Shown here: in pieces, positions 1-64,000 of the stretch
Numbering within the stretch: the stretch's first letter is position 1
Layout: each line of letters begins with the position of its first letter
Assembly (NCBI GenBank): GCA_937924525.1
Contig: CALDSU010000002.1
Location: forward strand, 124,001-188,000
Direction of reading: 5' to 3'
Length of the DNA stretch: 64,000 bases
Origin: an uncultured Bryobacteraceae bacterium
GTDB taxonomy: Bacteria; Acidobacteriota; Terriglobia; Bryobacterales; Bryobacteraceae
Made by a program: the position numbers and the translations under genes
Notes under the pieces: model-generated
Databases searched by the model: none
The model's input: only the letters and a program-made list of their open reading frames with translations
What the model was told of the DNA's origin: nothing

Positions 1-1
1 C

Positions 2-37
2 GTGCGCGGCCGCGTCGTGGTGACCCTGGGCGCGTAG
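2..37 (+). CDS. C-terminal end of a gene entering from the left (unidentified)
   Basis: Only the last eleven codons are visible, reading VRGRVVVTLGA and ending in TAG just before ilvE. The tail resembles the final beta strand of zinc-type alcohol dehydrogenases or quinone oxidoreductases, which often end in GKVVLTL-like residues, but eleven residues cannot identify a family. It is on the same strand as ilvE, 24 bases upstream of it. Seen: the open frame and stop. Inferred: that it is a real gene end. Confidence 0.3.
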   Translation: MRGRVVVTLGA

Positions 38-61
38 AAACGTGCTTGTTAGAATACAAAG

Positions 62-1003
62 ATGTTGACGCCTACCGAAAAAATCTGGCATAACGGCCGC
101 TTGATTAACTGGGACGACGCCCGGATCCACGTCCTCTCCCACGTGGTCAGTTATGGCAGCTCCGTGTTCGAGGGGATTCGCTGTTATGCCACGTCGTCCG
201 GACCCGCCGTGTTCCGGCTGCGTGAGCACATGCGCCGCATGATCGATTCGGCCAGGATCTACCGCATGGACATCGGCTACACGATCGAGCAGCTCTCCGA
301 GGCAAGTCTCGAGCTGGTCCGCGTCAACAAATTGCAATCGTGCTACCTGCGTCCGCTCGCCTTTCGCGGCTATGGGGAGATTGGCGTCAACCCGCTCCGC
401 AATCCGGTCGAGGTCTACCTGGCGTGCTGGGAATGGGGCAAGTATCTCGGCGAGGAGGCGCTCTCGCAGGGCGTTGACGTGTGCGTGTCCTCGTGGAATC
501 GCATCGCCCCCAACACCCTGCCGGCGCTGGCTAAGGCGGGCGCCAATTACATGAATTCGCAGTTGATCAAGATGGAGGCGCTGCTGAACGGCTACGCCGA
601 GGGGATCGGCCTGGACGCGGCGGGTTACGTCAGCGAGGGCTCGGGCGAGAACATCTTCGTGGTGCGCGATGGGCGCATCCACACGCCTCCGCTAGGCGCA
701 TCCGTGCTGCCCGGCATCACGCGCGACACCGTCCTCACGCTGGCGCGCGACCTCCAGATCCCGGTGGTGGAAACCATCATCCCCCGGGAGATGCTCTACA
801 TCGCCGATGAGGTCTTCTTCAGCGGCACGGCCGCCGAGATCACGCCCATTCGCTCGATCGACAAGATTCAGGTCGGCAAGGGCAGCCGCGGACCCGTGAC
901 GGAAGCCTTGCAGACCGAGTTCTTCGGCATCATTAGCGGGAAGGCGCCGGATCGCCACGGCTGGTTGTCGCTGGTGAATGCGCCCCAGCCCGCGGTCCAG
1001 TAG
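62..1003 (+). CDS. ilvE: Branched-chain amino acid aminotransferase
   Basis: PLP-dependent class IV (fold type IV) aminotransferase that moves the amino group between glutamate and the 2-oxo acids of leucine, isoleucine and valine; cytosolic. The 313 residues match the usual length. The PLP lysine is K158 in the ALAKAGANY segment. The class IV signature follows ([12 protein letters not shown]), then LPGITRD, the phosphate-binding SGTAAEITP loop and the terminal FFGI/GWL region, all close to the E. coli enzyme. No Shine-Dalgarno precedes the ATG; a -10-like TAGAAT at 50-55 lies only 6 nt before it, so a very short leader is possible. A hairpin follows the stop. The gene stands alone, without ilvBCD. 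Very secure assignment. Confidence 0.96.
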
Positions 1004-1020
1004 GAAGCCCGAGCGTCACA

Positions 1021-1046
1021 AGAGGCGGGCTTGCGGGCCCGCCTCT
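1021..1046 (+). terminator. Stem-loop after ilvE
   Basis: A perfect 10-bp GC-rich stem (AGAGGCGGGC pairing with GCCCGCCTCT) with a 6-nt loop begins 18 nt after the ilvE stop. There is no T-run on the 3' side, so it is at best a weak intrinsic or Rho-assisted terminator, or an RNA-stabilising hairpin. The rest of the gap up to nagA (1047-1273) shows no convincing gene. Confidence 0.45.
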
Positions 1047-1273
1047 GCGGAAACTTCGACTGCGACCGGATTACGAAGCCGAGCTACCTCCCCCGAGATT
1101 TACCCGATTCCGCCAGCCGCAGCCGATGCTTGTTTTGTTGTACCGGTTTCGCGGCGGGCGCGCCAGCGCGGAAGAGCGCTGCGGGAAGGCTTTTCAACAA
1201 GTTTTTTCTCTTGTATTGTGAGGGAGTTCGCAGCCGCGGGCTGTGACAAACCTGTGTATAAAGCAGACGCGTG

Positions 1274-2404
1274 ATGATTTGTATTGGCAAGGATGTTGCT
1301 TCAGGGACCCCGGTGGCGGTCGAGTTCGGAGAGACGATTGAGCAGGTACGGCCTGCCGACGGGCCCGTGGCGTCGTACCTGGCGCCCGGATTCATTGACC
1401 TCCAGGTGAACGGCTACCTCGGCGTCGACTTCTGTTCACCCGCGACGCCGGTGGAAGAGATCGGCCGCGCCTGCCGCTTTCTCTATTCGACGGGCGTGAC
1501 CCGTTGGTATCCCACGGTGATCACCGGTTCGCCTGAGGATATGGCCGGCGCCCTGCGCAACCTGGCGCGAGCGAAGGAAACCCTGCCCGAGGGACCCGCT
1601 ATGGGCGGGTTTCACGTGGAAGGCCCCTACATTTCCCCGGAGGAAGGGCCGCGCGGCGCGCATCCTGAGCGCTGGTGCCGGCCGCCGGACTTTGACGAAT
1701 TTCAGCGGTTCCAGGAGGCCGCGCGGGGAAATATCCGGCTGTTCACCATGTCGCCCGAGTGGCCGGGATCGCCCGCGTTTATCGAACGCGTGGTCGCCAC
1801 CGGCGTCGTGGTCAGTATCGGCCATACCAAAGCCACATCGCAGCAACTAGCCGACGCCGTGGCCGCCGGCGCTTCCCTGTCCACCCACCTCGGCAACGGC
1901 GCCCACACCATGCTGCGGCGGCATCCGAACTACATCTGGGATCAGTTGGCCGAAGACCGCCTGACCGCCGGGTTCATTGCCGACGGCATCCACGTCCCGG
2001 CGGCGTTTTTGAAGGCCGCGATCCGCGCCAAGGGCGTGGAGCGCTGCTTCGTGGTCACCGACGCGAGCACCCCCGCGGGTTGTCCCCCCGGAAGGTACGC
2101 GCTGGGCGAGCAGTTGGTGGACCTGAACGAGGACGACTGCGTCATGCTGGCCGGACAGGACCGCCTGGCCGGTTCCGCGCTGCGCATGGACCGCGGCCTC
2201 GAGAATTTGATGCGCCTGGCGGAGATTTCCCTGGCCGATGCCGTGCGGATGGCCACCGTAAACGCCGCGCGGGCGGGCAACGTCGCCGGCCGCAAGCAAG
2301 GTCTGGCCCCCGGCGACCGCGCCGACTTCGTTCTCTTCCGGCTGGAAGACGGACGTGTGGTGGTGGAAGGCACGTGGCTCGACGGCCGCCGCGTGTACGG
2401 GTAG
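1274..2404 (+). CDS. nagA: N-acetylglucosamine-6-phosphate deacetylase
   Basis: Amidohydrolase-superfamily TIM barrel that removes acetate from GlcNAc-6-phosphate, in amino-sugar catabolism and murein recycling. Family marks are APGFIDLQVNG at the N-terminus, the metal-ligand HVEGPY, the GHT histidine, a second histidine in STHLGNG, and the catalytic aspartate in VVTDAS. The usual HLFNAM motif reads HLGNGAHTML followed by RRHPNYIW, a variant I recall from acidobacterial and planctomycete NagA proteins. A GTG sits directly before the chosen ATG. TATAAA at 1257-1262 ends 11 nt before the start and there is no clear Shine-Dalgarno. No nagB, nagK or PTS gene is adjacent, so it may serve recycling rather than an uptake operon. 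Confidence 0.9.
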   Translation: MICIGKDVASGTPVAVEFGETIEQVRPADGPVASYLAPGFIDLQVNGYLGVDFCSPATPVEEIGRACRFLYSTGVTRWYPTVITGSPEDMAGALRNLARAKETLPEGPAMGGFHVEGPYISPEEGPRGAHPERWCRPPDFDEFQRFQEAARGNIRLFTMSPEWPGSPAFIERVVATGVVVSIGHTKATSQQLADAVAAGASLSTHLGNGAHTMLRRHPNYIWDQLAEDRLTAGFIADGIHVPAAFLKAAIRAKGVERCFVVTDASTPAGCPPGRYALGEQLVDLNEDDCVMLAGQDRLAGSALRMDRGLENLMRLAEISLADAVRMATVNAARAGNVAGRKQGLAPGDRADFVLFRLEDGRVVVEGTWLDGRRVYG

Positions 2405-2431
2405 CGCGAAACGCCCGGAACTCGGCGCGGG

Positions 2432-2458
2432 GCCGCGACCGGGAAGCCGCGACCGGGA
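2432..2458. repeat. Tandem 13-bp direct repeat in the nagA-cpaB gap
   Basis: GCCGCGACCGGGA occurs at 2432-2444 and again at 2446-2458. The second copy runs on into GGGAGCGGG. The string GCCGCGACCG-GAGGGAGCGG resembles a dispersed intergenic repeat that I recall from Acidobacteria and planctomycetes; this is memory, not a search. The rest of the 257-bp gap is GC-rich without a credible gene. Confidence 0.5.
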
Positions 2459-2661
2459 GGGAGCGGGCCCGGCGCCGTCGCAGCCCCCAAAAACGCCGGC
2501 CCACTCGCTCCCGCTCGCGACACCTGCGGCCGGCCGTCCGTCGCGGCAAATTTTCACGTCCAGGGCTCAAGTTACCGCTCCATTCAACCGATGGAAAGGA
2601 GAGCGCGGAGCCAAACGCGGCGTTCCCTCGAGGCACGCGGGCCGCGCTGGAGCAAACCGCG

Positions 2662-3381
2662 GTGAACAGCTTGAAGAAGAACCTGGTTCCGCTGTTGGGC
2701 ATTGCCCTGGTGGTCGCCGTGCTGGCCACTGGCATCTTCTACAGCATCTTTGTGGCGAAGATGCGCGAAGCCTCCCAGGATGGCCCCAGTGTGCCGGTGG
2801 TGGTCGCCGCGCGCCCCCTGGGCAAAGGCGTTTCCCTGAAAGCAGCGGATTTGCGTGTGGTTCCCTGGCCGGAGAAGGCGGTGTTGAAAGGAGCCTATCG
2901 GGAAGTCGATTCCTTGGAAGGCGCCGTCCTGCTGGAAGCGCTGGAAGAGAATGAACCGGTCCTGAAGAACCGGGTGGCGAGTCAGGACGGCAAGACCGCC
3001 GGAGCGGCGGGGGTTCCCGTCGGGATGCGCGCCGTCTCGGCGCGGATTGCCGAGGCCGAAGGTGTCACGGATCTTTTGCAGGCCGGGCATCACGTCGATG
3101 TCCAGGTGATCAGTTTGCCCGGCGCGCCGCCGGAACTGCGGACCATTCTGCAAGACGTCGAGGTGCTCCGGGTCGAGACGCCGAAAGACCAGCGCGGCGC
3201 GCCGGTGGTGACGTTGCTCGTCAAACCTGAGGAGGCTGATGCTCTGAGCTTGGCGGACGCCACGGCGCGGGTGCGGCTCACCCTCCGCAATCCCTTGGAC
3301 CGCCAGGCTGCTCCGAGCCAGCGGGTGACCCTGCCGCCCCTGTTCCAGACCGGTCTGACGGCCAAGCCGCAGGGGAGGTGA
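2662..3381 (+). CDS. cpaB: CpaB/RcpC-type Flp pilus assembly protein (SAF domain)
   Basis: Periplasmic, membrane-anchored subunit of the Tad/Flp pilus machinery, thought to bind peptidoglycan and modulate the secretin. The 239 residues begin with a short basic stretch and one membrane segment (about residues 7-28), then a SAF domain (VVVAARPLGKG, DLRVVPWP) and a typical CpaB body (GMRAVSARI, GHHVDVQVI, VTLLVKPEEADAL). The reading frame is open far upstream, but GTG at 2662 has GGAG 9 nt before it and leads straight into the membrane anchor. tadB starts 4 nt after the stop, with a GGGGAGG ribosome site inside the end of this gene. No secretin (rcpA/cpaC) or pilin gene is adjacent. Confidence 0.83.
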   Translation: MNSLKKNLVPLLGIALVVAVLATGIFYSIFVAKMREASQDGPSVPVVVAARPLGKGVSLKAADLRVVPWPEKAVLKGAYREVDSLEGAVLLEALEENEPVLKNRVASQDGKTAGAAGVPVGMRAVSARIAEAEGVTDLLQAGHHVDVQVISLPGAPPELRTILQDVEVLRVETPKDQRGAPVVTLLVKPEEADALSLADATARVRLTLRNPLDRQAAPSQRVTLPPLFQTGLTAKPQGR

Positions 3382-3385
3382 GTCT

Positions 3386-4339
3386 GTGCTGATGGCTGCC
3401 GTGCTGACGGTGTTCCTCGCGGTGTTCCTGCTCGCGGGATTCGCCGTGGTGGTGGGTTGGCTGCTGTTGGAACGGCGTGGCGACGCCGAGGGGTTGGTGG
3501 ACTCCGAGGTGGACCTGATGCTGCCCGGACTGCTCAAACGCGACGATTTGAGTTCCATTTCGCTGTGGTCGCGCGTGCTCGAGCGGCTGGACGTGGCCGA
3601 GCGGGCCCGGCGCCATCTGGTGCAGGCGGGCATGACGGTCTCCGTCGGACGGCTCAGCGCGATGATGCTGCTGGCCGCCGCCTCCACGTTTTCGGTGTTG
3701 AACGGCTTCGCCCCGAGTTCCTGGCTGCTGAATGCCGCGGCCGCGCTCGGGGCGGGCGCCCTCCCCTACCTGATAGTGCTCCGCCGGCGGCGCAAACGTC
3801 TGGCGCGCTTTGAGGACCAGTTCCCGGATGCGCTTGATTTCCTCGCCCGCGCGCTGCGCGCCGGCCATCCGTTCCCAGTGGCGCTTGAATTTCTGGCGAA
3901 CGAAAGCGCGGCGCCCCTGAGCGTGGAAATGCGCATCACCTCCGACGAGCGCCGGTTGGGCATGAGCTGGGACGACGCCTTTCGGAACCTCTCGCAGCGC
4001 GTGCCGCTGCTGAATGTTCGCCTGTTCGCCGCGGCGGTGACGCTGCAAACCCGCACCGGCGGAAAACTGAGCGAAGTCCTGGGTCAGCTTGCCGAAACCA
4101 TGCGCGAAGCGGCGTCGCTGCGCGGGGAAGTGCGCGCCATCTCGGCCCACGGACGGATGACCGGCACCATCCTCACCATCATGCCCATCGCCATTTGTTT
4201 CCTGATGACGTCGGTCAATCCCGGATATCTCAGCGTCCTGGTGCACCATCCTCTGGGGCCGCCGTTGATCCTGGTTTCGATCGGGTGCCTGGTCCTGGCG
4301 CATTTCGTGATCCGGCGCATCGTGGATGTACGGCTATGA
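3386..4339 (+). CDS. tadB: Tad pilus inner-membrane protein TadB (type II secretion F domain)
   Basis: Polytopic inner-membrane platform protein that works with TadC and a TadA ATPase to assemble Flp-type pili. The 317 residues have an N-terminal membrane segment, a second hydrophobic region around residue 90-130, a cytoplasmic T2SF domain (DFLARALRAGHPFPVALEFLA and LQTRTGGKLSEVL are classic for the family) and two C-terminal membrane segments. GTG at 3386 and ATG at 3392 are both possible starts; AGGGGAGG at 3371-3378 fits either. The stop overlaps the tadC start as ATGA, indicating translational coupling. Confidence 0.87.
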   Translation: MLMAAVLTVFLAVFLLAGFAVVVGWLLLERRGDAEGLVDSEVDLMLPGLLKRDDLSSISLWSRVLERLDVAERARRHLVQAGMTVSVGRLSAMMLLAAASTFSVLNGFAPSSWLLNAAAALGAGALPYLIVLRRRRKRLARFEDQFPDALDFLARALRAGHPFPVALEFLANESAAPLSVEMRITSDERRLGMSWDDAFRNLSQRVPLLNVRLFAAAVTLQTRTGGKLSEVLGQLAETMREAASLRGEVRAISAHGRMTGTILTIMPIAICFLMTSVNPGYLSVLVHHPLGPPLILVSIGCLVLAHFVIRRIVDVRL

Positions 4340-5256
4340 GCACTGGCTTGGTGGCGGGTTATTTCCTGTTCGTGCTGGCGGCGGTGGCCGGAGCGTGCTA
4401 CGCGTACCTGGCGCAGCGGCGGGAACCAGACGCGGCCGGGAACGCCGTCTCCAGCGCGCTGCTGCACGGTCCCGGTTCCGGCGGCCCGCGCGCATGGTTT
4501 CTCGGCCTGTTTCGCCAGGTGGGTGAGCGCGTCCCGGTCGGACAACCCGCCAGCGATCCGCTTCGCCGGCAACTTGCGGCCGCGGGCTACCGCTACCCCG
4601 CAGCGGTGACGACGTTCTACGGCATCAAGCACGTCCTGGCCGCGTTGTGCGGCGGGTCGGCCGCCTGGATTTCCTTCGTCAACCGCGGCGACCTTCCGAC
4701 GGCGCTGATCGCGGGGGCGGCGGTCGGCGGCTTCGCGCACATGATGCCGGATCGCGTGCTGCGCGCGCTGGTGAACTCCCGCTGCCAGCGCCTCCGCCAG
4801 GCGGTCCCCGTCGCGCTCGACCTGCTCGTCCTCAGCATCGAGGCCGGCCAGTCTTTGAACCAGGCGTTGATTGACGCCAGCGCCGAACTGCGCGATTCGT
4901 ATCCGGACCTGAGCGCGGAACTGGCTCAGGTGCACCTCGAGTTGCGCGCCGGCAAGAGCCGCGCCGACGCCTTGCGCCAGCTTGGCGAACGCAGTCCTGA
5001 GCCCGAACTCCGGAAACTGGCGGGCCTGCTGACCGACGCCGACCGCTTCGGCACCAGTCTGGCGCCCGCTTTGCGCACCCATGCCCTCTTCTTGAGACGC
5101 CGCATGCGGCAGCAAGCCCAGGAGGCTGCCCGCAAAGTCTCGCTCAAATTGGTGTTTCCGGTGTTCTTTCTGATCTTCCCGTCGGTCTTGCTGGTGACCC
5201 TGGGACCGGCGCTCCTCAAAATGATGGAGGAATTCCGGAAGATCGTCGGCTCCTGA
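4336..5256 (+). CDS. tadC: Tad pilus inner-membrane protein TadC (type II secretion F domain)
   Basis: Partner of TadB in the inner-membrane Flp pilus platform. The 306 residues have an N-terminal membrane segment, two central hydrophobic segments (about 90-135), a T2SF domain with VALDLLVLSIEAGQSLNQAL and a long helical region, and a C-terminal membrane segment (FPVFFLIFPSVLLVTLGPALL). The ATG overlaps the tadB stop by 4 nt. The operon stops here, so the Tad locus in this window is only cpaB-tadB-tadC. TadA, TadZ, secretin, pilin and prepilin peptidase must lie elsewhere if the pilus is functional. Confidence 0.87.
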   Translation: MSTGLVAGYFLFVLAAVAGACYAYLAQRREPDAAGNAVSSALLHGPGSGGPRAWFLGLFRQVGERVPVGQPASDPLRRQLAAAGYRYPAAVTTFYGIKHVLAALCGGSAAWISFVNRGDLPTALIAGAAVGGFAHMMPDRVLRALVNSRCQRLRQAVPVALDLLVLSIEAGQSLNQALIDASAELRDSYPDLSAELAQVHLELRAGKSRADALRQLGERSPEPELRKLAGLLTDADRFGTSLAPALRTHALFLRRRMRQQAQEAARKVSLKLVFPVFFLIFPSVLLVTLGPALLKMMEEFRKIVGS

Positions 5257-5259
5257 GCG

Positions 5260-5327
5260 CCTGGAGACGCGGCGCTGACCCATCGGGCAAGTCGAAGACT
5301 CCTTCAGCGCCGGTCCAGGACTTGCCC
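5260..5327. terminator. Interleaved inverted repeats between convergent genes
   Basis: Two perfect 9-bp inverted repeats interlock in the 82-bp gap between tadC and the opposing deacetylase gene. CGGCGCTGA (5270-5278) pairs with TCAGCGCCG (5304-5312), extended outward by CCTGGA (5260-5265) with TCCAGG (5314-5319). GGGCAAGTC (5285-5293) pairs with GACTTGCCC (5319-5327). A-B-A'-B' order allows alternative hairpins or a pseudoknot. The position suggests a two-way transcription terminator. Confidence 0.55.
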
Positions 5328-5338
5328 CAGACGGGCCC

Positions 5339-6235
5339 TTAGGGCGGTGGCTCGAAAAGCTCTCTGGCCGTGCGGAACGTATTGGCATGCGCCTCCACCG
5401 TGTCGCGCAGCGGTTCCGCGTAGCCGCCCCCCAGCGTCGCCACCAGCGGGATGCGGCGCCGGCGCGCGGCCTCCATCACCAGCCGGTCGCGTTCCCGCAA
5501 TCCGTCGTGGGTCAGCGAGAGACGTCCCAGGCGGTCGGTAGCCAGCCCGTCGACGCCGGTTTGAAACAGCAGCATTTCCGGTTCGAACGCCAGAACCTCG
5601 GGCAAGGCCTTCTCGAGCATCCGCAGGTATTCTTCGTCCCCGGTTCCGTCCGGCAGATCGATGTCGAGGCGGCTCCGCTGCTTGCGGAGCGGATAGTTGT
5701 TACGGCCATGCATGGAGAACGTGAACACCTCCGGATCGTCCGCGAAGATGGCGGCGGTGCCGTCGCCCTGGTGCACATCCAGGTCGACGACGGCCGCGCG
5801 GGCAATCCGCCCCAGGCGGCGCATCTCGTGAATGCAAATCGCCAGGTCGTTGAATACGCAGAAGCCCGCGCCCTCGGCATAGGAGGCGTGATGGGTGCCG
5901 CCAGCCAGGTTCCCGCCGAACCCTCTCCTCCACGCATCGTCCGCTGCCGCCAGGCTGCCGCCCACCGATGCCAGGGTGCGCCGTACCAGACCCGCGGACC
6001 AGGGAAACCCGATCTGGCGAACGATTTTCGGATCCAGCGTTCCCTCCAGGAAAGCCTGTACGTAAGCGGGGTGATGGGTCCGCTCAATCTGGGCGGCTTC
6101 CGCGAGGCGGGCAGGAACGAACTGGAAACCTCCGCTGGCCCGCAGCGCATCCCGCACCATTCCGTATTTCTCCATGGGAAACTTGTGTCCCGGAGGCAAA
6201 GGGATGGCGTAGTCGTCGCAGAAGTACAGGCGCAA
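5339..6235 (-). CDS. Histone deacetylase-family / acetoin-utilization-like hydrolase
   Basis: Arginase-deacetylase fold zinc hydrolase; bacterial members remove acetyl groups from lysines, polyamines or acetoin-related substrates. All 298 residues form one domain. Visible catalytic parts are the general-base pair H115-H116 in GGTHHA, zinc ligands D153 and H155 in DLDVHQGDGTA, the third ligand D229 in TGVDGLATDRLG, and the transition-state tyrosine Y272 in LGGGY. Length and motif order fit the short bacterial group (class IV-like) rather than AcuC. It is convergent with tadC and lies 52 nt downstream of rpmG on the same strand, with a hairpin between them. The substrate cannot be told from sequence. 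Confidence 0.88.
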   Translation of the reverse strand: MRLYFCDDYAIPLPPGHKFPMEKYGMVRDALRASGGFQFVPARLAEAAQIERTHHPAYVQAFLEGTLDPKIVRQIGFPWSAGLVRRTLASVGGSLAAADDAWRRGFGGNLAGGTHHASYAEGAGFCVFNDLAICIHEMRRLGRIARAAVVDLDVHQGDGTAAIFADDPEVFTFSMHGRNNYPLRKQRSRLDIDLPDGTGDEEYLRMLEKALPEVLAFEPEMLLFQTGVDGLATDRLGRLSLTHDGLRERDRLVMEAARRRRIPLVATLGGGYAEPLRDTVEAHANTFRTARELFEPPP

Positions 6236-6260
6236 CCGGAATCGCTGGGAGAAAGGGATA

Positions 6261-6282
6261 GCGGGCGCCGGGGGGCGCCCGC
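6261..6282 (-). terminator. Hairpin after rpmG
   Basis: A perfect 9-bp stem GCGGGCGCC/GGCGCCCGC with a 4-nt loop lies 5 nt beyond the rpmG stop codon. On the minus strand it is followed by TATCCCTTTCTCCC, a mixed pyrimidine tract rather than a pure U-run. It probably ends or attenuates the rpmB-rpmG transcript before the deacetylase gene. Confidence 0.45.
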
Positions 6283-6287
6283 CGGGC

Positions 6288-6443
6288 TCAGATCTTTTGT
6301 TCTTTGAAAACCACGTGCTTGCGGGCTTTGGGGTCGAACTTCTTCAGCTCCAGCTTCTCCGTCTTGGTCTTGGGATTCTTGCTGGTCGTGTAGAAGTAGC
6401 CGGTTCCCGCCGTGGAAACCATTTTGATCAAAACGCGAGGCAT
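6288..6443 (-). CDS. rpmG: 50S ribosomal protein L33
   Basis: A 51-residue large-subunit ribosomal protein read directly from the minus strand. It starts [15 protein letters not shown], continues with [10 protein letters not shown] and ends HVVFKEQKI. It lacks the two CxxC pairs of the zinc-binding L33 form, so it is the cysteine-free paralogue type, like that of E. coli. A ribosome site, AAGGAG, sits 8 nt before the ATG in the 11-nt gap after the rpmB stop, so the two are co-translated. It acts near the ribosomal E site. Length and sequence are typical and the assignment is secure. Confidence 0.95.
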
Positions 6444-6454
6444 CAGCCAGCTCC

Positions 6455-6691
6455 TTAGATCTTTTGTCCTTGCTTGCGCAGGTTCGCGACCACCCGCTCG
6501 ATGCCGAGCTTGTCAATGGTCTTGATGGCCGCTGCCGACACGCGCAGGCGGACCCAGCGATTCTCGCTGGGCAAAAAGAAACGCTTGTCCTGGAGGTTCG
6601 GCTTGAACCAGCGTTTGGTCTTGTTGTTTGCGTGCGAGACGCGCTGACCGGCCGCCGGACGCCTGCCGGTCACTTCACACACTTTCGACAT
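6455..6691 (-). CDS. rpmB: 50S ribosomal protein L28
   Basis: The 78-residue L28 protein of the large ribosomal subunit. Family hallmarks are the [12 protein letters not shown] start, a central [13 protein letters not shown] segment, and [17 protein letters not shown]. It is the first gene of a two-gene unit with rpmG. The CxxC pairs seen in some L28 proteins are absent (only one Cys, at position 5), consistent with a zinc-independent version paired with the zinc-independent L33. The 181 bp upstream (6692-6872) hold an AT-richer stretch next to the start that probably contains the promoter; no other gene is visible there. Confidence 0.95.
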
Positions 6692-6872
6692 AACCTTTCT
6701 ATTTTGCCAGAGATTCGCCGGTTTGTCAGCCCGGGAGCAGGTTGGCGAGTAGGCCTCTCGATTTTCCTCGCGTAACGCAGCCCCCCGGGCGGCCGCCCCG
6801 GGATCCCCGGGGGCTCCCGCTCACTGCTTTGGGGAGTCCCGGCGCGGTTGCCTGGAACTGCGGAGCCTGCCA

Positions 6873-9800
6873 TCAAAAGACGTACTTCAGGGCGAATTGC
6901 AGGTTCCGCATCGTGAGCCGGGTCCCGGTGATCCGTCCGAAATTGGCCGACGTCACGTTCGTGTTCGGATTGCCCCAGTTGGGAGTGTTCGGAAAGTTGA
7001 ACGCCTCAAACCGGAACTGCAAGTAGCGGCTTTCAGAGGGCAAGCGGAAGTTCTTCAACAACGAAAAGTCCCAGCCGATGATGCCTGGCGAATTGAGGGT
7101 GTTCCTCCCCACGTTGCCGTGGGTGCCCGGCGCGTTGGCGAAGAACTGGCTCGTGTCGAAGAACCGTTGCGGATCCTGCCGCCCTCGGGGCAGGGCGGCG
7201 CTTCTGCCGGTGGAGTTGGGCCGGTCGAAGAACGCGCCCGTATTGGAAGCGTCCTGCCCGTTGGTGACCGTAACGGGGAAGCCGGTTTGCAGCGTGAGAA
7301 TGCTTCCAATCTGCCACCCGCCCGCGACGGCGTCGAGGAACGGATGGTCGATGTTCGCCGCCTTCCCCCTGCCGACAGGAATGTCCCACAGCGCCGAGGT
7401 GACAAACCGCTGCCGCGTGTCGTGGCTCGAACGCGCCCGCTCGCATTGCCGGCAGTAACTATTCTGAGGAAACAGCGTGTCGCCGCCCTGGTTGCGGATG
7501 GCCGTCGCCGTGTCGATCGACTTGGCGTAGGTGTAACTGACGAGATAGGTCACCCCGTTCGAGTAGCGCTTGGTCAGTTTCGCGCCGAGGGAGTTATAGT
7601 TGCCATTGCCGCCATTGTCGACAAGCTGGATGCGCCCGAAATTCGGGAACGGCGACCGCTCGAACACCGCCCGCCGGTCCACCCTGGGGTCGGCCGGAAT
7701 CGCTTCGTTTACCGCCCGCAGGGATTCCAGCCGGTGGCTGACGCTGCCCAGGTATCCGATTTCCAGGAGCGTGTTATTCGGCAGTTCGCGCTGCACGTTC
7801 ACCATCATTTGCATGGAATACGGTGTCCGGCGGTCATAGGGATTGGCGAACGTGTACGGCCGGGGCACATTGGCGACGCCGCCCGCGATCGAGGCCAGGG
7901 CATTGCTCCAGTTCAACTGCGGAAATTGCTGGCTGGCGTTGTCCCGGAGCCGCCCGGCCAGGTTCCGCGCCATGTCAAACCGGGGGTTGCCCGTGTCTTG
8001 CGAATAGAACACGCCCGCGCCCGCGCGGACCACCCACTTGTCACCCGGCATCCAGGAAACCCCGAAGCGCGGCGCAAAGTCGTTCTTGTCGACTCCGACC
8101 AGCCGGTTGCCCAGCGCGCCGTCGCAACGGACGGCGATGTTCGGCCAGCGCAGATTGATGCCCTCGTAACAGTTTTGCCGCGGAGCGCCCTGCCGCATGA
8201 AGAAGGGGTACAGGCTCTGGTCTGCGACCCTCGGCGCCTCCAGCGTCGTCCGCGCGTCGAACGGCACGATTCCATTGAAAAGCGTCCCTGTCTGGTCTTC
8301 CCACGGCGGGTTCAGCTCGTAGCGCAGACCCGCGTTGATCGTCACCTTGCGGCTGATCTTCCAGGTTTCGTCGACGAAAAACGCGAGATTCGTGGCGCGA
8401 AACTGGGCTCTGGCGATCGATACGGCTGCCTCCGCCTGGAAAGTTTCGCCCAGGAGGAAATCCGCGAACGGATCGCCGGAGAGGCCCGGCAGCGCCAGAT
8501 TGTTCGTGGCGTTGCGCTGGAAGGTGAACTGTCCGCGGGCGAACTGGTTGCCCACCTGATTGTAGGCGTCGCGCCTGGCCTCGCCGCCGAACTTGATCGT
8601 GTGCTTGCCGCGCACGATCGTCGTGTTGTTGATGAACTGAAGCGCGCTGTTGTTGTTCTCGTAGGGTCCTTCCGAGCTGTTGCCGAACCCGGCGTAAACG
8701 CCCTGCAAGCTGACGTTCGGAATGCCCCACTGCACGGGAGGTCCGCTGGCCAGCCCGGGAATCTTCAGCTCGCCCACTACGTCCCGCGCAAAGGCGAGCT
8801 CCGGCCCCGTCGTGTTGTAAAACTGCGTAAAACCGAAACGCGCTTCGTTGACCACCGCCGGTGAAAGAACCCGGCTGTTGGACACCATGTATTGATTGAA
8901 ATTCGTCACGATCTTGTCGCCGTTCAGCCTCAGCGCTTCGGTCAGTTGGTTTTCGTCGCCCCAGGAGTAGCGCCCGAACCATTGCGAGGCGGACGATTCG
9001 ACGAAATCAAACCGGGTCACCAGTTGATCCCGGTTGATCGGACGTCCTTGCGCCTGCTGGAAGTTGTTCCGGAGCCCCGCCTCGGGCACATTCGGAACCG
9101 GATAGAACTCCAGCAATTGCCGGCTGACCGGGGCGATGCGGGTGCTGGGAATAATGTTGCCCGGAAACGGCGACGCGACGATCTGCCCCCCCACGCTGGT
9201 TCTGCTACGCGGATCGAAAATGCCCGCCGTCCCCAGCGGCAGTTCGCTGAAGTTCCCCTCCCGCATGGCCGGCGACGGAAGACTGGAAATCGCCTGCACG
9301 GTCCGCCGCTGGCGGAACCACTCGTAGTTGGCCATGAAGAACAGCCGGTTGCGCCCGTCAAATAACTTCGGCACCGAAACCGGCCCGCTGAGAGTGAAGC
9401 CAAACTGATTCAGCCGGAAAGGATCCTTCGGCGGACGGTTGGCCGTGAAGGCGTAATTCTTCGCGTCCAGTTTCTCATTCCGCAGGAAGTGGAACAGCGT
9501 GCCATGATAATCGTTCCCGCCGCTCTTGGTCATGATGTTGATCTGCGTCGCGCCCCGGCCAAACTCCGCCGGATAGATCCCGGACTGCACCTTGAACTCC
9601 TGGAGGGCATCCACCGACGGAATCACCACGAAGGTGTTGAAGTTCGGATCCGTGTTCTCCACCCCGTCCAGGGTGAAGCGGTTGTATTGCGCCCTTTGTC
9701 CGCCCACCGAAATCGACTGGGCGGCGCGGATTCCTCCCTGCCTGGCGTCCGCTTGACCCGCCGCCGGGAACCCGAAGCTCACATTCGGCGCCAGCGCCAC

Positions 9801-10256
9801 CAGTTGCAAAGCGTTGCGGCCGTTCAGCGGCAATTCGATGATCCGTTTGTTCTCGATCACGGTGCCCACGGTCGCGTTCTCCGTTTGCAGGCTGACCGCT
9901 CCCGCGGAAACCGAAACCGACTCTGTCACGTCACCCACCGCCATCTCAAAGTCCAGGCGCAAGTTCTGTTGCACCTCCAGGGTCACGTTGCTCCGGATCG
10001 CGGTCTTGAACCCTTTCGCCGCCACCTTCACTTCATACGAGCCCGGATTTAGGGCGGGAAACGAGAACACCCCGGCGTCATTGGTGACCGCTTCGCGCGT
10101 CGCGGCGGTCGCGTTGTTGCGCACGCTAACCAGCGCGCCCGCGATGACCGCGCCGGTGGAATCCGTCACAATTCCCGTGATTTCCCCCATGGTCTGCGCG
10201 AATCCCGGCGCGACCGTTACCAGCAGAGTATAGAAGAGATACAGGCTCTTCCTCAC
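6873..10256 (-). CDS. Oar-like TonB-dependent outer-membrane receptor 1
   Basis: Large outer-membrane transporter predicted to import a bulky ligand with energy from TonB-ExbBD. Of 1127 residues, the first 20 are a signal peptide ending GFAQ. A carboxypeptidase-regulatory-like beta-sandwich follows (GEITGIVTDSTGAVI, NPGSYEVKV), then a plug domain (ELPLNGRNALQL, TLDGVENTDPN), then a long beta-barrel ending in the terminal aromatic FALKYVF. This architecture expands strongly in Acidobacteria. The start is GTG with AGGAGG 5-6 nt upstream. It is monocistronic, and three tandem dyad repeats lie 28-92 nt upstream. The ligand is unknown; carbohydrate polymers or peptides are usual guesses. Confidence 0.9.
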   Translation of the reverse strand: MRKSLYLFYTLLVTVAPGFAQTMGEITGIVTDSTGAVIAGALVSVRNNATAATREAVTNDAGVFSFPALNPGSYEVKVAAKGFKTAIRSNVTLEVQQNLRLDFEMAVGDVTESVSVSAGAVSLQTENATVGTVIENKRIIELPLNGRNALQLVALAPNVSFGFPAAGQADARQGGIRAAQSISVGGQRAQYNRFTLDGVENTDPNFNTFVVIPSVDALQEFKVQSGIYPAEFGRGATQINIMTKSGGNDYHGTLFHFLRNEKLDAKNYAFTANRPPKDPFRLNQFGFTLSGPVSVPKLFDGRNRLFFMANYEWFRQRRTVQAISSLPSPAMREGNFSELPLGTAGIFDPRSRTSVGGQIVASPFPGNIIPSTRIAPVSRQLLEFYPVPNVPEAGLRNNFQQAQGRPINRDQLVTRFDFVESSASQWFGRYSWGDENQLTEALRLNGDKIVTNFNQYMVSNSRVLSPAVVNEARFGFTQFYNTTGPELAFARDVVGELKIPGLASGPPVQWGIPNVSLQGVYAGFGNSSEGPYENNNSALQFINNTTIVRGKHTIKFGGEARRDAYNQVGNQFARGQFTFQRNATNNLALPGLSGDPFADFLLGETFQAEAAVSIARAQFRATNLAFFVDETWKISRKVTINAGLRYELNPPWEDQTGTLFNGIVPFDARTTLEAPRVADQSLYPFFMRQGAPRQNCYEGINLRWPNIAVRCDGALGNRLVGVDKNDFAPRFGVSWMPGDKWVVRAGAGVFYSQDTGNPRFDMARNLAGRLRDNASQQFPQLNWSNALASIAGGVANVPRPYTFANPYDRRTPYSMQMMVNVQRELPNNTLLEIGYLGSVSHRLESLRAVNEAIPADPRVDRRAVFERSPFPNFGRIQLVDNGGNGNYNSLGAKLTKRYSNGVTYLVSYTYAKSIDTATAIRNQGGDTLFPQNSYCRQCERARSSHDTRQRFVTSALWDIPVGRGKAANIDHPFLDAVAGGWQIGSILTLQTGFPVTVTNGQDASNTGAFFDRPNSTGRSAALPRGRQDPQRFFDTSQFFANAPGTHGNVGRNTLNSPGIIGWDFSLLKNFRLPSESRYLQFRFEAFNFPNTPNWGNPNTNVTSANFGRITGTRLTMRNLQFALKYVF

Positions 10257-10283
10257 ACAAACCTCCTCGTAGGGGGAATCGAT

Positions 10284-10345
10284 CTGCCCCCCTTGGCAAC
10301 CAGGACCTGCCTCTTGGCAGTGAGTCGTATCTGCCCCCTTGGCAG
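10284..10345 (-). promoter_or_regulatory. Three tandem CTGCC-N-GGCA(G) dyads upstream of TonB receptor 1
   Basis: CTGCCCCCCTTGGCA starts at 10284, CTGCCTCTTGGCAG at 10307 and CTGCCCCCTTGGCAG at 10331. Each has a CTGCC/GGCAG dyad with a 4-6 nt centre, and the copies are spaced 23 and 24 bp, close to two helical turns. They lie 28-92 nt before the GTG start of the receptor. The phased spacing suggests cooperative binding by one regulator. The arrangement is seen directly; the operator role is inferred. Confidence 0.55.
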
Positions 10346-10620
10346 TCAGTATGATGGATAATTAGCACCGTTGCCGTAAGAATGCAACAAAATTCGTCGG
10401 GGAATAGGGTTGGGAAGTACAGGTTGCCGTATGCCCCGCAGAACGGAGTTCTGGTTCCCGGCGCCCCTTCCGAAGGGACCTCAGCTTCTATTCGAGAATG
10501 AAAACCGCGCTTAAAGGGAGCTTAGGTTCAGCATTTTCTGCGATTTCCAAGCTGGGGAGTCGGGTCGCGCGCGGCTCGGGAGCAGCCCGGGTTGGGGTGG
10601 TCGGAGCCTGAGCGATCGCG

Positions 10621-10638
10621 CGGCGACGATCGTCGCCG
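10621..10638. promoter_or_regulatory. 18-bp perfect palindrome upstream of folD
   Basis: CGGCGACGATCGTCGCCG is a perfect 18-bp palindrome with no spacer, 114 bp before the folD start. A spacer-free palindrome is a better fit to a protein-binding site than to an RNA hairpin. The surrounding gap between TonB receptor 1 and folD (10346-10620 and 10639-10751) holds no convincing gene. Confidence 0.4.
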
Positions 10639-10751
10639 GCTGTCAGACCCGGCGCCGAGGCGCAAGATTCGCTTCTGGCGGCAGCAGGCTGTCTTCCTTA
10701 CGCCTGGACGGGATCCCACTTTCCGGAAGGATCCCTGCTACCTTCATATTG

Positions 10752-11657
10752 ATGGCAAACATCCTGGCGGGCACTCCCGTGCGCGACGCCATCCTGGCGG
10801 AACTGGCGGAGCGCATCCGGCGGCTACCTCGCGCTCCGGGGCTCGCGGTCATCCTGGCCGGGGACAATCCGGCTTCGGCGATTTACGTGCGCAACAAGGT
10901 GAAAGCCTGCGCCGAACTGGGCATCGTGAGCGAACAGCGCACGCCGCCCGCATCCATTGAAACCAGTGAGTTGCTGGCGATGGTGCAGGAATTCAACGAG
11001 CGGCCCGAAATCGACGGCATCCTGGTCCAGATGCCGCTGCCGCCTCAGGTGGACAGCCGCCGCGTGCTCCAGGCGATCGCGCCGGAAAAGGATGTCGATG
11101 GCTTTCATCCCGTGAACGTTGGCTACCTGGTGGCGCAGGTGGAGGGACCGCGGGCGTGCACCCCGGCGGGCATTATGCGATTGCTGGCGCACTACGGCAT
11201 TGCGGTGGCGGGAAGGCACGCGGTGGTGGTCGGCCGCAGCGACATCGTGGGCAAACCCATGGCGCTGCTGCTTCTTCACGCCCATGCGACGGTGACGATT
11301 TGCCACTCGAAGACGCCGGACCTGGCCGCGGTGTGCCGTGGCGCCGACCTCCTGGTGGCGGCCATGGGCCGTCCTGCCATGCTCACCCGCGACTATCTGA
11401 AACCGGGCGGCGTGGTGATTGATGTCGGGATGAACCGTCTGGACCGGCGCGAGCAGGTCGCCGGGATCTTCCGCGGCGATCCGAGGAAACTGGAGCAGTT
11501 CGAGCGCCATGGCAGCGTCCTGGTGGGCGACGTGCATCCGCTCGACGTAGCCGAGGTGGCCGGCGCGTATACGCCGGTGCCCGGGGGCGTCGGGCCCCTG
11601 ACCATCGCGATGCTGATGGCCAACACCGTCCGCGCCGCGGAACGCCGTGCATGCTGA
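10752..11657 (+). CDS. folD: Bifunctional methylenetetrahydrofolate dehydrogenase/cyclohydrolase
   Basis: Interconverts 5,10-methylene-, methenyl- and 10-formyl-tetrahydrofolate using NADP, supplying one-carbon units for purines, formyl-Met and methionine; cytosolic dimer. The 301 residues carry the active-site YVRNK (Y45, K49), ILVQMPLP, EKDVDGFHPVN, the dinucleotide-binding VVGRSDIVGKPM, and the C-terminal PVPGGVGPLT signature. ATG at 10752 is preceded immediately by an in-frame TTG; the ATG is preferred. The 3' end overlaps coaE by 7 nt, making it the first gene of a tightly packed three-gene unit. A secure call. Confidence 0.96.
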   Translation: MANILAGTPVRDAILAELAERIRRLPRAPGLAVILAGDNPASAIYVRNKVKACAELGIVSEQRTPPASIETSELLAMVQEFNERPEIDGILVQMPLPPQVDSRRVLQAIAPEKDVDGFHPVNVGYLVAQVEGPRACTPAGIMRLLAHYGIAVAGRHAVVVGRSDIVGKPMALLLLHAHATVTICHSKTPDLAAVCRGADLLVAAMGRPAMLTRDYLKPGGVVIDVGMNRLDRREQVAGIFRGDPRKLEQFERHGSVLVGDVHPLDVAEVAGAYTPVPGGVGPLTIAMLMANTVRAAERRAC

Positions 11658-12256
11658 AGGTCGGTCTTACCGGCGGCTTGGCCAGCGGCAAGAGTTTCGT
11701 AGGCTCGGCGCTGGAGAGTCTCGGCTGCCGCGTCATCCGTGCGGACGCGCTTGGCCACCAGGTGCTGGCCCCCGACGGCGAAGCGTACGCGGACGTTCTG
11801 GAGGCGTTCGGTTCCGGCATTCTGGCCGAGGACGGCCGCATCGACCGGCGCAAACTGGCCGCCGAGGTGTTCGGCCATCCCGAGCGGCTGCAACTGCTCA
11901 ACAGCCTGGTGCACCCCTGGGTGGTCCGGCGGGAAGAACTCGCGATGAAGGAGTTCGCCAGGACGGAACCGGACGGCATCGCCGTCGTGGAGGCCGCTAT
12001 TCTGATAGAAACGGGTAGTCACCGGCGATTCGACCGGCTCATTGTGGTGGTGTGCAGCCCCGAGGAACAGATTCGCCGGGCGATGAAGCGGGACCATCTG
12101 ACCCGGGAAGAAGTCGAGGCCCGGTTGCGGCACCAGTGGCCGCTTGCGGAAAAGAAGAAGTACGCCGATTTCGTGATCGACACGTCCGGCGAGAAGGAAG
12201 AAACGCTGCGCCAGGTGCGCGCGGTCTACCTGGCGCTCCGGAGTTTACCCCAATGA
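11651..12256 (+). CDS. coaE: Dephospho-CoA kinase
   Basis: Last step of coenzyme A synthesis: phosphorylates the 3'-hydroxyl of dephospho-CoA with ATP. The 201 residues have the P-loop GLTGGLASGKS (residues 5-15), the RADALGHQVL segment that lines the CoA site, an NSLVHPWV helix and a typical QWPLAEKKKYADFVIDTSG C-terminal region (usually QxxxxEKxxxADxVIxN). The ATG lies inside the folD 3' end and the stop overlaps the next ATG as ATGA, so the three genes are translationally coupled. Standard length and a confident call. Confidence 0.95.
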   Translation: MLKVGLTGGLASGKSFVGSALESLGCRVIRADALGHQVLAPDGEAYADVLEAFGSGILAEDGRIDRRKLAAEVFGHPERLQLLNSLVHPWVVRREELAMKEFARTEPDGIAVVEAAILIETGSHRRFDRLIVVVCSPEEQIRRAMKRDHLTREEVEARLRHQWPLAEKKKYADFVIDTSGEKEETLRQVRAVYLALRSLPQ

Positions 12257-13449
12257 AAGCTCGCACGCTGATTTTGACCGCCGCCTTCGTGGCGGGTTTC
12301 CTCGCCCTCACCTCCACCGGGAGCTGGAGAGTGGCGGATCTGCTGGCGCCGCTGGCGAACACGCGGCTGGGCGCGAAGCTGCGCGGGGCGATCGCGCCGA
12401 TCGAGACCACCGGCAAACTGTGGACCTCGCCGGAGGTAGCGCAGGGCGCGAACACCTACACGCCGGACGAGCAGAACAATATCGATATTTATCGCATCGC
12501 CAACGAGGCGACGGTGAATATTACCAGTGTCGTCTACCGCCAGGACTGGTTCTTCCAGGTGGTTCCGGAGCGCGGCCAGGGTTCCGGATTTCTGATCGAC
12601 GCCGACGGCCGGATTCTTACGAACCGGCACGTGGTCAGCGGGCGCGCGCCGGAAGTGTGGGTCACCCTGTCGGACAAGACCCGCTACAAGGCCCGCATCC
12701 TCGGCCGCGACAGCCGGGCGGATCTGGCGCTGATCAAGATCGAGCCCAAAAAGAAGCTTCCCTTTTTGAAACTGGGCGATTCGGACAAGGCGCGCGTGGG
12801 CCAGAAGGTGCTGGCGATTGGGAATCCATTTGGCCTGGACGGGACCCTCACCGTGGGGGTGGTCAGCGCGGTCGGACGGACCATCCGCACCGAGGACGCG
12901 ATTTTGGAGAACATGATCCAAACCGACGCGGCGATCAACCCGGGCAACAGCGGCGGCCCCCTGCTGGATGGCCACGGCAACGTGCTGGGCATCAACACCA
13001 TGATTTACGGCGCGCAGGGCAACATCGGCATCGGGTTCGCCATGCCGATCAACCGGGCCATCGCCATGCTGGAGGAGTACCAGGCGCGGGGGCGCGTGGC
13101 GCGGCCGGTGCTGGGCATCACCACGTACCCGGTGGCAGGGGACCTGGCGGAGGCGCTGGAATTGCCGGTCGAAGGCGGCCTGCTGATTCAGGAAGTGGCG
13201 CCCGGCTCCCCGGCCGAAGTCGCGGGACTGCGCGGCGCGCGGCGCGTGGTCTACGCGGGGAATTACCCGATCGGGATCGGCGGAGACTTGATCATCGCCC
13301 TGGACGGGCAGCCGATCCGCACCCAGGAAGCCATGCAGCGGCTGATGAACCACAAGAAGGCCGGCGATCCGCTCGAGGTCACCATCTTCCGGCAGGGCCG
13401 GACCATGAAGATCCGGGTGACGCTGGGCGCCGCGGCCGAGGAACTATAA
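12253..13449 (+). CDS. Trypsin-like serine protease with PDZ domain (HtrA/DegP family)
   Basis: Envelope protein-quality-control protease. Of 398 residues, an N-terminal hydrophobic segment (about 5-21) serves as signal or anchor. The trypsin fold carries the full triad: H126 in LTNRHVV, D157 in SRADLALIKI and S233 in GNSGGPLL. One PDZ domain occupies about 285-395, with a VLGITTYPV start and GDLIIALDGQPI. A single PDZ places it nearer DegS/HhoA-type proteins than two-PDZ DegP. The ATG overlaps the coaE stop by 4 nt. Coupling to folate and CoA genes gives no functional hint. The family is certain, the precise subgroup not. Confidence 0.92.
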   Translation: MKARTLILTAAFVAGFLALTSTGSWRVADLLAPLANTRLGAKLRGAIAPIETTGKLWTSPEVAQGANTYTPDEQNNIDIYRIANEATVNITSVVYRQDWFFQVVPERGQGSGFLIDADGRILTNRHVVSGRAPEVWVTLSDKTRYKARILGRDSRADLALIKIEPKKKLPFLKLGDSDKARVGQKVLAIGNPFGLDGTLTVGVVSAVGRTIRTEDAILENMIQTDAAINPGNSGGPLLDGHGNVLGINTMIYGAQGNIGIGFAMPINRAIAMLEEYQARGRVARPVLGITTYPVAGDLAEALELPVEGGLLIQEVAPGSPAEVAGLRGARRVVYAGNYPIGIGGDLIIALDGQPIRTQEAMQRLMNHKKAGDPLEVTIFRQGRTMKIRVTLGAAAEEL

Positions 13450-13471
13450 GCGGCGCGCTGCGGGCTGTCCT

Positions 13472-14245
13472 TCACCGCAGGAAGCCGGACATCCCGGTCT
13501 CCCGCGCGCAGAGTTCGTCGTTGAGCGGGTCATCCAGCGCCAGGATCCAGCGGGCCTCCAGGGAGAGCCGCGCCTGCACCTCGGGCGGGAGCAGCCTCTT
13601 CTGCCACTGCTGCTGGGGCTTGTCGCGTCGCGTGTAAAAGCCGTGCAGCGCACGCCGTGGTGCGGCCGTCCGGTTGGCGGTTCCCCCGTGCCAGGCATGG
13701 GCGTTCAGCACCACGACCGCGCCGGCGCGGCCCGTGATCAGGATTTCCTGGGGGTGCGGGTCCGCGGGATTGTCCATGTCCTGGTGCGGAAGCCGTCCCC
13801 AGTGGTGCGAGCCCGGAACCAGGCGCAGGGCGCCATTGGAAGCAGTGAAATCGTCCAGCATCCAAACGGAGTTGGCGACCCAGAACCCCCGTTCGTCGGC
13901 CAGCGCGCCGGCATCGGCATGCAGGGGTTGCGCCACCCCGTTATGAGGACTGGCGGAGCGCGCATTGAGGCTGCTCAGTTTGATTTCGGGGCCCAACAGG
14001 TGGCGGACGCACTCCAGGACCGTGGGATGCAGCGCCACCTCAAGAAACACGTCGCCCTTGGCCGCCAGGTTCGCCAGGCGCCGGGAACCGGGTTCCTGGC
14101 GAAACTCCGCTCCGGCCTGCGCGCCCTCTTCGCGAAAGAGTTCGTCTACCCGCGCGCGGAGCGCCGCCAGCAGCGGCGGCGGCATCAGGTCCGGGTAGAT
14201 CGCATAGCCCAGCTCATCGAGCTGTCGTTTTATTGCGGCGTCCAT
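13472..14245 (-). CDS. Phytanoyl-CoA dioxygenase (PhyH) family protein
   Basis: Non-haem Fe(II)/2-oxoglutarate oxygenase of the PhyH group, which hydroxylates varied small molecules in bacteria. The 257 residues hold the iron facial triad H109-x-D111 in PLHADAGA and H186 in HAWHGGTANRT, with R192 as the likely 2-oxoglutarate anchor; LRLVPGSHHWG is also typical. ATG at 14245 has GGGAG upstream and starts MDAAIKRQLDELGYAIYPDL, a standard PhyH opening. The longer reading frame upstream is out of phase with the real ogt gene, which overlaps this start by 16 nt. It is convergent with the HtrA gene. The substrate is unknown. Confidence 0.86.
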   Translation of the reverse strand: MDAAIKRQLDELGYAIYPDLMPPPLLAALRARVDELFREEGAQAGAEFRQEPGSRRLANLAAKGDVFLEVALHPTVLECVRHLLGPEIKLSSLNARSASPHNGVAQPLHADAGALADERGFWVANSVWMLDDFTASNGALRLVPGSHHWGRLPHQDMDNPADPHPQEILITGRAGAVVVLNAHAWHGGTANRTAAPRRALHGFYTRRDKPQQQWQKRLLPPEVQARLSLEARWILALDDPLNDELCARETGMSGFLR

Positions 14246-14718
14246 AAAGGAACGCTCCCGGCTTCCAGGTCGAGCAGGAACTGCTTCCACGCCATGCCGC
14301 CGCCGAAGCCGGTCAGTTTGCCGGTCGAGCCAACCACCCGGTGACAGGGTATCAGGATCGGCAGCGGGTTGCGCCCATTGGCGGCGCCCACCGCGCGCAC
14401 CGCGCGGGGCTCGCCGATCTCCACCGCGATTTGCAGGTAGGAGCGGCGCGCGCCGTACGGGATTCGCCGCAGCGCCTCCCACACCCGCAACTGAAAAGGG
14501 GTTCCCGCGGGGTGGAGCGGCAAGTCGAACTGGCGGAGCGCGCCGCGAAAATATGCCTCCAACTGAGCCGCCGTCTCGCGCAGCAACGGGAGGGCCGGCA
14601 AGGGATGACATCCGTCGCCATGGTGGACCCCGAACTCCACGCGGACGAGAGCATCCTCGTCCGCCACCAGGTGCAGCCACCGGCCGCCGTCGCACGCGTA
14701 GTCGGCGCAACTGCGCAT
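14230..14718 (-). CDS. ogt: Methylated-DNA--protein-cysteine methyltransferase
   Basis: Suicide repair protein that takes the alkyl group from O6-alkylguanine onto its own cysteine. The 162 residues have a short N-terminal domain and a C-terminal helix-turn-helix/active-site domain: FQLRVWEALRRIPYG, then AVGAANGRNPLPILIPCHRVVG with the acceptor C125 in PCHRV, then GKLTGFGGG. Length fits single-function Ogt rather than Ada. Its stop lies inside the PhyH gene start, so both are expressed together. The chosen ATG (14718) leads into MRSCADYACDGG; a second ATG lies 10 nt upstream in another phase. Confidence 0.93.
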   Translation of the reverse strand: MRSCADYACDGGRWLHLVADEDALVRVEFGVHHGDGCHPLPALPLLRETAAQLEAYFRGALRQFDLPLHPAGTPFQLRVWEALRRIPYGARRSYLQIAVEIGEPRAVRAVGAANGRNPLPILIPCHRVVGSTGKLTGFGGGMAWKQFLLDLEAGSVPLWTPQ

Positions 14719-14766
14719 CGAAGCGCATTGTAGCGCGGGCGCTTCGCGCTGATAGAGTAGGAGCAA

Positions 14767-15708
14767 ATGCGGACCTTCGCTCTTTTCTGCATGATCTCTG
14801 GTTGCGCGGCCGGCGGCGTCGACGCGCTGAACGGCCGGTGGAATATCAAAGTGGAGAACGACCCGCGGCATCGCGCCTGGTGGCTGGAAGTCTCCGGCGC
14901 GGGCGGCAGCGGGCCGCTCAAAGGCAGGTTCGTCGGGTTTCCCGGCGGGGACATGGCGGAGTTGCCGTCGCCCCATGTCTCTGCCCTCGAGCCCGACGGC
15001 GACGCGCTGACCTTCACCTGCACGCGGAACAACCGCCACATGCAATACCGCGTCCGCGCGGTGCACGGACGGCTGGAAGGGACCCTGACGGAGAACGGCA
15101 AAGTCACCCGCTTCCACGGCCAGCGTGCGCCCGTGATCCGCGACAAGGATGACGGCACGTGGGTTCCCGGAAAACCGGTGGCGCTGTTCAACGGCCGCGA
15201 TTTGCGGGGATGGAAAGCGATTGAGGAACGCCCCGAACTCGGCTGGACCGTCAGGGACGGCATCCTGACCAACGTGGCCGGGGCGAACAACATCGCCTCG
15301 GCGGAGAAATTCTGGAACTTCATCCTCGAAGCCGAATACCGGTTGGCGGCGGACACCAATAGCGGCATCGGACTGCGCGGACGCTACGAGATCCAGATCT
15401 ATCAGGATTACGGCCAGCCGCCAAACTTAGGCGGGCATGGAGCGCTCTACAGCCGCATCGCCCCGCGGGTGAACGCCACGCGTCCGCCCGGCGAGTGGCA
15501 GCAAATGAAAATTCGCCTGGTCGGCCGCGATCTCACGGTGGAGCTCAACGGGCAACTCCTGATGGAAAAAGTCGAGGTCGAAGGGCTCACCGCCATGGCG
15601 ACCGATGCGGACGAGGCGCTGCCGGGACCGATTACGCTTCAGGGGGACCATCGCGTGGTGGAAATCCGTAAACTGGTGGTCACTCCCCTGAAGAAGCGGG
15701 GCTCCTAA
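14767..15708 (+). CDS. Secreted DUF1080 (3-keto-disaccharide hydrolase-like) protein
   Basis: The 313 residues begin with a short signal-like segment, then a small beta-rich region (about 20-130) and a C-terminal concanavalin-like DUF1080 domain (about 135-310). Family marks are LFNGRDLRGWKA, the EAEYRLAADTNSGIGLRGRYEIQI core and PPGEWQQMKIR. DUF1080 proteins are abundant in Acidobacteria and planctomycetes; characterised relatives cleave 3-keto-glycosides. AGGAG 5 nt before the ATG is a fair ribosome site. It is divergent from ogt. Function beyond family membership is inferred. Confidence 0.85.
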   Translation: MRTFALFCMISGCAAGGVDALNGRWNIKVENDPRHRAWWLEVSGAGGSGPLKGRFVGFPGGDMAELPSPHVSALEPDGDALTFTCTRNNRHMQYRVRAVHGRLEGTLTENGKVTRFHGQRAPVIRDKDDGTWVPGKPVALFNGRDLRGWKAIEERPELGWTVRDGILTNVAGANNIASAEKFWNFILEAEYRLAADTNSGIGLRGRYEIQIYQDYGQPPNLGGHGALYSRIAPRVNATRPPGEWQQMKIRLVGRDLTVELNGQLLMEKVEVEGLTAMATDADEALPGPITLQGDHRVVEIRKLVVTPLKKRGS

Positions 15709-15724
15709 GCTAGGCTGGGGAGCA

Positions 15725-15832
15725 TGTGGAAAAACGCGGGGACAGGCAACCCAGCCCATGCGGGTTGAAGGTGAGTCCCTGATTTGGCTGGTTGCGCCTC
15801 GGGGCAGAACAGCCTGTCCCGTTTTTTCCACA
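15725..15832. repeat. REPIN-like imperfect inverted repeat
   Basis: The left arm, beginning TGTGGAAAAACG and ending GGGGACAGGC (15725-15747), is matched by the reverse-complement arm GCCTGTCCC...TTTTTTCCACA (15812-15832), with a 64-nt centre. The GGGACAGGC core resembles repeats I recall beside REP-associated tyrosine transposases; no transposase is in this window. The element lies between the DUF1080 gene and a pseudogene. Confidence 0.5.
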
Positions 15833-15956
15833 AGCTCCCTGGGGTCCCCCCCTTCGACTCTGATAGACTGGACCGGCGAAGGCGCCCGCTTGCCATGATC
15901 CATCGAGACAGTGCGGCCGAGGTCCGTATGGGCTGCGTGTCCGGCGGGAGACGACT

Positions 15957-16621
15957 TTGCGGTGCACGAGCTCGGTCCACGAGCAGATCGACCGCCTTCC
16001 GGCTAAAGTCAAGCTCGGCACCATGCCGCGCGCGCCAGTCTGGTCGGTGCTGACGTCGCAGGACTATCACCGGACGCGCCGGTCTTCCGACTACGTCTTT
16101 CCGAAGCACTATTTCGGGATTTCTGGCACCGGGGCTTTGATGGCCTCTACGGCGCGGTGGCGCGCTGGGTGGTGACGCTGGGCCAGTGGAATCCTGGCCT
16201 GACGGAGGAGGATTGCTTCGCCGTCGTCCAATGCCGGTTCGGACTGGAACTGCTCGGAGTGACGAAACTGGCGGAGCTGGAACACGGCTTCCCGGACGAG
16301 TTTTTCGACAAGGTCGTTATGGCGAGACCTGGCGGGCGTGGGAGGCCACGGGCGATCCGGACAAGGTGATCGCGTGGATTTCGACCGGCCGCCATCCACA
16401 CGCCGGCGCCGCATGACCTCGACGGGATCTTGGCGGCGTCGCACGGGGCGGGGCTGAAACGGTTCCTTTTCCACTCCGACGTCAACCTGGGCGCGGCGGG
16501 ATGGAAGATCATCTCGCGATTCTGCGGCAAGGAATGGGAGGAAGACCCAAACGGTTATTGGTCCCCGGACACGCCGAAACCGGATACCTGGAACGGGGAC
16601 CGCCGCCCGTCGGCGCGCTAG
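15957..16621 (+). pseudogene. Frameshifted relic of an unidentified protein gene
   Basis: Protein-like sequence continues across three reading frames to a stop at 16619-16621. The first piece contains PVWSVLTSQDYHR and VFPKHYF. A one-base loss near 16113 restores a tryptophan-rich run into DGLYGAVARWVVTLGQWNPG. A second one-base loss near 16315 joins FPDEFFDKV to GETWRAWEATGDPDKVIAW. A shift near 16380 leads to HDLDGILAASHGAGLKRFLF and a tail containing GWKIISRFCGKEWEEDP. The composite reads like a globular enzyme of roughly 220 residues or more with many aromatics, but I cannot name the family. Frameshifts could also come from sequencing error, although three in 300 bp is unlikely. The 5' limit is uncertain. 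Confidence 0.55.
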
Positions 16622-17070
16622 GCTGCGCGGGCCGCCTTCTCGCGCAAGGCTTCATCGTAACCTGCCGCCGCGTGATACAGGATCAGGTCGAAGAAGCTGT
16701 TGAGCCCGCGGCGCAGTTCCAACTCCCGGTAGAGGTCGAGAGAGTTCTGCGCCGGGCTGGCTTCGGCGGCATAGCGGACGATCTGCTTGCGAATCGAGGT
16801 GATCATGTAAATTAACTCCGGAAGGGGCACGCCTTCCCGAAAGCGCCGCCGTCCGAGATCCTGGTAGCAGGCGGCGATTTCTTCGTCATTGCGCCGGGCG
16901 AGCCAGTGGCCGAGATTGCGGGCGATGGCGGCCGCCCGCTCGCGGATTTCATGATCGGAGATGGCGCGGTAGTGCGGCAGGCGCGCGTCCCGGTGCACTT
17001 GCCGGACCACCTGCGCGGCGATTTGCTCCCAATTGGCTTCCATGCGTTGGATCAGAGTCAGGGCGATCAT
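16618..17070 (-). CDS. Small helical protein, possibly RsbRD N-terminal domain-like
   Basis: 150 residues, almost wholly alpha-helical, with no signal peptide. The pattern WLARRNDEEIAACYQDLGRRRFREG then PLPELIYMITSIRKQIV resembles the four-helix sensory domain of RsbRD/histidine-kinase-associated proteins, in which a ~150-residue bundle senses an unknown cue. ATG at 17070 has GGAGGG about 10 nt upstream and is a much better start than the open frame beyond it. The stop overlaps the end of the preceding pseudogene by 4 nt, convergently. No kinase or sulphate-transporter/anti-sigma partner is adjacent, so a stress-signalling role is only a suggestion. Confidence 0.6.
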   Translation of the reverse strand: MIALTLIQRMEANWEQIAAQVVRQVHRDARLPHYRAISDHEIRERAAAIARNLGHWLARRNDEEIAACYQDLGRRRFREGVPLPELIYMITSIRKQIVRYAAEASPAQNSLDLYRELELRRGLNSFFDLILYHAAAGYDEALREKAARAA

Positions 17071-17249
17071 GGTGATGGTTCCCTCCGGTTCGGAATCTGC
17101 GCAAAATTTTGAGTGGCGCGGGATCCGTTCATGGCGGCCGCGCCTTCCGCCTGTCGTGCTGTGCGAAGGGAGATGCGAGGGACGCCCGGACGGTTTCGGG
17201 GCCAAACCAAGGAAATGCCGGGGGCTTCCGACGGTACAATCAAAGCATT

Positions 17250-18191
17250 GTGAGGAAAACGGCTGCTGCCGGGATCGTCGCGGGGCTGGCGCTGTGGTGC
17301 GGCGCGGCAGCGGGTCAGGACGCCGCCGGTCCGCCTCCGGCCGACGCCCCTGCCGTGCTCGAGTACGCTGGCAAGCCCCTGGTCGTTCCCTTTACCTGTA
17401 CCGACGACGACATCAGCTTTGCCGGCATGGCCTGCACCGAGGAAGAGCCCTGCCCGGTATACCTCGAGTTGACGTCGGTGGAGCGGCTCAACCACCGCCT
17501 GCTCGTCGTGGGCAACCTGCACTCCTCTAATGTCACCCTGTTCTCGGTGCTGCTGTTGAGCAACGACGGCGGCAAGACCTGGCGCGAGCCGGTCGAGCGG
17601 CTGCGGGGCGCCACCCTGGACCAGATCCGCTTTTACGGATTTGACCAGGGTTGGATCTCGGGACAGTTCATGCAGCCATTACCCCGCGACCCGTTTTTTC
17701 TGGTAACGCGCGACGGCGGGCAGAGTTGGCGGCGGCGTCCCGTGTACGACGATGAGCGTCCGGGAACCATCCTCCAGTTCTGGTTTGATTCGGCCAAAGA
17801 TGGGGCGATGCTGATAGATCGCGGGCAGTCTGCCGACGGGATGCGCTACGAGTACTACGAGACGCCGAACGGCGGCGATACCTGGATGGTGCGCGAGTCG
17901 AGCAACAAGCCCATCCGCCGGAAGCGGCCGTCTCCTCCGCCGGCGGTGGAAGTGATCCGGGTGCGGGCGGATGAAAAGTTGAAAGCGTACGTGGTGGAAG
18001 AACAAAAAGGTGGACAATGGGAGGCGGCGGCCAGTTTCCTGATCGAAGTGGGGAGTTGCCGGCCGGCGGTCAGGGATCTCGAGGAGCCACCTCCGTCTTC
18101 TCCCACGGAGACCGCCGAACCGGCCACGGCGCCGGGCGGCGTCCTGGTGATCCCTTCCGAGCCGGAAAGACGACGCAGGCCACGCCGGTGA
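17250..18191 (+). CDS. Secreted Asp-box (BNR/Ycf48-like) beta-propeller protein
   Basis: 313 residues: a short basic start, hydrophobic segment and cleavage-like AAAGQ form a signal peptide. The body carries three Asp-box motifs, SNDGGKTW, TRDGGQSW and TPNGGDTW, the hallmark of BNR/Ycf48-type propellers. The C-terminus is proline-, glutamate- and arginine-rich and looks disordered. Two cysteine-containing loops near residues 50-70 may form disulphides. The GTG start is preceded by TACAAT (17235-17240) only 9 nt away with no Shine-Dalgarno, as in several other genes here. Ycf48 proteins assist photosystem II in cyanobacteria, but in non-phototrophs the role is unknown. Confidence 0.72.
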   Translation: MRKTAAAGIVAGLALWCGAAAGQDAAGPPPADAPAVLEYAGKPLVVPFTCTDDDISFAGMACTEEEPCPVYLELTSVERLNHRLLVVGNLHSSNVTLFSVLLLSNDGGKTWREPVERLRGATLDQIRFYGFDQGWISGQFMQPLPRDPFFLVTRDGGQSWRRRPVYDDERPGTILQFWFDSAKDGAMLIDRGQSADGMRYEYYETPNGGDTWMVRESSNKPIRRKRPSPPPAVEVIRVRADEKLKAYVVEEQKGGQWEAAASFLIEVGSCRPAVRDLEEPPPSSPTETAEPATAPGGVLVIPSEPERRRRPRR

Positions 18192-18431
18192 GGCAGCGCC
18201 GGGGCATGTCCCGCAAGCCCGAGTTTTGAGGAAGTGAGCATGGGACGGGCAGGTGTCCTGCGAGGTGGCCGGCCGCGGGATTCGGTCTAATCCCTGCGTG
18301 CGAAGCCGCCGATAAGGAGACCAGCGGAGCAAAGCTTCGAGATAGAAACCTTGGCGGCCATACGTACAGTGGCGGGGGAGGGGCTTGACACAACAGCCTC
18401 ACACCTCAACATGAAGATACAGGAGGGCGGT

Positions 18432-19334
18432 TTGAGGATTCTCGTCGCCGAGGACGACCCCATCTCGCGCCGGTTGCTGGAAACAGTCCTCAAGAAGTGG
18501 GGCTACGAAGTCGCAATCGCCAACGATGGCGAGCAGGCGTGGCGCATGCTGGAAAACGAGGAGGCGCCGCGGCTGGCGATCCTGGACTGGATGATGCCGG
18601 GCCTGGATGGCATTGAAGTCTGCCGGCGCGTGCGCGAGCGGAACGCGCCTACCTACACGTATATCCTGCTGCTGACCGCCCGGAGCCAGCGCGAAGACCT
18701 GTTGCAAGGGATGGAAGCCGGCGCGGACGACTACCTGACAAAGCCATTCGACGCCAATGAGTTAAAGGTCCGCCTGCGGGCGGGACGCCGGATTCTGGAG
18801 TTGCAGGAACAATTGATCAATGCGCAGGCGGCGTTGCGGGACCAGGCGGCGCGGGACCCGCTGACCGGCATCTGGAACCGCTCGGCCGTGTTCGATATTC
18901 TCCAGCGCGAGTTGGCGCGATCGGAACGGGACGCCTCGCCGCTGGCGGTGGTGATGGCGGACCTGGATCACTTCAAGAAACTCAACGATACGTTCGGTCA
19001 TCTGGCCGGGGATGCCATCCTGCGCGAAACCGTGCGCCGGATGGCAGGCAGCATCCGGAACTACGACGCGCTGGGGCGTTACGGTGGCGAAGAATTCCTG
19101 CTGGTGCTTCCGGGCTGCGATCTGGCGTCGGGACTCTACCGGGCCGAGCAGATCCGGCGCGCGGTGACCAGCGAGCCCGTCGATACCTCGGAAGGGCGGA
19201 TTGCGGTGACATGCAGCTTTGGAGTAGCGGCCACCGACGGCTTGAACCACCAGAATTCGGACCACCTGGTCCACCGGGCCGACGCCGCCCTGTTCCGAGC
19301 CAAGCACAACGGTCGGAATCGCGTCGAGAGCTGA
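18432..19334 (+). CDS. Response regulator diguanylate cyclase (REC-GGDEF, PleD-like)
   Basis: Makes the second messenger c-di-GMP when its receiver domain is phosphorylated; cytosolic dimer. Residues 1-120 are a CheY-like receiver with D7-D8, phospho-acceptor D52 in LDWMMPG and K104 in TKPF. After a short helix the GGDEF domain carries GGEEF at 218-222 and an RxxD inhibitory site at 209-212, exactly five residues upstream, so product feedback is expected. TTG at 18432 is preferred because AGGAGGG (18421-18427) stands directly before it and the protein then begins MRILVAEDD; ATG at 18411 is possible but has no ribosome site. The hybrid kinase follows 65 bp downstream and may be its partner. 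Confidence 0.91.
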   Translation: MRILVAEDDPISRRLLETVLKKWGYEVAIANDGEQAWRMLENEEAPRLAILDWMMPGLDGIEVCRRVRERNAPTYTYILLLTARSQREDLLQGMEAGADDYLTKPFDANELKVRLRAGRRILELQEQLINAQAALRDQAARDPLTGIWNRSAVFDILQRELARSERDASPLAVVMADLDHFKKLNDTFGHLAGDAILRETVRRMAGSIRNYDALGRYGGEEFLLVLPGCDLASGLYRAEQIRRAVTSEPVDTSEGRIAVTCSFGVAATDGLNHQNSDHLVHRADAALFRAKHNGRNRVES

Positions 19335-19399
19335 GCCGCGCCAAGGCCGCGGCCGGATCGCGATGGGTTGGCGTATGATTTGCTAAGGCCTGTTAAGGC

Positions 19400-21805
19400 A
19401 TGAGATCGCTTGCCAATCCGCTTCCGATCAAGCTGGTCATGGTCGCCACCGCGCTGGCGCTCGCGCTGATTGCCGGACTGGGTTGGTATGTCTGGACCAC
19501 CATTACGGTCATGGAGTCGGCCCACGCCTTGACCGAGCAGGGTCTGGCCATCGTCGGCGAGATCCGGTCTCTCCATGACGCCATCGCCGCCTACGCCCGC
19601 CTTCGCCTTCGGGAAGGACCGCAGACGTGGCAGGACCGCTACCGCGCCCTGGCGCGCCGCCGGGACGAGTTGTTATCCGCCCTCGATGCGCGGCTGGCGT
19701 CCGGTCCTCATACCCCGAGGGTTCGCGAGTTGGCCGAACAGGCTGCTGCGTTACGCAGTCTGGAAGTGCAGGCCTTCGCCAAGGCAACGGCGGGACAGCC
19801 GGAAGAGGGCTTGGCGTTGCTTTCCGGCCAGGCGTACGAAACCGCCCGGTCCAGAGCCGAGGAGGTCCTCCGCAGTTTAGCCAACGAAATCCAAGCCGTG
19901 GCCGCGCGCGAAGTCCGCCAACAACGTCAGGCCGGCAACGTCGTGTTGGGAGCGGTGTCCATTGCGGTCTTTCTGCTCCTGTTCACCTGGGTGGCCAGCC
20001 TGCGGATCAGCGCCAGCCTGGTGGCGCGGCGGCTCACCGAGGAGCAGGAGCGCGCCGAGCAGGACCGCCGGGACGCCTTCATCGCCGAAGTGCGCGAGAC
20101 GCTGGCCAAGGGCGAACCGCTGGATGGGATCACGCGCGCAATCAGGAAGCACCTCGGCGTTGAGGTCTCTCTGGTCTGGGTCCAGCCGCGGGAAAACCGC
20201 CATCTGGAGCTGGCGGCCGCCTCGGCGGATTGGCCTTTATCCCCCGAAGACCAGTCCGCGCTGCGGCAGTGGCTGGAGCAGGAACTCGACGCTCCTGCCC
20301 ATCTGGGCGCCTCCGGCAAGGCCCAGCCGGTCGTGGTCGGAGACCGGGCGTTTGCTAGCTATCACGTCTTTCCGCTGGTGCTGGGCGAACGCCGCGTGGG
20401 GGTGATTGCGTTGTTCGGGCGGGATGCGCTGCCCCCGCACGTCGCCGAGGCCGTCGCCGTGACCACGGATCTGATCGCGCACGGCATCGAACGCGCCAGC
20501 GCGGAGGCGCTCTTGCGCCAGTACGCCGCCGAACTGGAACAAGCCAATGCGCGCCTCGAGGAGCAGGCCGCCAAACTGTCCCGTTCGGCCGGAGAGCTCG
20601 CCCTCGCCCGCGACGCCGCCCTGGAGTCAGCCAGACTCAAGAGCCAGTTCCTGGCCAGCGTCAGCCACGAGATCCGCACCCCCATGACGGGCATCATCGG
20701 GATGACCGATCTGACGCTGGACACGCCTCTCAACCAGGAGCAGCTCGAGTATGTCCGCCTGATCAAGAACTCCGCGCAATCGCTGCTGACGCTGATGAAC
20801 AGCATCCTGGACTTTTCCAAGATCGAGGCGGGACGCCTCGAGCTGGAGCAGGAACCGTTTCCGTTTCGGGAGACATTGCACAGCGCGCTCAAGCCGCTGG
20901 CGCAGCGCGCGGCGGACAAAGGGTTATCGTTCCGCATCGTCACGGCGCCCGAGGTGCCCGAGGTGCTGGTCGGGGATGCGATTCGACTGCGCCAGATCGT
21001 GGTGAACCTGGCCGACAATGCGATCAAGTTCACCGAGCGGGGTGAGGTCTCGGTCGAAACGGTGGTGCAGCGTGCGGCCGGCGAACAGGTCATCCTGCAA
21101 CTGGCCGTCTCGGACACCGGCATCGGGATCCCGAAGGACAAGCACGCGCTCATTTTCCAGCCTTTCGTCCAAGCCGACGGCTCGACCACCCGGAAATACG
21201 GCGGTACGGGCTTGGGTCTGGCCATCTGCCAGCAACTGGTCCGGCAGATGGGTGGCGATATCTGGGTGGACGGCGAACCGGGCGCCGGCAGCACCTTTAC
21301 CGTAGTGGCTCCTTTCGCCCTGGTGGAGAAGGGCCCGGGGGCGGCGCCCGCCGCCGCGCCCTCCGGGATCGAGTCGCGCGAAACACGCTACCGGTTCCTG
21401 CTGGCGGAAGACAACCCCGTCAATCAGTTGTTAGTAACCCGTCTGCTGGAGAAGTACGGCCACACGGTCGTCTGCGTCGGTTCGGGCGGAGAGGCTCTCC
21501 AGGCGCTGGAGCGGGACGCCTTCGATGCGGTGCTCATGAATCTGTACATGCCGGGGATGGGCGGACTGGAAGCGACCCGCGCGATCCGGCAGCGCGAAAA
21601 GGACCGTCCCCTGCCATCGGGTCCCCATATTCCCATCATCGCCACGACCGCCAGCGTGATGGAGGGGGATCGCGAACGCTGTCTGGCGGCGGGGATGGAC
21701 GCGTACGTTTCCAAGCCGATCCGGCGGGAGGAACTTTTTGCCGCCATCACGTCGGCCGTGGAGCGTTTTCCGCGCGCCAGGTCGGTGAGTTCAGCGGGAG
21801 ACTAG
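19400..21805 (+). CDS. Membrane hybrid histidine kinase with degenerate receiver
   Basis: 801 residues. Two membrane segments (about 10-32 and 179-200) flank a helical periplasmic sensor; then come a GAF-like region (about 215-370), a coiled coil (about 375-415), HisKA with H423 in SVSHEIRTPM, an HATPase domain (DNAIKF, DTGIGIP, GGTGLGLAI) and a C-terminal receiver from about residue 660. In the receiver the acidic pair (AEDN) and lysine (SKPI) are intact, but the phospho-acceptor aspartate is N714 (codon AAT at 21539-21541, VLMNLYMPGM where LMD is normal). The receiver should not accept phosphate, so signal probably leaves directly from H423 to another regulator, perhaps the adjacent cyclase. 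Confidence 0.92.
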   Translation: MRSLANPLPIKLVMVATALALALIAGLGWYVWTTITVMESAHALTEQGLAIVGEIRSLHDAIAAYARLRLREGPQTWQDRYRALARRRDELLSALDARLASGPHTPRVRELAEQAAALRSLEVQAFAKATAGQPEEGLALLSGQAYETARSRAEEVLRSLANEIQAVAAREVRQQRQAGNVVLGAVSIAVFLLLFTWVASLRISASLVARRLTEEQERAEQDRRDAFIAEVRETLAKGEPLDGITRAIRKHLGVEVSLVWVQPRENRHLELAAASADWPLSPEDQSALRQWLEQELDAPAHLGASGKAQPVVVGDRAFASYHVFPLVLGERRVGVIALFGRDALPPHVAEAVAVTTDLIAHGIERASAEALLRQYAAELEQANARLEEQAAKLSRSAGELALARDAALESARLKSQFLASVSHEIRTPMTGIIGMTDLTLDTPLNQEQLEYVRLIKNSAQSLLTLMNSILDFSKIEAGRLELEQEPFPFRETLHSALKPLAQRAADKGLSFRIVTAPEVPEVLVGDAIRLRQIVVNLADNAIKFTERGEVSVETVVQRAAGEQVILQLAVSDTGIGIPKDKHALIFQPFVQADGSTTRKYGGTGLGLAICQQLVRQMGGDIWVDGEPGAGSTFTVVAPFALVEKGPGAAPAAAPSGIESRETRYRFLLAEDNPVNQLLVTRLLEKYGHTVVCVGSGGEALQALERDAFDAVLMNLYMPGMGGLEATRAIRQREKDRPLPSGPHIPIIATTASVMEGDRERCLAAGMDAYVSKPIRREELFAAITSAVERFPRARSVSSAGD

Positions 21806-23497
21806 CGGCGGCGCGGCGCGCGGGTCGCGCATCCAGAGGGCCGTCGCGGCGAACTGCCGGACAAAGCGGAACTCGGCGGGGGGAATCGCCATTCCCCTTC
21901 GGGCCAGCGTCTGGCGGACGGACTCTTCGGTCTCTCCCGCGACCAGGATCAAACGACCCTGCGGATGCGGCGGCCGGAGTACGTAATCGCTCGCCAGCCC
22001 TCGGGTGGTGAGGTAATGCTGCACCACCCAATCGACCGGCGCGGCGGCGATCACCGCGTCCTGGGGTTGCAAATGCCGGCTGAGGAACAGGGCCGCCTCG
22101 GCGGCGCCCGGCCGGTTGCCGCACTCGGGCCAAGCGCGTGGCAAGCCGGACAACGAGACGCGGAGCATGGTGCCGGCGCTGGTCCCGCACATCACCAGCA
22201 GCAAGGCGGCAGACGCGCGCCGGGAGGGCAGCCTTTCGGCGAGCCTTGCCCAACCCGCAGCGGCAAAGCTCAAGTACAACGGCAGCAGGTACAGCCAGGT
22301 CCGTGCTTCCGGCGCGGCGCGGAACAAGATCATGCAGACGACGCCCGCCGCCGCCAGCGAGCCGGCGAGCGCGGCGTTGGCAAGCCGCCCGGGACCGAGC
22401 AACACCGCCAGTACTGCGCCCGCCGCCAGCACCCAGGCGAACCCGGGAGGCCAGTCGAGATGCCAGGCTTGCCAAGTCTCCCGCAAGGAATCGCCCGCGG
22501 CGGGCAACCAGGCCCGCCAGGGCAGCGAGGGTGTCCAGCCGTCCATCGCCACCACCGGAAAGCCGCCGAGGATCAGCAACGGAGTGAACACGGCGGCGGC
22601 CGCTAAAGCGATCAGCAGGGCAGCCATCAGCGTCTGGCGGAGGAGAAGCGGGTTCCTTGCCCACCATCCGGCGAGCGCCGCCCAGCCCAACAGTCCCGCC
22701 ACCCCCGGCAGGAGCGACGGCGTCGCCGCGATTCCCGCCGCCGACGCCGCCGAGCAGGGGAACCACCAGAACGCATTGGCCGAACGCGTCGCCTGCACCG
22801 CGGTGGCCGCCGCCAGGGCAAAACATAAGGCCGCAAGCGCATAACCCCGGCCAATACCGGAGTACATCATGAGCAGCGGGCTGCCCGCCGCCAGCGCCGC
22901 GGCCAGGACTCCGGCGCTCCGGCCGGCGAAACAGATGCGCGCCGCGCCGTAGGCGGCGGCCGGGATCGCCGCGCCCGCCACGAAAGCGGGCAGCCGCAGG
23001 ACCCACTCGCCGCTTCCCCACTGCGCCACGACGAGCCGCGCCAGCAAAGTCGCCAGCGGCTGGAACCCGCCCTCGCCCACCCGCGGCAGCGCCTCCCACA
23101 GCGGGGGGGAGACGTGTCGCACATACATGAATCCTTCCTCGTGGCGGACGGGATCGTCCAATTGGAACGCGCGCAAGATGGCCCCGCCCAGCGTCAAAGC
23201 GGTCATGGCCGCCAAAGCGCCACTTTCCTCCCGGAGAGGCGGCCAAGGCGGAATCCGGATCGCTTGCACGAACTCGCTCGCCAGGCGGCGCCACCAAGGC
23301 CAACTCTGGTGGACAAGCAGCGCGCCCAGCATGATCAGCAAAGCGGTGATGCGCAAGCGGCTCGCCGCCTCCGCGAAGCTGGCCGCTGGCGGAACGCCAA
23401 GCCAGTTTTGAGGAAGCAGGGAGATGCCCGCCATCGCGGCGCCCGTGGCTCCTGCCAGCACGGGAATCGCGCGATCCGGGCGCCATCGCATCCGCAT
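21791..23497 (-). CDS. Multi-pass membrane protein, glycosyltransferase family 39-like
   Basis: 568 residues with about twelve hydrophobic segments and a small C-terminal soluble part. The early loop DDPVRHEEGFMYVR followed by GEGGFQPLATLLARLV resembles the acidic DE(G) catalytic loop of lipid-linked-sugar glycosyltransferases (ArnT/PMT superfamily), and SPLLMMYSGIGRGYALAALC matches the conserved membrane segment after it. Such enzymes transfer a sugar from polyprenyl phosphate to protein or glycan outside the membrane. ATG at 23497 with GGAG upstream fits; the longer open frame is not protein-like. The 3' end overlaps the kinase gene by 15 nt, convergently. Acceptor unknown. Confidence 0.72.
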   Translation of the reverse strand: MRMRWRPDRAIPVLAGATGAAMAGISLLPQNWLGVPPAASFAEAASRLRITALLIMLGALLVHQSWPWWRRLASEFVQAIRIPPWPPLREESGALAAMTALTLGGAILRAFQLDDPVRHEEGFMYVRHVSPPLWEALPRVGEGGFQPLATLLARLVVAQWGSGEWVLRLPAFVAGAAIPAAAYGAARICFAGRSAGVLAAALAAGSPLLMMYSGIGRGYALAALCFALAAATAVQATRSANAFWWFPCSAASAAGIAATPSLLPGVAGLLGWAALAGWWARNPLLLRQTLMAALLIALAAAAVFTPLLILGGFPVVAMDGWTPSLPWRAWLPAAGDSLRETWQAWHLDWPPGFAWVLAAGAVLAVLLGPGRLANAALAGSLAAAGVVCMILFRAAPEARTWLYLLPLYLSFAAAGWARLAERLPSRRASAALLLVMCGTSAGTMLRVSLSGLPRAWPECGNRPGAAEAALFLSRHLQPQDAVIAAAPVDWVVQHYLTTRGLASDYVLRPPHPQGRLILVAGETEESVRQTLARRGMAIPPAEFRFVRQFAATALWMRDPRAAPPLVSR

Positions 23498-23618
23498 GAC
23501 GACTCTCCATTCTGACCGGAAGGTCTGAGGGGGGCAACCGGCGCACGGGGCGCCGTACCCTGGAAGCGGAACGGCGGGTCCGCGGACTGCGTCCAACCCG
23601 GCGGAATTCACGCGGATC

Positions 23619-23964
23619 GTGGCCATCCCGCTGCTCGGCGCGCTGGCGCTGCCGGGGCAGGAATTGGCGCGACCCCGCGTTGCCGCCCCGCCGCAGACAC
23701 CGGCCCCGCCCCTGCCTTCGCCCCGGCTGCCGGGCGGGCGGCCGTCCGCCGCGCCGGCGCATCAGTTGCACCCTAACTGGGCTGGCTGCGCGCCGCCGCC
23801 GAACCTCGCCTGTTGGTGGACGTGATCGACGGAGAGCAGGAGGAATTCCAGTTGACGGCGGCGACCTGCTTCTTCGAAAAGGAGGCCGCTTCACCAGCGA
23901 GTCCACGGTCTACACCACGGAGTCCGCCATCGAATACGAAAAACCCTCTCCGCCGCGCAAGTAG
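23619..23964 (+). pseudogene. Decayed gene for a small secreted-looking protein
   Basis: The first piece reads like a signal peptide (VAIPLLGALALPGQ) followed by a proline-rich stretch. After a frame change near 23800, a protein-like segment contains LLVDVIDGEQEEFQLT and CFFEKE. After another near 23880 the sequence ends RFTSESTVYTTESAIEYEK and a TAG. Shifts run in a consistent one-base direction and no single frame covers all three parts. The family is not recognised. The remaining gap (23498-23618 and 23965-24144) shows no other gene. Confidence 0.35.
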
Positions 23965-24144
23965 CAGTGCGTTCGGAGACCGACGACGCTCGAGGGCGCG
24001 CGCCACCTGAAACCCGCTGGACAAAAGCGAGCGGGTCATGCCGCGGCAGGGCGCTCACCGAGATTTTTCCCCCTTTTCATTCGCTTGAAATATGCGGGTG
24101 CTATTCCTACTGAAGGAACGCGTTCCGCCAGGTGGAATGAACCC

Positions 24145-25011
24145 TTGCCGAAATCATCTTCCCACGTAGAGGTTCTCGAGAAAGCGGTGAAGGTCCTGGA
24201 GACGCTGGCGGCGCACCCGCCGTCCCTGAGTCTCCAAGACTTGTCGGCCGCCGTCGGACTGGCCAAGAGCTCAGTGCACCGGTTGCTGATGACGTGGCTG
24301 GAGTTGGGATATGTCGCGCGGCGTCCAGGCGGCGAGTATGGCCTTGGCTTGGCCGCGGTGGAACTGGCGCGCCGCGTGAGCCGCCGGAATCAAGTCGTGG
24401 AATTAAGCCACCAGACGCTGCGCCGCCTGCATCGCGAGAGCGGCGAAAGCGTCTACCTGGCGCTATACCGCGCGGGCCGGGTGGTGCTGCTCGACGCCCT
24501 GGAGGGCATCCATCCCTTGCGGGTCATCATTGACCTGGGCGAATTGTGTTACCTGCACGCCTCGGCGCAAGGCCGCGCGGTGGCGGCGTTTCTCGATCCG
24601 GAAGTTCTTGCGGCGCGCTTGCGGGCTTCGGGAATGCCCAAGATCAACGCCCGCACGCAGACGGGTTGGCGGACCTTGCAGGAACGGCTGCGGCAGGTGC
24701 GGACGGAAGGCTATGCGATCAATTGGGAAGAGACGGTCGAGGGTGCGGTGTGCCTGGGCGTACCGTTCTTTGCGGGCCTCCACGGCCCCGTGCTCGGGTC
24801 GCTCGGGGCCAGCATCCCGGTGTGCAGAGTGACCGAGTTGACGTTGCAACATCACCTGCGCCTGCTGCGCGAGGCGGGGCAGGCCTTGAGTGAAGTCTTG
24901 GCGGATGTTCCCGCCGAGCCCGACGCCTGGACCCGAAGCCAGGCGCTGGAGTTTTGCCCGCTCCCCTCCGGACGGCGCGGGAGTATCGGGGACGGCGTGC
25001 GGCCGTCCTGA
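24145..25011 (+). CDS. IclR-family transcriptional regulator
   Basis: One-component regulator of catabolic genes; usually a dimer or tetramer whose C-terminal domain binds a small acid. 288 residues: winged helix-turn-helix (about 5-65; EVLEKAVKVLE, LSLQDLSAAVGLAKSSVHRLL) and an IclR effector domain (RLHRESGESVYLAL, YLHASAQGRAVAAFL, ETVEGAVCLGVPFF). TTG at 24145 has AGGTGGA 8 nt before it and gives the usual short N-terminus; an in-frame TTG at 24085 is an alternative. TonB receptor 2 starts 44 bp downstream on the same strand, with uronate/xylan-type genes after it, so the regulator probably senses a sugar acid and controls that locus. Confidence 0.9.
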   Translation: MPKSSSHVEVLEKAVKVLETLAAHPPSLSLQDLSAAVGLAKSSVHRLLMTWLELGYVARRPGGEYGLGLAAVELARRVSRRNQVVELSHQTLRRLHRESGESVYLALYRAGRVVLLDALEGIHPLRVIIDLGELCYLHASAQGRAVAAFLDPEVLAARLRASGMPKINARTQTGWRTLQERLRQVRTEGYAINWEETVEGAVCLGVPFFAGLHGPVLGSLGASIPVCRVTELTLQHHLRLLREAGQALSEVLADVPAEPDAWTRSQALEFCPLPSGRRGSIGDGVRPS

Positions 25012-25054
25012 CCGGTTCCAAAAACAGGAATTCCTTTAACAAACAAGGAGACGT

Positions 25055-28000
25055 ATGCGTTTGCTCGCTGTCGTTGTGTCTTTATTGGCGCTGCTTGCGT
25101 CCGGCCCCGCCCCGGCGCAGGTGGCGTCTTCGGAAATCTTTGGCGTCGTGACCGATCCCAAGGGCGCGACGATCCCTCAAGCCGAAGTCCGGCTGCGGTC
25201 GGTGGATCAGGGCTTCGAGTATCGGTTTCAGACCGCGGAGACGGGCTACTACGCGTTTTCCAACTTGCGCCCCGGATCGTATACGCTGGCGGTGGAGGCG
25301 GCGGGTTTCCGCCCGCTGGTCCGCCAGGGAATCACGGCGGTGACCGCGCGCCGCATTCGCGTCGACCTTCAGTTGGAGCTTGGTTCGGTGGCCGAGACGG
25401 TCTCGGTGACCGCCGACGCCCCGCTGCTCGACGCGGGCAACCAGGAGATCGGCCAAACCATCGACAACCGGCGGGTGCTACAGTTGCCGTTGAACGGCCG
25501 CAGTTACCTCGAGCTGGCGACGCTCGCGCCGAACACCTTGCCTTTCGCCACCGGCACGCGCCAGGGAACCGGATTCGTCCTCGGCGGGAGCCGTTTCAAC
25601 TCCAACAACCTGATGGTGGACGGCATTGACAACAACACCCACTTCTTCAATCGCGACGTGGTCCGTCCGTCGGTGGACAGCATCGAGGAGTTCCGGGTGC
25701 TGACCAACTCGCCCAGCGCCGAGTTCGGACGGAACATGGGGGGCGTGGTCACGGTCGTCACCAAGTCCGGCGGCAACGAATTTCGCGGCACGGCCTTCTG
25801 GTTTCACCGGAACAATCATCTGAATGCGCGCAACGCGTTTTCCTCGGTGGCCAGCCCGTTCTTCCTGCGCAACCAGTACGGGGCGTCGCTCGGCGGACCG
25901 GTTCGGCGGAACCGGCTGTTCTTTTTCGGCAATTTTGAAAAACTGCGGCAGCGGGAATCCGGGGTCAGCAACCTGAGCGTGCCGCCCGTCGAACTCCGGC
26001 AGGGGATCTTCCCGGCGGCGCGGCAGGTGTTCGACCCGCTCACGACGCGGCCGCATCCGACCCAGGTCGGCGCCTTCGTGCGTGATCCGTTTCCCCAGAA
26101 TCGCATTCCCGAGCAGCGGATGGACCGCGTCGGCCGGCGCATCGCCAACGAGGCCTGGCCGCTCCCCAACATCGGCGCCACGCAGTATCGCCAGCAGGTG
26201 CCGCGCAACTTTGACGAGGATCAGTGGATGGTGCGCGGCGACTGGCGCGTGCGCGACACGCAACAGATCGCCATGCGCTACACCACCTACAGCACGTTCA
26301 CCGACGTCCGCGATGCATTTCCCGTCGCCTATTCCGGAGCGGCAAGTCCGGTCAACACCGGCCACAACGCCGCGCTGTCCCACACCTGGACGCTACGCCC
26401 CGCCTTGCTCAACGAATTCCGTCTCGGCTTCAACCGTTTCGTCGTTGACCAGAAGCCGCTTAACTTCGGCACCGACCCGGCGGGAGCCATTGGCCTGACG
26501 GGCACCAGCCCCAGCCGCCAGGTTTCCTCCTTCCCGTCCATCCAGACCGGCTACTCCGAGTTCGGCAGCGGCAGTAACCTGGTACTCTCCGCGGAAAACA
26601 CCTACCAGCTCTCCAATAACCTGACGTGGCACCGCGGCGGGCATACGCTGAAGACCGGCGTCGACCTGCGCGTCCTGCACGCCAGTGTATTCGGTTCGTT
26701 TGTCCCCTTCGGGCAGCTTCGCTTCGGCCCGATTTTCTCGAGTAATCCCTCGCAGCCGAACACCGGCGATGTCATCGCCGACCTGCTGCTCGGATACCCG
26801 CAGTCGATCCAGCTCAACGTCCAGTTCAGCCCGCTGTACAACCGGCAGTCGCTGTGGGGCGCCTACTTTCAGGACGACTGGCGGGTCAGCTCGCGGCTGA
26901 CGCTGAATCTCGGCCTTCGGTATGAGTTATTCACGCCGGTAGTGGACAAGTTCGACCGGCAGGGCAACCCGAACACCGCCAATCCGCAGGGTGAGTTCCG
27001 CCTGGCCACGCGGGGCGGGGAAGTGCCCTCCTGGGTGCGGCAGGAGATCGATTTGCTGCCGATCCCTCCCGGCGAGCGGAACCGCCTGTTCCTGCCCGGG
27101 GATTCGCGCGCTCTCACCCGGACAAACTGGTTTGACTTCTCTCCGCGCTTTGGCTTCGCCTACACCGTGGACAAGGCGACCGTGGTGCGGGGCGGCTTCG
27201 GCGTCTACCGCTCGCTCACCGGCGGGGGAACGTTCGTGCGGCTCGGCTTCAACCCGCCCAACTTCATTGAGACCTTTTTCATCGCTCCGGACGCGGTCAC
27301 CACGGTCGCCAAGCTGGAAAACGGCATCCCCTCGTTTCGGGAGGGCGCGGGGCGGATCGAGGGACTGAGCCCGCGGCATCTGTTCGAACACAACCGCACC
27401 CAGTTGACCACCCAAGGGAATCTCAACCTCCAGCGCCAGCTTGGCGCAAACGTCGTCGCCGAGGTCGGCTATCTGGCTTCGCGCGGCCGCAACCTGACGC
27501 TGTTTTTGCTGGAGAACCAGATCCGCAACCCGGCCGACTACGGCCGCGGCCAGGCGGCGCGTCCGGTGCCGGTGTTCGGCAACATCTGGGGCTGGGGCAG
27601 CGGCGCGCTGTCGCGTTATCACGCGGGCTACGCGCGCCTGGAGAAGCGTTTCAGCCAGGGTCTGGCGTTGCAGGGTTCGTATACGTTCGGCAAGTCGCTC
27701 GACAACGCTCCGGGAGACTTCGCGGTCGGCAACCTCGGTATTTCCGTGGCGCCGATCGACAGCTACGATTTGAGCCGCGAGTATGGGCCGTCGGGGTTCG
27801 ACGCCCGGCACCGCCTCGTCGTCTCGCAGGTTTACGAACTGCCGTTTGGCCGTGGCCGCCGCTGGCTCGGCAACGGCGGCCCGGCGGATTGGGCCCTCGG
27901 CGGCTGGGAGCTCTCCGGCATCACGAGTTGGAGTTCGGGCATCCCGGTGGATCCCAAGATGCAGACGACGCGCGTATTCAGCTTCAACAACCAGAACCGC

Positions 28001-28339
28001 CCCCACCGCGTGGCCGATGGCAACCTGAGCGGCAGCGCGCGCACGGTCGACCGCTGGTTCGATCCCGCGGCCTTCGTCGCGCCGCCGGACCTCGTGCTGG
28101 GCAACTCCGGCCGCAATGTCCTCCGCGCTCCCGGGGTCTTCCAGATGGATGCTACTCTCGGCAAGCGTTTTGCGTTCGGGGAAAACCGGTTTGTCCAGTT
28201 CCGCGCGGAGTTTTTCAATCTGACAAACACCGTGAACCTGGGGGCGCCGGTGAACTTCATCGGCAACCCCAACGCCGGGAGGATCCTCGGCAGCCGCGCC
28301 GCGCGGCAAATGCAGTTCGCGCTCAGGCTACACTTCTAG
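25055..28339 (+). CDS. Oar-like TonB-dependent outer-membrane receptor 2
   Basis: 1094-residue outer-membrane importer: signal peptide ending PAPAQ, carboxypeptidase-regulatory-like domain (EIFGVVTDPKGATIPQAEV), plug domain (QLPLNGRSYLELA, MVDGIDNNTHFFNRD, FGRNMGGVVTVVTKSGG) and a beta-barrel ending QFALRLHF with the terminal phenylalanine. AAGGAG lies 6-7 nt before the ATG. It sits between an IclR regulator and an FG-GAP protein whose start is 3 nt after the stop, so these two are co-translated. Context with a CE15 esterase suggests uptake of plant cell-wall oligosaccharides, but the ligand is not shown by the sequence. Confidence 0.9.
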   Translation: MRLLAVVVSLLALLASGPAPAQVASSEIFGVVTDPKGATIPQAEVRLRSVDQGFEYRFQTAETGYYAFSNLRPGSYTLAVEAAGFRPLVRQGITAVTARRIRVDLQLELGSVAETVSVTADAPLLDAGNQEIGQTIDNRRVLQLPLNGRSYLELATLAPNTLPFATGTRQGTGFVLGGSRFNSNNLMVDGIDNNTHFFNRDVVRPSVDSIEEFRVLTNSPSAEFGRNMGGVVTVVTKSGGNEFRGTAFWFHRNNHLNARNAFSSVASPFFLRNQYGASLGGPVRRNRLFFFGNFEKLRQRESGVSNLSVPPVELRQGIFPAARQVFDPLTTRPHPTQVGAFVRDPFPQNRIPEQRMDRVGRRIANEAWPLPNIGATQYRQQVPRNFDEDQWMVRGDWRVRDTQQIAMRYTTYSTFTDVRDAFPVAYSGAASPVNTGHNAALSHTWTLRPALLNEFRLGFNRFVVDQKPLNFGTDPAGAIGLTGTSPSRQVSSFPSIQTGYSEFGSGSNLVLSAENTYQLSNNLTWHRGGHTLKTGVDLRVLHASVFGSFVPFGQLRFGPIFSSNPSQPNTGDVIADLLLGYPQSIQLNVQFSPLYNRQSLWGAYFQDDWRVSSRLTLNLGLRYELFTPVVDKFDRQGNPNTANPQGEFRLATRGGEVPSWVRQEIDLLPIPPGERNRLFLPGDSRALTRTNWFDFSPRFGFAYTVDKATVVRGGFGVYRSLTGGGTFVRLGFNPPNFIETFFIAPDAVTTVAKLENGIPSFREGAGRIEGLSPRHLFEHNRTQLTTQGNLNLQRQLGANVVAEVGYLASRGRNLTLFLLENQIRNPADYGRGQAARPVPVFGNIWGWGSGALSRYHAGYARLEKRFSQGLALQGSYTFGKSLDNAPGDFAVGNLGISVAPIDSYDLSREYGPSGFDARHRLVVSQVYELPFGRGRRWLGNGGPADWALGGWELSGITSWSSGIPVDPKMQTTRVFSFNNQNRPHRVADGNLSGSARTVDRWFDPAAFVAPPDLVLGNSGRNVLRAPGVFQMDATLGKRFAFGENRFVQFRAEFFNLTNTVNLGAPVNFIGNPNAGRILGSRAARQMQFALRLHF

Positions 28340-28342
28340 GCG

Positions 28343-29533
28343 ATGCGGACGGGCCTCGTGGCTGTTCTCCTGCTGGCTGGTCCTGGAGTTCTCCGGGGCC
28401 AGCCGGTCTTTCACCCGGTCAGCGAAGGCCCGTACTTTCTTACCGCGGGCGATCTCAACGGCGATGGCGTTGACGATGTTTTGGCGGTCTGCCGCGGCGA
28501 GTTGCGCATGCCCGGCGACGCCCGCCCCGGCAACGACCAGATCACGGTCTACCTCTCCAAGCCCGGCGGCGTGAGGCGCCGGCAGGATTTTGGCGTGGGG
28601 TTTGGTCCGTACACCGCCGCCATCGCCGACCTCGACGGCGACGGCCGCAACGACGCCGCCGTCGTCAACTTCCAGGACGCCCGGCGTCACCTGTCCCTCC
28701 TGTGGGGTCCGCCAGGGGATGCCGTCCACCTCCAGGTGGAAGGCCCGTTCGAGTACGACAAGAGCCGCAACGAGCGGGGCGAGGCGATCTATCCGGCGCC
28801 GGGACTCACCTCCCTGGCGATCCGCGATTTCGACGGCGACGGCAAACCGGATATCGCCGCTGTCGCCTGGTCGAGCGACTTTTTCGTGATCTTCCGCAAC
28901 CTGGGCCAACGCAGGTTCCGCCAGATCCGCTACCCGCTGCCCCCTGGGCCGCGCGACGTCGCAGCCGCCGACTTCAACCGCGACGGTCACCCCGATCTGG
29001 CGTTTTCCATTTACTCTTCCAACCTGGTGGATGTCTGGCTCGGAGACGGCAAAGGCGGCTTCCGGCCTCACCAGCGGTTCCATGCGCAGGGGCACATCCC
29101 CTATCACCTGAAAGCCGGCGATCTCGACGGCGACGGCTGGCCCGATCTGGTGGTGGGCAATCGCGGACCTTCGGACAATGTTGCTGTATTTCGGAACCGC
29201 GGCGGGCGCTTCGGGTTCGTGGGTTCGTTCCGGCCGGGGACAGCCAAAACAGGCGAGGCTACTGCCGATGAGATCCGCGATGTTCTTCTGACCGACGCCG
29301 ACGGCGACGGCAAGCTGGATCTGGTGGCGGCCTGCCATCTCTCCCACAAAGTCGTGTTCTGGCGAGGCACGGGCAACCTGGCGTTTGGCGCCGCGTTCCA
29401 GGATCGCCGGGTGCTTGAATTCCCCGGCAAAGGACCGCGCGCCCTGCACCCGCTCGAGGGCGGAATCGGCGTGGCGTTCTTCCGCGCGAACGAGTTCGCG
29501 GTCTTTGGGGTGGAAGCTTTCCAAGCCAGGTAG
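28343..29533 (+). CDS. Secreted FG-GAP/VCBS-repeat calcium-binding propeller protein
   Basis: 396 residues with a signal peptide (hydrophobic 4-16, LRGQ end). Six calcium-loop motifs recur through the chain: DLNGDGVDD, DLDGDGRND, DFDGDGKPD, DFNRDGHPD, DLDGDGWPD and DADGDGKLD, the integrin-alpha-like FG-GAP pattern that folds into a beta-propeller. Such proteins bind carbohydrates or surfaces outside the cell. The gene starts 3 nt after the TonB receptor stop and must share its mRNA. A partner role in polymer binding for that receptor is inferred. No catalytic residues are evident. Confidence 0.85.
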   Translation: MRTGLVAVLLLAGPGVLRGQPVFHPVSEGPYFLTAGDLNGDGVDDVLAVCRGELRMPGDARPGNDQITVYLSKPGGVRRRQDFGVGFGPYTAAIADLDGDGRNDAAVVNFQDARRHLSLLWGPPGDAVHLQVEGPFEYDKSRNERGEAIYPAPGLTSLAIRDFDGDGKPDIAAVAWSSDFFVIFRNLGQRRFRQIRYPLPPGPRDVAAADFNRDGHPDLAFSIYSSNLVDVWLGDGKGGFRPHQRFHAQGHIPYHLKAGDLDGDGWPDLVVGNRGPSDNVAVFRNRGGRFGFVGSFRPGTAKTGEATADEIRDVLLTDADGDGKLDLVAACHLSHKVVFWRGTGNLAFGAAFQDRRVLEFPGKGPRALHPLEGGIGVAFFRANEFAVFGVEAFQAR

Positions 29534-29609
29534 GCGGGCGTGAACCACCTCGGAAACATCCGCCAGGTCTTCCGCGAAGGCTCGGCCGGCCCGCGCGCCT
29601 GGAAGCGGA

Positions 29610-29639
29610 TTGGCATCCGCGGCCGTTCTGGCATACAAT
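29610..29639 (+). promoter_or_regulatory. Predicted sigma70-type promoter for the isomerase gene
   Basis: TTGGCA at 29610-29615 and TACAAT at 29634-29639 are separated by 18 bp. The -10 element ends only 9 nt before the ATG at 29649 and no Shine-Dalgarno lies between, so the transcript would be nearly leaderless. Confidence 0.45.
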
Positions 29640-29648
29640 CGCTACGCC

Positions 29649-30740
29649 ATGACGCCTCACTGGAACCGCCGCGCATTTTTGCGAACGCTGGCCGGCGCCG
29701 CGCTGACGCCGGTTGTTTCCGCCGCCAGGCCTTACGAGGAATGGGCGCCGGGGATCAAACTCTCTTACCAGATGCCCAGCGATATCCCGGACGAGGACCT
29801 CGCGTTTGTGAAGCAAATGGGTCTCGAATACGTCAGCGTCTGGACCGGCAAAGACAAGGCGACGCTCGAGAACTTCAAAGCCATCAAGCACAAGGTGGAG
29901 AGCGCCGGACTCAAAGTCTGGAATATCGGCAACCTGAACGTGCACAACATGCCTGAGGTCACGTTGAACCTGCCGGGACGCGACCGCAAAATTGAGGAGT
30001 ATAAGCAGAATCTCCGCAACCTGGCCGCGGTCGGCATCCGCTACACCACGTACGCGCACATGGGCAATGGCATCTGGAGTTCGGAACGGGAAACCACCCG
30101 CGGCGGCGCTCCCGCCCGCGCGTTCAACCAGCAGACCGCGAAAGGTTACTGGGACGGCCAGGTCTTTGCAGGGCCGCTGACCCATGGCCGCAAGTACACC
30201 AACGAAGAAATCTGGGAGAACTACACCGATTTCATCCGGCAGGTGGCGCCGGTTGCAGAGGAAGTGGGGGTGCGGATCGGCATCCACCCGGACGATCCTC
30301 CCGTGCCCGAATTGGGCGGCGTGCCGCGCTGCATTTTCAGCAATTACGACGGCTACGTCAAAGCGCTCGAAATCGCGAACAGTCCCAATGTCGGCGTCTG
30401 CCTGTGCTGTGGCACCTGGCTGGAAGGCGGCAAGCACACCGGCAGGGACGTCGTGGAGGCCGCCCGGGGTTTCGCCAAGATGGGCAAGCTCTGGAAGATC
30501 CACTTCCGCAACGTCAGCGCGCCCATCCCGCACTTTGTCGAAACCTTTGTCGACGACGGCTATGGGGACATGTGGAAGATCATGAAGACGCTTGCCGAAG
30601 TGGACTTTCGCGGCATTCTGATCGCGGACCACGTCCCGCAAATGGTGGGTGACCGCCGGACAAGCTGGGCGTACAATCTCGGCTACATCAAGGCGCTGAA
30701 GAACCGCGCCGAAGCGGAAGTGAGAGGGCGGCGGTCATGA
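29649..30740 (+). CDS. Tat-exported sugar phosphate isomerase/epimerase-like protein
   Basis: Xylose-isomerase-like TIM barrel (AP endonuclease 2 superfamily). 363 residues: a twin-arginine signal [16 protein letters not shown], then the barrel. [10 protein letters not shown] and [11 protein letters not shown] match conserved strands bearing metal ligands, and IHFRNVSAP and [12 protein letters not shown] match the mannonate dehydratase-like group closely. Similarity to UxuA-type mannonate dehydratase makes a role in glucuronate-derived sugar acid conversion possible, but Tat-exported paralogues in Acidobacteria are mostly uncharacterised. The stop overlaps the next start as ATGA, so it is co-translated with the CE15 esterase. 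A promoter lies directly in front. Confidence 0.78.
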
Positions 30741-31981
30741 GGCGGCGGGAACTGCTGTGGCTGCCGGCGGCGGCGTGGGCCGCGCCGCCGGCCAACTACA
30801 ACGAATCGCGGGTGCCGGAATACACGCTGCCGGACCCGCTGGTGTTCGCCAACGGCCAGCGCGTGCGCACGGCGGCGGACTGGAGCCGGCGGCGGGCCGA
30901 GATTCTGGAACAATTCCGCTCGCAGATGTTCGGGCGGCATCCCGGTCCTCCGCGCCGCGTCACTCACGAGGTGCTGGCCGCCGATCCGACGGCGCTCGCC
31001 GGCAAAGCGATCCGCAAGCAGGTGCGCGTGCAGATTGAAGACAAAGTTCCGATGGACCTCCTGCTGTATCTGCCGGCGGGCGCCGGCAGGCCCGTGCCCG
31101 TATTTCTCGGCCTGAATTTCCAGGGGAATCACGCGGTCCACCCGGACCCGGGCATCCTGCTGTCGGACCGGTGGATGCGGCCGAACGCCCCGGGCGTGGA
31201 GAATAACCGCGCGACGGAAGCCTCCCGCGGGGCGGCCGCCACCCGCTGGCCGGTCGAGTTAATTCTGTCCCGCGGCTACGGGCTGGCTACGATCTACTAT
31301 GGCGACATCGATCCGGATTTCGACGACGGCTTTCAGAACGGCGTCCACCCGCTCTACTACGCGGCGGGGCAGACGCGGCCCGGTCCGGACCAATGGGGAT
31401 CGATCGCCGCTTGGGCGTGGGGACTGAGCCGGGCGCTGGATTACCTGGAGCAGGATCCGCAAGTGGACGCCAAGCGCGTGGCGGTGCTGGGGCACTCGCG
31501 CCTGGGCAAAACGTCGCTGTGGGCCGCCGCGGAGGATACGCGATTCGCGCTGGCGATCTCGAACAATTCCGGCTGTGGCGGCGCGGCTCTTTCCCGCCGC
31601 GCCTACGGGGAGACGGTCGAGCGGATCAACACGGTCTTTCCACACTGGTTCTGCGCGAATTTCAAGCGCTACAACGGCCGCGAGGCGGAATTGCCGTTCG
31701 ACCAGCACATGCTGATCGCGTTGATCGCGCCGCGTCCGGGGTATGTGGCCAGCGCGCAGGAAGACCTCTGGGCCGACCCCCTGGGTGAATTCCTCAGCGC
31801 CAAACACGCCAGTCCCGTCTACCGGTTGTTGGGTAAAGACGGGTGCGGCGCGACGGCCATGCCGCCCATTCACCAGCCCGTGATGACCACCGTCGGCTAC
31901 CATGTCCGCGCCGGCAAACACGACCTGACCCGCTACGACTGGGAGCGCTACCTCGATTTCGCCGATCGCCAGATGAAGTAA
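30737..31981 (+). CDS. Glucuronoyl esterase-like protein (carbohydrate esterase family 15)
   Basis: Alpha/beta hydrolase predicted to cut ester bonds between 4-O-methyl-glucuronic acid of xylan and lignin alcohols. 414 residues with a short signal-like N-terminus. The CE15 nucleophile motif is [11 protein letters not shown] with S254; [14 protein letters not shown] and the [16 protein letters not shown] block are diagnostic of the family; the catalytic histidine is H395 in GKHDLT. A glutamate acid may lie in the usual loop. Start overlaps the isomerase-like gene by 4 nt. Together with the IclR regulator and TonB receptor 2 this gives a plausible glucuronoxylan-processing locus. Confidence 0.86.
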
Positions 31982-32078
31982 CGCGCGCCTGCTATCATTA
32001 ATAACTGGCCGGACACAAGACCGCCCGCCCAGGCGTTGGCGGCTTGCCGCTGATCCAGGTTCCTGAGGTGATTTCCCG

Positions 32079-33344
32079 TTGGCTTTGATCGAAGGTTGTA
32101 AACACTCGCTCGACATCGTCGTGCCCGTCGACGAGGTGGAGAGCGAAACCGAGCGCGTGGTGGCGGACATCACCAAACGCGCGAAATTGCCCGGCTTCCG
32201 CCCGGGTAAAGCCCCCGCGTCGCACGTCCGGCGGCTGTTTGCCGGCGAGATCCGCCAGCAGGTGATCGAAAACCTCCTGCCGAAGGCGCTCCAGCGCCGG
32301 GTGGAGGACGAGAACCTGAAATTGGTGGGAACCCCGGACATCACGAACGTGAAGTTCACGGAAGGCCAGCCGCTGGAATTCACGGCGGAATTCGAGGTGG
32401 CCCCAGAGTTCGAGCTGGGCGACTACATCGGCGTGGAAGTGCCGTACGACGACCCGGAAATTACGGACGCCGACATCGACTTGCGCCTGGCCCAGATCCG
32501 CGAGCGGCACGCCGATTATTCCAACGTCGACCCCCGGCCCCTGGAGGAAGGGGATGTGGCGGTGATCTCGATGCGCAGCGTCAGCGGCGTGGAAGAACCC
32601 ATGCAGCAGGACGAACTGCTCGTCGAGCTCGGGGCGGAGGATACGATTGCGGACTTCACCGAGAACTTGCGGGGCATGTCGCCCGGGGAGTCGAAGGAAT
32701 TCGACGTCACCTATCCGGAGGATTTCGGCCGCCCGCAGCTGGCCGGAAAGACGGTGCGGTTCCAGGCCACGGTCAAGGCCCTGCGGAAGAAGGAACTGCC
32801 GGAACTGAACGACGAATTCGCCAAGGACATCGGCGACTACCAGTCGCTCGAAGAACTGCGCGAGGAGATCCGGCGCAACCTTTACGCCGAGCGCCAGTAT
32901 GAGGCGCAGGAAGCCGCCCGCAACGCCATCGTAGAAAAACTGGTGGACGCCCACGAGTTTGCGGTGCCCGAGACTTACATCTCGCGGCAGATCCGGAGCC
33001 GCGTGGAACAGACGCTGCGCGGGATGGCCGCCGAAGGCGTGGACATCAGCAAACTCAAACCGGACTGGGACCAGGTGGTGGCCGGCCAGCGGGAGCGGGC
33101 GATTCGCGAGGTCAAAGCATCGTTGATCCTGGCGAAGATCGCCGAGCGCGAGGCGATCGAGCCCACCATGGACGAGGTGGATCGCGAAGTGGAGCGCATC
33201 GCGCGGCAACAGCGGGAGCCGGTCGCCGCGCTGAAGCTGAAATACCGCAAGGACGGCACGCTGGGGCGCATCGCTTCCCACATTCAGACCCAGAAAACGC
33301 TGGCTTTCCTGTTTGAGCGCGCGCGCAAGATCGCAACCGGATAA
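32079..33344 (+). CDS. tig: Trigger factor (ribosome-associated chaperone)
   Basis: Binds the ribosome near the exit tunnel and shields nascent chains; also a peptidyl-prolyl isomerase. 421 residues in the usual three parts: N-terminal ribosome-binding domain with the signature GFRPGKAP, FKBP-type PPIase domain (about 150-245; EGDVAVISM, KTVRFQATVKAL) and the C-terminal helical chaperone domain. The PPIase insert is shortened and lacks several FKBP aromatic residues, as in many trigger factors. The start is TTG with GAGGTG upstream; a TATCAT box near 31992 could be its -10. clpP and clpX, which often follow tig, are absent; an opposing M81 gene ends 8 nt away. Confidence 0.94.
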   Translation: MALIEGCKHSLDIVVPVDEVESETERVVADITKRAKLPGFRPGKAPASHVRRLFAGEIRQQVIENLLPKALQRRVEDENLKLVGTPDITNVKFTEGQPLEFTAEFEVAPEFELGDYIGVEVPYDDPEITDADIDLRLAQIRERHADYSNVDPRPLEEGDVAVISMRSVSGVEEPMQQDELLVELGAEDTIADFTENLRGMSPGESKEFDVTYPEDFGRPQLAGKTVRFQATVKALRKKELPELNDEFAKDIGDYQSLEELREEIRRNLYAERQYEAQEAARNAIVEKLVDAHEFAVPETYISRQIRSRVEQTLRGMAAEGVDISKLKPDWDQVVAGQRERAIREVKASLILAKIAEREAIEPTMDEVDREVERIARQQREPVAALKLKYRKDGTLGRIASHIQTQKTLAFLFERARKIATG

Positions 33345-33352
33345 CGGCGGCG

Positions 33353-34846
33353 TCAGTTCCGTGCGAAGCGCCGGGCAGCCGGCGTAAATGGCACGTCCTC
33401 ATCCAGCGGGAAGATCGGCCGAGCGCAACGGGTATGGCCCAGGCTCCGGAGGTTGGCGCTGGTCGCCCCGGGGGCGTCGATGTGAATCAGCCGTTCAGCG
33501 CCTTCCTCGAAGAAGCGGCGCTGGCAATGCGGCGACTTCACCACCACGATGTCGAACGCGGCCGGGTCCTGACCCGCGGCGAAGAACACCGAGCGGTCGT
33601 ACAGATGCACGGGGCGGCTCATGATCACCAGCGTGATGCTGCCCACCTCGACGACCGCGGTGGGACCGCCGTCCCAGGCTTCGCCGTGGGACTCGCTTCG
33701 CATGCGCCCGTCGCTGAGCAACCGGACGCGGGCGCGCACTTCGAGCCGCCGGTGCCGCTGCGGATCCAGCGCCCCGCCCACCGGCATCGTCACCTCGCTG
33801 CCTACCCCCGCGCGAAAGGCCGCTTGCGCGGCCGCGGGATCCACCAGGGGGATCAGCGCCGGGCGGCGGCATCCCGCTTCCACGAGAGCGCGCAGGATCG
33901 CGTTGCTGTCGCCCGGCGCTCCGGAACTGGTGGCGTCAGCCGCGTCCACCAGCACGATCCGTCCCCGGGCGGCCAGCGCCTGTTCCACGCCTTCGCGCAG
34001 CCCTGTCAACGGCTGCTGGAGATGGTGACGCATGGCCCAGAATTCTTCGGCGATCGAGCAGGCCTCGCGCTCCGCGCGACCGGCATCTCCGTTGGCCACC
34101 AGCAGCACGTTGGAGCACAGATCCGGCACGTCGGTGAACGGGTTGCCGATGAACATGCCGCCCGCGAGCCCGTCCAGGCCGTTTTCGAACGCGATCGTCC
34201 GCCGGACACAGCGGCCGAACATACCGGTTTCGGTGATCAGTTCGTTGCCGCGGACCAGGGCAGGGATCGGGACGCGCACCGACACGGGCTGCGCGGCGCC
34301 GGCCAGGATTTTCAGCAACAGGCGCGCGGCGCGCTGGCCGGTTTGAAAAAAGTCGACGTGGGGATACGTGTGATAGGGCACGACGGCGTCGGCATGCCGC
34401 AGGATGCGATCCGTCAGTACGCCGTGCAGATCGAGGGAAGCGACGACCGGAATGCGCTCGCCCACGATGGCGCGGGTGTGCTCGAGCAGATAGCCTTCCA
34501 CATCGAATTCCTCTTCCGCGGCCAGGGCGCCGTGCAAGGAGTAGTAGATGGCGTCGACCGGGCAAGCCTGGCGCACGCTGGCCAGGAACTCGCCGGCGAT
34601 GCGCTCGAAATCAGGCTGGGCCAGCGTGCCTCCGGAAGTGCTGGCGCGGGCGCTGTAGCCCGGGACTACCTCGACGCCCGCCTCGGCGTCGAACACGTGG
34701 AGGGCGCCACCGGTCTCCGAGGCGACCCCGCGATGGTAGTCCAGAATGTCCTGGCCATGAGAGATGACGAAATCGCGATAGCGGCCGAGGACCGGATTGA
34801 AAGAGGCGACTTCCTGTTTGCACTCGCAGATGAGGATACGCGGCAT
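33353..34846 (-). CDS. M81-family metallopeptidase (MlrC-like)
   Basis: Zinc-type protein related to MlrC, the last enzyme of microcystin breakdown, but widespread in bacteria that never meet microcystin. 497 residues: an N-terminal M81 domain (CECKQEVASFNPV, IYYSLHGALAAEEEFDVEG, VASLDLHGVLTD, YHTYPHVDFFQTGQRA) and a C-terminal MlrC_C domain (VDAADATSSGAPGDSNAIL, VVVKSPHCQRRFFEEG). The HGAL, DLHG and HTYPH histidines/aspartates are likely metal ligands. It is convergent with tig. The natural substrate is unknown; a hydrolase of unusual peptides or amides is the cautious call. Confidence 0.87.
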   Translation of the reverse strand: MPRILICECKQEVASFNPVLGRYRDFVISHGQDILDYHRGVASETGGALHVFDAEAGVEVVPGYSARASTSGGTLAQPDFERIAGEFLASVRQACPVDAIYYSLHGALAAEEEFDVEGYLLEHTRAIVGERIPVVASLDLHGVLTDRILRHADAVVPYHTYPHVDFFQTGQRAARLLLKILAGAAQPVSVRVPIPALVRGNELITETGMFGRCVRRTIAFENGLDGLAGGMFIGNPFTDVPDLCSNVLLVANGDAGRAEREACSIAEEFWAMRHHLQQPLTGLREGVEQALAARGRIVLVDAADATSSGAPGDSNAILRALVEAGCRRPALIPLVDPAAAQAAFRAGVGSEVTMPVGGALDPQRHRRLEVRARVRLLSDGRMRSESHGEAWDGGPTAVVEVGSITLVIMSRPVHLYDRSVFFAAGQDPAAFDIVVVKSPHCQRRFFEEGAERLIHIDAPGATSANLRSLGHTRCARPIFPLDEDVPFTPAARRFARN

Positions 34847-34906
34847 AGGGCGAACGATCTCTCCGACGATCGTCCCACACTTGCCGCCCGCGCGCGGCAG
34901 CCAGCT

Positions 34907-35299
34907 TCAAACGAGGCTGGGGCTGGTCTCGGCGAAGTTCCAGTTCCAGTCCTGGTCGAGGTTCTGGAGCGGGAGCGCCGTGCCCTGCGCCGGCAGCCAG
35001 CCGGACCCGGCCGCAAACTGCAAACCCACGACGCACCGGCCCCGGGTCCCGCTCACATACCGGATGGAGCCCATGCCGTACAGCCGGAAGCGGTCGCACT
35101 GGAAGCGGATCAGGGAAGAGGATTGAGGCGGCTCGGGCAATTCCAGCGCCACGCCTCCTTCCGAGATGTCGATCAGGCGCGCCTGACCCAGCTTTAACGT
35201 GCCGGTGGTGTCCAGCCACGACGCCCGCACCACTGCCCGGTTTCCCGGCAGCCGCGGATGCTTCCGCTTGTCACTGCGATGGTAATTACGAGCTTGCAT
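34907..35299 (-). CDS. PilZ domain protein 1 (c-di-GMP receptor candidate)
   Basis: 130 residues forming a single PilZ beta-barrel. The c-di-GMP motif is present as an arginine-rich start (KRKHPRL) and DISEGGVALEL, the D/NxSxxG element. The C-terminal 30 residues are tryptophan- and asparagine-rich and not part of the fold. Expected to change conformation on c-di-GMP binding and to act on a partner protein. No partner is encoded beside it; a second PilZ gene lies 179 bp upstream on the same strand, and a diguanylate cyclase is 16 kb away. That gap (35300-35478) has no visible gene. Confidence 0.8.
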   Translation of the reverse strand: MQARNYHRSDKRKHPRLPGNRAVVRASWLDTTGTLKLGQARLIDISEGGVALELPEPPQSSSLIRFQCDRFRLYGMGSIRYVSGTRGRCVVGLQFAAGSGWLPAQGTALPLQNLDQDWNWNFAETSPSLV

Positions 35300-35478
35300 C
35301 TTGTCCCCCGCATTCCTCCGACGTTCGGCTGAAACCCGGCCACGGCGGGCATCAGGTTTCCATAGCCTCAGACCACATCGTGACGCAGATCGAAGCTGTG
35401 GAACAGTAACATTTTTTCTGCGCCGCGGACTGGAACGTACCTCAGGCCTTCTCCTGAAGTACAGAGGTTCCAGGACCG

Positions 35479-35877
35479 CTATCCGTTAAGTACCAGGATT
35501 TCGATCTGCAACAGGTGGGACAGGCGTTCGGTCCGAAGCGTCAGCGTGGGATCCACAGACTCGGGCTCGATCGCCAGGCCAGAGCGATAGCGCCCCCGGG
35601 CGGCTGTGCACCGTTTGACGACGGCGCACCCTGCGACGGCCAGGCCCGGCGCCCGAAAGCGGACCCTGGCGTCCTCCGGCAGCGCGCAGCGGGTCTCCAC
35701 CGCGAGACCCCCCTCGGAAAGATTCACAATCGTAGCCGGAATCGCAGCCGAGCCCGACACGGCCAGTTCCAGAGGAGCGAGGTCCAGTTCCACCCGTGGG
35801 TGCCGGCGCTGATCCGCCGGGGCCGGTTCGCGCGCTGGCGGGCGCGGCGGCGCGGAAACGCTGTCCCTGCTGGACAT
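35479..35877 (-). CDS. PilZ domain protein 2 (c-di-GMP receptor candidate)
   Basis: 132 residues: a proline-rich, probably disordered N-terminal tail of about 20, then a PilZ domain with DQRRHPRVEL and NLSEGGLAVET, both c-di-GMP contact motifs intact. It ends in a short amphipathic helix (RLSHLLQIEILVL). It shares only motif-level similarity with PilZ protein 1, so the pair is not a recent duplication. It is divergent from nuoA (127 bp gap). The function of the pair could be in motility, exopolysaccharide or transcription; the sequence does not say which. Confidence 0.78.
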   Translation of the reverse strand: MSSRDSVSAPPRPPAREPAPADQRRHPRVELDLAPLELAVSGSAAIPATIVNLSEGGLAVETRCALPEDARVRFRAPGLAVAGCAVVKRCTAARGRYRSGLAIEPESVDPTLTLRTERLSHLLQIEILVLNG

Positions 35878-36004
35878 GCCTGCAAGTCTACCCTGCGCAG
35901 CCGGGGTTGGAAATCCCGGCGCCTGGAAAAGCAGGTCTATGCCGTACTACGACCACGCGGCTTGAAGCCTCGTGATCGAGACGGAAACATGGTAATTTGA
36001 AGCC

Positions 36005-36361
36005 ATGCCGGAAGGCTATCTGCCGTTGTTCCTCTTCCTGATTGTGGCCATGATCTTCCCGGTTGTGGCGCTGGGTTTCGCCAAGCTGTTGCGCCCCTCG
36101 CTGCCTTCGGGCGCCAAGCTGGAAGCCTACGAGTGCGGCATCAAGGCCGCCAGCAATGCGCGCGGCCGGTACACGGTGCGTTTTTATATCGTGGCGATCC
36201 TGTTTGTGATCTTCGACGTGGAAACGATCTTCCTGTTTCCGTGGGCGGTCCGCAACCAGGCGCTGGGATGGTTTGGCGTCGCCGAGATCGCGGTGTTTTT
36301 GCTGATCCTGATCGTGGGCTACGTTTGGGCGTACCGTAAGGGCGCGTTCGAATGGGTTTGA
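36005..36361 (+). CDS. nuoA: NADH-quinone oxidoreductase subunit A (isolated)
   Basis: Small membrane subunit of respiratory complex I. 118 residues with three membrane segments and both family signatures: EAYECGIKAASNAR in the first loop and FVIFDVETIFLFPWA in the second membrane segment, where the conserved DVE acidic residues sit. It is normally the first gene of a long nuo operon, yet the next gene (95 bp on) is unrelated and on the other strand. It is therefore an orphan copy or part of a split complex I. TAATTT lies 6 nt before the ATG, with little Shine-Dalgarno. Confidence 0.93.
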   Translation: MPEGYLPLFLFLIVAMIFPVVALGFAKLLRPSLPSGAKLEAYECGIKAASNARGRYTVRFYIVAILFVIFDVETIFLFPWAVRNQALGWFGVAEIAVFLLILIVGYVWAYRKGAFEWV

Positions 36362-36460
36362 GCGGCGCGAATGTGAAGAACCAGCCGCGGCCACGCGCGG
36401 AGGGGGCCTGCCTCCGCTGCTGATGACATCCACCTGCCGGGAAGGGTAGCGCCGGCGCGT

Positions 36461-37903
36461 TCAGTCCCGCGGGATCAAACGCACCATTCCGATAATCACG
36501 CTCAGCCGCCGGTCGTCGGGAGGCGCGATCCAGGTGGGGGCGGAGTGGATTTCGATCCGATAGGCGTCCCCGTCCGGCAGGTCTGCTTCGTACACGAAGA
36601 TGCCCGGCCGTTCCAAATAAAGCACTGGGAGATCGACGCCGTTTGCCCGCGCACGGACGTGGACGCGTTCTCCCTGCTGAAAAGACCGCTCGTGAGCGTG
36701 GCCGCGCACGCGCAGGCGAAGCGGTCCGGTCCGCACGCGACGTAACCGCACCGTGGCCTGCGCGCCCATCCAGCGGTACCTGGCGCCGAAAACGCCCTCG
36801 AGTTCGAAGAAACCGCTCTCCAGGCGCGCCTCATGCCCGGGCAGCGAGAAATCGGCAATGTCTTCGCGGTCGCCGGGGTACAATTCCGCTCGCTCGCGGG
36901 ACGGCAACAGGTTGTAGACGCCGCCTTCGTTTGCGGCCTCGTATCCGCACGCGCAGCGCAGCACGTCCTGATGGTCCCGAGTGAGCGGTCCGCGGCAATC
37001 CGGGCAGCGGAGATAGCATTCGAACCTGGCGACCGGCGGGAAGGAGTCCGGATCGCGCTCCCCCGCCTTTTGGCACACCGCGGCGAGGGTTCCGCCCAGC
37101 AGGTGCGCCGCCCGCCAGAGGGAGCCATGCGGGTCCAGTCGGACGGCCAGGCGCTTCACCCATCGCTCGCCCCAGCCGCGCTCGGGTACGAACACCTGGT
37201 ACGCCGCACGCGCAAAATGCTTTTCCAGCAGCTTGCGCCAGTCCCGGAGATACATCGAGTGGTTCTGCCGGATGCCGAAACCTTCTTCCTGCGCGGCGCC
37301 GATCACATCTTTCACCAGGTAGCCGAGCATGCCCCAATCGTAGAGCTTGCGCTCCCAGGGCTTCATCAGTTCGCGATAAGGGGCGCGATACAGGCGAAGC
37401 GAGAGCATCCGCAGGAGGGGTTCTTCGGCCAACAGGAACACGCCGCCCGGGGCCAGCACCCGCTTTGCCTCCACCACTACTTGCTCGATGTCCAGGAACT
37501 GGCTGAGCGTCTGGTAGGTCATCACCAGGCGCAGCGAGCCGTCGCGAAACGGAAGTTGCAGCGCGTCTCCGGCTACGCGCACGGGCGCCCGCGCCAGTCC
37601 CCAGCGGTCCATCAGCGCGACGCCATGCCGGAGCGCGTCCACCGAAAGATCCAGCGCGAAGCCGTCCGCGCGGTATTCGTTCACCAGCAAGTAGCTGGTA
37701 TGGCCGACGTTCGCGCCGATTTCGAGAAACGGCGTCATAGAGCCAAGGAATGCGCGGTGGGCATTCAACAAGGCTGACCGCCGCACGTTCTCCTCGGCGT
37801 ATACCGCCAGCGCCCGTTCCGGATCGCCCAAGGACGCAAAATTGTGGAATTCGACCTGTGCCCGTTTGACGGAAGCCGATTGCGCTTCCTCGATTCTGCT
37901 CAT
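36461..37903 (-). CDS. SAM methyltransferase fused to a zinc ribbon and C-terminal beta domain
   Basis: 480 residues in three parts. Residues 55-165 are a class I SAM-dependent methyltransferase (motif I FLEIGANVGHTSYLL, then GDALQLPFRDGSLRLV and APGGVFLLAEEP). Residues 296-335 are a Trm112-like zinc ribbon with C300, C303, C317 and C319, followed by EGGVYNLLPS. Residues 350-480 are beta-rich with an APPDDRRLSVIIGMVRL end resembling the beta-sandwich tails of some bacterial glycosyltransferases. ATG at 37903 is chosen; the frame is open 27 codons further. A promoter candidate lies 142 nt upstream. The combination suggests surface-glycan or lipid modification, but the substrate is unknown. Confidence 0.75.
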   Translation of the reverse strand: MSRIEEAQSASVKRAQVEFHNFASLGDPERALAVYAEENVRRSALLNAHRAFLGSMTPFLEIGANVGHTSYLLVNEYRADGFALDLSVDALRHGVALMDRWGLARAPVRVAGDALQLPFRDGSLRLVMTYQTLSQFLDIEQVVVEAKRVLAPGGVFLLAEEPLLRMLSLRLYRAPYRELMKPWERKLYDWGMLGYLVKDVIGAAQEEGFGIRQNHSMYLRDWRKLLEKHFARAAYQVFVPERGWGERWVKRLAVRLDPHGSLWRAAHLLGGTLAAVCQKAGERDPDSFPPVARFECYLRCPDCRGPLTRDHQDVLRCACGYEAANEGGVYNLLPSRERAELYPGDREDIADFSLPGHEARLESGFFELEGVFGARYRWMGAQATVRLRRVRTGPLRLRVRGHAHERSFQQGERVHVRARANGVDLPVLYLERPGIFVYEADLPDGDAYRIEIHSAPTWIAPPDDRRLSVIIGMVRLIPRD

Positions 37904-38044
37904 GTCTGTGCGCGATTGCAGCCGCTGCCGGCTGCCGTCCCTCACTGGCCCGCATGCGCCCCCGCGCCAGGCCAGCACACCCAAACGGCCCCTTCCCCGG
38001 CCTGCGGCCGGCGTTTCCGGGACTGCTGCTTATGGAGTGAAAGC

Positions 38045-38072
38045 AGTATACCAAAAAGGGGTCATCCGGCAA
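38045..38072 (-). promoter_or_regulatory. Predicted promoter for the methyltransferase fusion gene
   Basis: On the minus strand TTGCCG (38072-38067) and TATACT (38050-38045) are separated by 16 bp. It would give a leader of about 135 nt before the ATG at 37903. The divergent gap 37904-38203 holds no gene. Confidence 0.4.
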
Positions 38073-38203
38073 CCGCGCGACGAGCGCGCGGGCTTCATGC
38101 GGGGCTTTCGTTTTGCGAAGACGCAACGGACTTCGACTTCTGCCCGGGGACCCGGCTTGACCCCATGTCCGGCGCGTGCCATCTTGACCGAGGGGTGCAG
38201 AAC

Positions 38204-39373
38204 GTGGAACGCAGCGCGCGCGCGGCCGGCAAATTGCGGCGGATGAATGCCGCGCTTGGCCACCAGGAGGCGGATCGCGTCCCGGTGAGCGATTTCTTCT
38301 GGGGATCGTTCCTGAGGCGCTGGCGCGAAGAACTGGGCCTGGCCGCGGACACGGACATCTATCGTTACTACGATCTGGACTGGGTGGTGACCATCCCCAA
38401 CATGGACCCCTGGATCCGGCCCTTTGAAATTCTGTCCGAGACCGCCGAAGACGTGACGGTGAGGACCGGTTTCGGCGCCACCATTCGCAAAAAGTTCGGC
38501 CAGGCCATGCCGGGCTTCGTGGCCTTCGAGACCGATACGCTCGACAAACTGGAAGCGCTGAAGTTCGACGATCCCTGGGATGAGCGCCGCTATTTCCGGG
38601 AGGGCGATAACCAGATCGCCGGCGTCGGCGATGGGTTCGAGCGCAACTCCCCCGCCTGGATCGATACGGTGAAAGAGCGCTATCCGGATTTCCCCGTCTA
38701 TGGGAGCGTGTGCGAAGCGCATGAAATGGTGTGGCGGATCGTCGGCAGCGAAAACGTGCTCACCTGGATCGGGGAGGCGCCGGAGCGCTTCGGCCGGCAA
38801 ATTGAGCGCGTGGGCGCCTATTGCCTGGAGTTGGCTAAGGCGCAGGTGCGCGCCGCCGGAGGCCTGCTCGACGGCATGGTGATCTGGGGCGATGTGGCCT
38901 ACCGCAAAGGCATGCTGTTTTCCCCGGCCTACTGGCGGAAGTATTTCAAGCCCACCGTCCAGGCGCTGACCGGCTACTGCCACGGCGAGGGTTTGCCGGT
39001 GATCTACCACGGGTGCGGCAACGTGAACCGCATCTTCGCCGACTTCGTCGAGTTGGGCGTGGATGCATATAATCCGCTGGAAGCCAAAGCCGGTCTCGAC
39101 GTGGTGGAGTTACGCCGCCAGTACGGCCATCGCATCGCCTTCTGCGGCAACATGGACGTGATGACCTGGGCCCGGGGCGACGAGGCGGAACTTCGCGCCA
39201 CCGTGCTTACCAAGCTCAACGCCGCGAAAGGCGGGGGATATATCTTCCAGTCCGACCATTCGGTGCCCTCCAACGTATCCGCCGCCAGCTACGAATACGT
39301 ACTGAACCTGGTGCGCCAGGCGGGCCGGTATCCGCTCGCGCTCGGTGAATACGATCTGGCCGACCTGTCCTAG
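38204..39373 (+). CDS. Uroporphyrinogen decarboxylase-family protein (URO-D/MtaA-like)
   Basis: TIM-barrel protein of the URO-D superfamily, but not HemE: it lacks the HemE N-terminal substrate motif and instead has a YHGCGNV segment like the metal-binding HxC of corrinoid:CoM methyltransferases. 389 residues with the family opening AALGHQEADRVPV and a C-terminal CGNMD and SDHSVPSNVS. Such proteins are common in Acidobacteria and planctomycetes and may demethylate or decarboxylate unknown compounds. GTG at 38204 has AGGGG 8 nt upstream; ATG at 38165 is an alternative 13 codons earlier. The TonB receptor 3 promoter follows 78 bp after its end. Confidence 0.78.
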   Translation: MERSARAAGKLRRMNAALGHQEADRVPVSDFFWGSFLRRWREELGLAADTDIYRYYDLDWVVTIPNMDPWIRPFEILSETAEDVTVRTGFGATIRKKFGQAMPGFVAFETDTLDKLEALKFDDPWDERRYFREGDNQIAGVGDGFERNSPAWIDTVKERYPDFPVYGSVCEAHEMVWRIVGSENVLTWIGEAPERFGRQIERVGAYCLELAKAQVRAAGGLLDGMVIWGDVAYRKGMLFSPAYWRKYFKPTVQALTGYCHGEGLPVIYHGCGNVNRIFADFVELGVDAYNPLEAKAGLDVVELRRQYGHRIAFCGNMDVMTWARGDEAELRATVLTKLNAAKGGGYIFQSDHSVPSNVSAASYEYVLNLVRQAGRYPLALGEYDLADLS

Positions 39374-39450
39374 CCCGGCGGGCCGCCTTAGCTGACCGTG
39401 AGTCGAAGCTACAGTCCTGCCGTTGCTGTCACTAAATAGCCGAGAAACAT

Positions 39451-39464
39451 GCGTTTATAAACGC
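39451..39464. promoter_or_regulatory. 14-bp palindrome upstream of TonB receptor 3 promoter
   Basis: GCGTTTATAAACGC is a perfect AT-centred 14-bp palindrome ending 15 bp before the -35 element, the usual position for an activator or upstream repressor site. Confidence 0.5.
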
Positions 39465-39479
39465 TAACCAAAATTAATC

Positions 39480-39507
39480 TTGACCTTTTCCGCCGACTGT
39501 ATACAAT
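39480..39507 (+). promoter_or_regulatory. Predicted sigma70 promoter of TonB receptor 3
   Basis: TTGACC (39480-39485), a 16-bp spacer and TACAAT (39502-39507), in a locally AT-rich region unlike the rest of the window. Transcription would begin near 39514, giving a leader of about 54 nt. Confidence 0.6.
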
Positions 39508-39519
39508 ACATCTATTCTT

Positions 39520-39532
39520 TGACCTTAGGTCA
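39520..39532. promoter_or_regulatory. TGACCT-T-AGGTCA palindrome just after the promoter
   Basis: A perfect 13-bp palindrome with a single central base, 12 bp downstream of the -10 box, spanning about +7 to +19. That position fits a repressor operator blocking initiation. Confidence 0.5.
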
Positions 39533-39567
39533 GGCTCGCCTTACCTGAGTAGGGTTATGGGGTAAAA

Positions 39568-42500
39568 ATGTCGAAACGACCACTAGTTCTCTCGATTACG
39601 CTCTCACTCTTGCTTGGCGCCTTGGCGGTGATGGCGCAAACGACCTCGACGGAGGTTCTCGGCACGGTTACCGACGCGACCGGCGCGACGGTGCCGGGCG
39701 CCAAGGTCACGCTCCTCCGCGTCGCCACCGGCGAACGGCGGCAGACCGAGACGGATACGTCGGGCAATTACAGTTTCCCGCTCATCGAAATCGGCCAATA
39801 CACGGTGACCGTGGAAGCCCAGGGCTTCAAGACGCAGACGCAAACGAATATCGGGGTGGCGACCAACCAGAAAGCACGCGTCAACTTTTCGCTGGAAGTC
39901 GGCGCGGCGAGCGAGCGCGTCGAGGTGGTCGCCACCGGCGTTGAATTGAAGACCGACGACGCCGCGATCAGCACCACCGTCGAACGCAAACGTGTGCAGG
40001 AACTGCCGCTGCTCGGCCGGAACTTCGCCAGCCTGGCGATCCTGACCCCCGGCGTGCAGTACGGCACCCGCATGGGACAGGACGTGACCGCGCCGACGGC
40101 GTTCCCGTTCCCCGGCGCGTCGACCACGCTGAGCGCAAACGGCCAGCGGGACGCCAATCAGAACATTTCCATGGATGGCGTGGTGGCGACCGAACCGTTG
40201 GTGAACCAAGTGCTGTTCAACCCGTCTATCGACGCGATTGAGGAAGTGAAGATCCAGACCGGTTCGGTATCCGCCGAGTATGGCCAGAATAACGGCGCGG
40301 TGGTTCAAATCTCCCTGAAGAGTGGCACCAACAATCTGCACGGGACGTTTTTCAACTTCATGCGCAACAACGTGCTGGACGCGCGGGACTATTTTCTGAA
40401 CTTCCAGGTGCCGCCGGGCACGCCGGAGCGCAAGAAAAACGCCTTGCGGCGCCATCAGTTTGGAGCGTGGCTGGCCGGACCGGTGATGCTGCCCAAATAT
40501 AACGGAAAGGATCGAACCTTCTGGAGCTTCAACTACGAGGGCGTCCGGCAGACCCAGGAGGCAGTGTCGCAAGCGTTTTGGTTCCCGGAAGAGTTCCGGC
40601 GCGGCGACTTCTCCGCGCTGCTGAACCCGGTGATTCGCAACGGCGCGCCGATTCGCGCGCCGATTATCATTTTCGATCCCACCACCGGCGAGCCCTTCCG
40701 CGACTCTTCGGGAAGGATCACCAACATCATTCCAGCGAGCCGCATCAACCGGAACGCCCAGAACTTCATCAACACCTATCTGCCGCTGCCTCAGTTCCGC
40801 CCGGAGGACATCCTGGACATCAACGTGATCGCCAGCGTACCTACCAAGCTGGACCAGAACCAGTATTTCGCGCGCATCGACCACAACTTCGGCGCCAACG
40901 ACCGGGTGTTCTTCCGCTACGCCGGGCAGCGGACTACCTTTGACCAGAAACAGTTGAACCCGAACTTCGGAACGATTTTCTCTCTGCGTCCGAACAACAT
41001 CGCCTCGCAGTATCTGCATTTGTTCCGGCCCACGGTGATCAACGAGTTCCGCTTCGGCTACAACCGTGTGGACCACGATCAACGCAATCCGCGCACGAAC
41101 ACCAACTTTGATGTCGATAGCCTCGGCATCGGCCAATTCCGGGTGGCTGTGGACAACAACCGCAAGTTCACGCCGCTGGAAGCGGCCATTCCGCCTACCG
41201 GGGTGTTGCAAGGCGACTCGGGAGCGCGCATCGACTTCAACGATACCTACCAGATCTCGGACAACTTTTCGATCATCCGGTCTGGCCACCATTTCAAGAT
41301 GGGCATGGAATATCGACGTCTGACCATTGAGCGGGCCGCGGCCAACGTGCCGTATGGTAGTTTCGGCTGTTGCGAGGGCGGCTACAACTTGGCCGGTTTC
41401 CTCATGGGGTTCCCCAGCAGCACGACGACGGCCGAAGGCTTATTGTTGCAAAAGCCGCGCCAGCACCGCTGGAGCGGCTACTTCCTGGATGAGTGGAAGG
41501 TCAACCGCAGACTCACGATGAACGTCGGCGTCCGCTGGGACTATTTCGGCTTGGCCACGGACCTGAACCGGACTTGGCGGTCGCTGCGCCTCGATATCCT
41601 GACGCAAGCCAGCAACGGCCAGCTCTTGCCGACCGTGGTTCCCGAACCGCGGCAGAACTACCGCTTCTACGATCCGGAGAAGCGCTTCTTCATGCCGCGC
41701 GTCGGAATCGCGTACCGCGCCACCGACAAATGGGTCATCCGGACCGGCGCGGGCTGGTACGCCAACGCGCAGCAGTTGAACAACTTCTCGATTTTGAACT
41801 TGCAGCCGCCACTTTCGGGAACCTTCGGCTTCTTCGCGGTGACCGACCCGGCGCAGATCATCGCGTACGAGTACGCCGGGCGGACCTACAACCTGCAAAC
41901 CCGCCGCTTCCGTCCCGGCTCTCAGGTGCTGACCTTGGACAACGCCTTCCCTGGCCAGGGCACGGCGGCGGCGCGCACGAATGTGCTGGCGATGATTCCC
42001 GACAACAAAGCCAGCAATTATATCCAGTGGAGTTTTGACATCCAGCGCCAGCTGCCCTGGAACACCATTCTCACTGTTGGCTACGTGGGTTCCAAGACCA
42101 GCCATCTGGACAACACGGTGACGAACTTCAACGCTCCGGATCCTTCGCCCGATACCGACATCAACCGGCGGCGGCCCTGGCAGGCTTATGTCAGCGCGGG
42201 CGAAGGGAACACCGCGCGTCTGCTCGGCAACATCCGCTATCTGGACAGCTACGCCAACGCCACCTATCACGCCCTCCAGGTGCAGGCGCAAAAGCGGTAC
42301 AGTTATGGCCTCACCATGGGGTTGGCGTATACTTACGGCAAAGCGTTGGGCGAGGGCTACGGCCGCAACGACCCGGCGGGCGACGTGGAAGCGTTGTATC
42401 AGAACCCGCGCAACCGGCGGGCCGACCGCACCCGCTACGGCTTCGACATTACGCACAACGCGGTGACGAATTTCGTCTACGACCTCCCGGTCTTCAAGAA

Positions 42501-43020
42501 TTCCACCGGGGTTACCAAAGCCGTGCTGGGCGGCTGGCAAGCCAGCGGCATTGTCACGCTTCGCACCGGCTTGCCGTTCGCGGTGCTCGGCGGCAACCTG
42601 AATACGGGCTTCGGTACGCGGCCGGACCGCATCGCCGACGGGCGGCTGGGCGGCGCGGCTACGCGCCAGTTGTGGTTCGATCCCTCGGCGTTCCGCCGCA
42701 CGGACTGCAACATCCCGACCCGTCCGGAACTCTGCCACTACGGCAACGCCGGCAATGGCATCCTGGTTTCGCCGGGGATGAAGACGTTTGATCTCTCTAT
42801 CGGGAAGAACTGGGCCCTGCCGATGCTAGGTGAACAGGGCCGGTTGCAATTCCGCGGCGAAGCGTTCAACGCGTTCAATACCCCGCAGTTTGGGCGGCCG
42901 AACGGCCTCGGCTGGGCTGGCATCGACTCCATCGTGCCCGATGCGCCGCGCGTGGGCGAAATCCGCAGCTTGCGCACCAACATGCGGATCTTCCAGTTGG
43001 CGCTGAAGTTGTACTTCTAA
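39568..43020 (+). CDS. Oar-like TonB-dependent outer-membrane receptor 3
   Basis: 1150-residue outer-membrane importer, the largest of the three here. Signal peptide ends LAVMAQ; then a carboxypeptidase-regulatory-like domain (EVLGTVTDATGATVPGAKV), a plug (ELPLLGRNFASLA, NISMDGVVATEPL, EYGQNNGAVVQISLKSG) and a long barrel ending QLALKLYF. CCEGGYN in the barrel is an unusual vicinal cysteine pair that might lie in an exposed loop. It is transcribed from a well-formed promoter framed by two palindromes, and a stem-loop follows 20 bp after the stop. The ligand is unknown; tight control suggests one specific nutrient. Confidence 0.9.
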   Translation: MSKRPLVLSITLSLLLGALAVMAQTTSTEVLGTVTDATGATVPGAKVTLLRVATGERRQTETDTSGNYSFPLIEIGQYTVTVEAQGFKTQTQTNIGVATNQKARVNFSLEVGAASERVEVVATGVELKTDDAAISTTVERKRVQELPLLGRNFASLAILTPGVQYGTRMGQDVTAPTAFPFPGASTTLSANGQRDANQNISMDGVVATEPLVNQVLFNPSIDAIEEVKIQTGSVSAEYGQNNGAVVQISLKSGTNNLHGTFFNFMRNNVLDARDYFLNFQVPPGTPERKKNALRRHQFGAWLAGPVMLPKYNGKDRTFWSFNYEGVRQTQEAVSQAFWFPEEFRRGDFSALLNPVIRNGAPIRAPIIIFDPTTGEPFRDSSGRITNIIPASRINRNAQNFINTYLPLPQFRPEDILDINVIASVPTKLDQNQYFARIDHNFGANDRVFFRYAGQRTTFDQKQLNPNFGTIFSLRPNNIASQYLHLFRPTVINEFRFGYNRVDHDQRNPRTNTNFDVDSLGIGQFRVAVDNNRKFTPLEAAIPPTGVLQGDSGARIDFNDTYQISDNFSIIRSGHHFKMGMEYRRLTIERAAANVPYGSFGCCEGGYNLAGFLMGFPSSTTTAEGLLLQKPRQHRWSGYFLDEWKVNRRLTMNVGVRWDYFGLATDLNRTWRSLRLDILTQASNGQLLPTVVPEPRQNYRFYDPEKRFFMPRVGIAYRATDKWVIRTGAGWYANAQQLNNFSILNLQPPLSGTFGFFAVTDPAQIIAYEYAGRTYNLQTRRFRPGSQVLTLDNAFPGQGTAAARTNVLAMIPDNKASNYIQWSFDIQRQLPWNTILTVGYVGSKTSHLDNTVTNFNAPDPSPDTDINRRRPWQAYVSAGEGNTARLLGNIRYLDSYANATYHALQVQAQKRYSYGLTMGLAYTYGKALGEGYGRNDPAGDVEALYQNPRNRRADRTRYGFDITHNAVTNFVYDLPVFKNSTGVTKAVLGGWQASGIVTLRTGLPFAVLGGNLNTGFGTRPDRIADGRLGGAATRQLWFDPSAFRRTDCNIPTRPELCHYGNAGNGILVSPGMKTFDLSIGKNWALPMLGEQGRLQFRGEAFNAFNTPQFGRPNGLGWAGIDSIVPDAPRVGEIRSLRTNMRIFQLALKLYF

Positions 43021-43040
43021 CCTTGTCACTGGCGAGCCGT

Positions 43041-43067
43041 GGCGCGAAAACAGTGGCGTTTCGCGCC
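43041..43067 (+). terminator. Stem-loop after TonB receptor 3
   Basis: GGCGCGAAA pairs perfectly with TTTCGCGCC around a 9-nt loop, 20 nt after the stop. No U-run follows, so it may act with Rho or protect the mRNA end. The remaining gap to the YceI gene has no gene. Confidence 0.5.
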
Positions 43068-43166
43068 GCGCCCGCCCGTTTGTTGCCGCCACGCTCCCTG
43101 CCTGGAGTTCCCCCCGGCTCGCGCCTACGGAATGACGGCGTGCGCCGACTCTGCGAAACTACTACC

Positions 43167-43763
43167 ATGCGCGGATGGTGGCAGCGGCTGCTTTTTCTTC
43201 TTCTCGCGGGGTCCGTTTGCCCGGCCGCCAATTACACCATCGCGCCGGCGCCGCAGGCCGAGTTCAGACTGGAAGTGCACAAGACCGGATTGATGTCCGG
43301 CAAAGTGCACATCTTCACCTACGAACGCTACCGGGGCAACGTGAACTACCTGCCGGAGGCGCCTGGCGAATCCTCGGTCGCTTTTGAAGTGGAGGCTGCT
43401 TCCTTGGTGTGCCGGGACACCTGGATCGGCGACAAAGACAAGGAAAAGGTGACGGCCATGGCGCTCCAAATGATGGAGAGCGAAAAGCACCCGCGGCTGA
43501 AGTTCGTCTCGCAATCCGTCGCCCCGCGCGGGCAGGGGGAGTTTGACGTCAAGGGCGCGTTGACGATCAGGGGCATTACCAAACCCGTGACCGTGCGGGT
43601 GAGGATCCAGCCGGAGGGCGACGCCCTGCGGGTGCGGGGAAGCGCGATCGTGCTGCGTAAGGACTACGGCGTAAATCCTCGCGCCGCGGTGCCCTTTGGC
43701 CTGATCGGCAATAAGGAAGAAATGCCCGTGACGTTCAACCTGCTCGCCACGCCGGCAAAGTGA
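43167..43763 (+). CDS. YceI-family periplasmic protein
   Basis: 198 residues: signal peptide with a hydrophobic run (about 6-16) ending CPAA, then a lipocalin-like YceI barrel that binds isoprenoid or other amphiphilic molecules in relatives. Marks include AEFRLEVHKTGLMSGKVHIF, HPRLKFVSQSV, FDVKGALTIRGITKPVTV and a KDYGVNP end. ATG at 43167 gives a proper signal peptide; the longer frame does not. It lies 146 bp after TonB receptor 3 on the same strand, possibly under separate control. No cytochrome b561 or quinone gene, a frequent YceI neighbour, is present. Confidence 0.85.
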   Translation: MRGWWQRLLFLLLAGSVCPAANYTIAPAPQAEFRLEVHKTGLMSGKVHIFTYERYRGNVNYLPEAPGESSVAFEVEAASLVCRDTWIGDKDKEKVTAMALQMMESEKHPRLKFVSQSVAPRGQGEFDVKGALTIRGITKPVTVRVRIQPEGDALRVRGSAIVLRKDYGVNPRAAVPFGLIGNKEEMPVTFNLLATPAK

Positions 43764-43774
43764 GCCCGGACCCG

Positions 43775-44620
43775 CTACAGCCCGCCGCCGGCTTGCGCGC
43801 CGGCGGGCGTCCAACGCTCACTGGGGGGGCCGACATGCACGTGTGCGCCGGTTGCCTTTCCGGCGACCGAACCGCGAAAGGCGAAATAGGGGACCCCGTT
43901 CTCGCGCAGGTAGTTCCGCAGCCAGACGCCTTCCGGGTGGTCCGGGTGCACGGCCACGTCCAGCCGGTCGCGGTGATCGAATCCGAGCGCCCGGTGCAGA
44001 GCCGTGTCGCCGCGGGCGCTGACCGGCAGCGGCTTCAGGAACCGGGCCTGGTACGCCTGCTCGATTTTGGCCAGATCGCCCGACCGGAACCGCGCCCCGT
44101 CGAACCGCTCCACCAGGGGGCCGGCCGCCTCCGCCACGGGTGGTTCGGATGCCAGAGCCGCGTGTTCGGCGCGCGCCATTTCCGCAAGCTCGGCCACCAA
44201 CTCCGCGCGCTTCCGCGCAAGCTCGAGTTCCCTTTCCGCCCAGGCCAGTTTCTCGGCCGGCTCCCGCAGACGATTCCGGGCTAACGCGCCCAGTTCCACC
44301 AGTTCGCGCGTCCACTCGGCTTCCTGCTTCCGCCTCTCAATCCGCCGCTCCGCCGCCTGGACCATCTCGGCGCAGCGCTCCTCGGTAAGCTCGGAAGTGA
44401 TGGAGGTGTATAACGTGTGCTGGAGGATGAGGCCGTCCCGCAAGTCGTTCGGGTCGTCTTCGGCTCTCCGCAGCCGTCGCGAACCCAAGGAGCCCTGGGC
44501 CTCCGCGGATCGCCACGCCGGACCGCCCGCGGCGCTCGGGGCCGGCGGCGCGGGCTCTACGGTCTGCGCCCCAGCCGCCAGCGCCAGTCCGAGCAACCCG
44601 GCGGCAAGAGTAATCGCCAT
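43775..44620 (-). CDS. Secreted coiled-coil protein with possible LAS-type peptidase end
   Basis: 281 residues. A signal peptide (AITLAAGLLGLALAAGAQ) is followed by an alanine/proline linker and a long charged helical region (about 85-175) typical of a coiled coil. The C-terminal 80 residues hold HRDRLDVAVHPDHPEG and GAHVHVGPPS. Spaced His...Asp and HxH pairs like these are the metal-binding plan of LAS peptidases (D-Ala-D-Ala carboxypeptidase and lysostaphin-like enzymes), so a murein hydrolase is possible. ATG at 44620 has GGAGG at ideal spacing. It is divergent from rsfS by 20 bp. Family inferred, not certain. Confidence 0.6.
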   Translation of the reverse strand: MAITLAAGLLGLALAAGAQTVEPAPPAPSAAGGPAWRSAEAQGSLGSRRLRRAEDDPNDLRDGLILQHTLYTSITSELTEERCAEMVQAAERRIERRKQEAEWTRELVELGALARNRLREPAEKLAWAERELELARKRAELVAELAEMARAEHAALASEPPVAEAAGPLVERFDGARFRSGDLAKIEQAYQARFLKPLPVSARGDTALHRALGFDHRDRLDVAVHPDHPEGVWLRNYLRENGVPYFAFRGSVAGKATGAHVHVGPPSERWTPAGAQAGGGL

Positions 44621-44640
44621 GAAACCTCCATTGTAGTACG

Positions 44641-45066
44641 ATGCCATCAGGGAGGTTTGTTTCCCTGAATTTGTTGACCAGCTTGCCCAACGACGAACCC
44701 GCCGTTTCCCCCGAGCCCGCGTGGCCGGTTGCCGTACGCGCCGCTGAATCAAAAAAAGCCCAGGACATCAAGGTGCTCGACCTGAGCGGAGTCTCTTCGT
44801 TCACGGATTACTTTGTGATCTGCACGGGCTCGAATCCGAAGCAAATCCAGGCGATCGCCGATGAGGTGGAAAAGGAACTCAAGCTCCTCGGAGAACGCCC
44901 GTTGAGCATCGAGGGCTACCAGCAGGCGGAGTGGATCCTGGCCGATTACGGCGATTTCATTGTCCACATCTTTTCCGAGCACGCCCGCGCCTTCTACGAT
45001 TTGGAAAGGCTGTGGCGGGCGGCGCGCGCCGTGCCCCTGGCGGGTGAACCGGCCGCCGCAGTGTAG
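44641..45066 (+). CDS. rsfS: Ribosomal silencing factor RsfS
   Basis: Iojap-family protein that binds L14 on the large subunit and blocks joining with the 30S under starvation. Of 141 residues the first 30 are not conserved; the core contains DIKVLDLSGVSSFTDYFVICTGSN, EGYQQAEWILADYGDFIVHIF and a FYDLERLW end, all standard. A start a little downstream is possible. It heads the run rsfS-rlmH-accD-folC-plsC; an rsfS-rlmH pair is one of the most conserved ribosome-linked neighbourhoods in bacteria. Confidence 0.93.
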   Translation: MPSGRFVSLNLLTSLPNDEPAVSPEPAWPVAVRAAESKKAQDIKVLDLSGVSSFTDYFVICTGSNPKQIQAIADEVEKELKLLGERPLSIEGYQQAEWILADYGDFIVHIFSEHARAFYDLERLWRAARAVPLAGEPAAAV

Positions 45067-45074
45067 CGGGCAGG

Positions 45075-45494
45075 GTGCGCCTCGCGATCCTGTTCGTCGG
45101 CAAGCCGCGCGATGCGCACGCCAACGCGCTGGCGGAGGAGTTTGTCTCTCGTGCGGCCCATTATGCCCGCATCGAGATGCGGGAGATCAGACCGGATCGC
45201 TACGATCCGTTCGCGCGACGCCCGGCGGCCTTCGTGGTGGCGCTCGACGCCGCCGGCCAGTTCATGGACTCCGCCGGTTTTGCGCGTCTCATCGAGCGAG
45301 GCGAACGGGAAGACCGGGAGTACGTGTTCCTGGTCGGCGGGCACGACGGCCTCCCCGCCGCCTGGCGCGAGCGCGCGCACCTGCGCTTGTCGCTTTCGCC
45401 CATGACCTGGCCTCATGAACTGGCCCGCGCCTGCCTGGCGGAGCAGATCTACCGCGCCTTCGCCTCATTGCGGGGGCATCCGTACCCGCGCTAA
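45075..45494 (+). CDS. rlmH: 23S rRNA pseudouridine-1915 N3-methyltransferase
   Basis: SPOUT-class enzyme that methylates pseudouridine 1915 in helix 69 of 23S rRNA within the assembled 70S ribosome. 139 residues with the SAM-binding knot motifs FLVGGHDGLP and LSLSPMTWPHELARACLAEQIYRA and the terminal GHPYPR, which is usually HPYHK/R. GTG start, 8 nt after the rsfS stop. The match in length and order is complete and the assignment is secure. Third position usage is like its neighbours. Confidence 0.94.
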   Translation: MRLAILFVGKPRDAHANALAEEFVSRAAHYARIEMREIRPDRYDPFARRPAAFVVALDAAGQFMDSAGFARLIERGEREDREYVFLVGGHDGLPAAWRERAHLRLSLSPMTWPHELARACLAEQIYRAFASLRGHPYPR

Positions 45495-45505
45495 CGTAAA
45501 GGTTT

Positions 45506-46357
45506 ATGCCTTGGTTCCGCCGCGATAAGCCGCTCGCGAAAGGAGAGGAGGGGGAAAAGCACGTCCGTACAGAAGGCCTCTGGCTGAAGTGCGAAGGCTG
45601 CCGGCAGATCATCTGGAAAAAAGACCTGGAAGCCAACTGGAACGTCTGCCCCAAGTGCGGCGCCCACGCCCGCATCGACGCCGCGGCGCGGCTGAAACTG
45701 CTGTTCGACGGTCCTTACGAGGTGCTGGACGCGAATCTGTGTTCTTCCGATCCGCTGGGCTTCGTGGACGCCAAGCCCTACGCGGAACGGCTCGCGGCCA
45801 CCCAGGCGGCCACGGGGTTGAGCGACGCCTTGATTTCCGCCGCGGGGACTCTCGCCGGCCGGCGCGTCCACATTTGCGCCATGGAACCCAAATTCATCGG
45901 CGGCAGTATGGGTTGCGTCGTCGGCGAAAAGATCACCCGCGCCATTGAACGCAGCCTTGAACAGCGGGTCCCCCTCATCGTGGTTTCCGCCTCCGGCGGC
46001 GCGCGCATGCAGGAAGGGGCCATCAGTCTGATGCAGATGGCGAAGATTTCCGCCGCCTTGATGCGCTTGGATGAAGCCAAGGTGCCCTTTCTAAGCGTCC
46101 TCACCGACCCGACCACCGGGGGCGTCACCGCCAGTTTCGCCATGCTGGGAGACCTGAACATCGCGGAACCGAAGGCGCTCATTGGTTTCGCGGGTCCGCG
46201 CGTGATTGAGCAGACCATCCGGCAGAAACTGCCGGATGGATTTCAGCGCTCCGAGTTTCTGTTGCAGCACGGGATGCTGGACGCCGTCGTGCCGCGGGTC
46301 CGGATGAAAGAGTATCTGGCCAACGCCCTGACCTTCTTCTGCGGCCCCGTCACCTGA
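45506..46357 (+). CDS. accD: Acetyl-CoA carboxylase carboxyltransferase subunit beta
   Basis: Zinc-bearing half of the carboxyltransferase that makes malonyl-CoA, the first committed step of fatty acid synthesis; it works with AccA. 283 residues: an N-terminal four-cysteine ribbon (KCEGC and NVCPKCG) and the crotonase-like body with MEPKFIGGSMGCVVGEKI, SASGGARMQEG, DPTTGGVTASFA and AEPKALIGFAGPRVIEQT. No accA is present next to it. The stop directly abuts the folC ATG, so the two are coupled; an accD-folC pair is a widely conserved order. Confidence 0.96.
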   Translation: MPWFRRDKPLAKGEEGEKHVRTEGLWLKCEGCRQIIWKKDLEANWNVCPKCGAHARIDAAARLKLLFDGPYEVLDANLCSSDPLGFVDAKPYAERLAATQAATGLSDALISAAGTLAGRRVHICAMEPKFIGGSMGCVVGEKITRAIERSLEQRVPLIVVSASGGARMQEGAISLMQMAKISAALMRLDEAKVPFLSVLTDPTTGGVTASFAMLGDLNIAEPKALIGFAGPRVIEQTIRQKLPDGFQRSEFLLQHGMLDAVVPRVRMKEYLANALTFFCGPVT

Positions 46358-47629
46358 ATGAGCTACCCGGATTCGGTCCGGTATCTGTACGCCCTCGGCA
46401 ACGAGATCCGGTCGGTGAAGCTGGGGCTGGACCGGATGCACATGCTGCTCGAGCGGTTGGGCCATCCCGAGCGGCGCGGGCGTGTTGTGCATGTGGCGGG
46501 CACCAACGGCAAGGGTTCCACCTGCGCGCTGATCGAGGCCGCGCTGCGCGCCGCGGGATATCGCACCGGGCTGTTCACTTCGCCGCACCTGATCGAGCCC
46601 ACCGAGCGCATCCGCATCGCCGGCCGGCCGGTCTCGCCTGCGGATTTCGCCACAGCCTTCGACCAGGTGCACGCGGCGGCTTTGGCGCTGCTCGCCGAGG
46701 GACGGCTGGACCATCATCCCAGCTATTTCGAAACCGTCACGGCCATGGGATTCCTGCTGTTCGCGGGGGCCGAGACCGGCTATACCGTCCTGGAGGTCGG
46801 TTTGGGCGGAAGGCTGGACGCCACCAATGTGGTCCACCCGGCGCTTTGCGTCATCACCCGGATCGACTACGATCATCAGCAATTTCTGGGCGACACCATC
46901 GAGCAGATCGCGGCGGAAAAGGCCGGCATCCTGAAGCCGGGGGTGCCGGCGGTGTTCGGTCCGCAGCGTCCGGAAGCGGAGGCGGCGCTCGAGGCGTGCG
47001 CGCGCCGGTTGCGGATCGCGCCCGCGCGGGCCGCGGCTTTGCCCCTGGAGATCATCGAGGAATCCGCCGATGGCACGCACCTGATTGTGGATGGACTCGA
47101 GGTGGTCTGTCCTCTGGCTGGCAGGCATCAGGTGGAGAACGCGGCCACCGCCGTCGCCGCGCTGCGCCAGTTGGGGATTTCCGGCGAGGCTATCCAGGAG
47201 GGATTTCGCGCGGCGCGGTGGCCGGGCCGTTTGCAACGCATCTGCCGCACGCCCGAAATCCTGGTGGACGGCGCGCACAACCCGAACGGCGCCGAGGCGC
47301 TGGCCGCGCACCTCGGCCGTTTTTACGCCGGCCGGCGGATTACCCTGGTGTATGCCTCGATGCGCGACAAACCCGTGGCCGCCATCGGCCGCATCCTGTT
47401 TCCCCTGGCGGACACCGTGATCCTGACGGCGCCCGAAACCGACCGCGCCCTGCCTCCCGATGAACTGGCGCGCCTCGCGCCAGGATCCCGGCTCCTTCAG
47501 GCGCCGCATCTGGACGCGGCATGGAAACTGATCCGCGATCCCGACCTGGTGGTCGTCACCGGCTCGCTGTTTTTGGCCGGAGAAGCCATCCGCCGCTGGG
47601 ATCCGGCCCGGGGAGGTTTCGCGTGCTAG
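46358..47629 (+). CDS. folC: Dihydrofolate synthase / folylpolyglutamate synthase
   Basis: Mur-ligase-family ATPase that adds glutamate to dihydropteroate and lengthens the glutamate tail of folates. 423 residues with the P-loop HVAGTNGKGSTCAL, TSPHLIEPTERIRI, the LEVGLGGRLDATN loop, TRIDYDHQQFLGDTIEQIA and the C-terminal domain motif VDGAHNPNGAEAL. It starts in the base after the accD stop and its 3' end overlaps plsC by 7 nt. Together with folD at 11 kb this is the second folate enzyme in the window, but they are far apart and not co-regulated in any visible way. Confidence 0.95.
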   Translation: MSYPDSVRYLYALGNEIRSVKLGLDRMHMLLERLGHPERRGRVVHVAGTNGKGSTCALIEAALRAAGYRTGLFTSPHLIEPTERIRIAGRPVSPADFATAFDQVHAAALALLAEGRLDHHPSYFETVTAMGFLLFAGAETGYTVLEVGLGGRLDATNVVHPALCVITRIDYDHQQFLGDTIEQIAAEKAGILKPGVPAVFGPQRPEAEAALEACARRLRIAPARAAALPLEIIEESADGTHLIVDGLEVVCPLAGRHQVENAATAVAALRQLGISGEAIQEGFRAARWPGRLQRICRTPEILVDGAHNPNGAEALAAHLGRFYAGRRITLVYASMRDKPVAAIGRILFPLADTVILTAPETDRALPPDELARLAPGSRLLQAPHLDAAWKLIRDPDLVVVTGSLFLAGEAIRRWDPARGGFAC

Positions 47630-48366
47630 CCCGGTTGCGCGCCCTGCTGCTCAGCGACCCCTGGATTCTGGCGTGGACGGCGTTGATGGGGCTGCTCTCC
47701 TTTCTGGCTTCGTTCTTCGACCGGACCGGCGTGACGCAACACCGGCTGGCCTGCATCTGGGCGCGCTGGCTGTTGCGTGGCGCCGGTGTCCGCGTCGAGG
47801 CCCGCGGCCTGGAGCACATCGACCCCCAGGGCAGCTACGTGTTCGTCGCCAATCACGCCAGCTACCTGGACACGCCCGCGATCCTGGCGAACATTCCCGT
47901 GGAGTTCCGCTTCCTGGCTAAACGGGAACTGTTCAAGCTTCCCGCGATCGGCACCCACCTGGATCGCGCCGGACACATCCCGGTGGACCGGGACGACCCC
48001 CGGGCTAGCGTGCGCACCATGACCGAAGCGGCCCGCATCGTTCGCGAGAGGGGAATTTCCGTGCTGATTTTTCCCGAAGGCGGACGCAGCGCCAGCGGAC
48101 AGTTACAGGAGTTTCGTGACGGCGCGGCGTATATCGCGATCAAGGCGGGCGTCCCGCTGGTTCCCGTGGCGATTGCCGGAACCCACGGGCTGCTGCCCCC
48201 GGGCAGCGCGCTGGTGAAGGCCGGCGCCGCGGTGATCCAGGTCGGTCAGCCGATTCCGGTTCGGGATTTCTCTTTGAAGGATCGCGCCGCTCTCACCCGG
48301 CGCGTGCAGGAGGCGGTGGCCGGACTCTTGAAAGGCTCAGTCGCCGAAGCGCAGCAGACGCGCTAA
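47623..48366 (+). CDS. plsC: 1-acyl-sn-glycerol-3-phosphate acyltransferase
   Basis: Inner-membrane enzyme that makes phosphatidic acid by acylating lysophosphatidate. 247 residues: N-terminal membrane segment (about 13-32), then the acyltransferase motifs NHASYLD (H78, D83), a KRELFKLP segment, FPEGGRS (usually FPEGTRS) and VPVAIAGTHGLLP. GTG at 47623 has GGGAGG 7 nt before it and overlaps folC. Placement after accD and folC puts two lipid synthesis genes in one unit. Its last 30 nt overlap a small gene on the other strand. Confidence 0.92.
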   Translation: MLARLRALLLSDPWILAWTALMGLLSFLASFFDRTGVTQHRLACIWARWLLRGAGVRVEARGLEHIDPQGSYVFVANHASYLDTPAILANIPVEFRFLAKRELFKLPAIGTHLDRAGHIPVDRDDPRASVRTMTEAARIVRERGISVLIFPEGGRSASGQLQEFRDGAAYIAIKAGVPLVPVAIAGTHGLLPPGSALVKAGAAVIQVGQPIPVRDFSLKDRAALTRRVQEAVAGLLKGSVAEAQQTR

Positions 48367-48561
48367 AGACTTGGGCGCCGGATTGGATGCCTCCCGCATT
48401 TCGATGCGCATTTCCTGCCAGTTGTAAGGAAATTCCCGGCCACAATCCAGGCACGCGACATACGTTTGCCGCCGCGCGCCGGCGCGGGCCGCGCGCCGGG
48501 TCAGCGGAAACGTAGTTCGCTGATGTGAACACCCGAAAAGAAATTCGATCAACTTGCCCAT
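48337..48561 (-). CDS. Small cysteine-containing protein, zinc-ribbon-like
   Basis: 74 residues, beginning MGKLIEFLFGCSHQRTTFPL and containing VACLDCGREFPYNW. The three visible cysteines (one CSH and one CxxC) plus histidine could bind a zinc ion in a CH-CC arrangement. A strong purine-rich ribosome site (GAGGAGGGGG) precedes the ATG at 48561. The stop lies 30 nt inside the end of plsC, convergently. Similar short GCSH...YVACLDCG proteins seem to occur across Acidobacteria (recollection, unverified). Function unknown. Confidence 0.65.
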   Translation of the reverse strand: MGKLIEFLFGCSHQRTTFPLTRRAARAGARRQTYVACLDCGREFPYNWQEMRIEMREASNPAPKSLARLLRFGD

Positions 48562-48712
48562 TGCCTTAACCCCCTCCTCATAGCGTTGGATGGTGAAAAC
48601 GGGATCCGGGTTTCTTGTTTCACACGGGCGGCTCGCCGGCGGTTTGCACGCGTCCCGGCGCCGCGGTATGCTGGCGCTGCGCAAGTGTTTGAAAGGATGG
48701 AGGGGAGAACCG

Positions 48713-49762
48713 ATGGACACCGTGCGAATCGTGGTGGCGGGGGCTGGCTGGTGGGCGGCGGAGAATCACCTCCCCGTGTTGCAATCGTTGCCGGGAGTCG
48801 AGGTGGCGGGCGTATGCCGCCTGGGGCGGGAGGAACTCGCCCGGCTCCAGGAGCGCTTCGGCATCCCGTTCGGCACGGAGGATTACGCCGAACTGTTGCG
48901 CTTGCCGGATCTCGACGGCGTGGTGGTGACGTCCCCTCATTACCTGCACTACGAGCACGCACGCGCCGCGCTGGAGCACGGCCTGCACGTGTTGTGCGAA
49001 AAGCCGATGACGCTCCATGCCGGCGAGGCCGCCGTGCTGGCCGCGCTCGCCGAGGCCCGGCAGCGGCACTTCTTGATTCCCTATGGCTGGAACTACACGG
49101 CGCTCGCTGCGGAGGCCCGCCGACAGGCCGCGTCCATCGGCCGCATCGAGCACGTCATTGTGCAAATGGCCAGCCCGCTCCGCGACCTGATGGGCGGCCA
49201 AGGCGCGTGGTTCGCCAGGGAGGCGTTCTGCCAACCGCAAATGGATACGTGGAGCGACCCGGCCAAGGGCGGCGGTTACGCGCATGGACAGCTTACCCAC
49301 GCGCTCGCGTTCCTCTACTACGTTACGGGACTCGAACCGGCGGAGGTGTTCGCCTGGACCGGCGCTTCGCCCACGGGCGCCGACTTGTACGACGCCGCGG
49401 CGTGCCGCTTCCGAAACGGCGCGACGGGCGTCCTGAGCGGCGCGGGCACGCTGCCGCCGGCGATGAGCTTCCAGGTGGATTTGCGCGTGTTTGGCGCGCA
49501 TGGCGTGCTGCTCGCGGATATCGAGCGGCCGCGCGTGGAAGTGCTGCGCGCCACCGGGGAGCGGGAGACCGCAGCCATCGAGTGGGCGCCCGGTGCGTAT
49601 TCCTGCGTCGAACCGGTCCGGACTTTCGTGGAATTGATCCGCGGCGGCGACGTCGAGAACCGGTCCGATGCGCGGCTCGGCCAGCGCGTGGTGGAGACGC
49701 TCGACGCCCTGCTGGCCTCGTCCCGTAGCGGCGCGCCCGCGCCCTGCGGAGCGGACGCCTGA
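48713..49762 (+). CDS. Gfo/Idh/MocA-family NAD(P)-dependent oxidoreductase
   Basis: 349-residue sugar or cyclitol dehydrogenase-type protein. The N-terminal Rossmann fold has VAGAGWWAAENHLPVL, and the family's catalytic lysine lies in CEKPMTLHAGEA. The C-terminal alpha/beta domain has GGGYAHGQLTHALAFLYYVTG, where the histidine pair forms the active site. ATG at 48713 follows GGGGAG. Such enzymes oxidise sugars, inositols or keto-glycosides; together with DUF1080 proteins they form 3-keto-sugar pathways in other bacteria, but here the DUF1080 gene is 33 kb away. The substrate is unknown. Confidence 0.85.
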   Translation: MDTVRIVVAGAGWWAAENHLPVLQSLPGVEVAGVCRLGREELARLQERFGIPFGTEDYAELLRLPDLDGVVVTSPHYLHYEHARAALEHGLHVLCEKPMTLHAGEAAVLAALAEARQRHFLIPYGWNYTALAAEARRQAASIGRIEHVIVQMASPLRDLMGGQGAWFAREAFCQPQMDTWSDPAKGGGYAHGQLTHALAFLYYVTGLEPAEVFAWTGASPTGADLYDAAACRFRNGATGVLSGAGTLPPAMSFQVDLRVFGAHGVLLADIERPRVEVLRATGERETAAIEWAPGAYSCVEPVRTFVELIRGGDVENRSDARLGQRVVETLDALLASSRSGAPAPCGADA

Positions 49763-49854
49763 CCCGCGCCGCCGACCTCCGAAGCTGACCTGCGACGCCG
49801 AGCCGCGAGCGGGCGCCGCTGGTCCGGGCCTCGCCCTCGCTGCGGCCCCCGGGG

Positions 49855-51225
49855 CTAAACCCGCTGAATCAGCTCCCAGCAGCGCTCGACATCCGCCTCG
49901 GTGGTCGCGTAGTTGCCAATGGCGAGCCGCAAGACGAATCGCCCGTTCAGCACCGTGTGCGAGAGAAATGCCTCGCCCGTCGCATTGATGCGGTCGAGCA
50001 GCGCGCGATTGTCTTCGTCCGTTCCCTTGCGCCGGAAACACACGAGCGACATTGGCGTCGGGGCGCAGACCTCGTAGTCCGGATGGGCCGCGATCCGCCG
50101 GGCCAGATTCTGCGCCCAGGCGATGTGCGCCCGCACCTTCGCCACAATGCCTTCGCGGCCGTAGGAGCGCATCACGAACCACAGCTTCAACGCGCGAAAG
50201 CGCCGCCCCAGGGGCAGGCTGTAATCCATGTAGTTGAGCGCCCGCGCGTCCTCGGCGGTGCGCAGATACTCCGGAACCAGCGCGAACGCGCGCCGCAACA
50301 CGTCCGGACGCCGGGTGAACAGAACGCTGAGATCCACCGGCGTGCCCATCCACTTGTGGGGATTCATCACCAGCGAGTCGGCCCGCGCGCAGCCTGCCAG
50401 GTAATGCGCGTACTCGGGCACGAGCCCGGCGGCGCCGCCGTAGGCCGCGTCTACGTGGAGCCATAACCCGTAGCGTTGGGCGATGTCGGCCACCGCGGGC
50501 ACCGGATCGACGCTGGTGGTGGAAGTGGCGCCCACGGTGGCCACCACGCAGCAGGGCCGCAGGCCCTGGGCCAGATCCGCGCGAATAGTCTCCTCCAGCG
50601 CGTCCGGCCGCAGGCGAAAACATTCATCCACCGCGATCTTGCGCACGTGCCGCTGGCCGAGGCCGATCGCGATGGCGCTTTTTTCCACCGAGGAGTGCGC
50701 CTGCTCGGAGGTGTACAACACCAGGCCGCGCGCCACGCCGTGCGTCCGCGCCGCCGGATCCGCTTGCTCGCGCGCGGCGGCCAGGCCATGCAGCGTGCTG
50801 TTGGACGCCGTGTCGTGGATCATCCCGAAAAACTCTTCCGGCAGGCCCAGCCACTGCCGCAGCCACCCGGTGGTCACCTGTTCCAGTTCGGTGGCTGAAG
50901 GCCCGGATTTCCAGACCATGTGGTTGATATTCAAACCCGCCGCCAGCATCTCGGCGAGCACGCCGGGCGGCGATCCCGTGACTGAGAAATAGGCGAAGAA
51001 GCGCGGGTGATTCCAGTGCGTCAGCCCGGGCACGATCAGCCGCGTGAAATCGGCGAGAATCGCCTCCATCGGTTCGCCTTGTTCGGGCGCGCTCGGTGGC
51101 AGTTGCGGCGCCAGAAAACCCGGCTCCACCTTGGGGAGCACCGCGTGTTGTTCGGGGTGCGCGAAGTAGTCCGCCAGCCAGTCGACGACCTCGTGGCCGT
51201 AGCGGCGGAACTCGTCGGGGGTCAT
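49855..51225 (-). CDS. PLP-dependent aromatic-L-amino-acid decarboxylase family protein
   Basis: Group II decarboxylase-type enzyme. 456 residues with the opening MTPDEFRRYGHEVVDWLADY, HPRFFAYF, the KSGPSATELE and DTASNSTLHGL substrate segments, HVDAAYGGAA with the PLP-contacting aspartate, and the Schiff-base lysine K291 in NPHKWMG. Length and motifs fit tryptophan, tyrosine or phenylalanine decarboxylases. ATG at 51225 gives the standard family start; the open frame upstream is spurious. It converges on the Gfo/Idh gene and diverges from the ceramidase-like gene. Which amino acid it uses cannot be read from the sequence. Confidence 0.9.
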   Translation of the reverse strand: MTPDEFRRYGHEVVDWLADYFAHPEQHAVLPKVEPGFLAPQLPPSAPEQGEPMEAILADFTRLIVPGLTHWNHPRFFAYFSVTGSPPGVLAEMLAAGLNINHMVWKSGPSATELEQVTTGWLRQWLGLPEEFFGMIHDTASNSTLHGLAAAREQADPAARTHGVARGLVLYTSEQAHSSVEKSAIAIGLGQRHVRKIAVDECFRLRPDALEETIRADLAQGLRPCCVVATVGATSTTSVDPVPAVADIAQRYGLWLHVDAAYGGAAGLVPEYAHYLAGCARADSLVMNPHKWMGTPVDLSVLFTRRPDVLRRAFALVPEYLRTAEDARALNYMDYSLPLGRRFRALKLWFVMRSYGREGIVAKVRAHIAWAQNLARRIAAHPDYEVCAPTPMSLVCFRRKGTDEDNRALLDRINATGEAFLSHTVLNGRFVLRLAIGNYATTEADVERCWELIQRV

Positions 51226-51303
51226 GCCTGTATTGTCGAACGCCGCGGCCGCGGGAAAAAAGGCCGCGCGGCGCGTTCGTCGTGATGCTAAACATGGAGA
51301 GAC

Positions 51304-52641
51304 ATGCGATTGCTGGTTCTCGCCCTGCTTGCCGGCCTTGCGCCGCTGGGCGCGGAGGTGCGCGCCGGCGCGGCCCGCCGCGACATCACGCCCGATTTTC
51401 AACGCCACGGACCGGTTTATCTGGCTGGCTTCGGCCAGAACCGGAAGGCCACCGGCGTTCACGACCCGCTGTTTGCCCGCTGCCTCGCCCTGGCGGCGGA
51501 CGGCAAGCCGCTGGTCGTCTGCGGCGTCGACTCGATCGGTCTGTTCTACGAAGACACTTACAAGATCCGCCAGCAGGTGAACGCCGACGTCGTGGTCGCC
51601 TCCCTGCACGACCATGAGGCTCCCGACACCATGGGGCTGTGGGGCCCGCGCTTCTTCACCAGCGGCATTCAGGAGGCCTACAATGGGCACGTCATCACCC
51701 AAACCGCCGCGGCCGCGCGCGAGGCGCTCCACGCTCTGCGTCCGGTTCAACTACAGCTCGGGCGCATCCACCGGCCCGAGTTGGATGTCCTGATTCACGA
51801 CAACCGCCCGCCCGTCGTGCACGACACCGAAGTGATCCTGCTCCACGCCCGCACCGCGGCCGGCGAACCCATTGCGACGCTGGTCAATTGGGCCAACCAT
51901 CCCGAGACCGTGGGTTCGAAGAATACGCTGATCACGTCGGATTTCGTGGGATATCTTTGTAGCCGCCTCCAAGCGCGAGGCGCGGGCCAGGTGGTGTTTG
52001 TCAATGGCGCGGTGGGGGGCATGCAATCGTCGCTCGGCGCCCAGGTGCCGGACCCGGACACCGGCCGCCCGGCGCCGGCCAACAGCTTCCGCAAAGCCGA
52101 ACTGGTCGGCTGGACGGTGGCGGACCTGGCGGCCGAGGCGCTGGCGGATGCGACGCCGGTGGCGGTCGACCGCATCGAGTTCCGCGAACGCCTCGTCCCG
52201 CTGCCGATCGACAACTGGCGTTTCCGCCTCGCCGCCTGGCTGAATCTGTTCCGCGGAAGGAAACCGGCCTCCGGAGGCCGTGGCGAAACGTGGGTGGGTT
52301 TTGTCCGGCTTAGCGCGGCGGGCCGTCCGCAACTGGAGGCGGCGCTGGTGCCGGGCGAACTCTATCCCGAACTCAGCGTCGGCGGCGTGGTGCGGTACCC
52401 GGGCGCCGACTTCCCCGAAGCGCCTCTCGAACCGGCGCTGAAAACCCGCATGACCGCGCCCTACCGGATGCTGTTCGGGCTGGCCAACGACGAGATCGGC
52501 TACATCATCCCCAAAGCCGAATGGGATAACTCCAGCCCCTGGCTCCAAAACGCCACGAAGCGCTGGTACGGGGAGATCAACTCGCCCGGGCCGGAGACCG
52601 CGCCCGTGCTGATCCAGGCTTTACTGGAGCTGATGCGGTAA
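51304..52641 (+). CDS. Neutral/alkaline ceramidase N-terminal-domain-like secreted protein
   Basis: 445 residues with a signal peptide (LLVLALLAGLAPLGA) followed by GAARRDITPDF, the typical opening of the ceramidase-like family, and VASLHDHEAPD, NWANHPETVG and VNGAVGGMQSS, which match zinc-site and substrate loops. True ceramidases are longer, about 650 residues with a C-terminal domain; this protein has only the N-terminal part and is one of many short homologues in Acidobacteria. It may cleave sphingolipid or other amide-linked lipids, or something else. A 9-bp hairpin follows. Confidence 0.78.
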   Translation: MRLLVLALLAGLAPLGAEVRAGAARRDITPDFQRHGPVYLAGFGQNRKATGVHDPLFARCLALAADGKPLVVCGVDSIGLFYEDTYKIRQQVNADVVVASLHDHEAPDTMGLWGPRFFTSGIQEAYNGHVITQTAAAAREALHALRPVQLQLGRIHRPELDVLIHDNRPPVVHDTEVILLHARTAAGEPIATLVNWANHPETVGSKNTLITSDFVGYLCSRLQARGAGQVVFVNGAVGGMQSSLGAQVPDPDTGRPAPANSFRKAELVGWTVADLAAEALADATPVAVDRIEFRERLVPLPIDNWRFRLAAWLNLFRGRKPASGGRGETWVGFVRLSAAGRPQLEAALVPGELYPELSVGGVVRYPGADFPEAPLEPALKTRMTAPYRMLFGLANDEIGYIIPKAEWDNSSPWLQNATKRWYGEINSPGPETAPVLIQALLELMR

Positions 52642-52675
52642 CGATCAGGGGCCGTCGCGGCAGGAGCCGTGCGGC

Positions 52676-52698
52676 CGGGCGACGTTTCGCGTCGCCCG
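52676..52698. terminator. Hairpin between convergent genes
   Basis: CGGGCGACG and CGTCGCCCG form a perfect 9-bp stem with a 5-nt loop (TTTCG), between the ceramidase-like gene and the opposing ArsA pair. It can serve both strands as terminator. There is no T-run on either side. Confidence 0.5.
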
Positions 52699-52742
52699 AG
52701 GCGAGCCGGGTTTGCAACCTGTGCTCTCCGGGAACTCCCACC

Positions 52743-53765
52743 TCACGGGAACACCAGCGGCGCGATCCGCTCCAGCGCGGCCATGCCGTCGATGTCCCGC
52801 GCCAATTCCGGTAAGGCGCGGATGACGCCGAGGCGCCCGCCGAACTCGCGCTGGACGGCATCGAGCGCTTGCCGGTGCGCCCGGCTCACCGCCCGGTACC
52901 ACTCCAAGGCCTCGCCCGCCAAACCCGGCGCTTCGATCCCCTCCGCCGGCAGATCCCATACGCGGTTCACCAACAGGCCGCCGGCGCGGAACCGCCGCTG
53001 CTCCAGCGCGTGCACAAAGTAGCGGGCGTCGCGCTGCGCTTTTTGCGGCGTGGTGACAATGCGGAACTCGGTGACGGCGGGATCCTTGAGCAGGGCTACC
53101 GTCTTCTCCGCCCGCGCGGCGTAGCCCTCGGCGATCGACACAAAGATCGAATAGAAATCCAGCACCTGCCGCACCAGGTTCGCGCCCAGAATCGACTCGA
53201 CGCGCTGGTAGAAATCGATCGATTTCCGCCCCAAGCTGGCCAGCCCCGAGCCCGCGACGAACTTGTAGGTGCGGCCCACCAGCCGCACCCAGTTCGAACT
53301 CACCAGATCAGCGAAAAACATGGGCTTATCGAGAAACTCCAGCGCATGCCGCGACGGGGCCGTGTCGACGACAAGGTTCTCGAAGCCCCGGCGGGCCAGT
53401 TGGTCGATGCGCTCGACGGCCATCAGCTCCTGCATGCCGACCAGCGAGTCCGCGATCGTCGCGTAGATCGGGTGCCGCAGAATCGGCTGCACCAGCGCGG
53501 CCGGAGCGTACAGGTGCACGGCTTCGTCCAGCGTGGCGCGCACATCGAGCAGCGCCGCCCACAGCTCGCCGGTCGCCGCTGGTTCCAGATCCACCTGCTG
53601 TTCGAGGACCCCCTCGCGCAGGCGCAGCGCCGTTCGCAACCGCAGCGCCGGATCGATGGTCAGCACCAGCGCCTTGTGCCCCGCGCGGGCTTGCGCCAGC
53701 GCGCTCGCCGCCGCCACGGAGGTTTTCCCCACGCCCCCCGTGCCCAGGTACACGGTGATCCTCAT
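52743..53765 (-). CDS. ArsA/GET3-type ATPase, second gene of the pair
   Basis: Soluble SIMIBI-class ATPase of the ArsA (arsenite pump) and Get3 (tail-anchored protein targeting) family. 340 residues with the deviant Walker A GTGGVGKTS at residue 8-16, switch-like ENLVVDTAPSRHALEFLDKP and a helical C-terminal half. The CxxC zinc pair of Get3 and the arsenite cysteines of ArsA are not visible. Its ATG overlaps the stop of the first ArsA gene as ATGA, so the two are made together and probably form a heterodimer. No arsB, arsC or arsR is near, so arsenic efflux is unlikely; the client is unknown. Confidence 0.82.
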   Translation of the reverse strand: MRITVYLGTGGVGKTSVAAASALAQARAGHKALVLTIDPALRLRTALRLREGVLEQQVDLEPAATGELWAALLDVRATLDEAVHLYAPAALVQPILRHPIYATIADSLVGMQELMAVERIDQLARRGFENLVVDTAPSRHALEFLDKPMFFADLVSSNWVRLVGRTYKFVAGSGLASLGRKSIDFYQRVESILGANLVRQVLDFYSIFVSIAEGYAARAEKTVALLKDPAVTEFRIVTTPQKAQRDARYFVHALEQRRFRAGGLLVNRVWDLPAEGIEAPGLAGEALEWYRAVSRAHRQALDAVQREFGGRLGVIRALPELARDIDGMAALERIAPLVFP

Positions 53766-54655
53766 AGCCAGCCGGGCAGCCCGCCGAGCGCCTCGCCGAT
53801 CTGGTGGAGCGCGTCCAGGTCGTTGCGGGAGTAGCGGATCCGCTCCACGCCTACCAGCGGCCGGTCCAGACGCCGCCGCAAGGCGGCGATGCGCTCGCGC
53901 TCCAGCGCGCCGCGGTCAAGGGCGAAACCCAGCGCTCCCTCCCCCTGCGCCGGCAGGCTTTCCCACTCCGCTTCCGACGCCAACGCCAGCGGCGATATCA
54001 GGTTCGCCACCACCCCCCGCGGCCGCAATTGATAACCCGCCGCCAGTTTGTCACACAGCTCCAACGTCTCTTCGATCGCCATCTCCTCCAGGGTGGTCGT
54101 CGGGAACACCGCCACATCCGCCATGTTCGAGAAGAACCGGTGCAACTCCCCGCCCGCGGCCGCCAGCGGCCCGGTGAGAAACGTCTCGAAGTTCCGCGCC
54201 GAGGCGAGCGTGCTCAGGAAATGTCCCGTCGCCGGCGCGTCCCACAGCAGCGCCTCGTAGCTGGGAACCCCCTTGGCCGACCGTTCGGCCAGCGCCTGCA
54301 ACCGCGCCAGGAAGTAGAATTCCTTCAGGCCCGGCGCGACCTCGACGAGGTTCTGATAAATGGAACTATTCAGCACCGCCCGCGCCACCCACTCCACCGG
54401 GAAGTTGCGCTCCACAACCTCTTTGAGGAGTTCCTTCGGATCGATGTGCACCACGAACAGGTTTCGGGCGGCCACCGGATAGTGCGTCGCCAGGCCGTCG
54501 AGTGAAACCGCGATGGCCAGCTCCGGCAACGGATGGGAACTCACCACCAGCACCCGGCGGCCCTGCCCGGCGAGGCGAAGGCCCAAGGCCAAGCTGAGCG
54601 TGGTCTTGCCCACGCCGCCCTTGCCGCAGAAAATAGCCACCTTCGCTTGCGTCAC
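53762..54655 (-). CDS. ArsA/GET3-type ATPase, first gene of the pair
   Basis: 297 residues with Walker A FCGKGGVGKTT (about 9-19) and the DAPATGHFLSTL signature that corresponds to DTAPTGHTLR of ArsA and Get3. It is shorter than its partner and differs enough that each half probably has its own role, as in the two-lobed ArsA of enteric bacteria. GTG at 54655 starts MTQAKVAIF; AGAGAGA in front is a weak ribosome site. The gene diverges from lexA with a 95-bp shared control region. The sequence gives no ligand site. An ATP-driven chaperone or targeting pair is the best guess. Confidence 0.82.
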   Translation of the reverse strand: MTQAKVAIFCGKGGVGKTTLSLALGLRLAGQGRRVLVVSSHPLPELAIAVSLDGLATHYPVAARNLFVVHIDPKELLKEVVERNFPVEWVARAVLNSSIYQNLVEVAPGLKEFYFLARLQALAERSAKGVPSYEALLWDAPATGHFLSTLASARNFETFLTGPLAAAGGELHRFFSNMADVAVFPTTTLEEMAIEETLELCDKLAAGYQLRPRGVVANLISPLALASEAEWESLPAQGEGALGFALDRGALERERIAALRRRLDRPLVGVERIRYSRNDLDALHQIGEALGGLPGWL

Positions 54656-54702
54656 TCTCTCTACGCTAACAGCCCCGCAGGCGGGCCTGCCGGAATTTTC
54701 GC

Positions 54703-54731
54703 TTGATTTTCCCTTTTTATTCGCCAACAAT
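54703..54731 (+). promoter_or_regulatory. Predicted lexA promoter
   Basis: TTGATT (54703-54708) and AACAAT (54726-54731) are 17 bp apart in an AT-rich stretch 20 nt before the lexA ATG. A short GCAGG/CCTGC dyad at 54677-54690 lies between this promoter and the ArsA start and might bind a regulator. I cannot identify a known SOS box. Confidence 0.35.
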
Positions 54732-54750
54732 GGAAGGAGACGAGTTTGCC

Positions 54751-55371
54751 ATGGCAGTTACCCGACGTCAGAAGGAAGTCCTCGACTTCATCGCCCAGTT
54801 CATCGAGCAGCACGGCTACAGCCCCAGCTACGAGGAAATCGCGCAGGGGTTGCAACTGGCCTCGCTGGCCACCGTCCACAAACACATCTCCACGCTGGAA
54901 GCCAAGCAATACCTGAAGCGCGGATTCAACCAGAGCCGGTCGCTGGACCTGGGAGCGAAGTATTTCCAGGAAGTCCGGCGGGTGCGGACCGAACCGGCGG
55001 GCGTGCCGCTGGTGGGCCGGATCGCGGCGGGCGCGCCGGTGGAAGCCATCGAACAGCGGGAAGCGCTGCGCTTCGGCGATTTCACCGACAACCCCAACGT
55101 CTTCGCCCTGGAAGTGCGGGGCGACTCGATGATCGACGATCACATCTGCGACGGCGACCTGGCCCTGATCGAAAGGACCTCCACCGCCCGCGACGGAGAA
55201 ACCGTGGTGGCCCTGGTGCGCGGCGCGGAAGCGACGTTGAAGCGCTTCTACCGAGAGGGAGATATGGTCAGACTGCAGCCGGCCAATGCGGCGCTCGAAC
55301 CCATCGTCGTTCCCGCCGCCGACGTGGCGGTGCAGGGCAGACTGCTCGCCGTGCTGCGGCGTTACCGGTAG
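54751..55371 (+). CDS. lexA: LexA repressor (SOS response)
   Basis: Represses DNA damage genes until RecA filaments trigger self-cleavage. 206 residues: winged helix at 1-65 (TRRQKEVLDFIAQFIEQHGY, TVHKHISTLE), a linker, and an S24 peptidase domain. The cleavage site is A93-G94 in GRIAAGAP; the catalytic dyad is S126 in GDSMIDD and K164 in ATLKRFYR. ATG at 54751 follows AAGGAG by 12 nt. The recognition helix differs from that of E. coli, so its operator is probably not the enteric CTGT-N8-ACAG box. It is divergent from the ArsA pair, which may share its regulation. Confidence 0.95.
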   Translation: MAVTRRQKEVLDFIAQFIEQHGYSPSYEEIAQGLQLASLATVHKHISTLEAKQYLKRGFNQSRSLDLGAKYFQEVRRVRTEPAGVPLVGRIAAGAPVEAIEQREALRFGDFTDNPNVFALEVRGDSMIDDHICDGDLALIERTSTARDGETVVALVRGAEATLKRFYREGDMVRLQPANAALEPIVVPAADVAVQGRLLAVLRRYR

Positions 55372-55484
55372 GGGGCCAGCATGCGCACCAGCGGAGCCTG
55401 CGTGCGGTAAGTCTGCGGCTTGCCCCCGGCGACGCCGATTTCCGGCCGGCGCGCCCGGTTGAAAAGCGCCGCGGCGCCGCTATC

Positions 55485-56261
55485 ATGGGAGGCGCGGTGG
55501 CTGCCTTGAAGCTCGACTACGACAAGCTCGCGGGAACCTACCAGACGCGCTACCAGCCGAAGCCTCTGCACGGGGTCGCCGAGGCGCTCCGCGCGTTGGC
55601 CGGGCGCGGACCAGCCCGCAGGATCCTGGAGGTGGGTTGCGGGACGGGACATTGGCTGCGCGGCTGGCCGGAATCCGTCTGGGCGGTGGGGTTGGACCGT
55701 TCCCTGGGGATGCTCGCACAGGCCCCGGCAGCATCTCCGCGCGTGCAAGGCGACGCAAACCGGTTGCCTTTCGCGGCAGCCAGGTTTGACTTGCTTTACG
55801 TGGTGAACGCGCTGCACCACTTCGATGATCCGCGCGCCTTCGTGCGCGAGGCGGCCGGCGCGATCGCCCCCGGCGGAATCCTAGCCATCGTCACCCTGGA
55901 GCCGCGCCAACTGCGTCACCGCTGGTATCTTTACGACTACTTCCCCGGCGTGTGGGAGATGGACCTGGCCCGGTTTCCCGCGCTTGCGGACATCGCCGAC
56001 TGGATGGCGCAGGACGGCCTGACCGCCGTGGAGCGCCGCGTCGTGGAGCGGATCACGGACCACCGGCGCGGCCGCGGTATCTTCGACAGTCCTTTTCTCG
56101 CCAAAGAAGCCTGCTCCCAGTTCGCGCTCTTGTCGTGGGAAGCGTACCGGGAAGGGCTGCGCGGGATCGAGGCGGCCTGCCAGGCGGCCGAAGACGCCGA
56201 CCGAGAGATCGTCTTCCCCACCGAACTGGCGCTGCACCTGGTGAGCGCGGCAAAACCATGA
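55485..56261 (+). CDS. SAM-dependent methyltransferase (Methyltransf_11 type)
   Basis: 258 residues. Class I Rossmann methyltransferase with motif I RILEVGCGTGHWL, acidic VGLDRSLGML, GDANRLPF, VVNALHHFDDP and APGGILAIVTLEP. The C-terminal half is aromatic-rich (WYLYDYFPGVWEMDLARF) and probably forms a lid over the substrate. ATG at 55485 is given; GTG at 55497 with GGGAGG directly upstream may be the real start, because a TATCAT box overlaps the ATG. Its stop overlaps the next gene as ATGA. Substrate unknown; the C-terminal region is not that of the UbiE or COQ5 families. Confidence 0.82.
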   Translation: MGGAVAALKLDYDKLAGTYQTRYQPKPLHGVAEALRALAGRGPARRILEVGCGTGHWLRGWPESVWAVGLDRSLGMLAQAPAASPRVQGDANRLPFAAARFDLLYVVNALHHFDDPRAFVREAAGAIAPGGILAIVTLEPRQLRHRWYLYDYFPGVWEMDLARFPALADIADWMAQDGLTAVERRVVERITDHRRGRGIFDSPFLAKEACSQFALLSWEAYREGLRGIEAACQAAEDADREIVFPTELALHLVSAAKP

Positions 56262-56914
56262 ACAGCCCGGCGCCGTTCCCTCGCGTCGCCCGCGGCGACC
56301 GCACGCTCATCCAGATTGTCGACGCGGCCATGGCCGAAGCGGTGCGCAGAAGTGGGCCGTGGATCGCCTGCCGGCAAGGGTGCACGCCATGTTGCATCGG
56401 GCCGTTCCCCATTACGCAATTGGACGCGCTTCGCCTCCGCGCGGGATGGCGGGAACTGGCCGCGCGCGACCCTGCGCGGGCTGACGAGGTGCGGCGTCGC
56501 GCCGGACGCTTCCTGGCGCGCTTTGCCGCCGAGTTTCCCGGTGATCCCGCCTCGGGCATCCTCGACGAATCCGAACAGGCCGAGGGGCGGTTCGCCGCTT
56601 TCGCCGAGGACGAACCCTGCCCGGCGCTGGACCCGGCGGCGGGCGTCTGCGACCTCTATGAGGCCCGTCCGTTAACTTGCCGCACCTTTGGCCCGGCGGT
56701 GCGCCTGGGCGGCGAAGCCGTGGGCGTTTGCGAGCTGTGCTATCAGGGCGCGACGGAGGAAGAAATTGCCGCCTGCGAAGTCGATCCCGATCCCGATGAC
56801 CTGGAAGGAGCTTTGCTCGCGGAACTGGCCGAGGAGGGCGGTCCGAGCGGACAGACCATCGTCGCTTTTGCGCTGCTGGAGGAGCGCCCTAGCCGCGGCG
56901 GCGGCGAGTCCTGA
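56258..56914 (+). CDS. YkgJ-family cysteine-cluster protein
   Basis: 218 residues with the CxxxCxxCC cluster ACRQGCTPCCIGPFPIT and a later CPALDPAAGVCDLYEARPLTC segment, the signature of the UPF0153/YkgJ family. These proteins are thought to bind zinc or an iron-sulphur centre, but none has an agreed function. The C-terminus is rich in acidic residues. The ATG overlaps the stop of the methyltransferase by 4 nt, so the two are translated together, which suggests a common pathway. A 40-bp gap separates it from the next gene on the same strand. Confidence 0.82.
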   Translation: MNSPAPFPRVARGDRTLIQIVDAAMAEAVRRSGPWIACRQGCTPCCIGPFPITQLDALRLRAGWRELAARDPARADEVRRRAGRFLARFAAEFPGDPASGILDESEQAEGRFAAFAEDEPCPALDPAAGVCDLYEARPLTCRTFGPAVRLGGEAVGVCELCYQGATEEEIAACEVDPDPDDLEGALLAELAEEGGPSGQTIVAFALLEERPSRGGGES

Positions 56915-56954
56915 GTTTCCCGGCAGCGCGGTATGCGACAATCCGGGAAACTCC

Positions 56955-57923
56955 ATGCGTAGCTCCATCGTTGACGCGCGCAACCGCGGCGGAGAATACC
57001 TGGCCGCCGGCGTGCGTCAGCGCTTCACCAAACTGGTCGCGGCAGTTCACGAATACTACAAGCTTCCCGCGGCGCTGCTGGTGTGCGGGCACACGGCGGA
57101 AGCGGCCGCGCTGGTGGACTGGATTCGCGATCACGGCCTCACCCCGGACGGCGACTTCGGCCCGCGGCCCCCGCAGGCCACCGGCTACTACCACACCTAT
57201 TTCAATGCCTGGCTCATTCAAGGCGCCCATCGCCTGGGAGCGTTTGACCTGTCCCAGACGGGCGCCAGCTTTCTGCTGCGCTCCTGGGATGGCGACAGCG
57301 GCGGGTTCTTCTCCAGCGTGACGGAGACCGCGCCGGAAACCTTGGAAGACCTCTGGATCACGTGTGGCGCCGCGCTGGCGCTCCTGTATACCGGCCACTT
57401 GGTGGAAGCGCGCGGCGCGGGCGGATGGCTGGAACGCCTCCTGCTGCTCCAGCCCAACTACCCTCGGCAGATGTTCACGGTGTACAGCCGCGCGCGGGGA
57501 CTGCACACCAGCTATCCGCCGGAGGAGGAAACCCGCTATGTCCTGCACCCGGACCGCGAGGGCGATGAGTTCTTTTTCAACCCTGGCATCGCCGGCGGCT
57601 TTCTCGCAAGTCTGTATTGCGCGACGGGCGAGCGGCGGTGGCTTTCGTTGGCGGAGCAATACCTGCGCCCCGTCGAGCTGGCCAGCGACGCGCAGTGGCG
57701 TTCGCTCCGCGCGGGCAAGGTGGGTTGGGCCGCGGCGCAGCTTTACCGGCTGACCCGCTTGGGACGATACCGGGACGTCGCCGAAAGGGTAGCCGCGCAC
57801 CTGATCGCCCAACAGGCGGAAGACGGCGCCTGGAGGCCGGACTTCATGAGCTGGAATGACGCCACCGCCGAGATGGTGGTCTGGCTGGACGAAATCGCTC
57901 AGGCGCTGTCACGCCCGCGGTAG
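56955..57923 (+). CDS. Alpha/alpha-barrel-like protein of unknown function
   Basis: 322 residues without signal peptide or membrane segment. Repeated helix pairs with the patterns GASFLLRSWDGDSGGFFSS, AGGFLASLYCATGERRWLSLA and AAQLYRLTRLGRYRDVAERV are like those of (alpha/alpha)6 barrels such as terpenoid cyclases, mannose epimerases or thioredoxin-linked YyaL proteins. GDSGGFF and HTSYPPEEETRY may be active-site loops. No exact family is recognised. It follows the methyltransferase and YkgJ genes in the same direction and may belong to their operon. Hydrolase, epimerase or cyclase are all possible. Confidence 0.6.
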   Translation: MRSSIVDARNRGGEYLAAGVRQRFTKLVAAVHEYYKLPAALLVCGHTAEAAALVDWIRDHGLTPDGDFGPRPPQATGYYHTYFNAWLIQGAHRLGAFDLSQTGASFLLRSWDGDSGGFFSSVTETAPETLEDLWITCGAALALLYTGHLVEARGAGGWLERLLLLQPNYPRQMFTVYSRARGLHTSYPPEEETRYVLHPDREGDEFFFNPGIAGGFLASLYCATGERRWLSLAEQYLRPVELASDAQWRSLRAGKVGWAAAQLYRLTRLGRYRDVAERVAAHLIAQQAEDGAWRPDFMSWNDATAEMVVWLDEIAQALSRPR

Positions 57924-57983
57924 CGCCCCCCACCCTTTTCCCCGCCGGCCGTTAGTGGTAGCGTACTCCAAGGACCGCGCCCT

Positions 57984-58454
57984 ATGAAGAACCATCTGGC
58001 CGACATTGCGGCGTTCTTGCGATTGAAGCGCATTGCGCTGGTGGGCGTGTCCCGCCAGGAGCGGGACTTTAGCCGGGTGCTGTGGAAGGACCTGCGTGAG
58101 CGGGGCTACGACGTGGTGCCGGTGAATCCGCAGGCCGAGGAAATCGACGGACAGCGCTGTTTTGAGCGGATCGGGGCGGTCCAACCTCCCGCGGAGGGCG
58201 CCTTGATCATGACGCCGCACGACCGGATGGCGGCGGTCATGCGCGAGTGCCTTCAGGCTGGCGTCCGCAACATCTGGTTGTACAAGGGCGCGGTCGGGTC
58301 GATGGACGCTGAGGCCGTGGCCAGCGCCCGCGCGGAAGGCGCCCTGGTGGTCGCCGGCGAATGCCCCTTTATGTTCCTGCCGGACGCCTCCTGGTATCAC
58401 GGCGTGCACGCTTTTGTCTGCAAGCTTTGTGGGGTCTACCCGGAAGCCGGTTGA
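57984..58454 (+). CDS. CoA-binding domain protein (CoA_binding_2)
   Basis: 156 residues forming one Rossmann-like CoA-binding domain, as in succinyl-CoA synthetase alpha but without the ligase half. Motifs: LKRIALVGVSRQERDFSRVLW, GYDVVPVNPQAEEIDGQRCF, and NIWLYKGAVGSMDAEAV. A C-terminal GECPFMFLPDASWYHGVHAFVCK has two cysteines, which in relatives form disulphides with CoA in storage or stress. Relatives are seen in nearly all bacteria, and the function is not fixed. A YVTN protein starts 30 bp after it. Confidence 0.87.
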   Translation: MKNHLADIAAFLRLKRIALVGVSRQERDFSRVLWKDLRERGYDVVPVNPQAEEIDGQRCFERIGAVQPPAEGALIMTPHDRMAAVMRECLQAGVRNIWLYKGAVGSMDAEAVASARAEGALVVAGECPFMFLPDASWYHGVHAFVCKLCGVYPEAG

Positions 58455-58484
58455 CGGGAACCCCCGCGGGCCAGAAGAATCCAG

Positions 58485-59462
58485 ATGCGGTTGCTCACCA
58501 TGTCGCTCCTCGCCATGCTTGCTTCTGCGGCGGGCGCTGCGGAACCCGCGTTCCTGATCGTGGAAAAAGTAGCCAGCGCGGTGGGTTTTTATGCGGCGGA
58601 CGGGCGACGTTTGACCGGTTTTCCAGTGGGCAAGACTCCGCATGAGGTCGTCCGGTCCCCGGACGGCCGGCTGGCCTACGTCTCCGACAACGGCATTCTT
58701 TGGATGACCGATCCGGGTCAGGGCGGGAATACGATCTCCGTCGTCGACCTGCGGGCGCGCCGGAGCGCCGGGGTGATCGAGTTGGGCGCTTACCGCCGGC
58801 CGCACGGCATGGATGTGGATCCCCGCACCGGGCGCCTGGTGTGCACCATCGAGAATCCGGACGGCTTGCTCCTGATCGATCCGGCCGCCCGGCGCGTGCT
58901 GCGCAAGTACGATGTGCAGGGCAAAGCTCCGCATATGGTGGTGCTCGGACCGGGAGCCGAATACGCCTATGTCAGCAACACGGGGACTCACACCGTCGCG
59001 GCGGTGCACCTGGCTTCGGGCCGAGTGAAGTTGATCCCCACGGATGAGGGTCCTCAGGGCGGCGTCCTGTCGCGGGACGGGACGCGTATCTACCTGACCA
59101 ACGGGAAGGGCCATTCGATTTCGATCATCGACACGGCCCGGCACGAGCGCGTCGGAGTGATCCGAACCGGCCAGGGGCCCAATCGGATCGCGCTGACGCC
59201 GGACGGCGGGACGCTGGTCTATTCGCTGGGTGAGGGCAAGGGCGTAGGCTTCGCCGACGTTGCCCGCGGCCGGGAAACGCTCCAGCTTGGCATCGGCGGG
59301 CGCGCCATGTCGCTCTCGCTGTCGCGGGACGGGCGTTGGGCCTACGTGGGCGTGCAAGATCAGGACCAGGTTGTCGTCATTGCGGTGCCGGAGCGCAAGG
59401 TCGCCAGGGTGATCCAGACGCCGAAGGGCGCGGGCCCCGATCCGGTGCTGCCCCTCGATTGA
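58485..59462 (+). CDS. Secreted YVTN/YncE-like beta-propeller protein
   Basis: 325 residues with a signal peptide ending AAGAA. Repeats of the type PDGRLAYVSDN, YAYVSNTGTHTVAAVHLASG, RIYLTNGKGHSISIIDTA and GRWAYVGVQDQDQVVVIAV are YVTN-family blades, about seven in all, forming a beta-propeller. The family binds small molecules, DNA or protein partners in the periplasm. pgm starts 25 bp downstream; no functional link is evident. Similar proteins are numerous in Acidobacteria. Confidence 0.85.
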   Translation: MRLLTMSLLAMLASAAGAAEPAFLIVEKVASAVGFYAADGRRLTGFPVGKTPHEVVRSPDGRLAYVSDNGILWMTDPGQGGNTISVVDLRARRSAGVIELGAYRRPHGMDVDPRTGRLVCTIENPDGLLLIDPAARRVLRKYDVQGKAPHMVVLGPGAEYAYVSNTGTHTVAAVHLASGRVKLIPTDEGPQGGVLSRDGTRIYLTNGKGHSISIIDTARHERVGVIRTGQGPNRIALTPDGGTLVYSLGEGKGVGFADVARGRETLQLGIGGRAMSLSLSRDGRWAYVGVQDQDQVVVIAVPERKVARVIQTPKGAGPDPVLPLD

Positions 59463-59486
59463 GCCAGTCTCGATACACTCAAAAGG

Positions 59487-61127
59487 ATGACCATGCATGG
59501 ACGCGCCGGCAGGCCGGCCGACCCTTCGTCGCTTGTCAACATCCCGAAGCTGATCACCGCGTATTTCACCGAGAAACCCGATCCCGCCGAACGCGCCCAG
59601 CGGGTGGCGTTCGGCACCTCCGGACATCGCGGTTCCGCCCTGGCCGGCGCGTTCAACGAGGCGCACATTCTGGCCATCACCCAGGCCATTTGTGAATACC
59701 GCCGGGCGCAAGGCGTCAGCGGTCCGTTGTTCCTCGGCATGGACACGCACGCCCTGTCTCAGCCGGCGTTCGCCACCGCGCTCGAGGTGCTGATCGGCAA
59801 CGGCGTGGCAACCATGGTGGATGAGGAGGGCGGTTACACGCCGACGCCCGCCGTTTCGCACGCCATCCTGACCTACAATCGCGGACGCACCGAGGGACTT
59901 GCCGACGGCATTGTGATCACGCCGTCGCATAATCCGCCCGAGGATGGCGGATTCAAGTACAACCCGCCCCACGGAGGTCCGGCGGACACGGCGGCGACCA
60001 AGTGGATTGAAGACCGCGCCAATGCGTTGCTGTCCGCCGGACTGCGCGGCGTCGAGCGCGTCTCGTATGCGCGCGCGCGCCAGGGCGCCCAGCCCTACGA
60101 TTACGCCGGCGCCTACGTCGAGGACCTGGCGCAGGTGGTGGACGTGGGCGCCATCCGCGGACTGCGGCTTGGGGTGGATCCGCTGGGCGGCGCGGGCGTC
60201 GCCTTCTGGCCGCGCATTCGCGACCGCTACGGACTGAACCTGACGATCGTCAACGAACACGTGGACCCCACCTTCCGTTTCATGTCCGCGGACTGGGACG
60301 GCAAGCTCCGCATGGACTGCTCCTCGCCGTACGCGATGGCGGGGCTGATTTCCCTGAAGGATCACTTCGACGTGGCCTTTGCCGCCGACACCGATCACGA
60401 CCGGCACGGCATCGTCGCCCCCAGCGTGGGTCTGTTGAATCCCAATCACTATCTCGCGGTCTGCGTCTGGTATCTGTTCCGTCACCGCCAGGGCTGGCGC
60501 GCTTCCGCCGGCGTGGGCAAGACGCTGGTCTCGAGCAGCCTGATCGACCGGGTGGCGGAGGGCATCGAACGCCGGCTGGTCGAGGTGCCGGTCGGCTTCA
60601 AGTGGTTTGTGAACGGTCTGCTGGATGGCTCGCTGGGCTTCGCGGGCGAAGAGAGCGCAGGCGCCTCATTCCTGCGCCGGGATGGCGTGGTCTGGTCCAC
60701 CGACAAGGACGGGCTGATTGCCGGACTGCTGGCGGCCGAAATGATGGCGCGCACCGGCCGCGATCCCGGCGAACTCTACCAACAGCTCACGGCCAAGTAC
60801 GGTGCGCCCGTCTATCAGCGCACCGATGCGCCCGCGACGCCCGAGCAGAAGGCGGTGCTGAGCAAGCTATCGCCTGCGCAGATCACCGCGACCGAATTGG
60901 CGGGAGAGCCGATTACGGCGATTCTCACCGAAGCCCCGGGCAACGGCGCTCCCATCGGAGGGGTCAAAGTGACCACGCGCAACGGGTGGTTCGCCGCGCG
61001 CCCCTCGGGGACCGAGGACGTGTACAAGATCTACGCGGAGAGCTTTCTGGGCGAGGACCATCTCCGCCTGCTCCAGGGCGAAGCGCGCCTGGTGGTGTCG
61101 CAGGCGTTCGCGGCCGCCGGAGTGTGA
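59487..61127 (+). CDS. pgm: Phosphoglucomutase (alpha-D-glucose-phosphate-specific)
   Basis: Interconverts glucose-1- and glucose-6-phosphate, linking glycolysis with glycogen and cell-envelope sugar nucleotides. 546 residues in four domains: [20 protein letters not shown], the phosphoserine loop [17 protein letters not shown], the Mg loop [10 protein letters not shown], the sugar loop [17 protein letters not shown] and the C-terminal phosphate loop [15 protein letters not shown]. The order and length match the E. coli Pgm type rather than PgcA. TACACT ends 7 nt before the ATG and no spaced Shine-Dalgarno is present; a further ATG lies two codons in. Confidence 0.96.
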
Positions 61128-61189
61128 GCGGGAGATCCCGGCCACGAAGATTTCGCCGGCCCTCAGGCCACCCGGATAAGAGCAGCAGG

Positions 61190-61630
61190 CTACGCCGGCG
61201 GCGGGCGCCGCAGGATCTCGCGGATGACGTGGCCAGGGACGTCAGTCAGGCGGCGGTCGACGCCCTTGTGGCGGTAGGTGAGGCGCGCCCGGCGCATGCT
61301 CGACGGCACCGAGCAGCAGGCTGGTGGCCGGATCGCCCGCCGCGGGTCCGGACCCGCGGCCGCGGCGCGTTCCTTCATGGGTGTCCAGCGCCAGCCCCGC
61401 CATGGGCGTCTTCTGGCGCGACGAGTCGCAGGCGCAGCACTCCCGCGCCAGCAGCGGCCGGACGTAGGTCTCGAAAAAGTCGACCCCGGGCGTGGCAGCA
61501 TCCCTCGGCGCGGGCACGGCCAGCGCCAGCGCGATCAGCTGGAGCGCTTGCGCGCCCCGGCGGCCGGCGGCAGGCAGCCGATTCTCTGGCGGCGGGCCGG
61601 GCCGACCGGTTCGCGGCTATGTTTCACCAT
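61190..61630 (-). pseudogene. Relic of a planctomycete-type cytochrome c (PSCyt1) protein
   Basis: Minus-strand remnants: LIALALAVPAP (signal-like), then DFFETYVRPLLARECCACDS, GLALDTHEGTRRG and GSGPAAGDPATSLLLGAVEH, which follow the PSCyt1 pattern of DUF1549/DUF1553 proteins. The haem motif CxxCH reads CCACD, so the axial histidine is lost. A frameshift near 61290 moves the rest (RRLTDVPGHVIREILRR) into another frame. The large DUF1549/1553 part is absent, so the gene is truncated as well as broken. No other gene is seen in 61128-61688. Confidence 0.6.
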
Positions 61631-61688
61631 CTACCAGATCCCCGCCGCGGTCCGGCCATGACGATCTTGCGGCGCCAGGCTGGGCGCG

Positions 61689-61913
61689 CTACGCTTTGCG
61701 TTCAGTGTGCGCGAGATCTTCCAGGATGGGTTTGACGAGTTGCTGTAGCTCGCCGAAATCGTGGAGGTACTGCTGAAACCGGCGATTGAGCTCCAGCGCG
61801 TGCTCGGGGGTGAGCTTGGCGCGCACGATCATGTCCCGCAGGCGGACCGGGTGCGGCAGCACCGCTTCTTCGGTGAGTTCTTCCAAGGCTTGGGCGGGAT
61901 CGTAGTGATCCAT
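61689..61913 (-). CDS. Small helical protein of unknown function
   Basis: 74 residues, predicted all-helical and charged, with no cysteine or signal peptide. LPHPVRLRDMIVRAKLTPEHALELNRRFQQYL is the best defined part. TATAAT lies only 6 nt before the ATG, so the mRNA should be nearly leaderless; AGGGG is directly adjacent to the start codon, too close to act normally. It is divergent from the next gene by 71 bp, with a CCTAT-T-ATAGG palindrome over the -10 region. I recognise no family. Codon use resembles the neighbours, favouring a real gene. Confidence 0.6.
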   Translation of the reverse strand: MDHYDPAQALEELTEEAVLPHPVRLRDMIVRAKLTPEHALELNRRFQQYLHDFGELQQLVKPILEDLAHTERKA

Positions 61914-61984
61914 GCCCCTATTATAGGTTTGCTGGCCCGTACCTGCGGAGAGGCGGCGAAGGTGAGAAGCGCCAAGGGGGTGAT

Positions 61985-64000
61985 TTGCCCGAGTTGCCGC
62001 TGATCCTGGCGGGTGGATTGCTGCCGTTGCTGGCTGCCCACGGCTTGGGGCGACGCCTCACGCGCGGCCGGGCCTGGCCGGAAGTCCTGCGGTTCGCTTG
62101 CGGCGTACCTTTGCTGAGCCTGGGGATCTTCCTTCTGATGGCGGCGGGTTTCGGGAAGCCCTGGGTGACCCTTCCGCTTTGCGCGCTCGCCGCAGCGCTG
62201 CTTTGGCGGGACCGCCCGCCGCGGCGCGCTCCGCGCCTCGAGGGCGCCGCGAAATGGGTGTGGGCCGGCCTCGCGCTTGCCTATGGCGGATGCTACGGCC
62301 TCCACGCGCTGGCGCCCGAGATCCAACCCGACGGCATGACCTACCACCTTGGCCTGGTCCGCGAGTACGCCCGGACCGGCGCGCTGCCCGCCCAGGTGGC
62401 CTTTTTCGATGTGTTGCCGCACGGCATTGAGATGCTCATGGCCGTGGCGCACCAGGCCGGCGGACAATCGGCGGCGAAACTGGTGGAGTTCGGCTTTCTG
62501 TTGGCGCTGCCGTGGGCGCTCGCTGAGTTGGCGGCGGCCCTGGGCTGGCCGGCGCTGCTGGGCTGGGCGGCGGCGGGACTGCTGGTGGCGGTTCCCGTGG
62601 TGGGAGTCACCGCCACTTCGACCTACAACGATGTCGCGCTGGTTTTTTTTGCGGTCGCGGCGTGCTGGTTGCTGTGGCGGGCTCCGGCCGATGCCCCGCT
62701 GGCGGGATTGGTCGCGGGGTTCTGCTTCGCCATCAAGATGAACATGGGACTGGTGGCGCTGGCCGGAGTGATTTGGGTTTGGCGCGCGGGCGGGTGGCGC
62801 GCCGCCGTCCGCTTTGCCGCCGGGGCCGCCGCCGTGGCGCTGCCCTCGGTGTTGCGCAACGCGATCGTGGTGCGCAATCCGTTGGCCCCTCTCGCCAACC
62901 GGCTGTTTCCGAATCCGTACTTCCACCCGACGATGGAGCAAGCGCTGCGTGAGAACTGGAGTTCCTGGCAGGGGCTGGACGGCGCCGAGATCCTGTGGGC
63001 GTTGGCGGCGGGCGGCGAGTTGCAAGGAGTTCTGGGGCTGGGGTTCTTCCTCCTGCCGGCCGGCCTGCGCGCGCTCGGGGAAAGGGAAGGGAAGTGGCTG
63101 TGGGGCGCTGCGGCGGTGGCCGCCCTGCCGTTTGCGCTGAATCACGGCGCGCGTTTCCTGATGCCGGCGCTTCCGTTCGCGTTCCTGGCGCTGGTGCGGA
63201 GCATCCCCCGCGCCGCCGTCTGGCCGCTGGTGGCGGTCCACGCGGTTCTCTGCTGGCCGGAGCTGCTGCCGCGCTACGGTGGCGACCACGTCTGGCGGCT
63301 GGAGGGGATGCCCTGGCGGGCGGCGCTGCGCCTCGAGTCGGAGGACGCCTACCTCAAACGCACACGGGACGAATACCAGGTGGCCGACATGATTCGCGAG
63401 TCCGCGGCTCCCGGTGAGCGCATTTTCGCGCTGATGGACGCGCCCCGCGGCTGGCTCGACCATCGGTTCGTCGAACTCTGGCAGTCCGCCGAGGGCGAGC
63501 GTTTCACGGACACGCTGCGCGTCGCCTCGCAGTACCGCGGCGACCCGCTGTTCGAGGTCCGGACGGAGATGACGCCGGTGCTGGCGCACGGGGTGCGGGT
63601 GCGCCTGACGGAGGTCGGAGGTTCGGCGCGCGGCAAGGAGTGGTGCGCGCACGAAATCCGCCTGTGGCTGGGTGACGCCCGCATCTATAGCAGCCCGCAG
63701 TGGACCGTGACGGCGCGTCCGAACCGCTGGGAAGCGCCCGTGGCTTTCGACGGGAACCTGGCCTCGCGCTGGCGGACCTGGGAGCCCATGCGGCCCGGCA
63801 TGAGCATCGAGGCGCGCTTGGACCGCCCGCAGCGCATCTCGGCCGTCGAGATGATTTCGCACACGCCGGTCTTCCCGGTGCGGTGGGAATTCTCCGTACT
63901 CGACGGAGGTGGCGCATGGCGTCCGCTTGAGGAACCGCAGGCGCGCCGCCGCGCTCCCGAGGATTTGCGGCACGCGGCCGTCCGCTACCTGAGCCGGTCG
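61985..64000 (+). CDS. Large polytopic membrane protein with discoidin-like C-terminal region (runs off window)
   Basis: An open frame of 672 codons with no stop before the window ends. About eleven membrane segments cover the first 420 residues (PELPLILAGGLLPLLAAHGL first). The loop ALAPEIQPDGMTYHLGLVREY resembles the acidic first loop of GT39/GT83-like glycosyltransferases that use lipid-linked sugars. From about residue 555 a soluble region contains RPNRWEAPVAFDGNLASRWR and RPGMSIEARLDRPQRIS, the pattern of F5/8-type (discoidin) carbohydrate-binding domains. The start is TTG at 61985 with AAGGGGG 4 nt upstream. A surface glycan-modifying role is inferred. Confidence 0.72.
   Translation, partial: MPELPLILAGGLLPLLAAHGLGRRLTRGRAWPEVLRFACGVPLLSLGIFLLMAAGFGKPWVTLPLCALAAALLWRDRPPRRAPRLEGAAKWVWAGLALAYGGCYGLHALAPEIQPDGMTYHLGLVREYARTGALPAQVAFFDVLPHGIEMLMAVAHQAGGQSAAKLVEFGFLLALPWALAELAAALGWPALLGWAAAGLLVAVPVVGVTATSTYNDVALVFFAVAACWLLWRAPADAPLAGLVAGFCFAIKMNMGLVALAGVIWVWRAGGWRAAVRFAAGAAAVALPSVLRNAIVVRNPLAPLANRLFPNPYFHPTMEQALRENWSSWQGLDGAEILWALAAGGELQGVLGLGFFLLPAGLRALGEREGKWLWGAAAVAALPFALNHGARFLMPALPFAFLALVRSIPRAAVWPLVAVHAVLCWPELLPRYGGDHVWRLEGMPWRAALRLESEDAYLKRTRDEYQVADMIRESAAPGERIFALMDAPRGWLDHRFVELWQSAEGERFTDTLRVASQYRGDPLFEVRTEMTPVLAHGVRVRLTEVGGSARGKEWCAHEIRLWLGDARIYSSPQWTVTARPNRWEAPVAFDGNLASRWRTWEPMRPGMSIEARLDRPQRISAVEMISHTPVFPVRWEFSVLDGGGAWRPLEEPQARRRAPEDLRHAAVRYLSRS

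Follow-up and report, generated by a model that had tools for sequence, protein, structure and literature searches.

Three tandem imperfect palindromes before one Oar-like receptor gene of an acidobacterium: a possible local operator cluster

The window, the whole 64,000-nucleotide stretch of DNA that was analysed, comes from a probable Bryobacteraceae genome of 5.52 Mb that is 99% complete. On its minus strand, positions 6873 to 10256 encode an Oar-like outer-membrane receptor (CarboxypepD_reg and OMP_b-brl_4) with a GTG start codon and a signal-peptide-like N-terminus. A ribosome-binding site, GAGGAGG, was read directly at 10262 to 10268 on the same strand. An array of short dyads is located in the non-coding gap between the receptor start codon and the divergent folD gene, the open reading frame of which begins at 10749. 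Downstream of the receptor there is a gene for a histone-deacetylase-fold protein (5339 to 6235, minus strand; Hist_deacetyl, E 4.9e-58). The sequence-only reading of this DNA had stated that no regulator gene is adjacent and, consistent with this, a scan of a subset of the neighbouring open reading frames recognised no transcription regulator. Regulatory genes are found 8 to 15 kb away and encode a receiver-GGDEF protein, a hybrid histidine kinase and an IclR-family regulator.

The array consists of three copies in 62 bp, each an imperfect palindrome of 14 to 16 bp. The order toward the receptor gene, read directly on the minus strand, is unit 1, CTGCCAAGGGGGCAG (10331 to 10345, 5-bp arms, loop of 5), a spacer of 10 nt, unit 2, CTGCCAAGAGGCAG (10307 to 10320, 5-bp arms, loop of 4), a spacer of 7 nt, unit 3, TTGCCAAGGGGGGCAG (10284 to 10299, 4-bp arms, loop of 6), and a final 27 nt that separate the array from the GTG codon at 10256. 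The sequence was re-read and the three CTGCC-N4-6-GGCA(G) repeats previously described were present, starting at 10284 (N6), 10307 (N4) and 10331 (N5) and near the start codon as claimed; the half-site spacing within the units is thus not constant. The outermost pair of unit 3 is non-complementary, since its minus strand reads TTGCC...GGCAG. The core of the array is asymmetric, TGCCAAG (CTTGGCA on the other strand) followed by a G-rich stretch and a closing GGCAG, so the units are direct repeats as much as they are dyads. The arms have been kept almost exactly, most of the sequence between the copies differs, and the differences among units reside mainly in the G-run (GGGGG, GAGG and GGGGGG). 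Units 1 and 3 are alike beyond the dyad, with common flanks CAGATACGA and CAGATCGA.

The copies had also been described as helically phased at 23 to 24 bp. The steps are indeed 23 and 24 bp when measured by the starts of the units, but 22 and 24.5 bp by their centres and 21 and 25 bp by the CTTGGCA core. Only the 21-bp core step corresponds to a whole number of 10.5-bp turns and, because the spacing is uneven, the array is not helically phased.

The loose pattern, CTGCC-N4-6-GGCA, has nine matches in the window where 3.9 are expected, a number reached by one of 100 shuffles; five of the nine match rows are the array and the rest are background. A motif-blind search asked for three occurrences of one 7-mer inside 60 bp, each accompanied by a dyad with 4-bp arms. 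The 64-kb window has one such triple, the array, and 79.7 Mb of first-order Markov sequence likewise gave a single one, a figure that serves as a guide because the criteria were chosen after the array had been seen. There was no other in 585 kb comprising the loci of relatives and the upstream stretches of the receptor genes of the same genome. The separate components were less distinctive: the window has five clusters of three 4-bp-arm dyads (simulated mean 2.9, maximum 7), four pairs of 5-bp-arm dyads (simulated 1.7, maximum 6) and five plain 7-mer triples within 60 bp (simulated 1.2, maximum 6). Dyad clustering or 7-mer triples alone are not unusual, while their combination is rare.

Elsewhere in the host genome, searches for this pattern turned up no further array. 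Pairs of TGCCAAG 6 to 30 nt apart occur only in the array, and YTGCCAAGN{1,4}GGCAG occurs at five places, three of which are the array, as against four for the reversed control. Near-matches with up to two mismatches to CTGCCAAGNNGGCAG and CTGCCAAGNGGCAG numbered 191 and 211, respectively, compared with 309 and 290 for the reversed controls, and a relaxed dyad-plus-third-arm pattern gave 15 rows, four of them the array, against 13 in the control. The genome has 69 OMP_b-brl_4 matches, which correspond to 65 genes once four split matches are merged. The motif-blind triple was present in one of these 65 receptor stretches, that of the gene described here, and absent from the 64 paralogue stretches. 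When the 200 nt upstream were compared in 57 receptors (eight of the 65 were left out for doubtful or missing starts), three dyads preceded this gene and one preceded another, L206. Within 250 nt, a comparison that covered the 64 of 65 receptors with a called start, TGCC-N3-8-GGCA was found before three (this gene, L191 and L206) and the core, TGCCAAG or CTTGGCA, before two (this gene and L210, where it stands alone). The other receptor genes have differing dyads upstream, which hints at gene-by-gene control, and a simple listing, as distinct from a motif-discovery program, revealed no repeat common to the receptor upstream regions. The sequence-only reading had envisaged a regulator that acts in trans and had proposed the genome search for arrays before other Oar-like receptors; the search returned only this gene's own array and, with the deficit of near-matches relative to the reversed control, contradicts trans control of several Oar-like genes. 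The motif was consequently rejected as that of a multi-gene regulon.

The exact array pattern was found in one of 257 genomes of the order, its own, and was absent from the other 256. Among 237 genomes of the family, a DNA search with the array matched two, its own and, weakly (78%, E 0.008), a second genome, in which the match lacks the TGCCAAG core and was taken as chance. Across the phylum, at least one TGCCAAG pair was present in 199 of 396 genomes drawn from a larger group, with control counts that were often above zero as well; on visual inspection, the pairs among the matches listed resemble chance occurrences or repeats within coding sequence.

Receptor homologues (E up to 0.001) were present in all 61 genomes searched, the nearest, with 88% identity, in a Bryobacteraceae MAG (L007, on the same contig as L046). 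Upstream regions were compared for 23 of the 30 loci L006 to L035, own locus included (L021 and L030 to L035 were left out), giving 22 homologues of 43 to 88% identity. Neither the TGCCAAG core, on either strand, nor a triple of dyads was found upstream of these 22, one of which (L024) has just 56 nt visible. A plain TGCC-N-GGCA dyad was found upstream of two, TGCCATGGGGCA in L009 and TGCCTGTGGCGGCA in L010. The former, before a homologue of 70% identity, has two differences from the inner 12 bases of unit 2 and may be chance or the trace of a common site. The 502 bp upstream of the receptor had no blastn match in 67 loci, folD was not found around the receptor in the same loci (stretches of up to 3 kb on each side), and at L046 the receptor gene alone aligns. 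Since no examined relative has the same neighbourhood, no true orthologous promoter was compared and the absence of the array is weak evidence that would not refute its conservation. Absence from orthologous promoters, named in the sequence-only reading as an observation that would speak against the proposed site, was therefore formally encountered in the 22 homologues but counts for little, the intergenic region not being common to the relatives.

A strict scan for sigma-70 promoters between 10200 and 10800 found none. With loose scoring, a weak candidate sigma-70-like promoter, TTGCAT-N18-AATTAT (10358 to 10387, minus strand), agrees with the consensus at 7 of 12 bases, the best score, which it shares with several other candidates. 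Of the best 10 loose candidates, eight have a -10 element that ends 91 to 104 nt before the start codon and two have one that ends at 129 to 130 nt. The array has its outer edge 89 nt from the start codon, with most candidate -10 elements just upstream of it. The weighted promoter score was 9.9 for this gene and up to 14.7 for other receptor genes. If transcription starts at these candidates, the array would fill the leader or begin at the start site.

The array is a real and unusual local repeat, of an ordinary kind, at one gene. On the basis of its sequence and position, we tentatively favour, at somewhat less than even confidence, a local cluster of operators that would lie at the transcription start of a single receptor gene or immediately beyond it and that may act as a private switch for this gene. 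The putative operators would be situated between the candidate promoter and the ribosome-binding site, spanning the start site and the first 60-odd bases. A DNA-binding protein encoded elsewhere would bind the three copies and, at this gene alone, block or modulate transcription, conceivably by obstructing RNA polymerase. The position of the promoter, the binding of the protein and the direction of its effect are what we infer; the repeats and their place were observed directly.

Several observations favour this reading, 1) one palindrome is present several times in a single promoter region, 2) three copies in 62 bp are rare by the motif-blind test and the likeness of units 1 and 3 extends outside the dyad, 3) the array is directly before the start codon and eight of the 10 best, albeit weak, -10 elements are just upstream and 4) the differing dyads before other receptors fit gene-by-gene control. 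Against it are the uneven spacing of 21 to 25 bp, the lack of a second array, single-site near-matches below the reversed control, the absence of an array in the relatives searched, the weakness of the promoter candidates and the fact that the nearest likeness is the L009 dyad. The copies are not a whole number of helical turns apart, a spacing that helps cooperative binding but is not always required. Moreover, loops of 4, 5 and 6 nt turn the half-sites against each other, which is unusual for a dimer operator. The gal and lac multi-operator promoters likewise have several near-identical palindromic sites near one promoter; however, in those promoters the regulator is known and the half-site spacing is fixed, whereas the spacing in the array varies both within and between sites. 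If functional, the array would be an entry point to how an acidobacterium with about 65 Oar-like receptors switches a single one. Among the literature matches listed, no title dealt with the motif or with how Oar-like receptors are regulated in Acidobacteria.

The uniqueness of the array is accounted for about as well by neutral local duplication as by a DNA or RNA element. One short dyad would have been copied twice in place, with slippage in the G-run, and would have no function, a close rival that we consider somewhat less likely than the operator cluster. The genome has no second array and the relatives searched have none, the units differ mainly in the G-run, as slippage would give, and units 1 and 3 have common flanks, as copies would. 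On the other hand, both arms were kept almost exactly while the intervening sequence mostly differs, an outcome that pure decay would not favour, and the place directly before the start codon would be a coincidence.

About as probable as the duplication, and likewise a close rival, is an RNA element, in which transcription of the units would give the 5' leader three short hairpins that protect the mRNA or tune ribosome access. They lie between most of the candidate -10 elements (eight of the best 10) and the ribosome-binding site. In an RNA it is the stems that matter, so loop length may vary, and the nearly constant arms and variable loops of 4 to 6 nt suit RNA more than they suit a rigid dimer site. 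In isolation, units 1, 2 and 3 folded at -6.6, -6.8 and -5.3 kcal/mol, respectively, with 10, 12 and 20 of 200 shuffles as good (z -2.15, -2.90 and -1.73), and the hairpins of units 1 and 2 also appear when the whole leader is folded. Nevertheless, the leader as a whole is no more stable than its shuffles at 113 nt (z -0.09, 88 of 200 as good) and a 91-nt leader gave a z of -1.25 (22 of 200 as good). The hairpin of unit 3 is absent from the leader folds, where it is outcompeted by pairing of its G-run with a CCCCC just upstream of the ribosome-binding site, and the 62-nt array by itself pairs unit 1 with unit 3 (z -1.36, 19 of 200 as good). Folding the plus strand of the region likewise gave nothing remarkable (z -0.82, 39 of 200 as good). 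There was no Rfam match in the window at the gathering level or in 10000 to 11000 at E up to 5, and no such element was found in the relatives searched. If the -10 element ending 91 nt before the start codon is real, transcription would begin inside unit 1. Some bacterial mRNAs are stabilised by stem-loops in the 5' leader that, as the units of the array would be, are short, GC-rich and placed shortly after the presumed transcription start, but the array differs in having three near-identical small candidate hairpins in a leader that is, overall, no stabler than shuffled sequence. A DNA element agrees better than an RNA with the ordinary overall stability of the leader and with the asymmetric core that the units repeat. 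A more elaborate version, in which a dedicated binding protein or small molecule recognises the three stem-loops as RNA and they are one of many private controls that separate the approximately 65 receptors, is very improbable.

Least probable of all is that the array belongs to a multi-gene regulon or to a dispersed REP- or MITE-like element, of which short tandem dyads are typical, for many genomic copies were not found, TGCCAAG pairs 6 to 30 nt apart being confined to the array and the 237 family genomes yielding only the own locus and the one weak match without the core.

Two further sites before Oar-like receptors were noted. Upstream of a receptor homologue in another genome (L028, genome G020), a perfect palindrome, CGCAAACGTTTGCG, which resembles a LacI-family operator, is located just downstream of TTGACA-N17-TAGGCT. 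It shares with the array the position of a dyad that follows closely on a -35/-10-like pair in front of an Oar-like receptor gene, but it is a single site of other sequence. Within the window, a second Oar-like receptor gene (25055 to 28339) directly follows the IclR-family regulator gene (24085 to 25011) and has no TGCC-N3-8-GGCA dyad in the 200 nt before it. It is followed by genes for an FG-GAP protein, a UxuA-like/xylose-isomerase-like protein and a glucuronyl-esterase-like protein, and the cluster (24085 to 31981) likely functions in uronate or plant-polysaccharide uptake.
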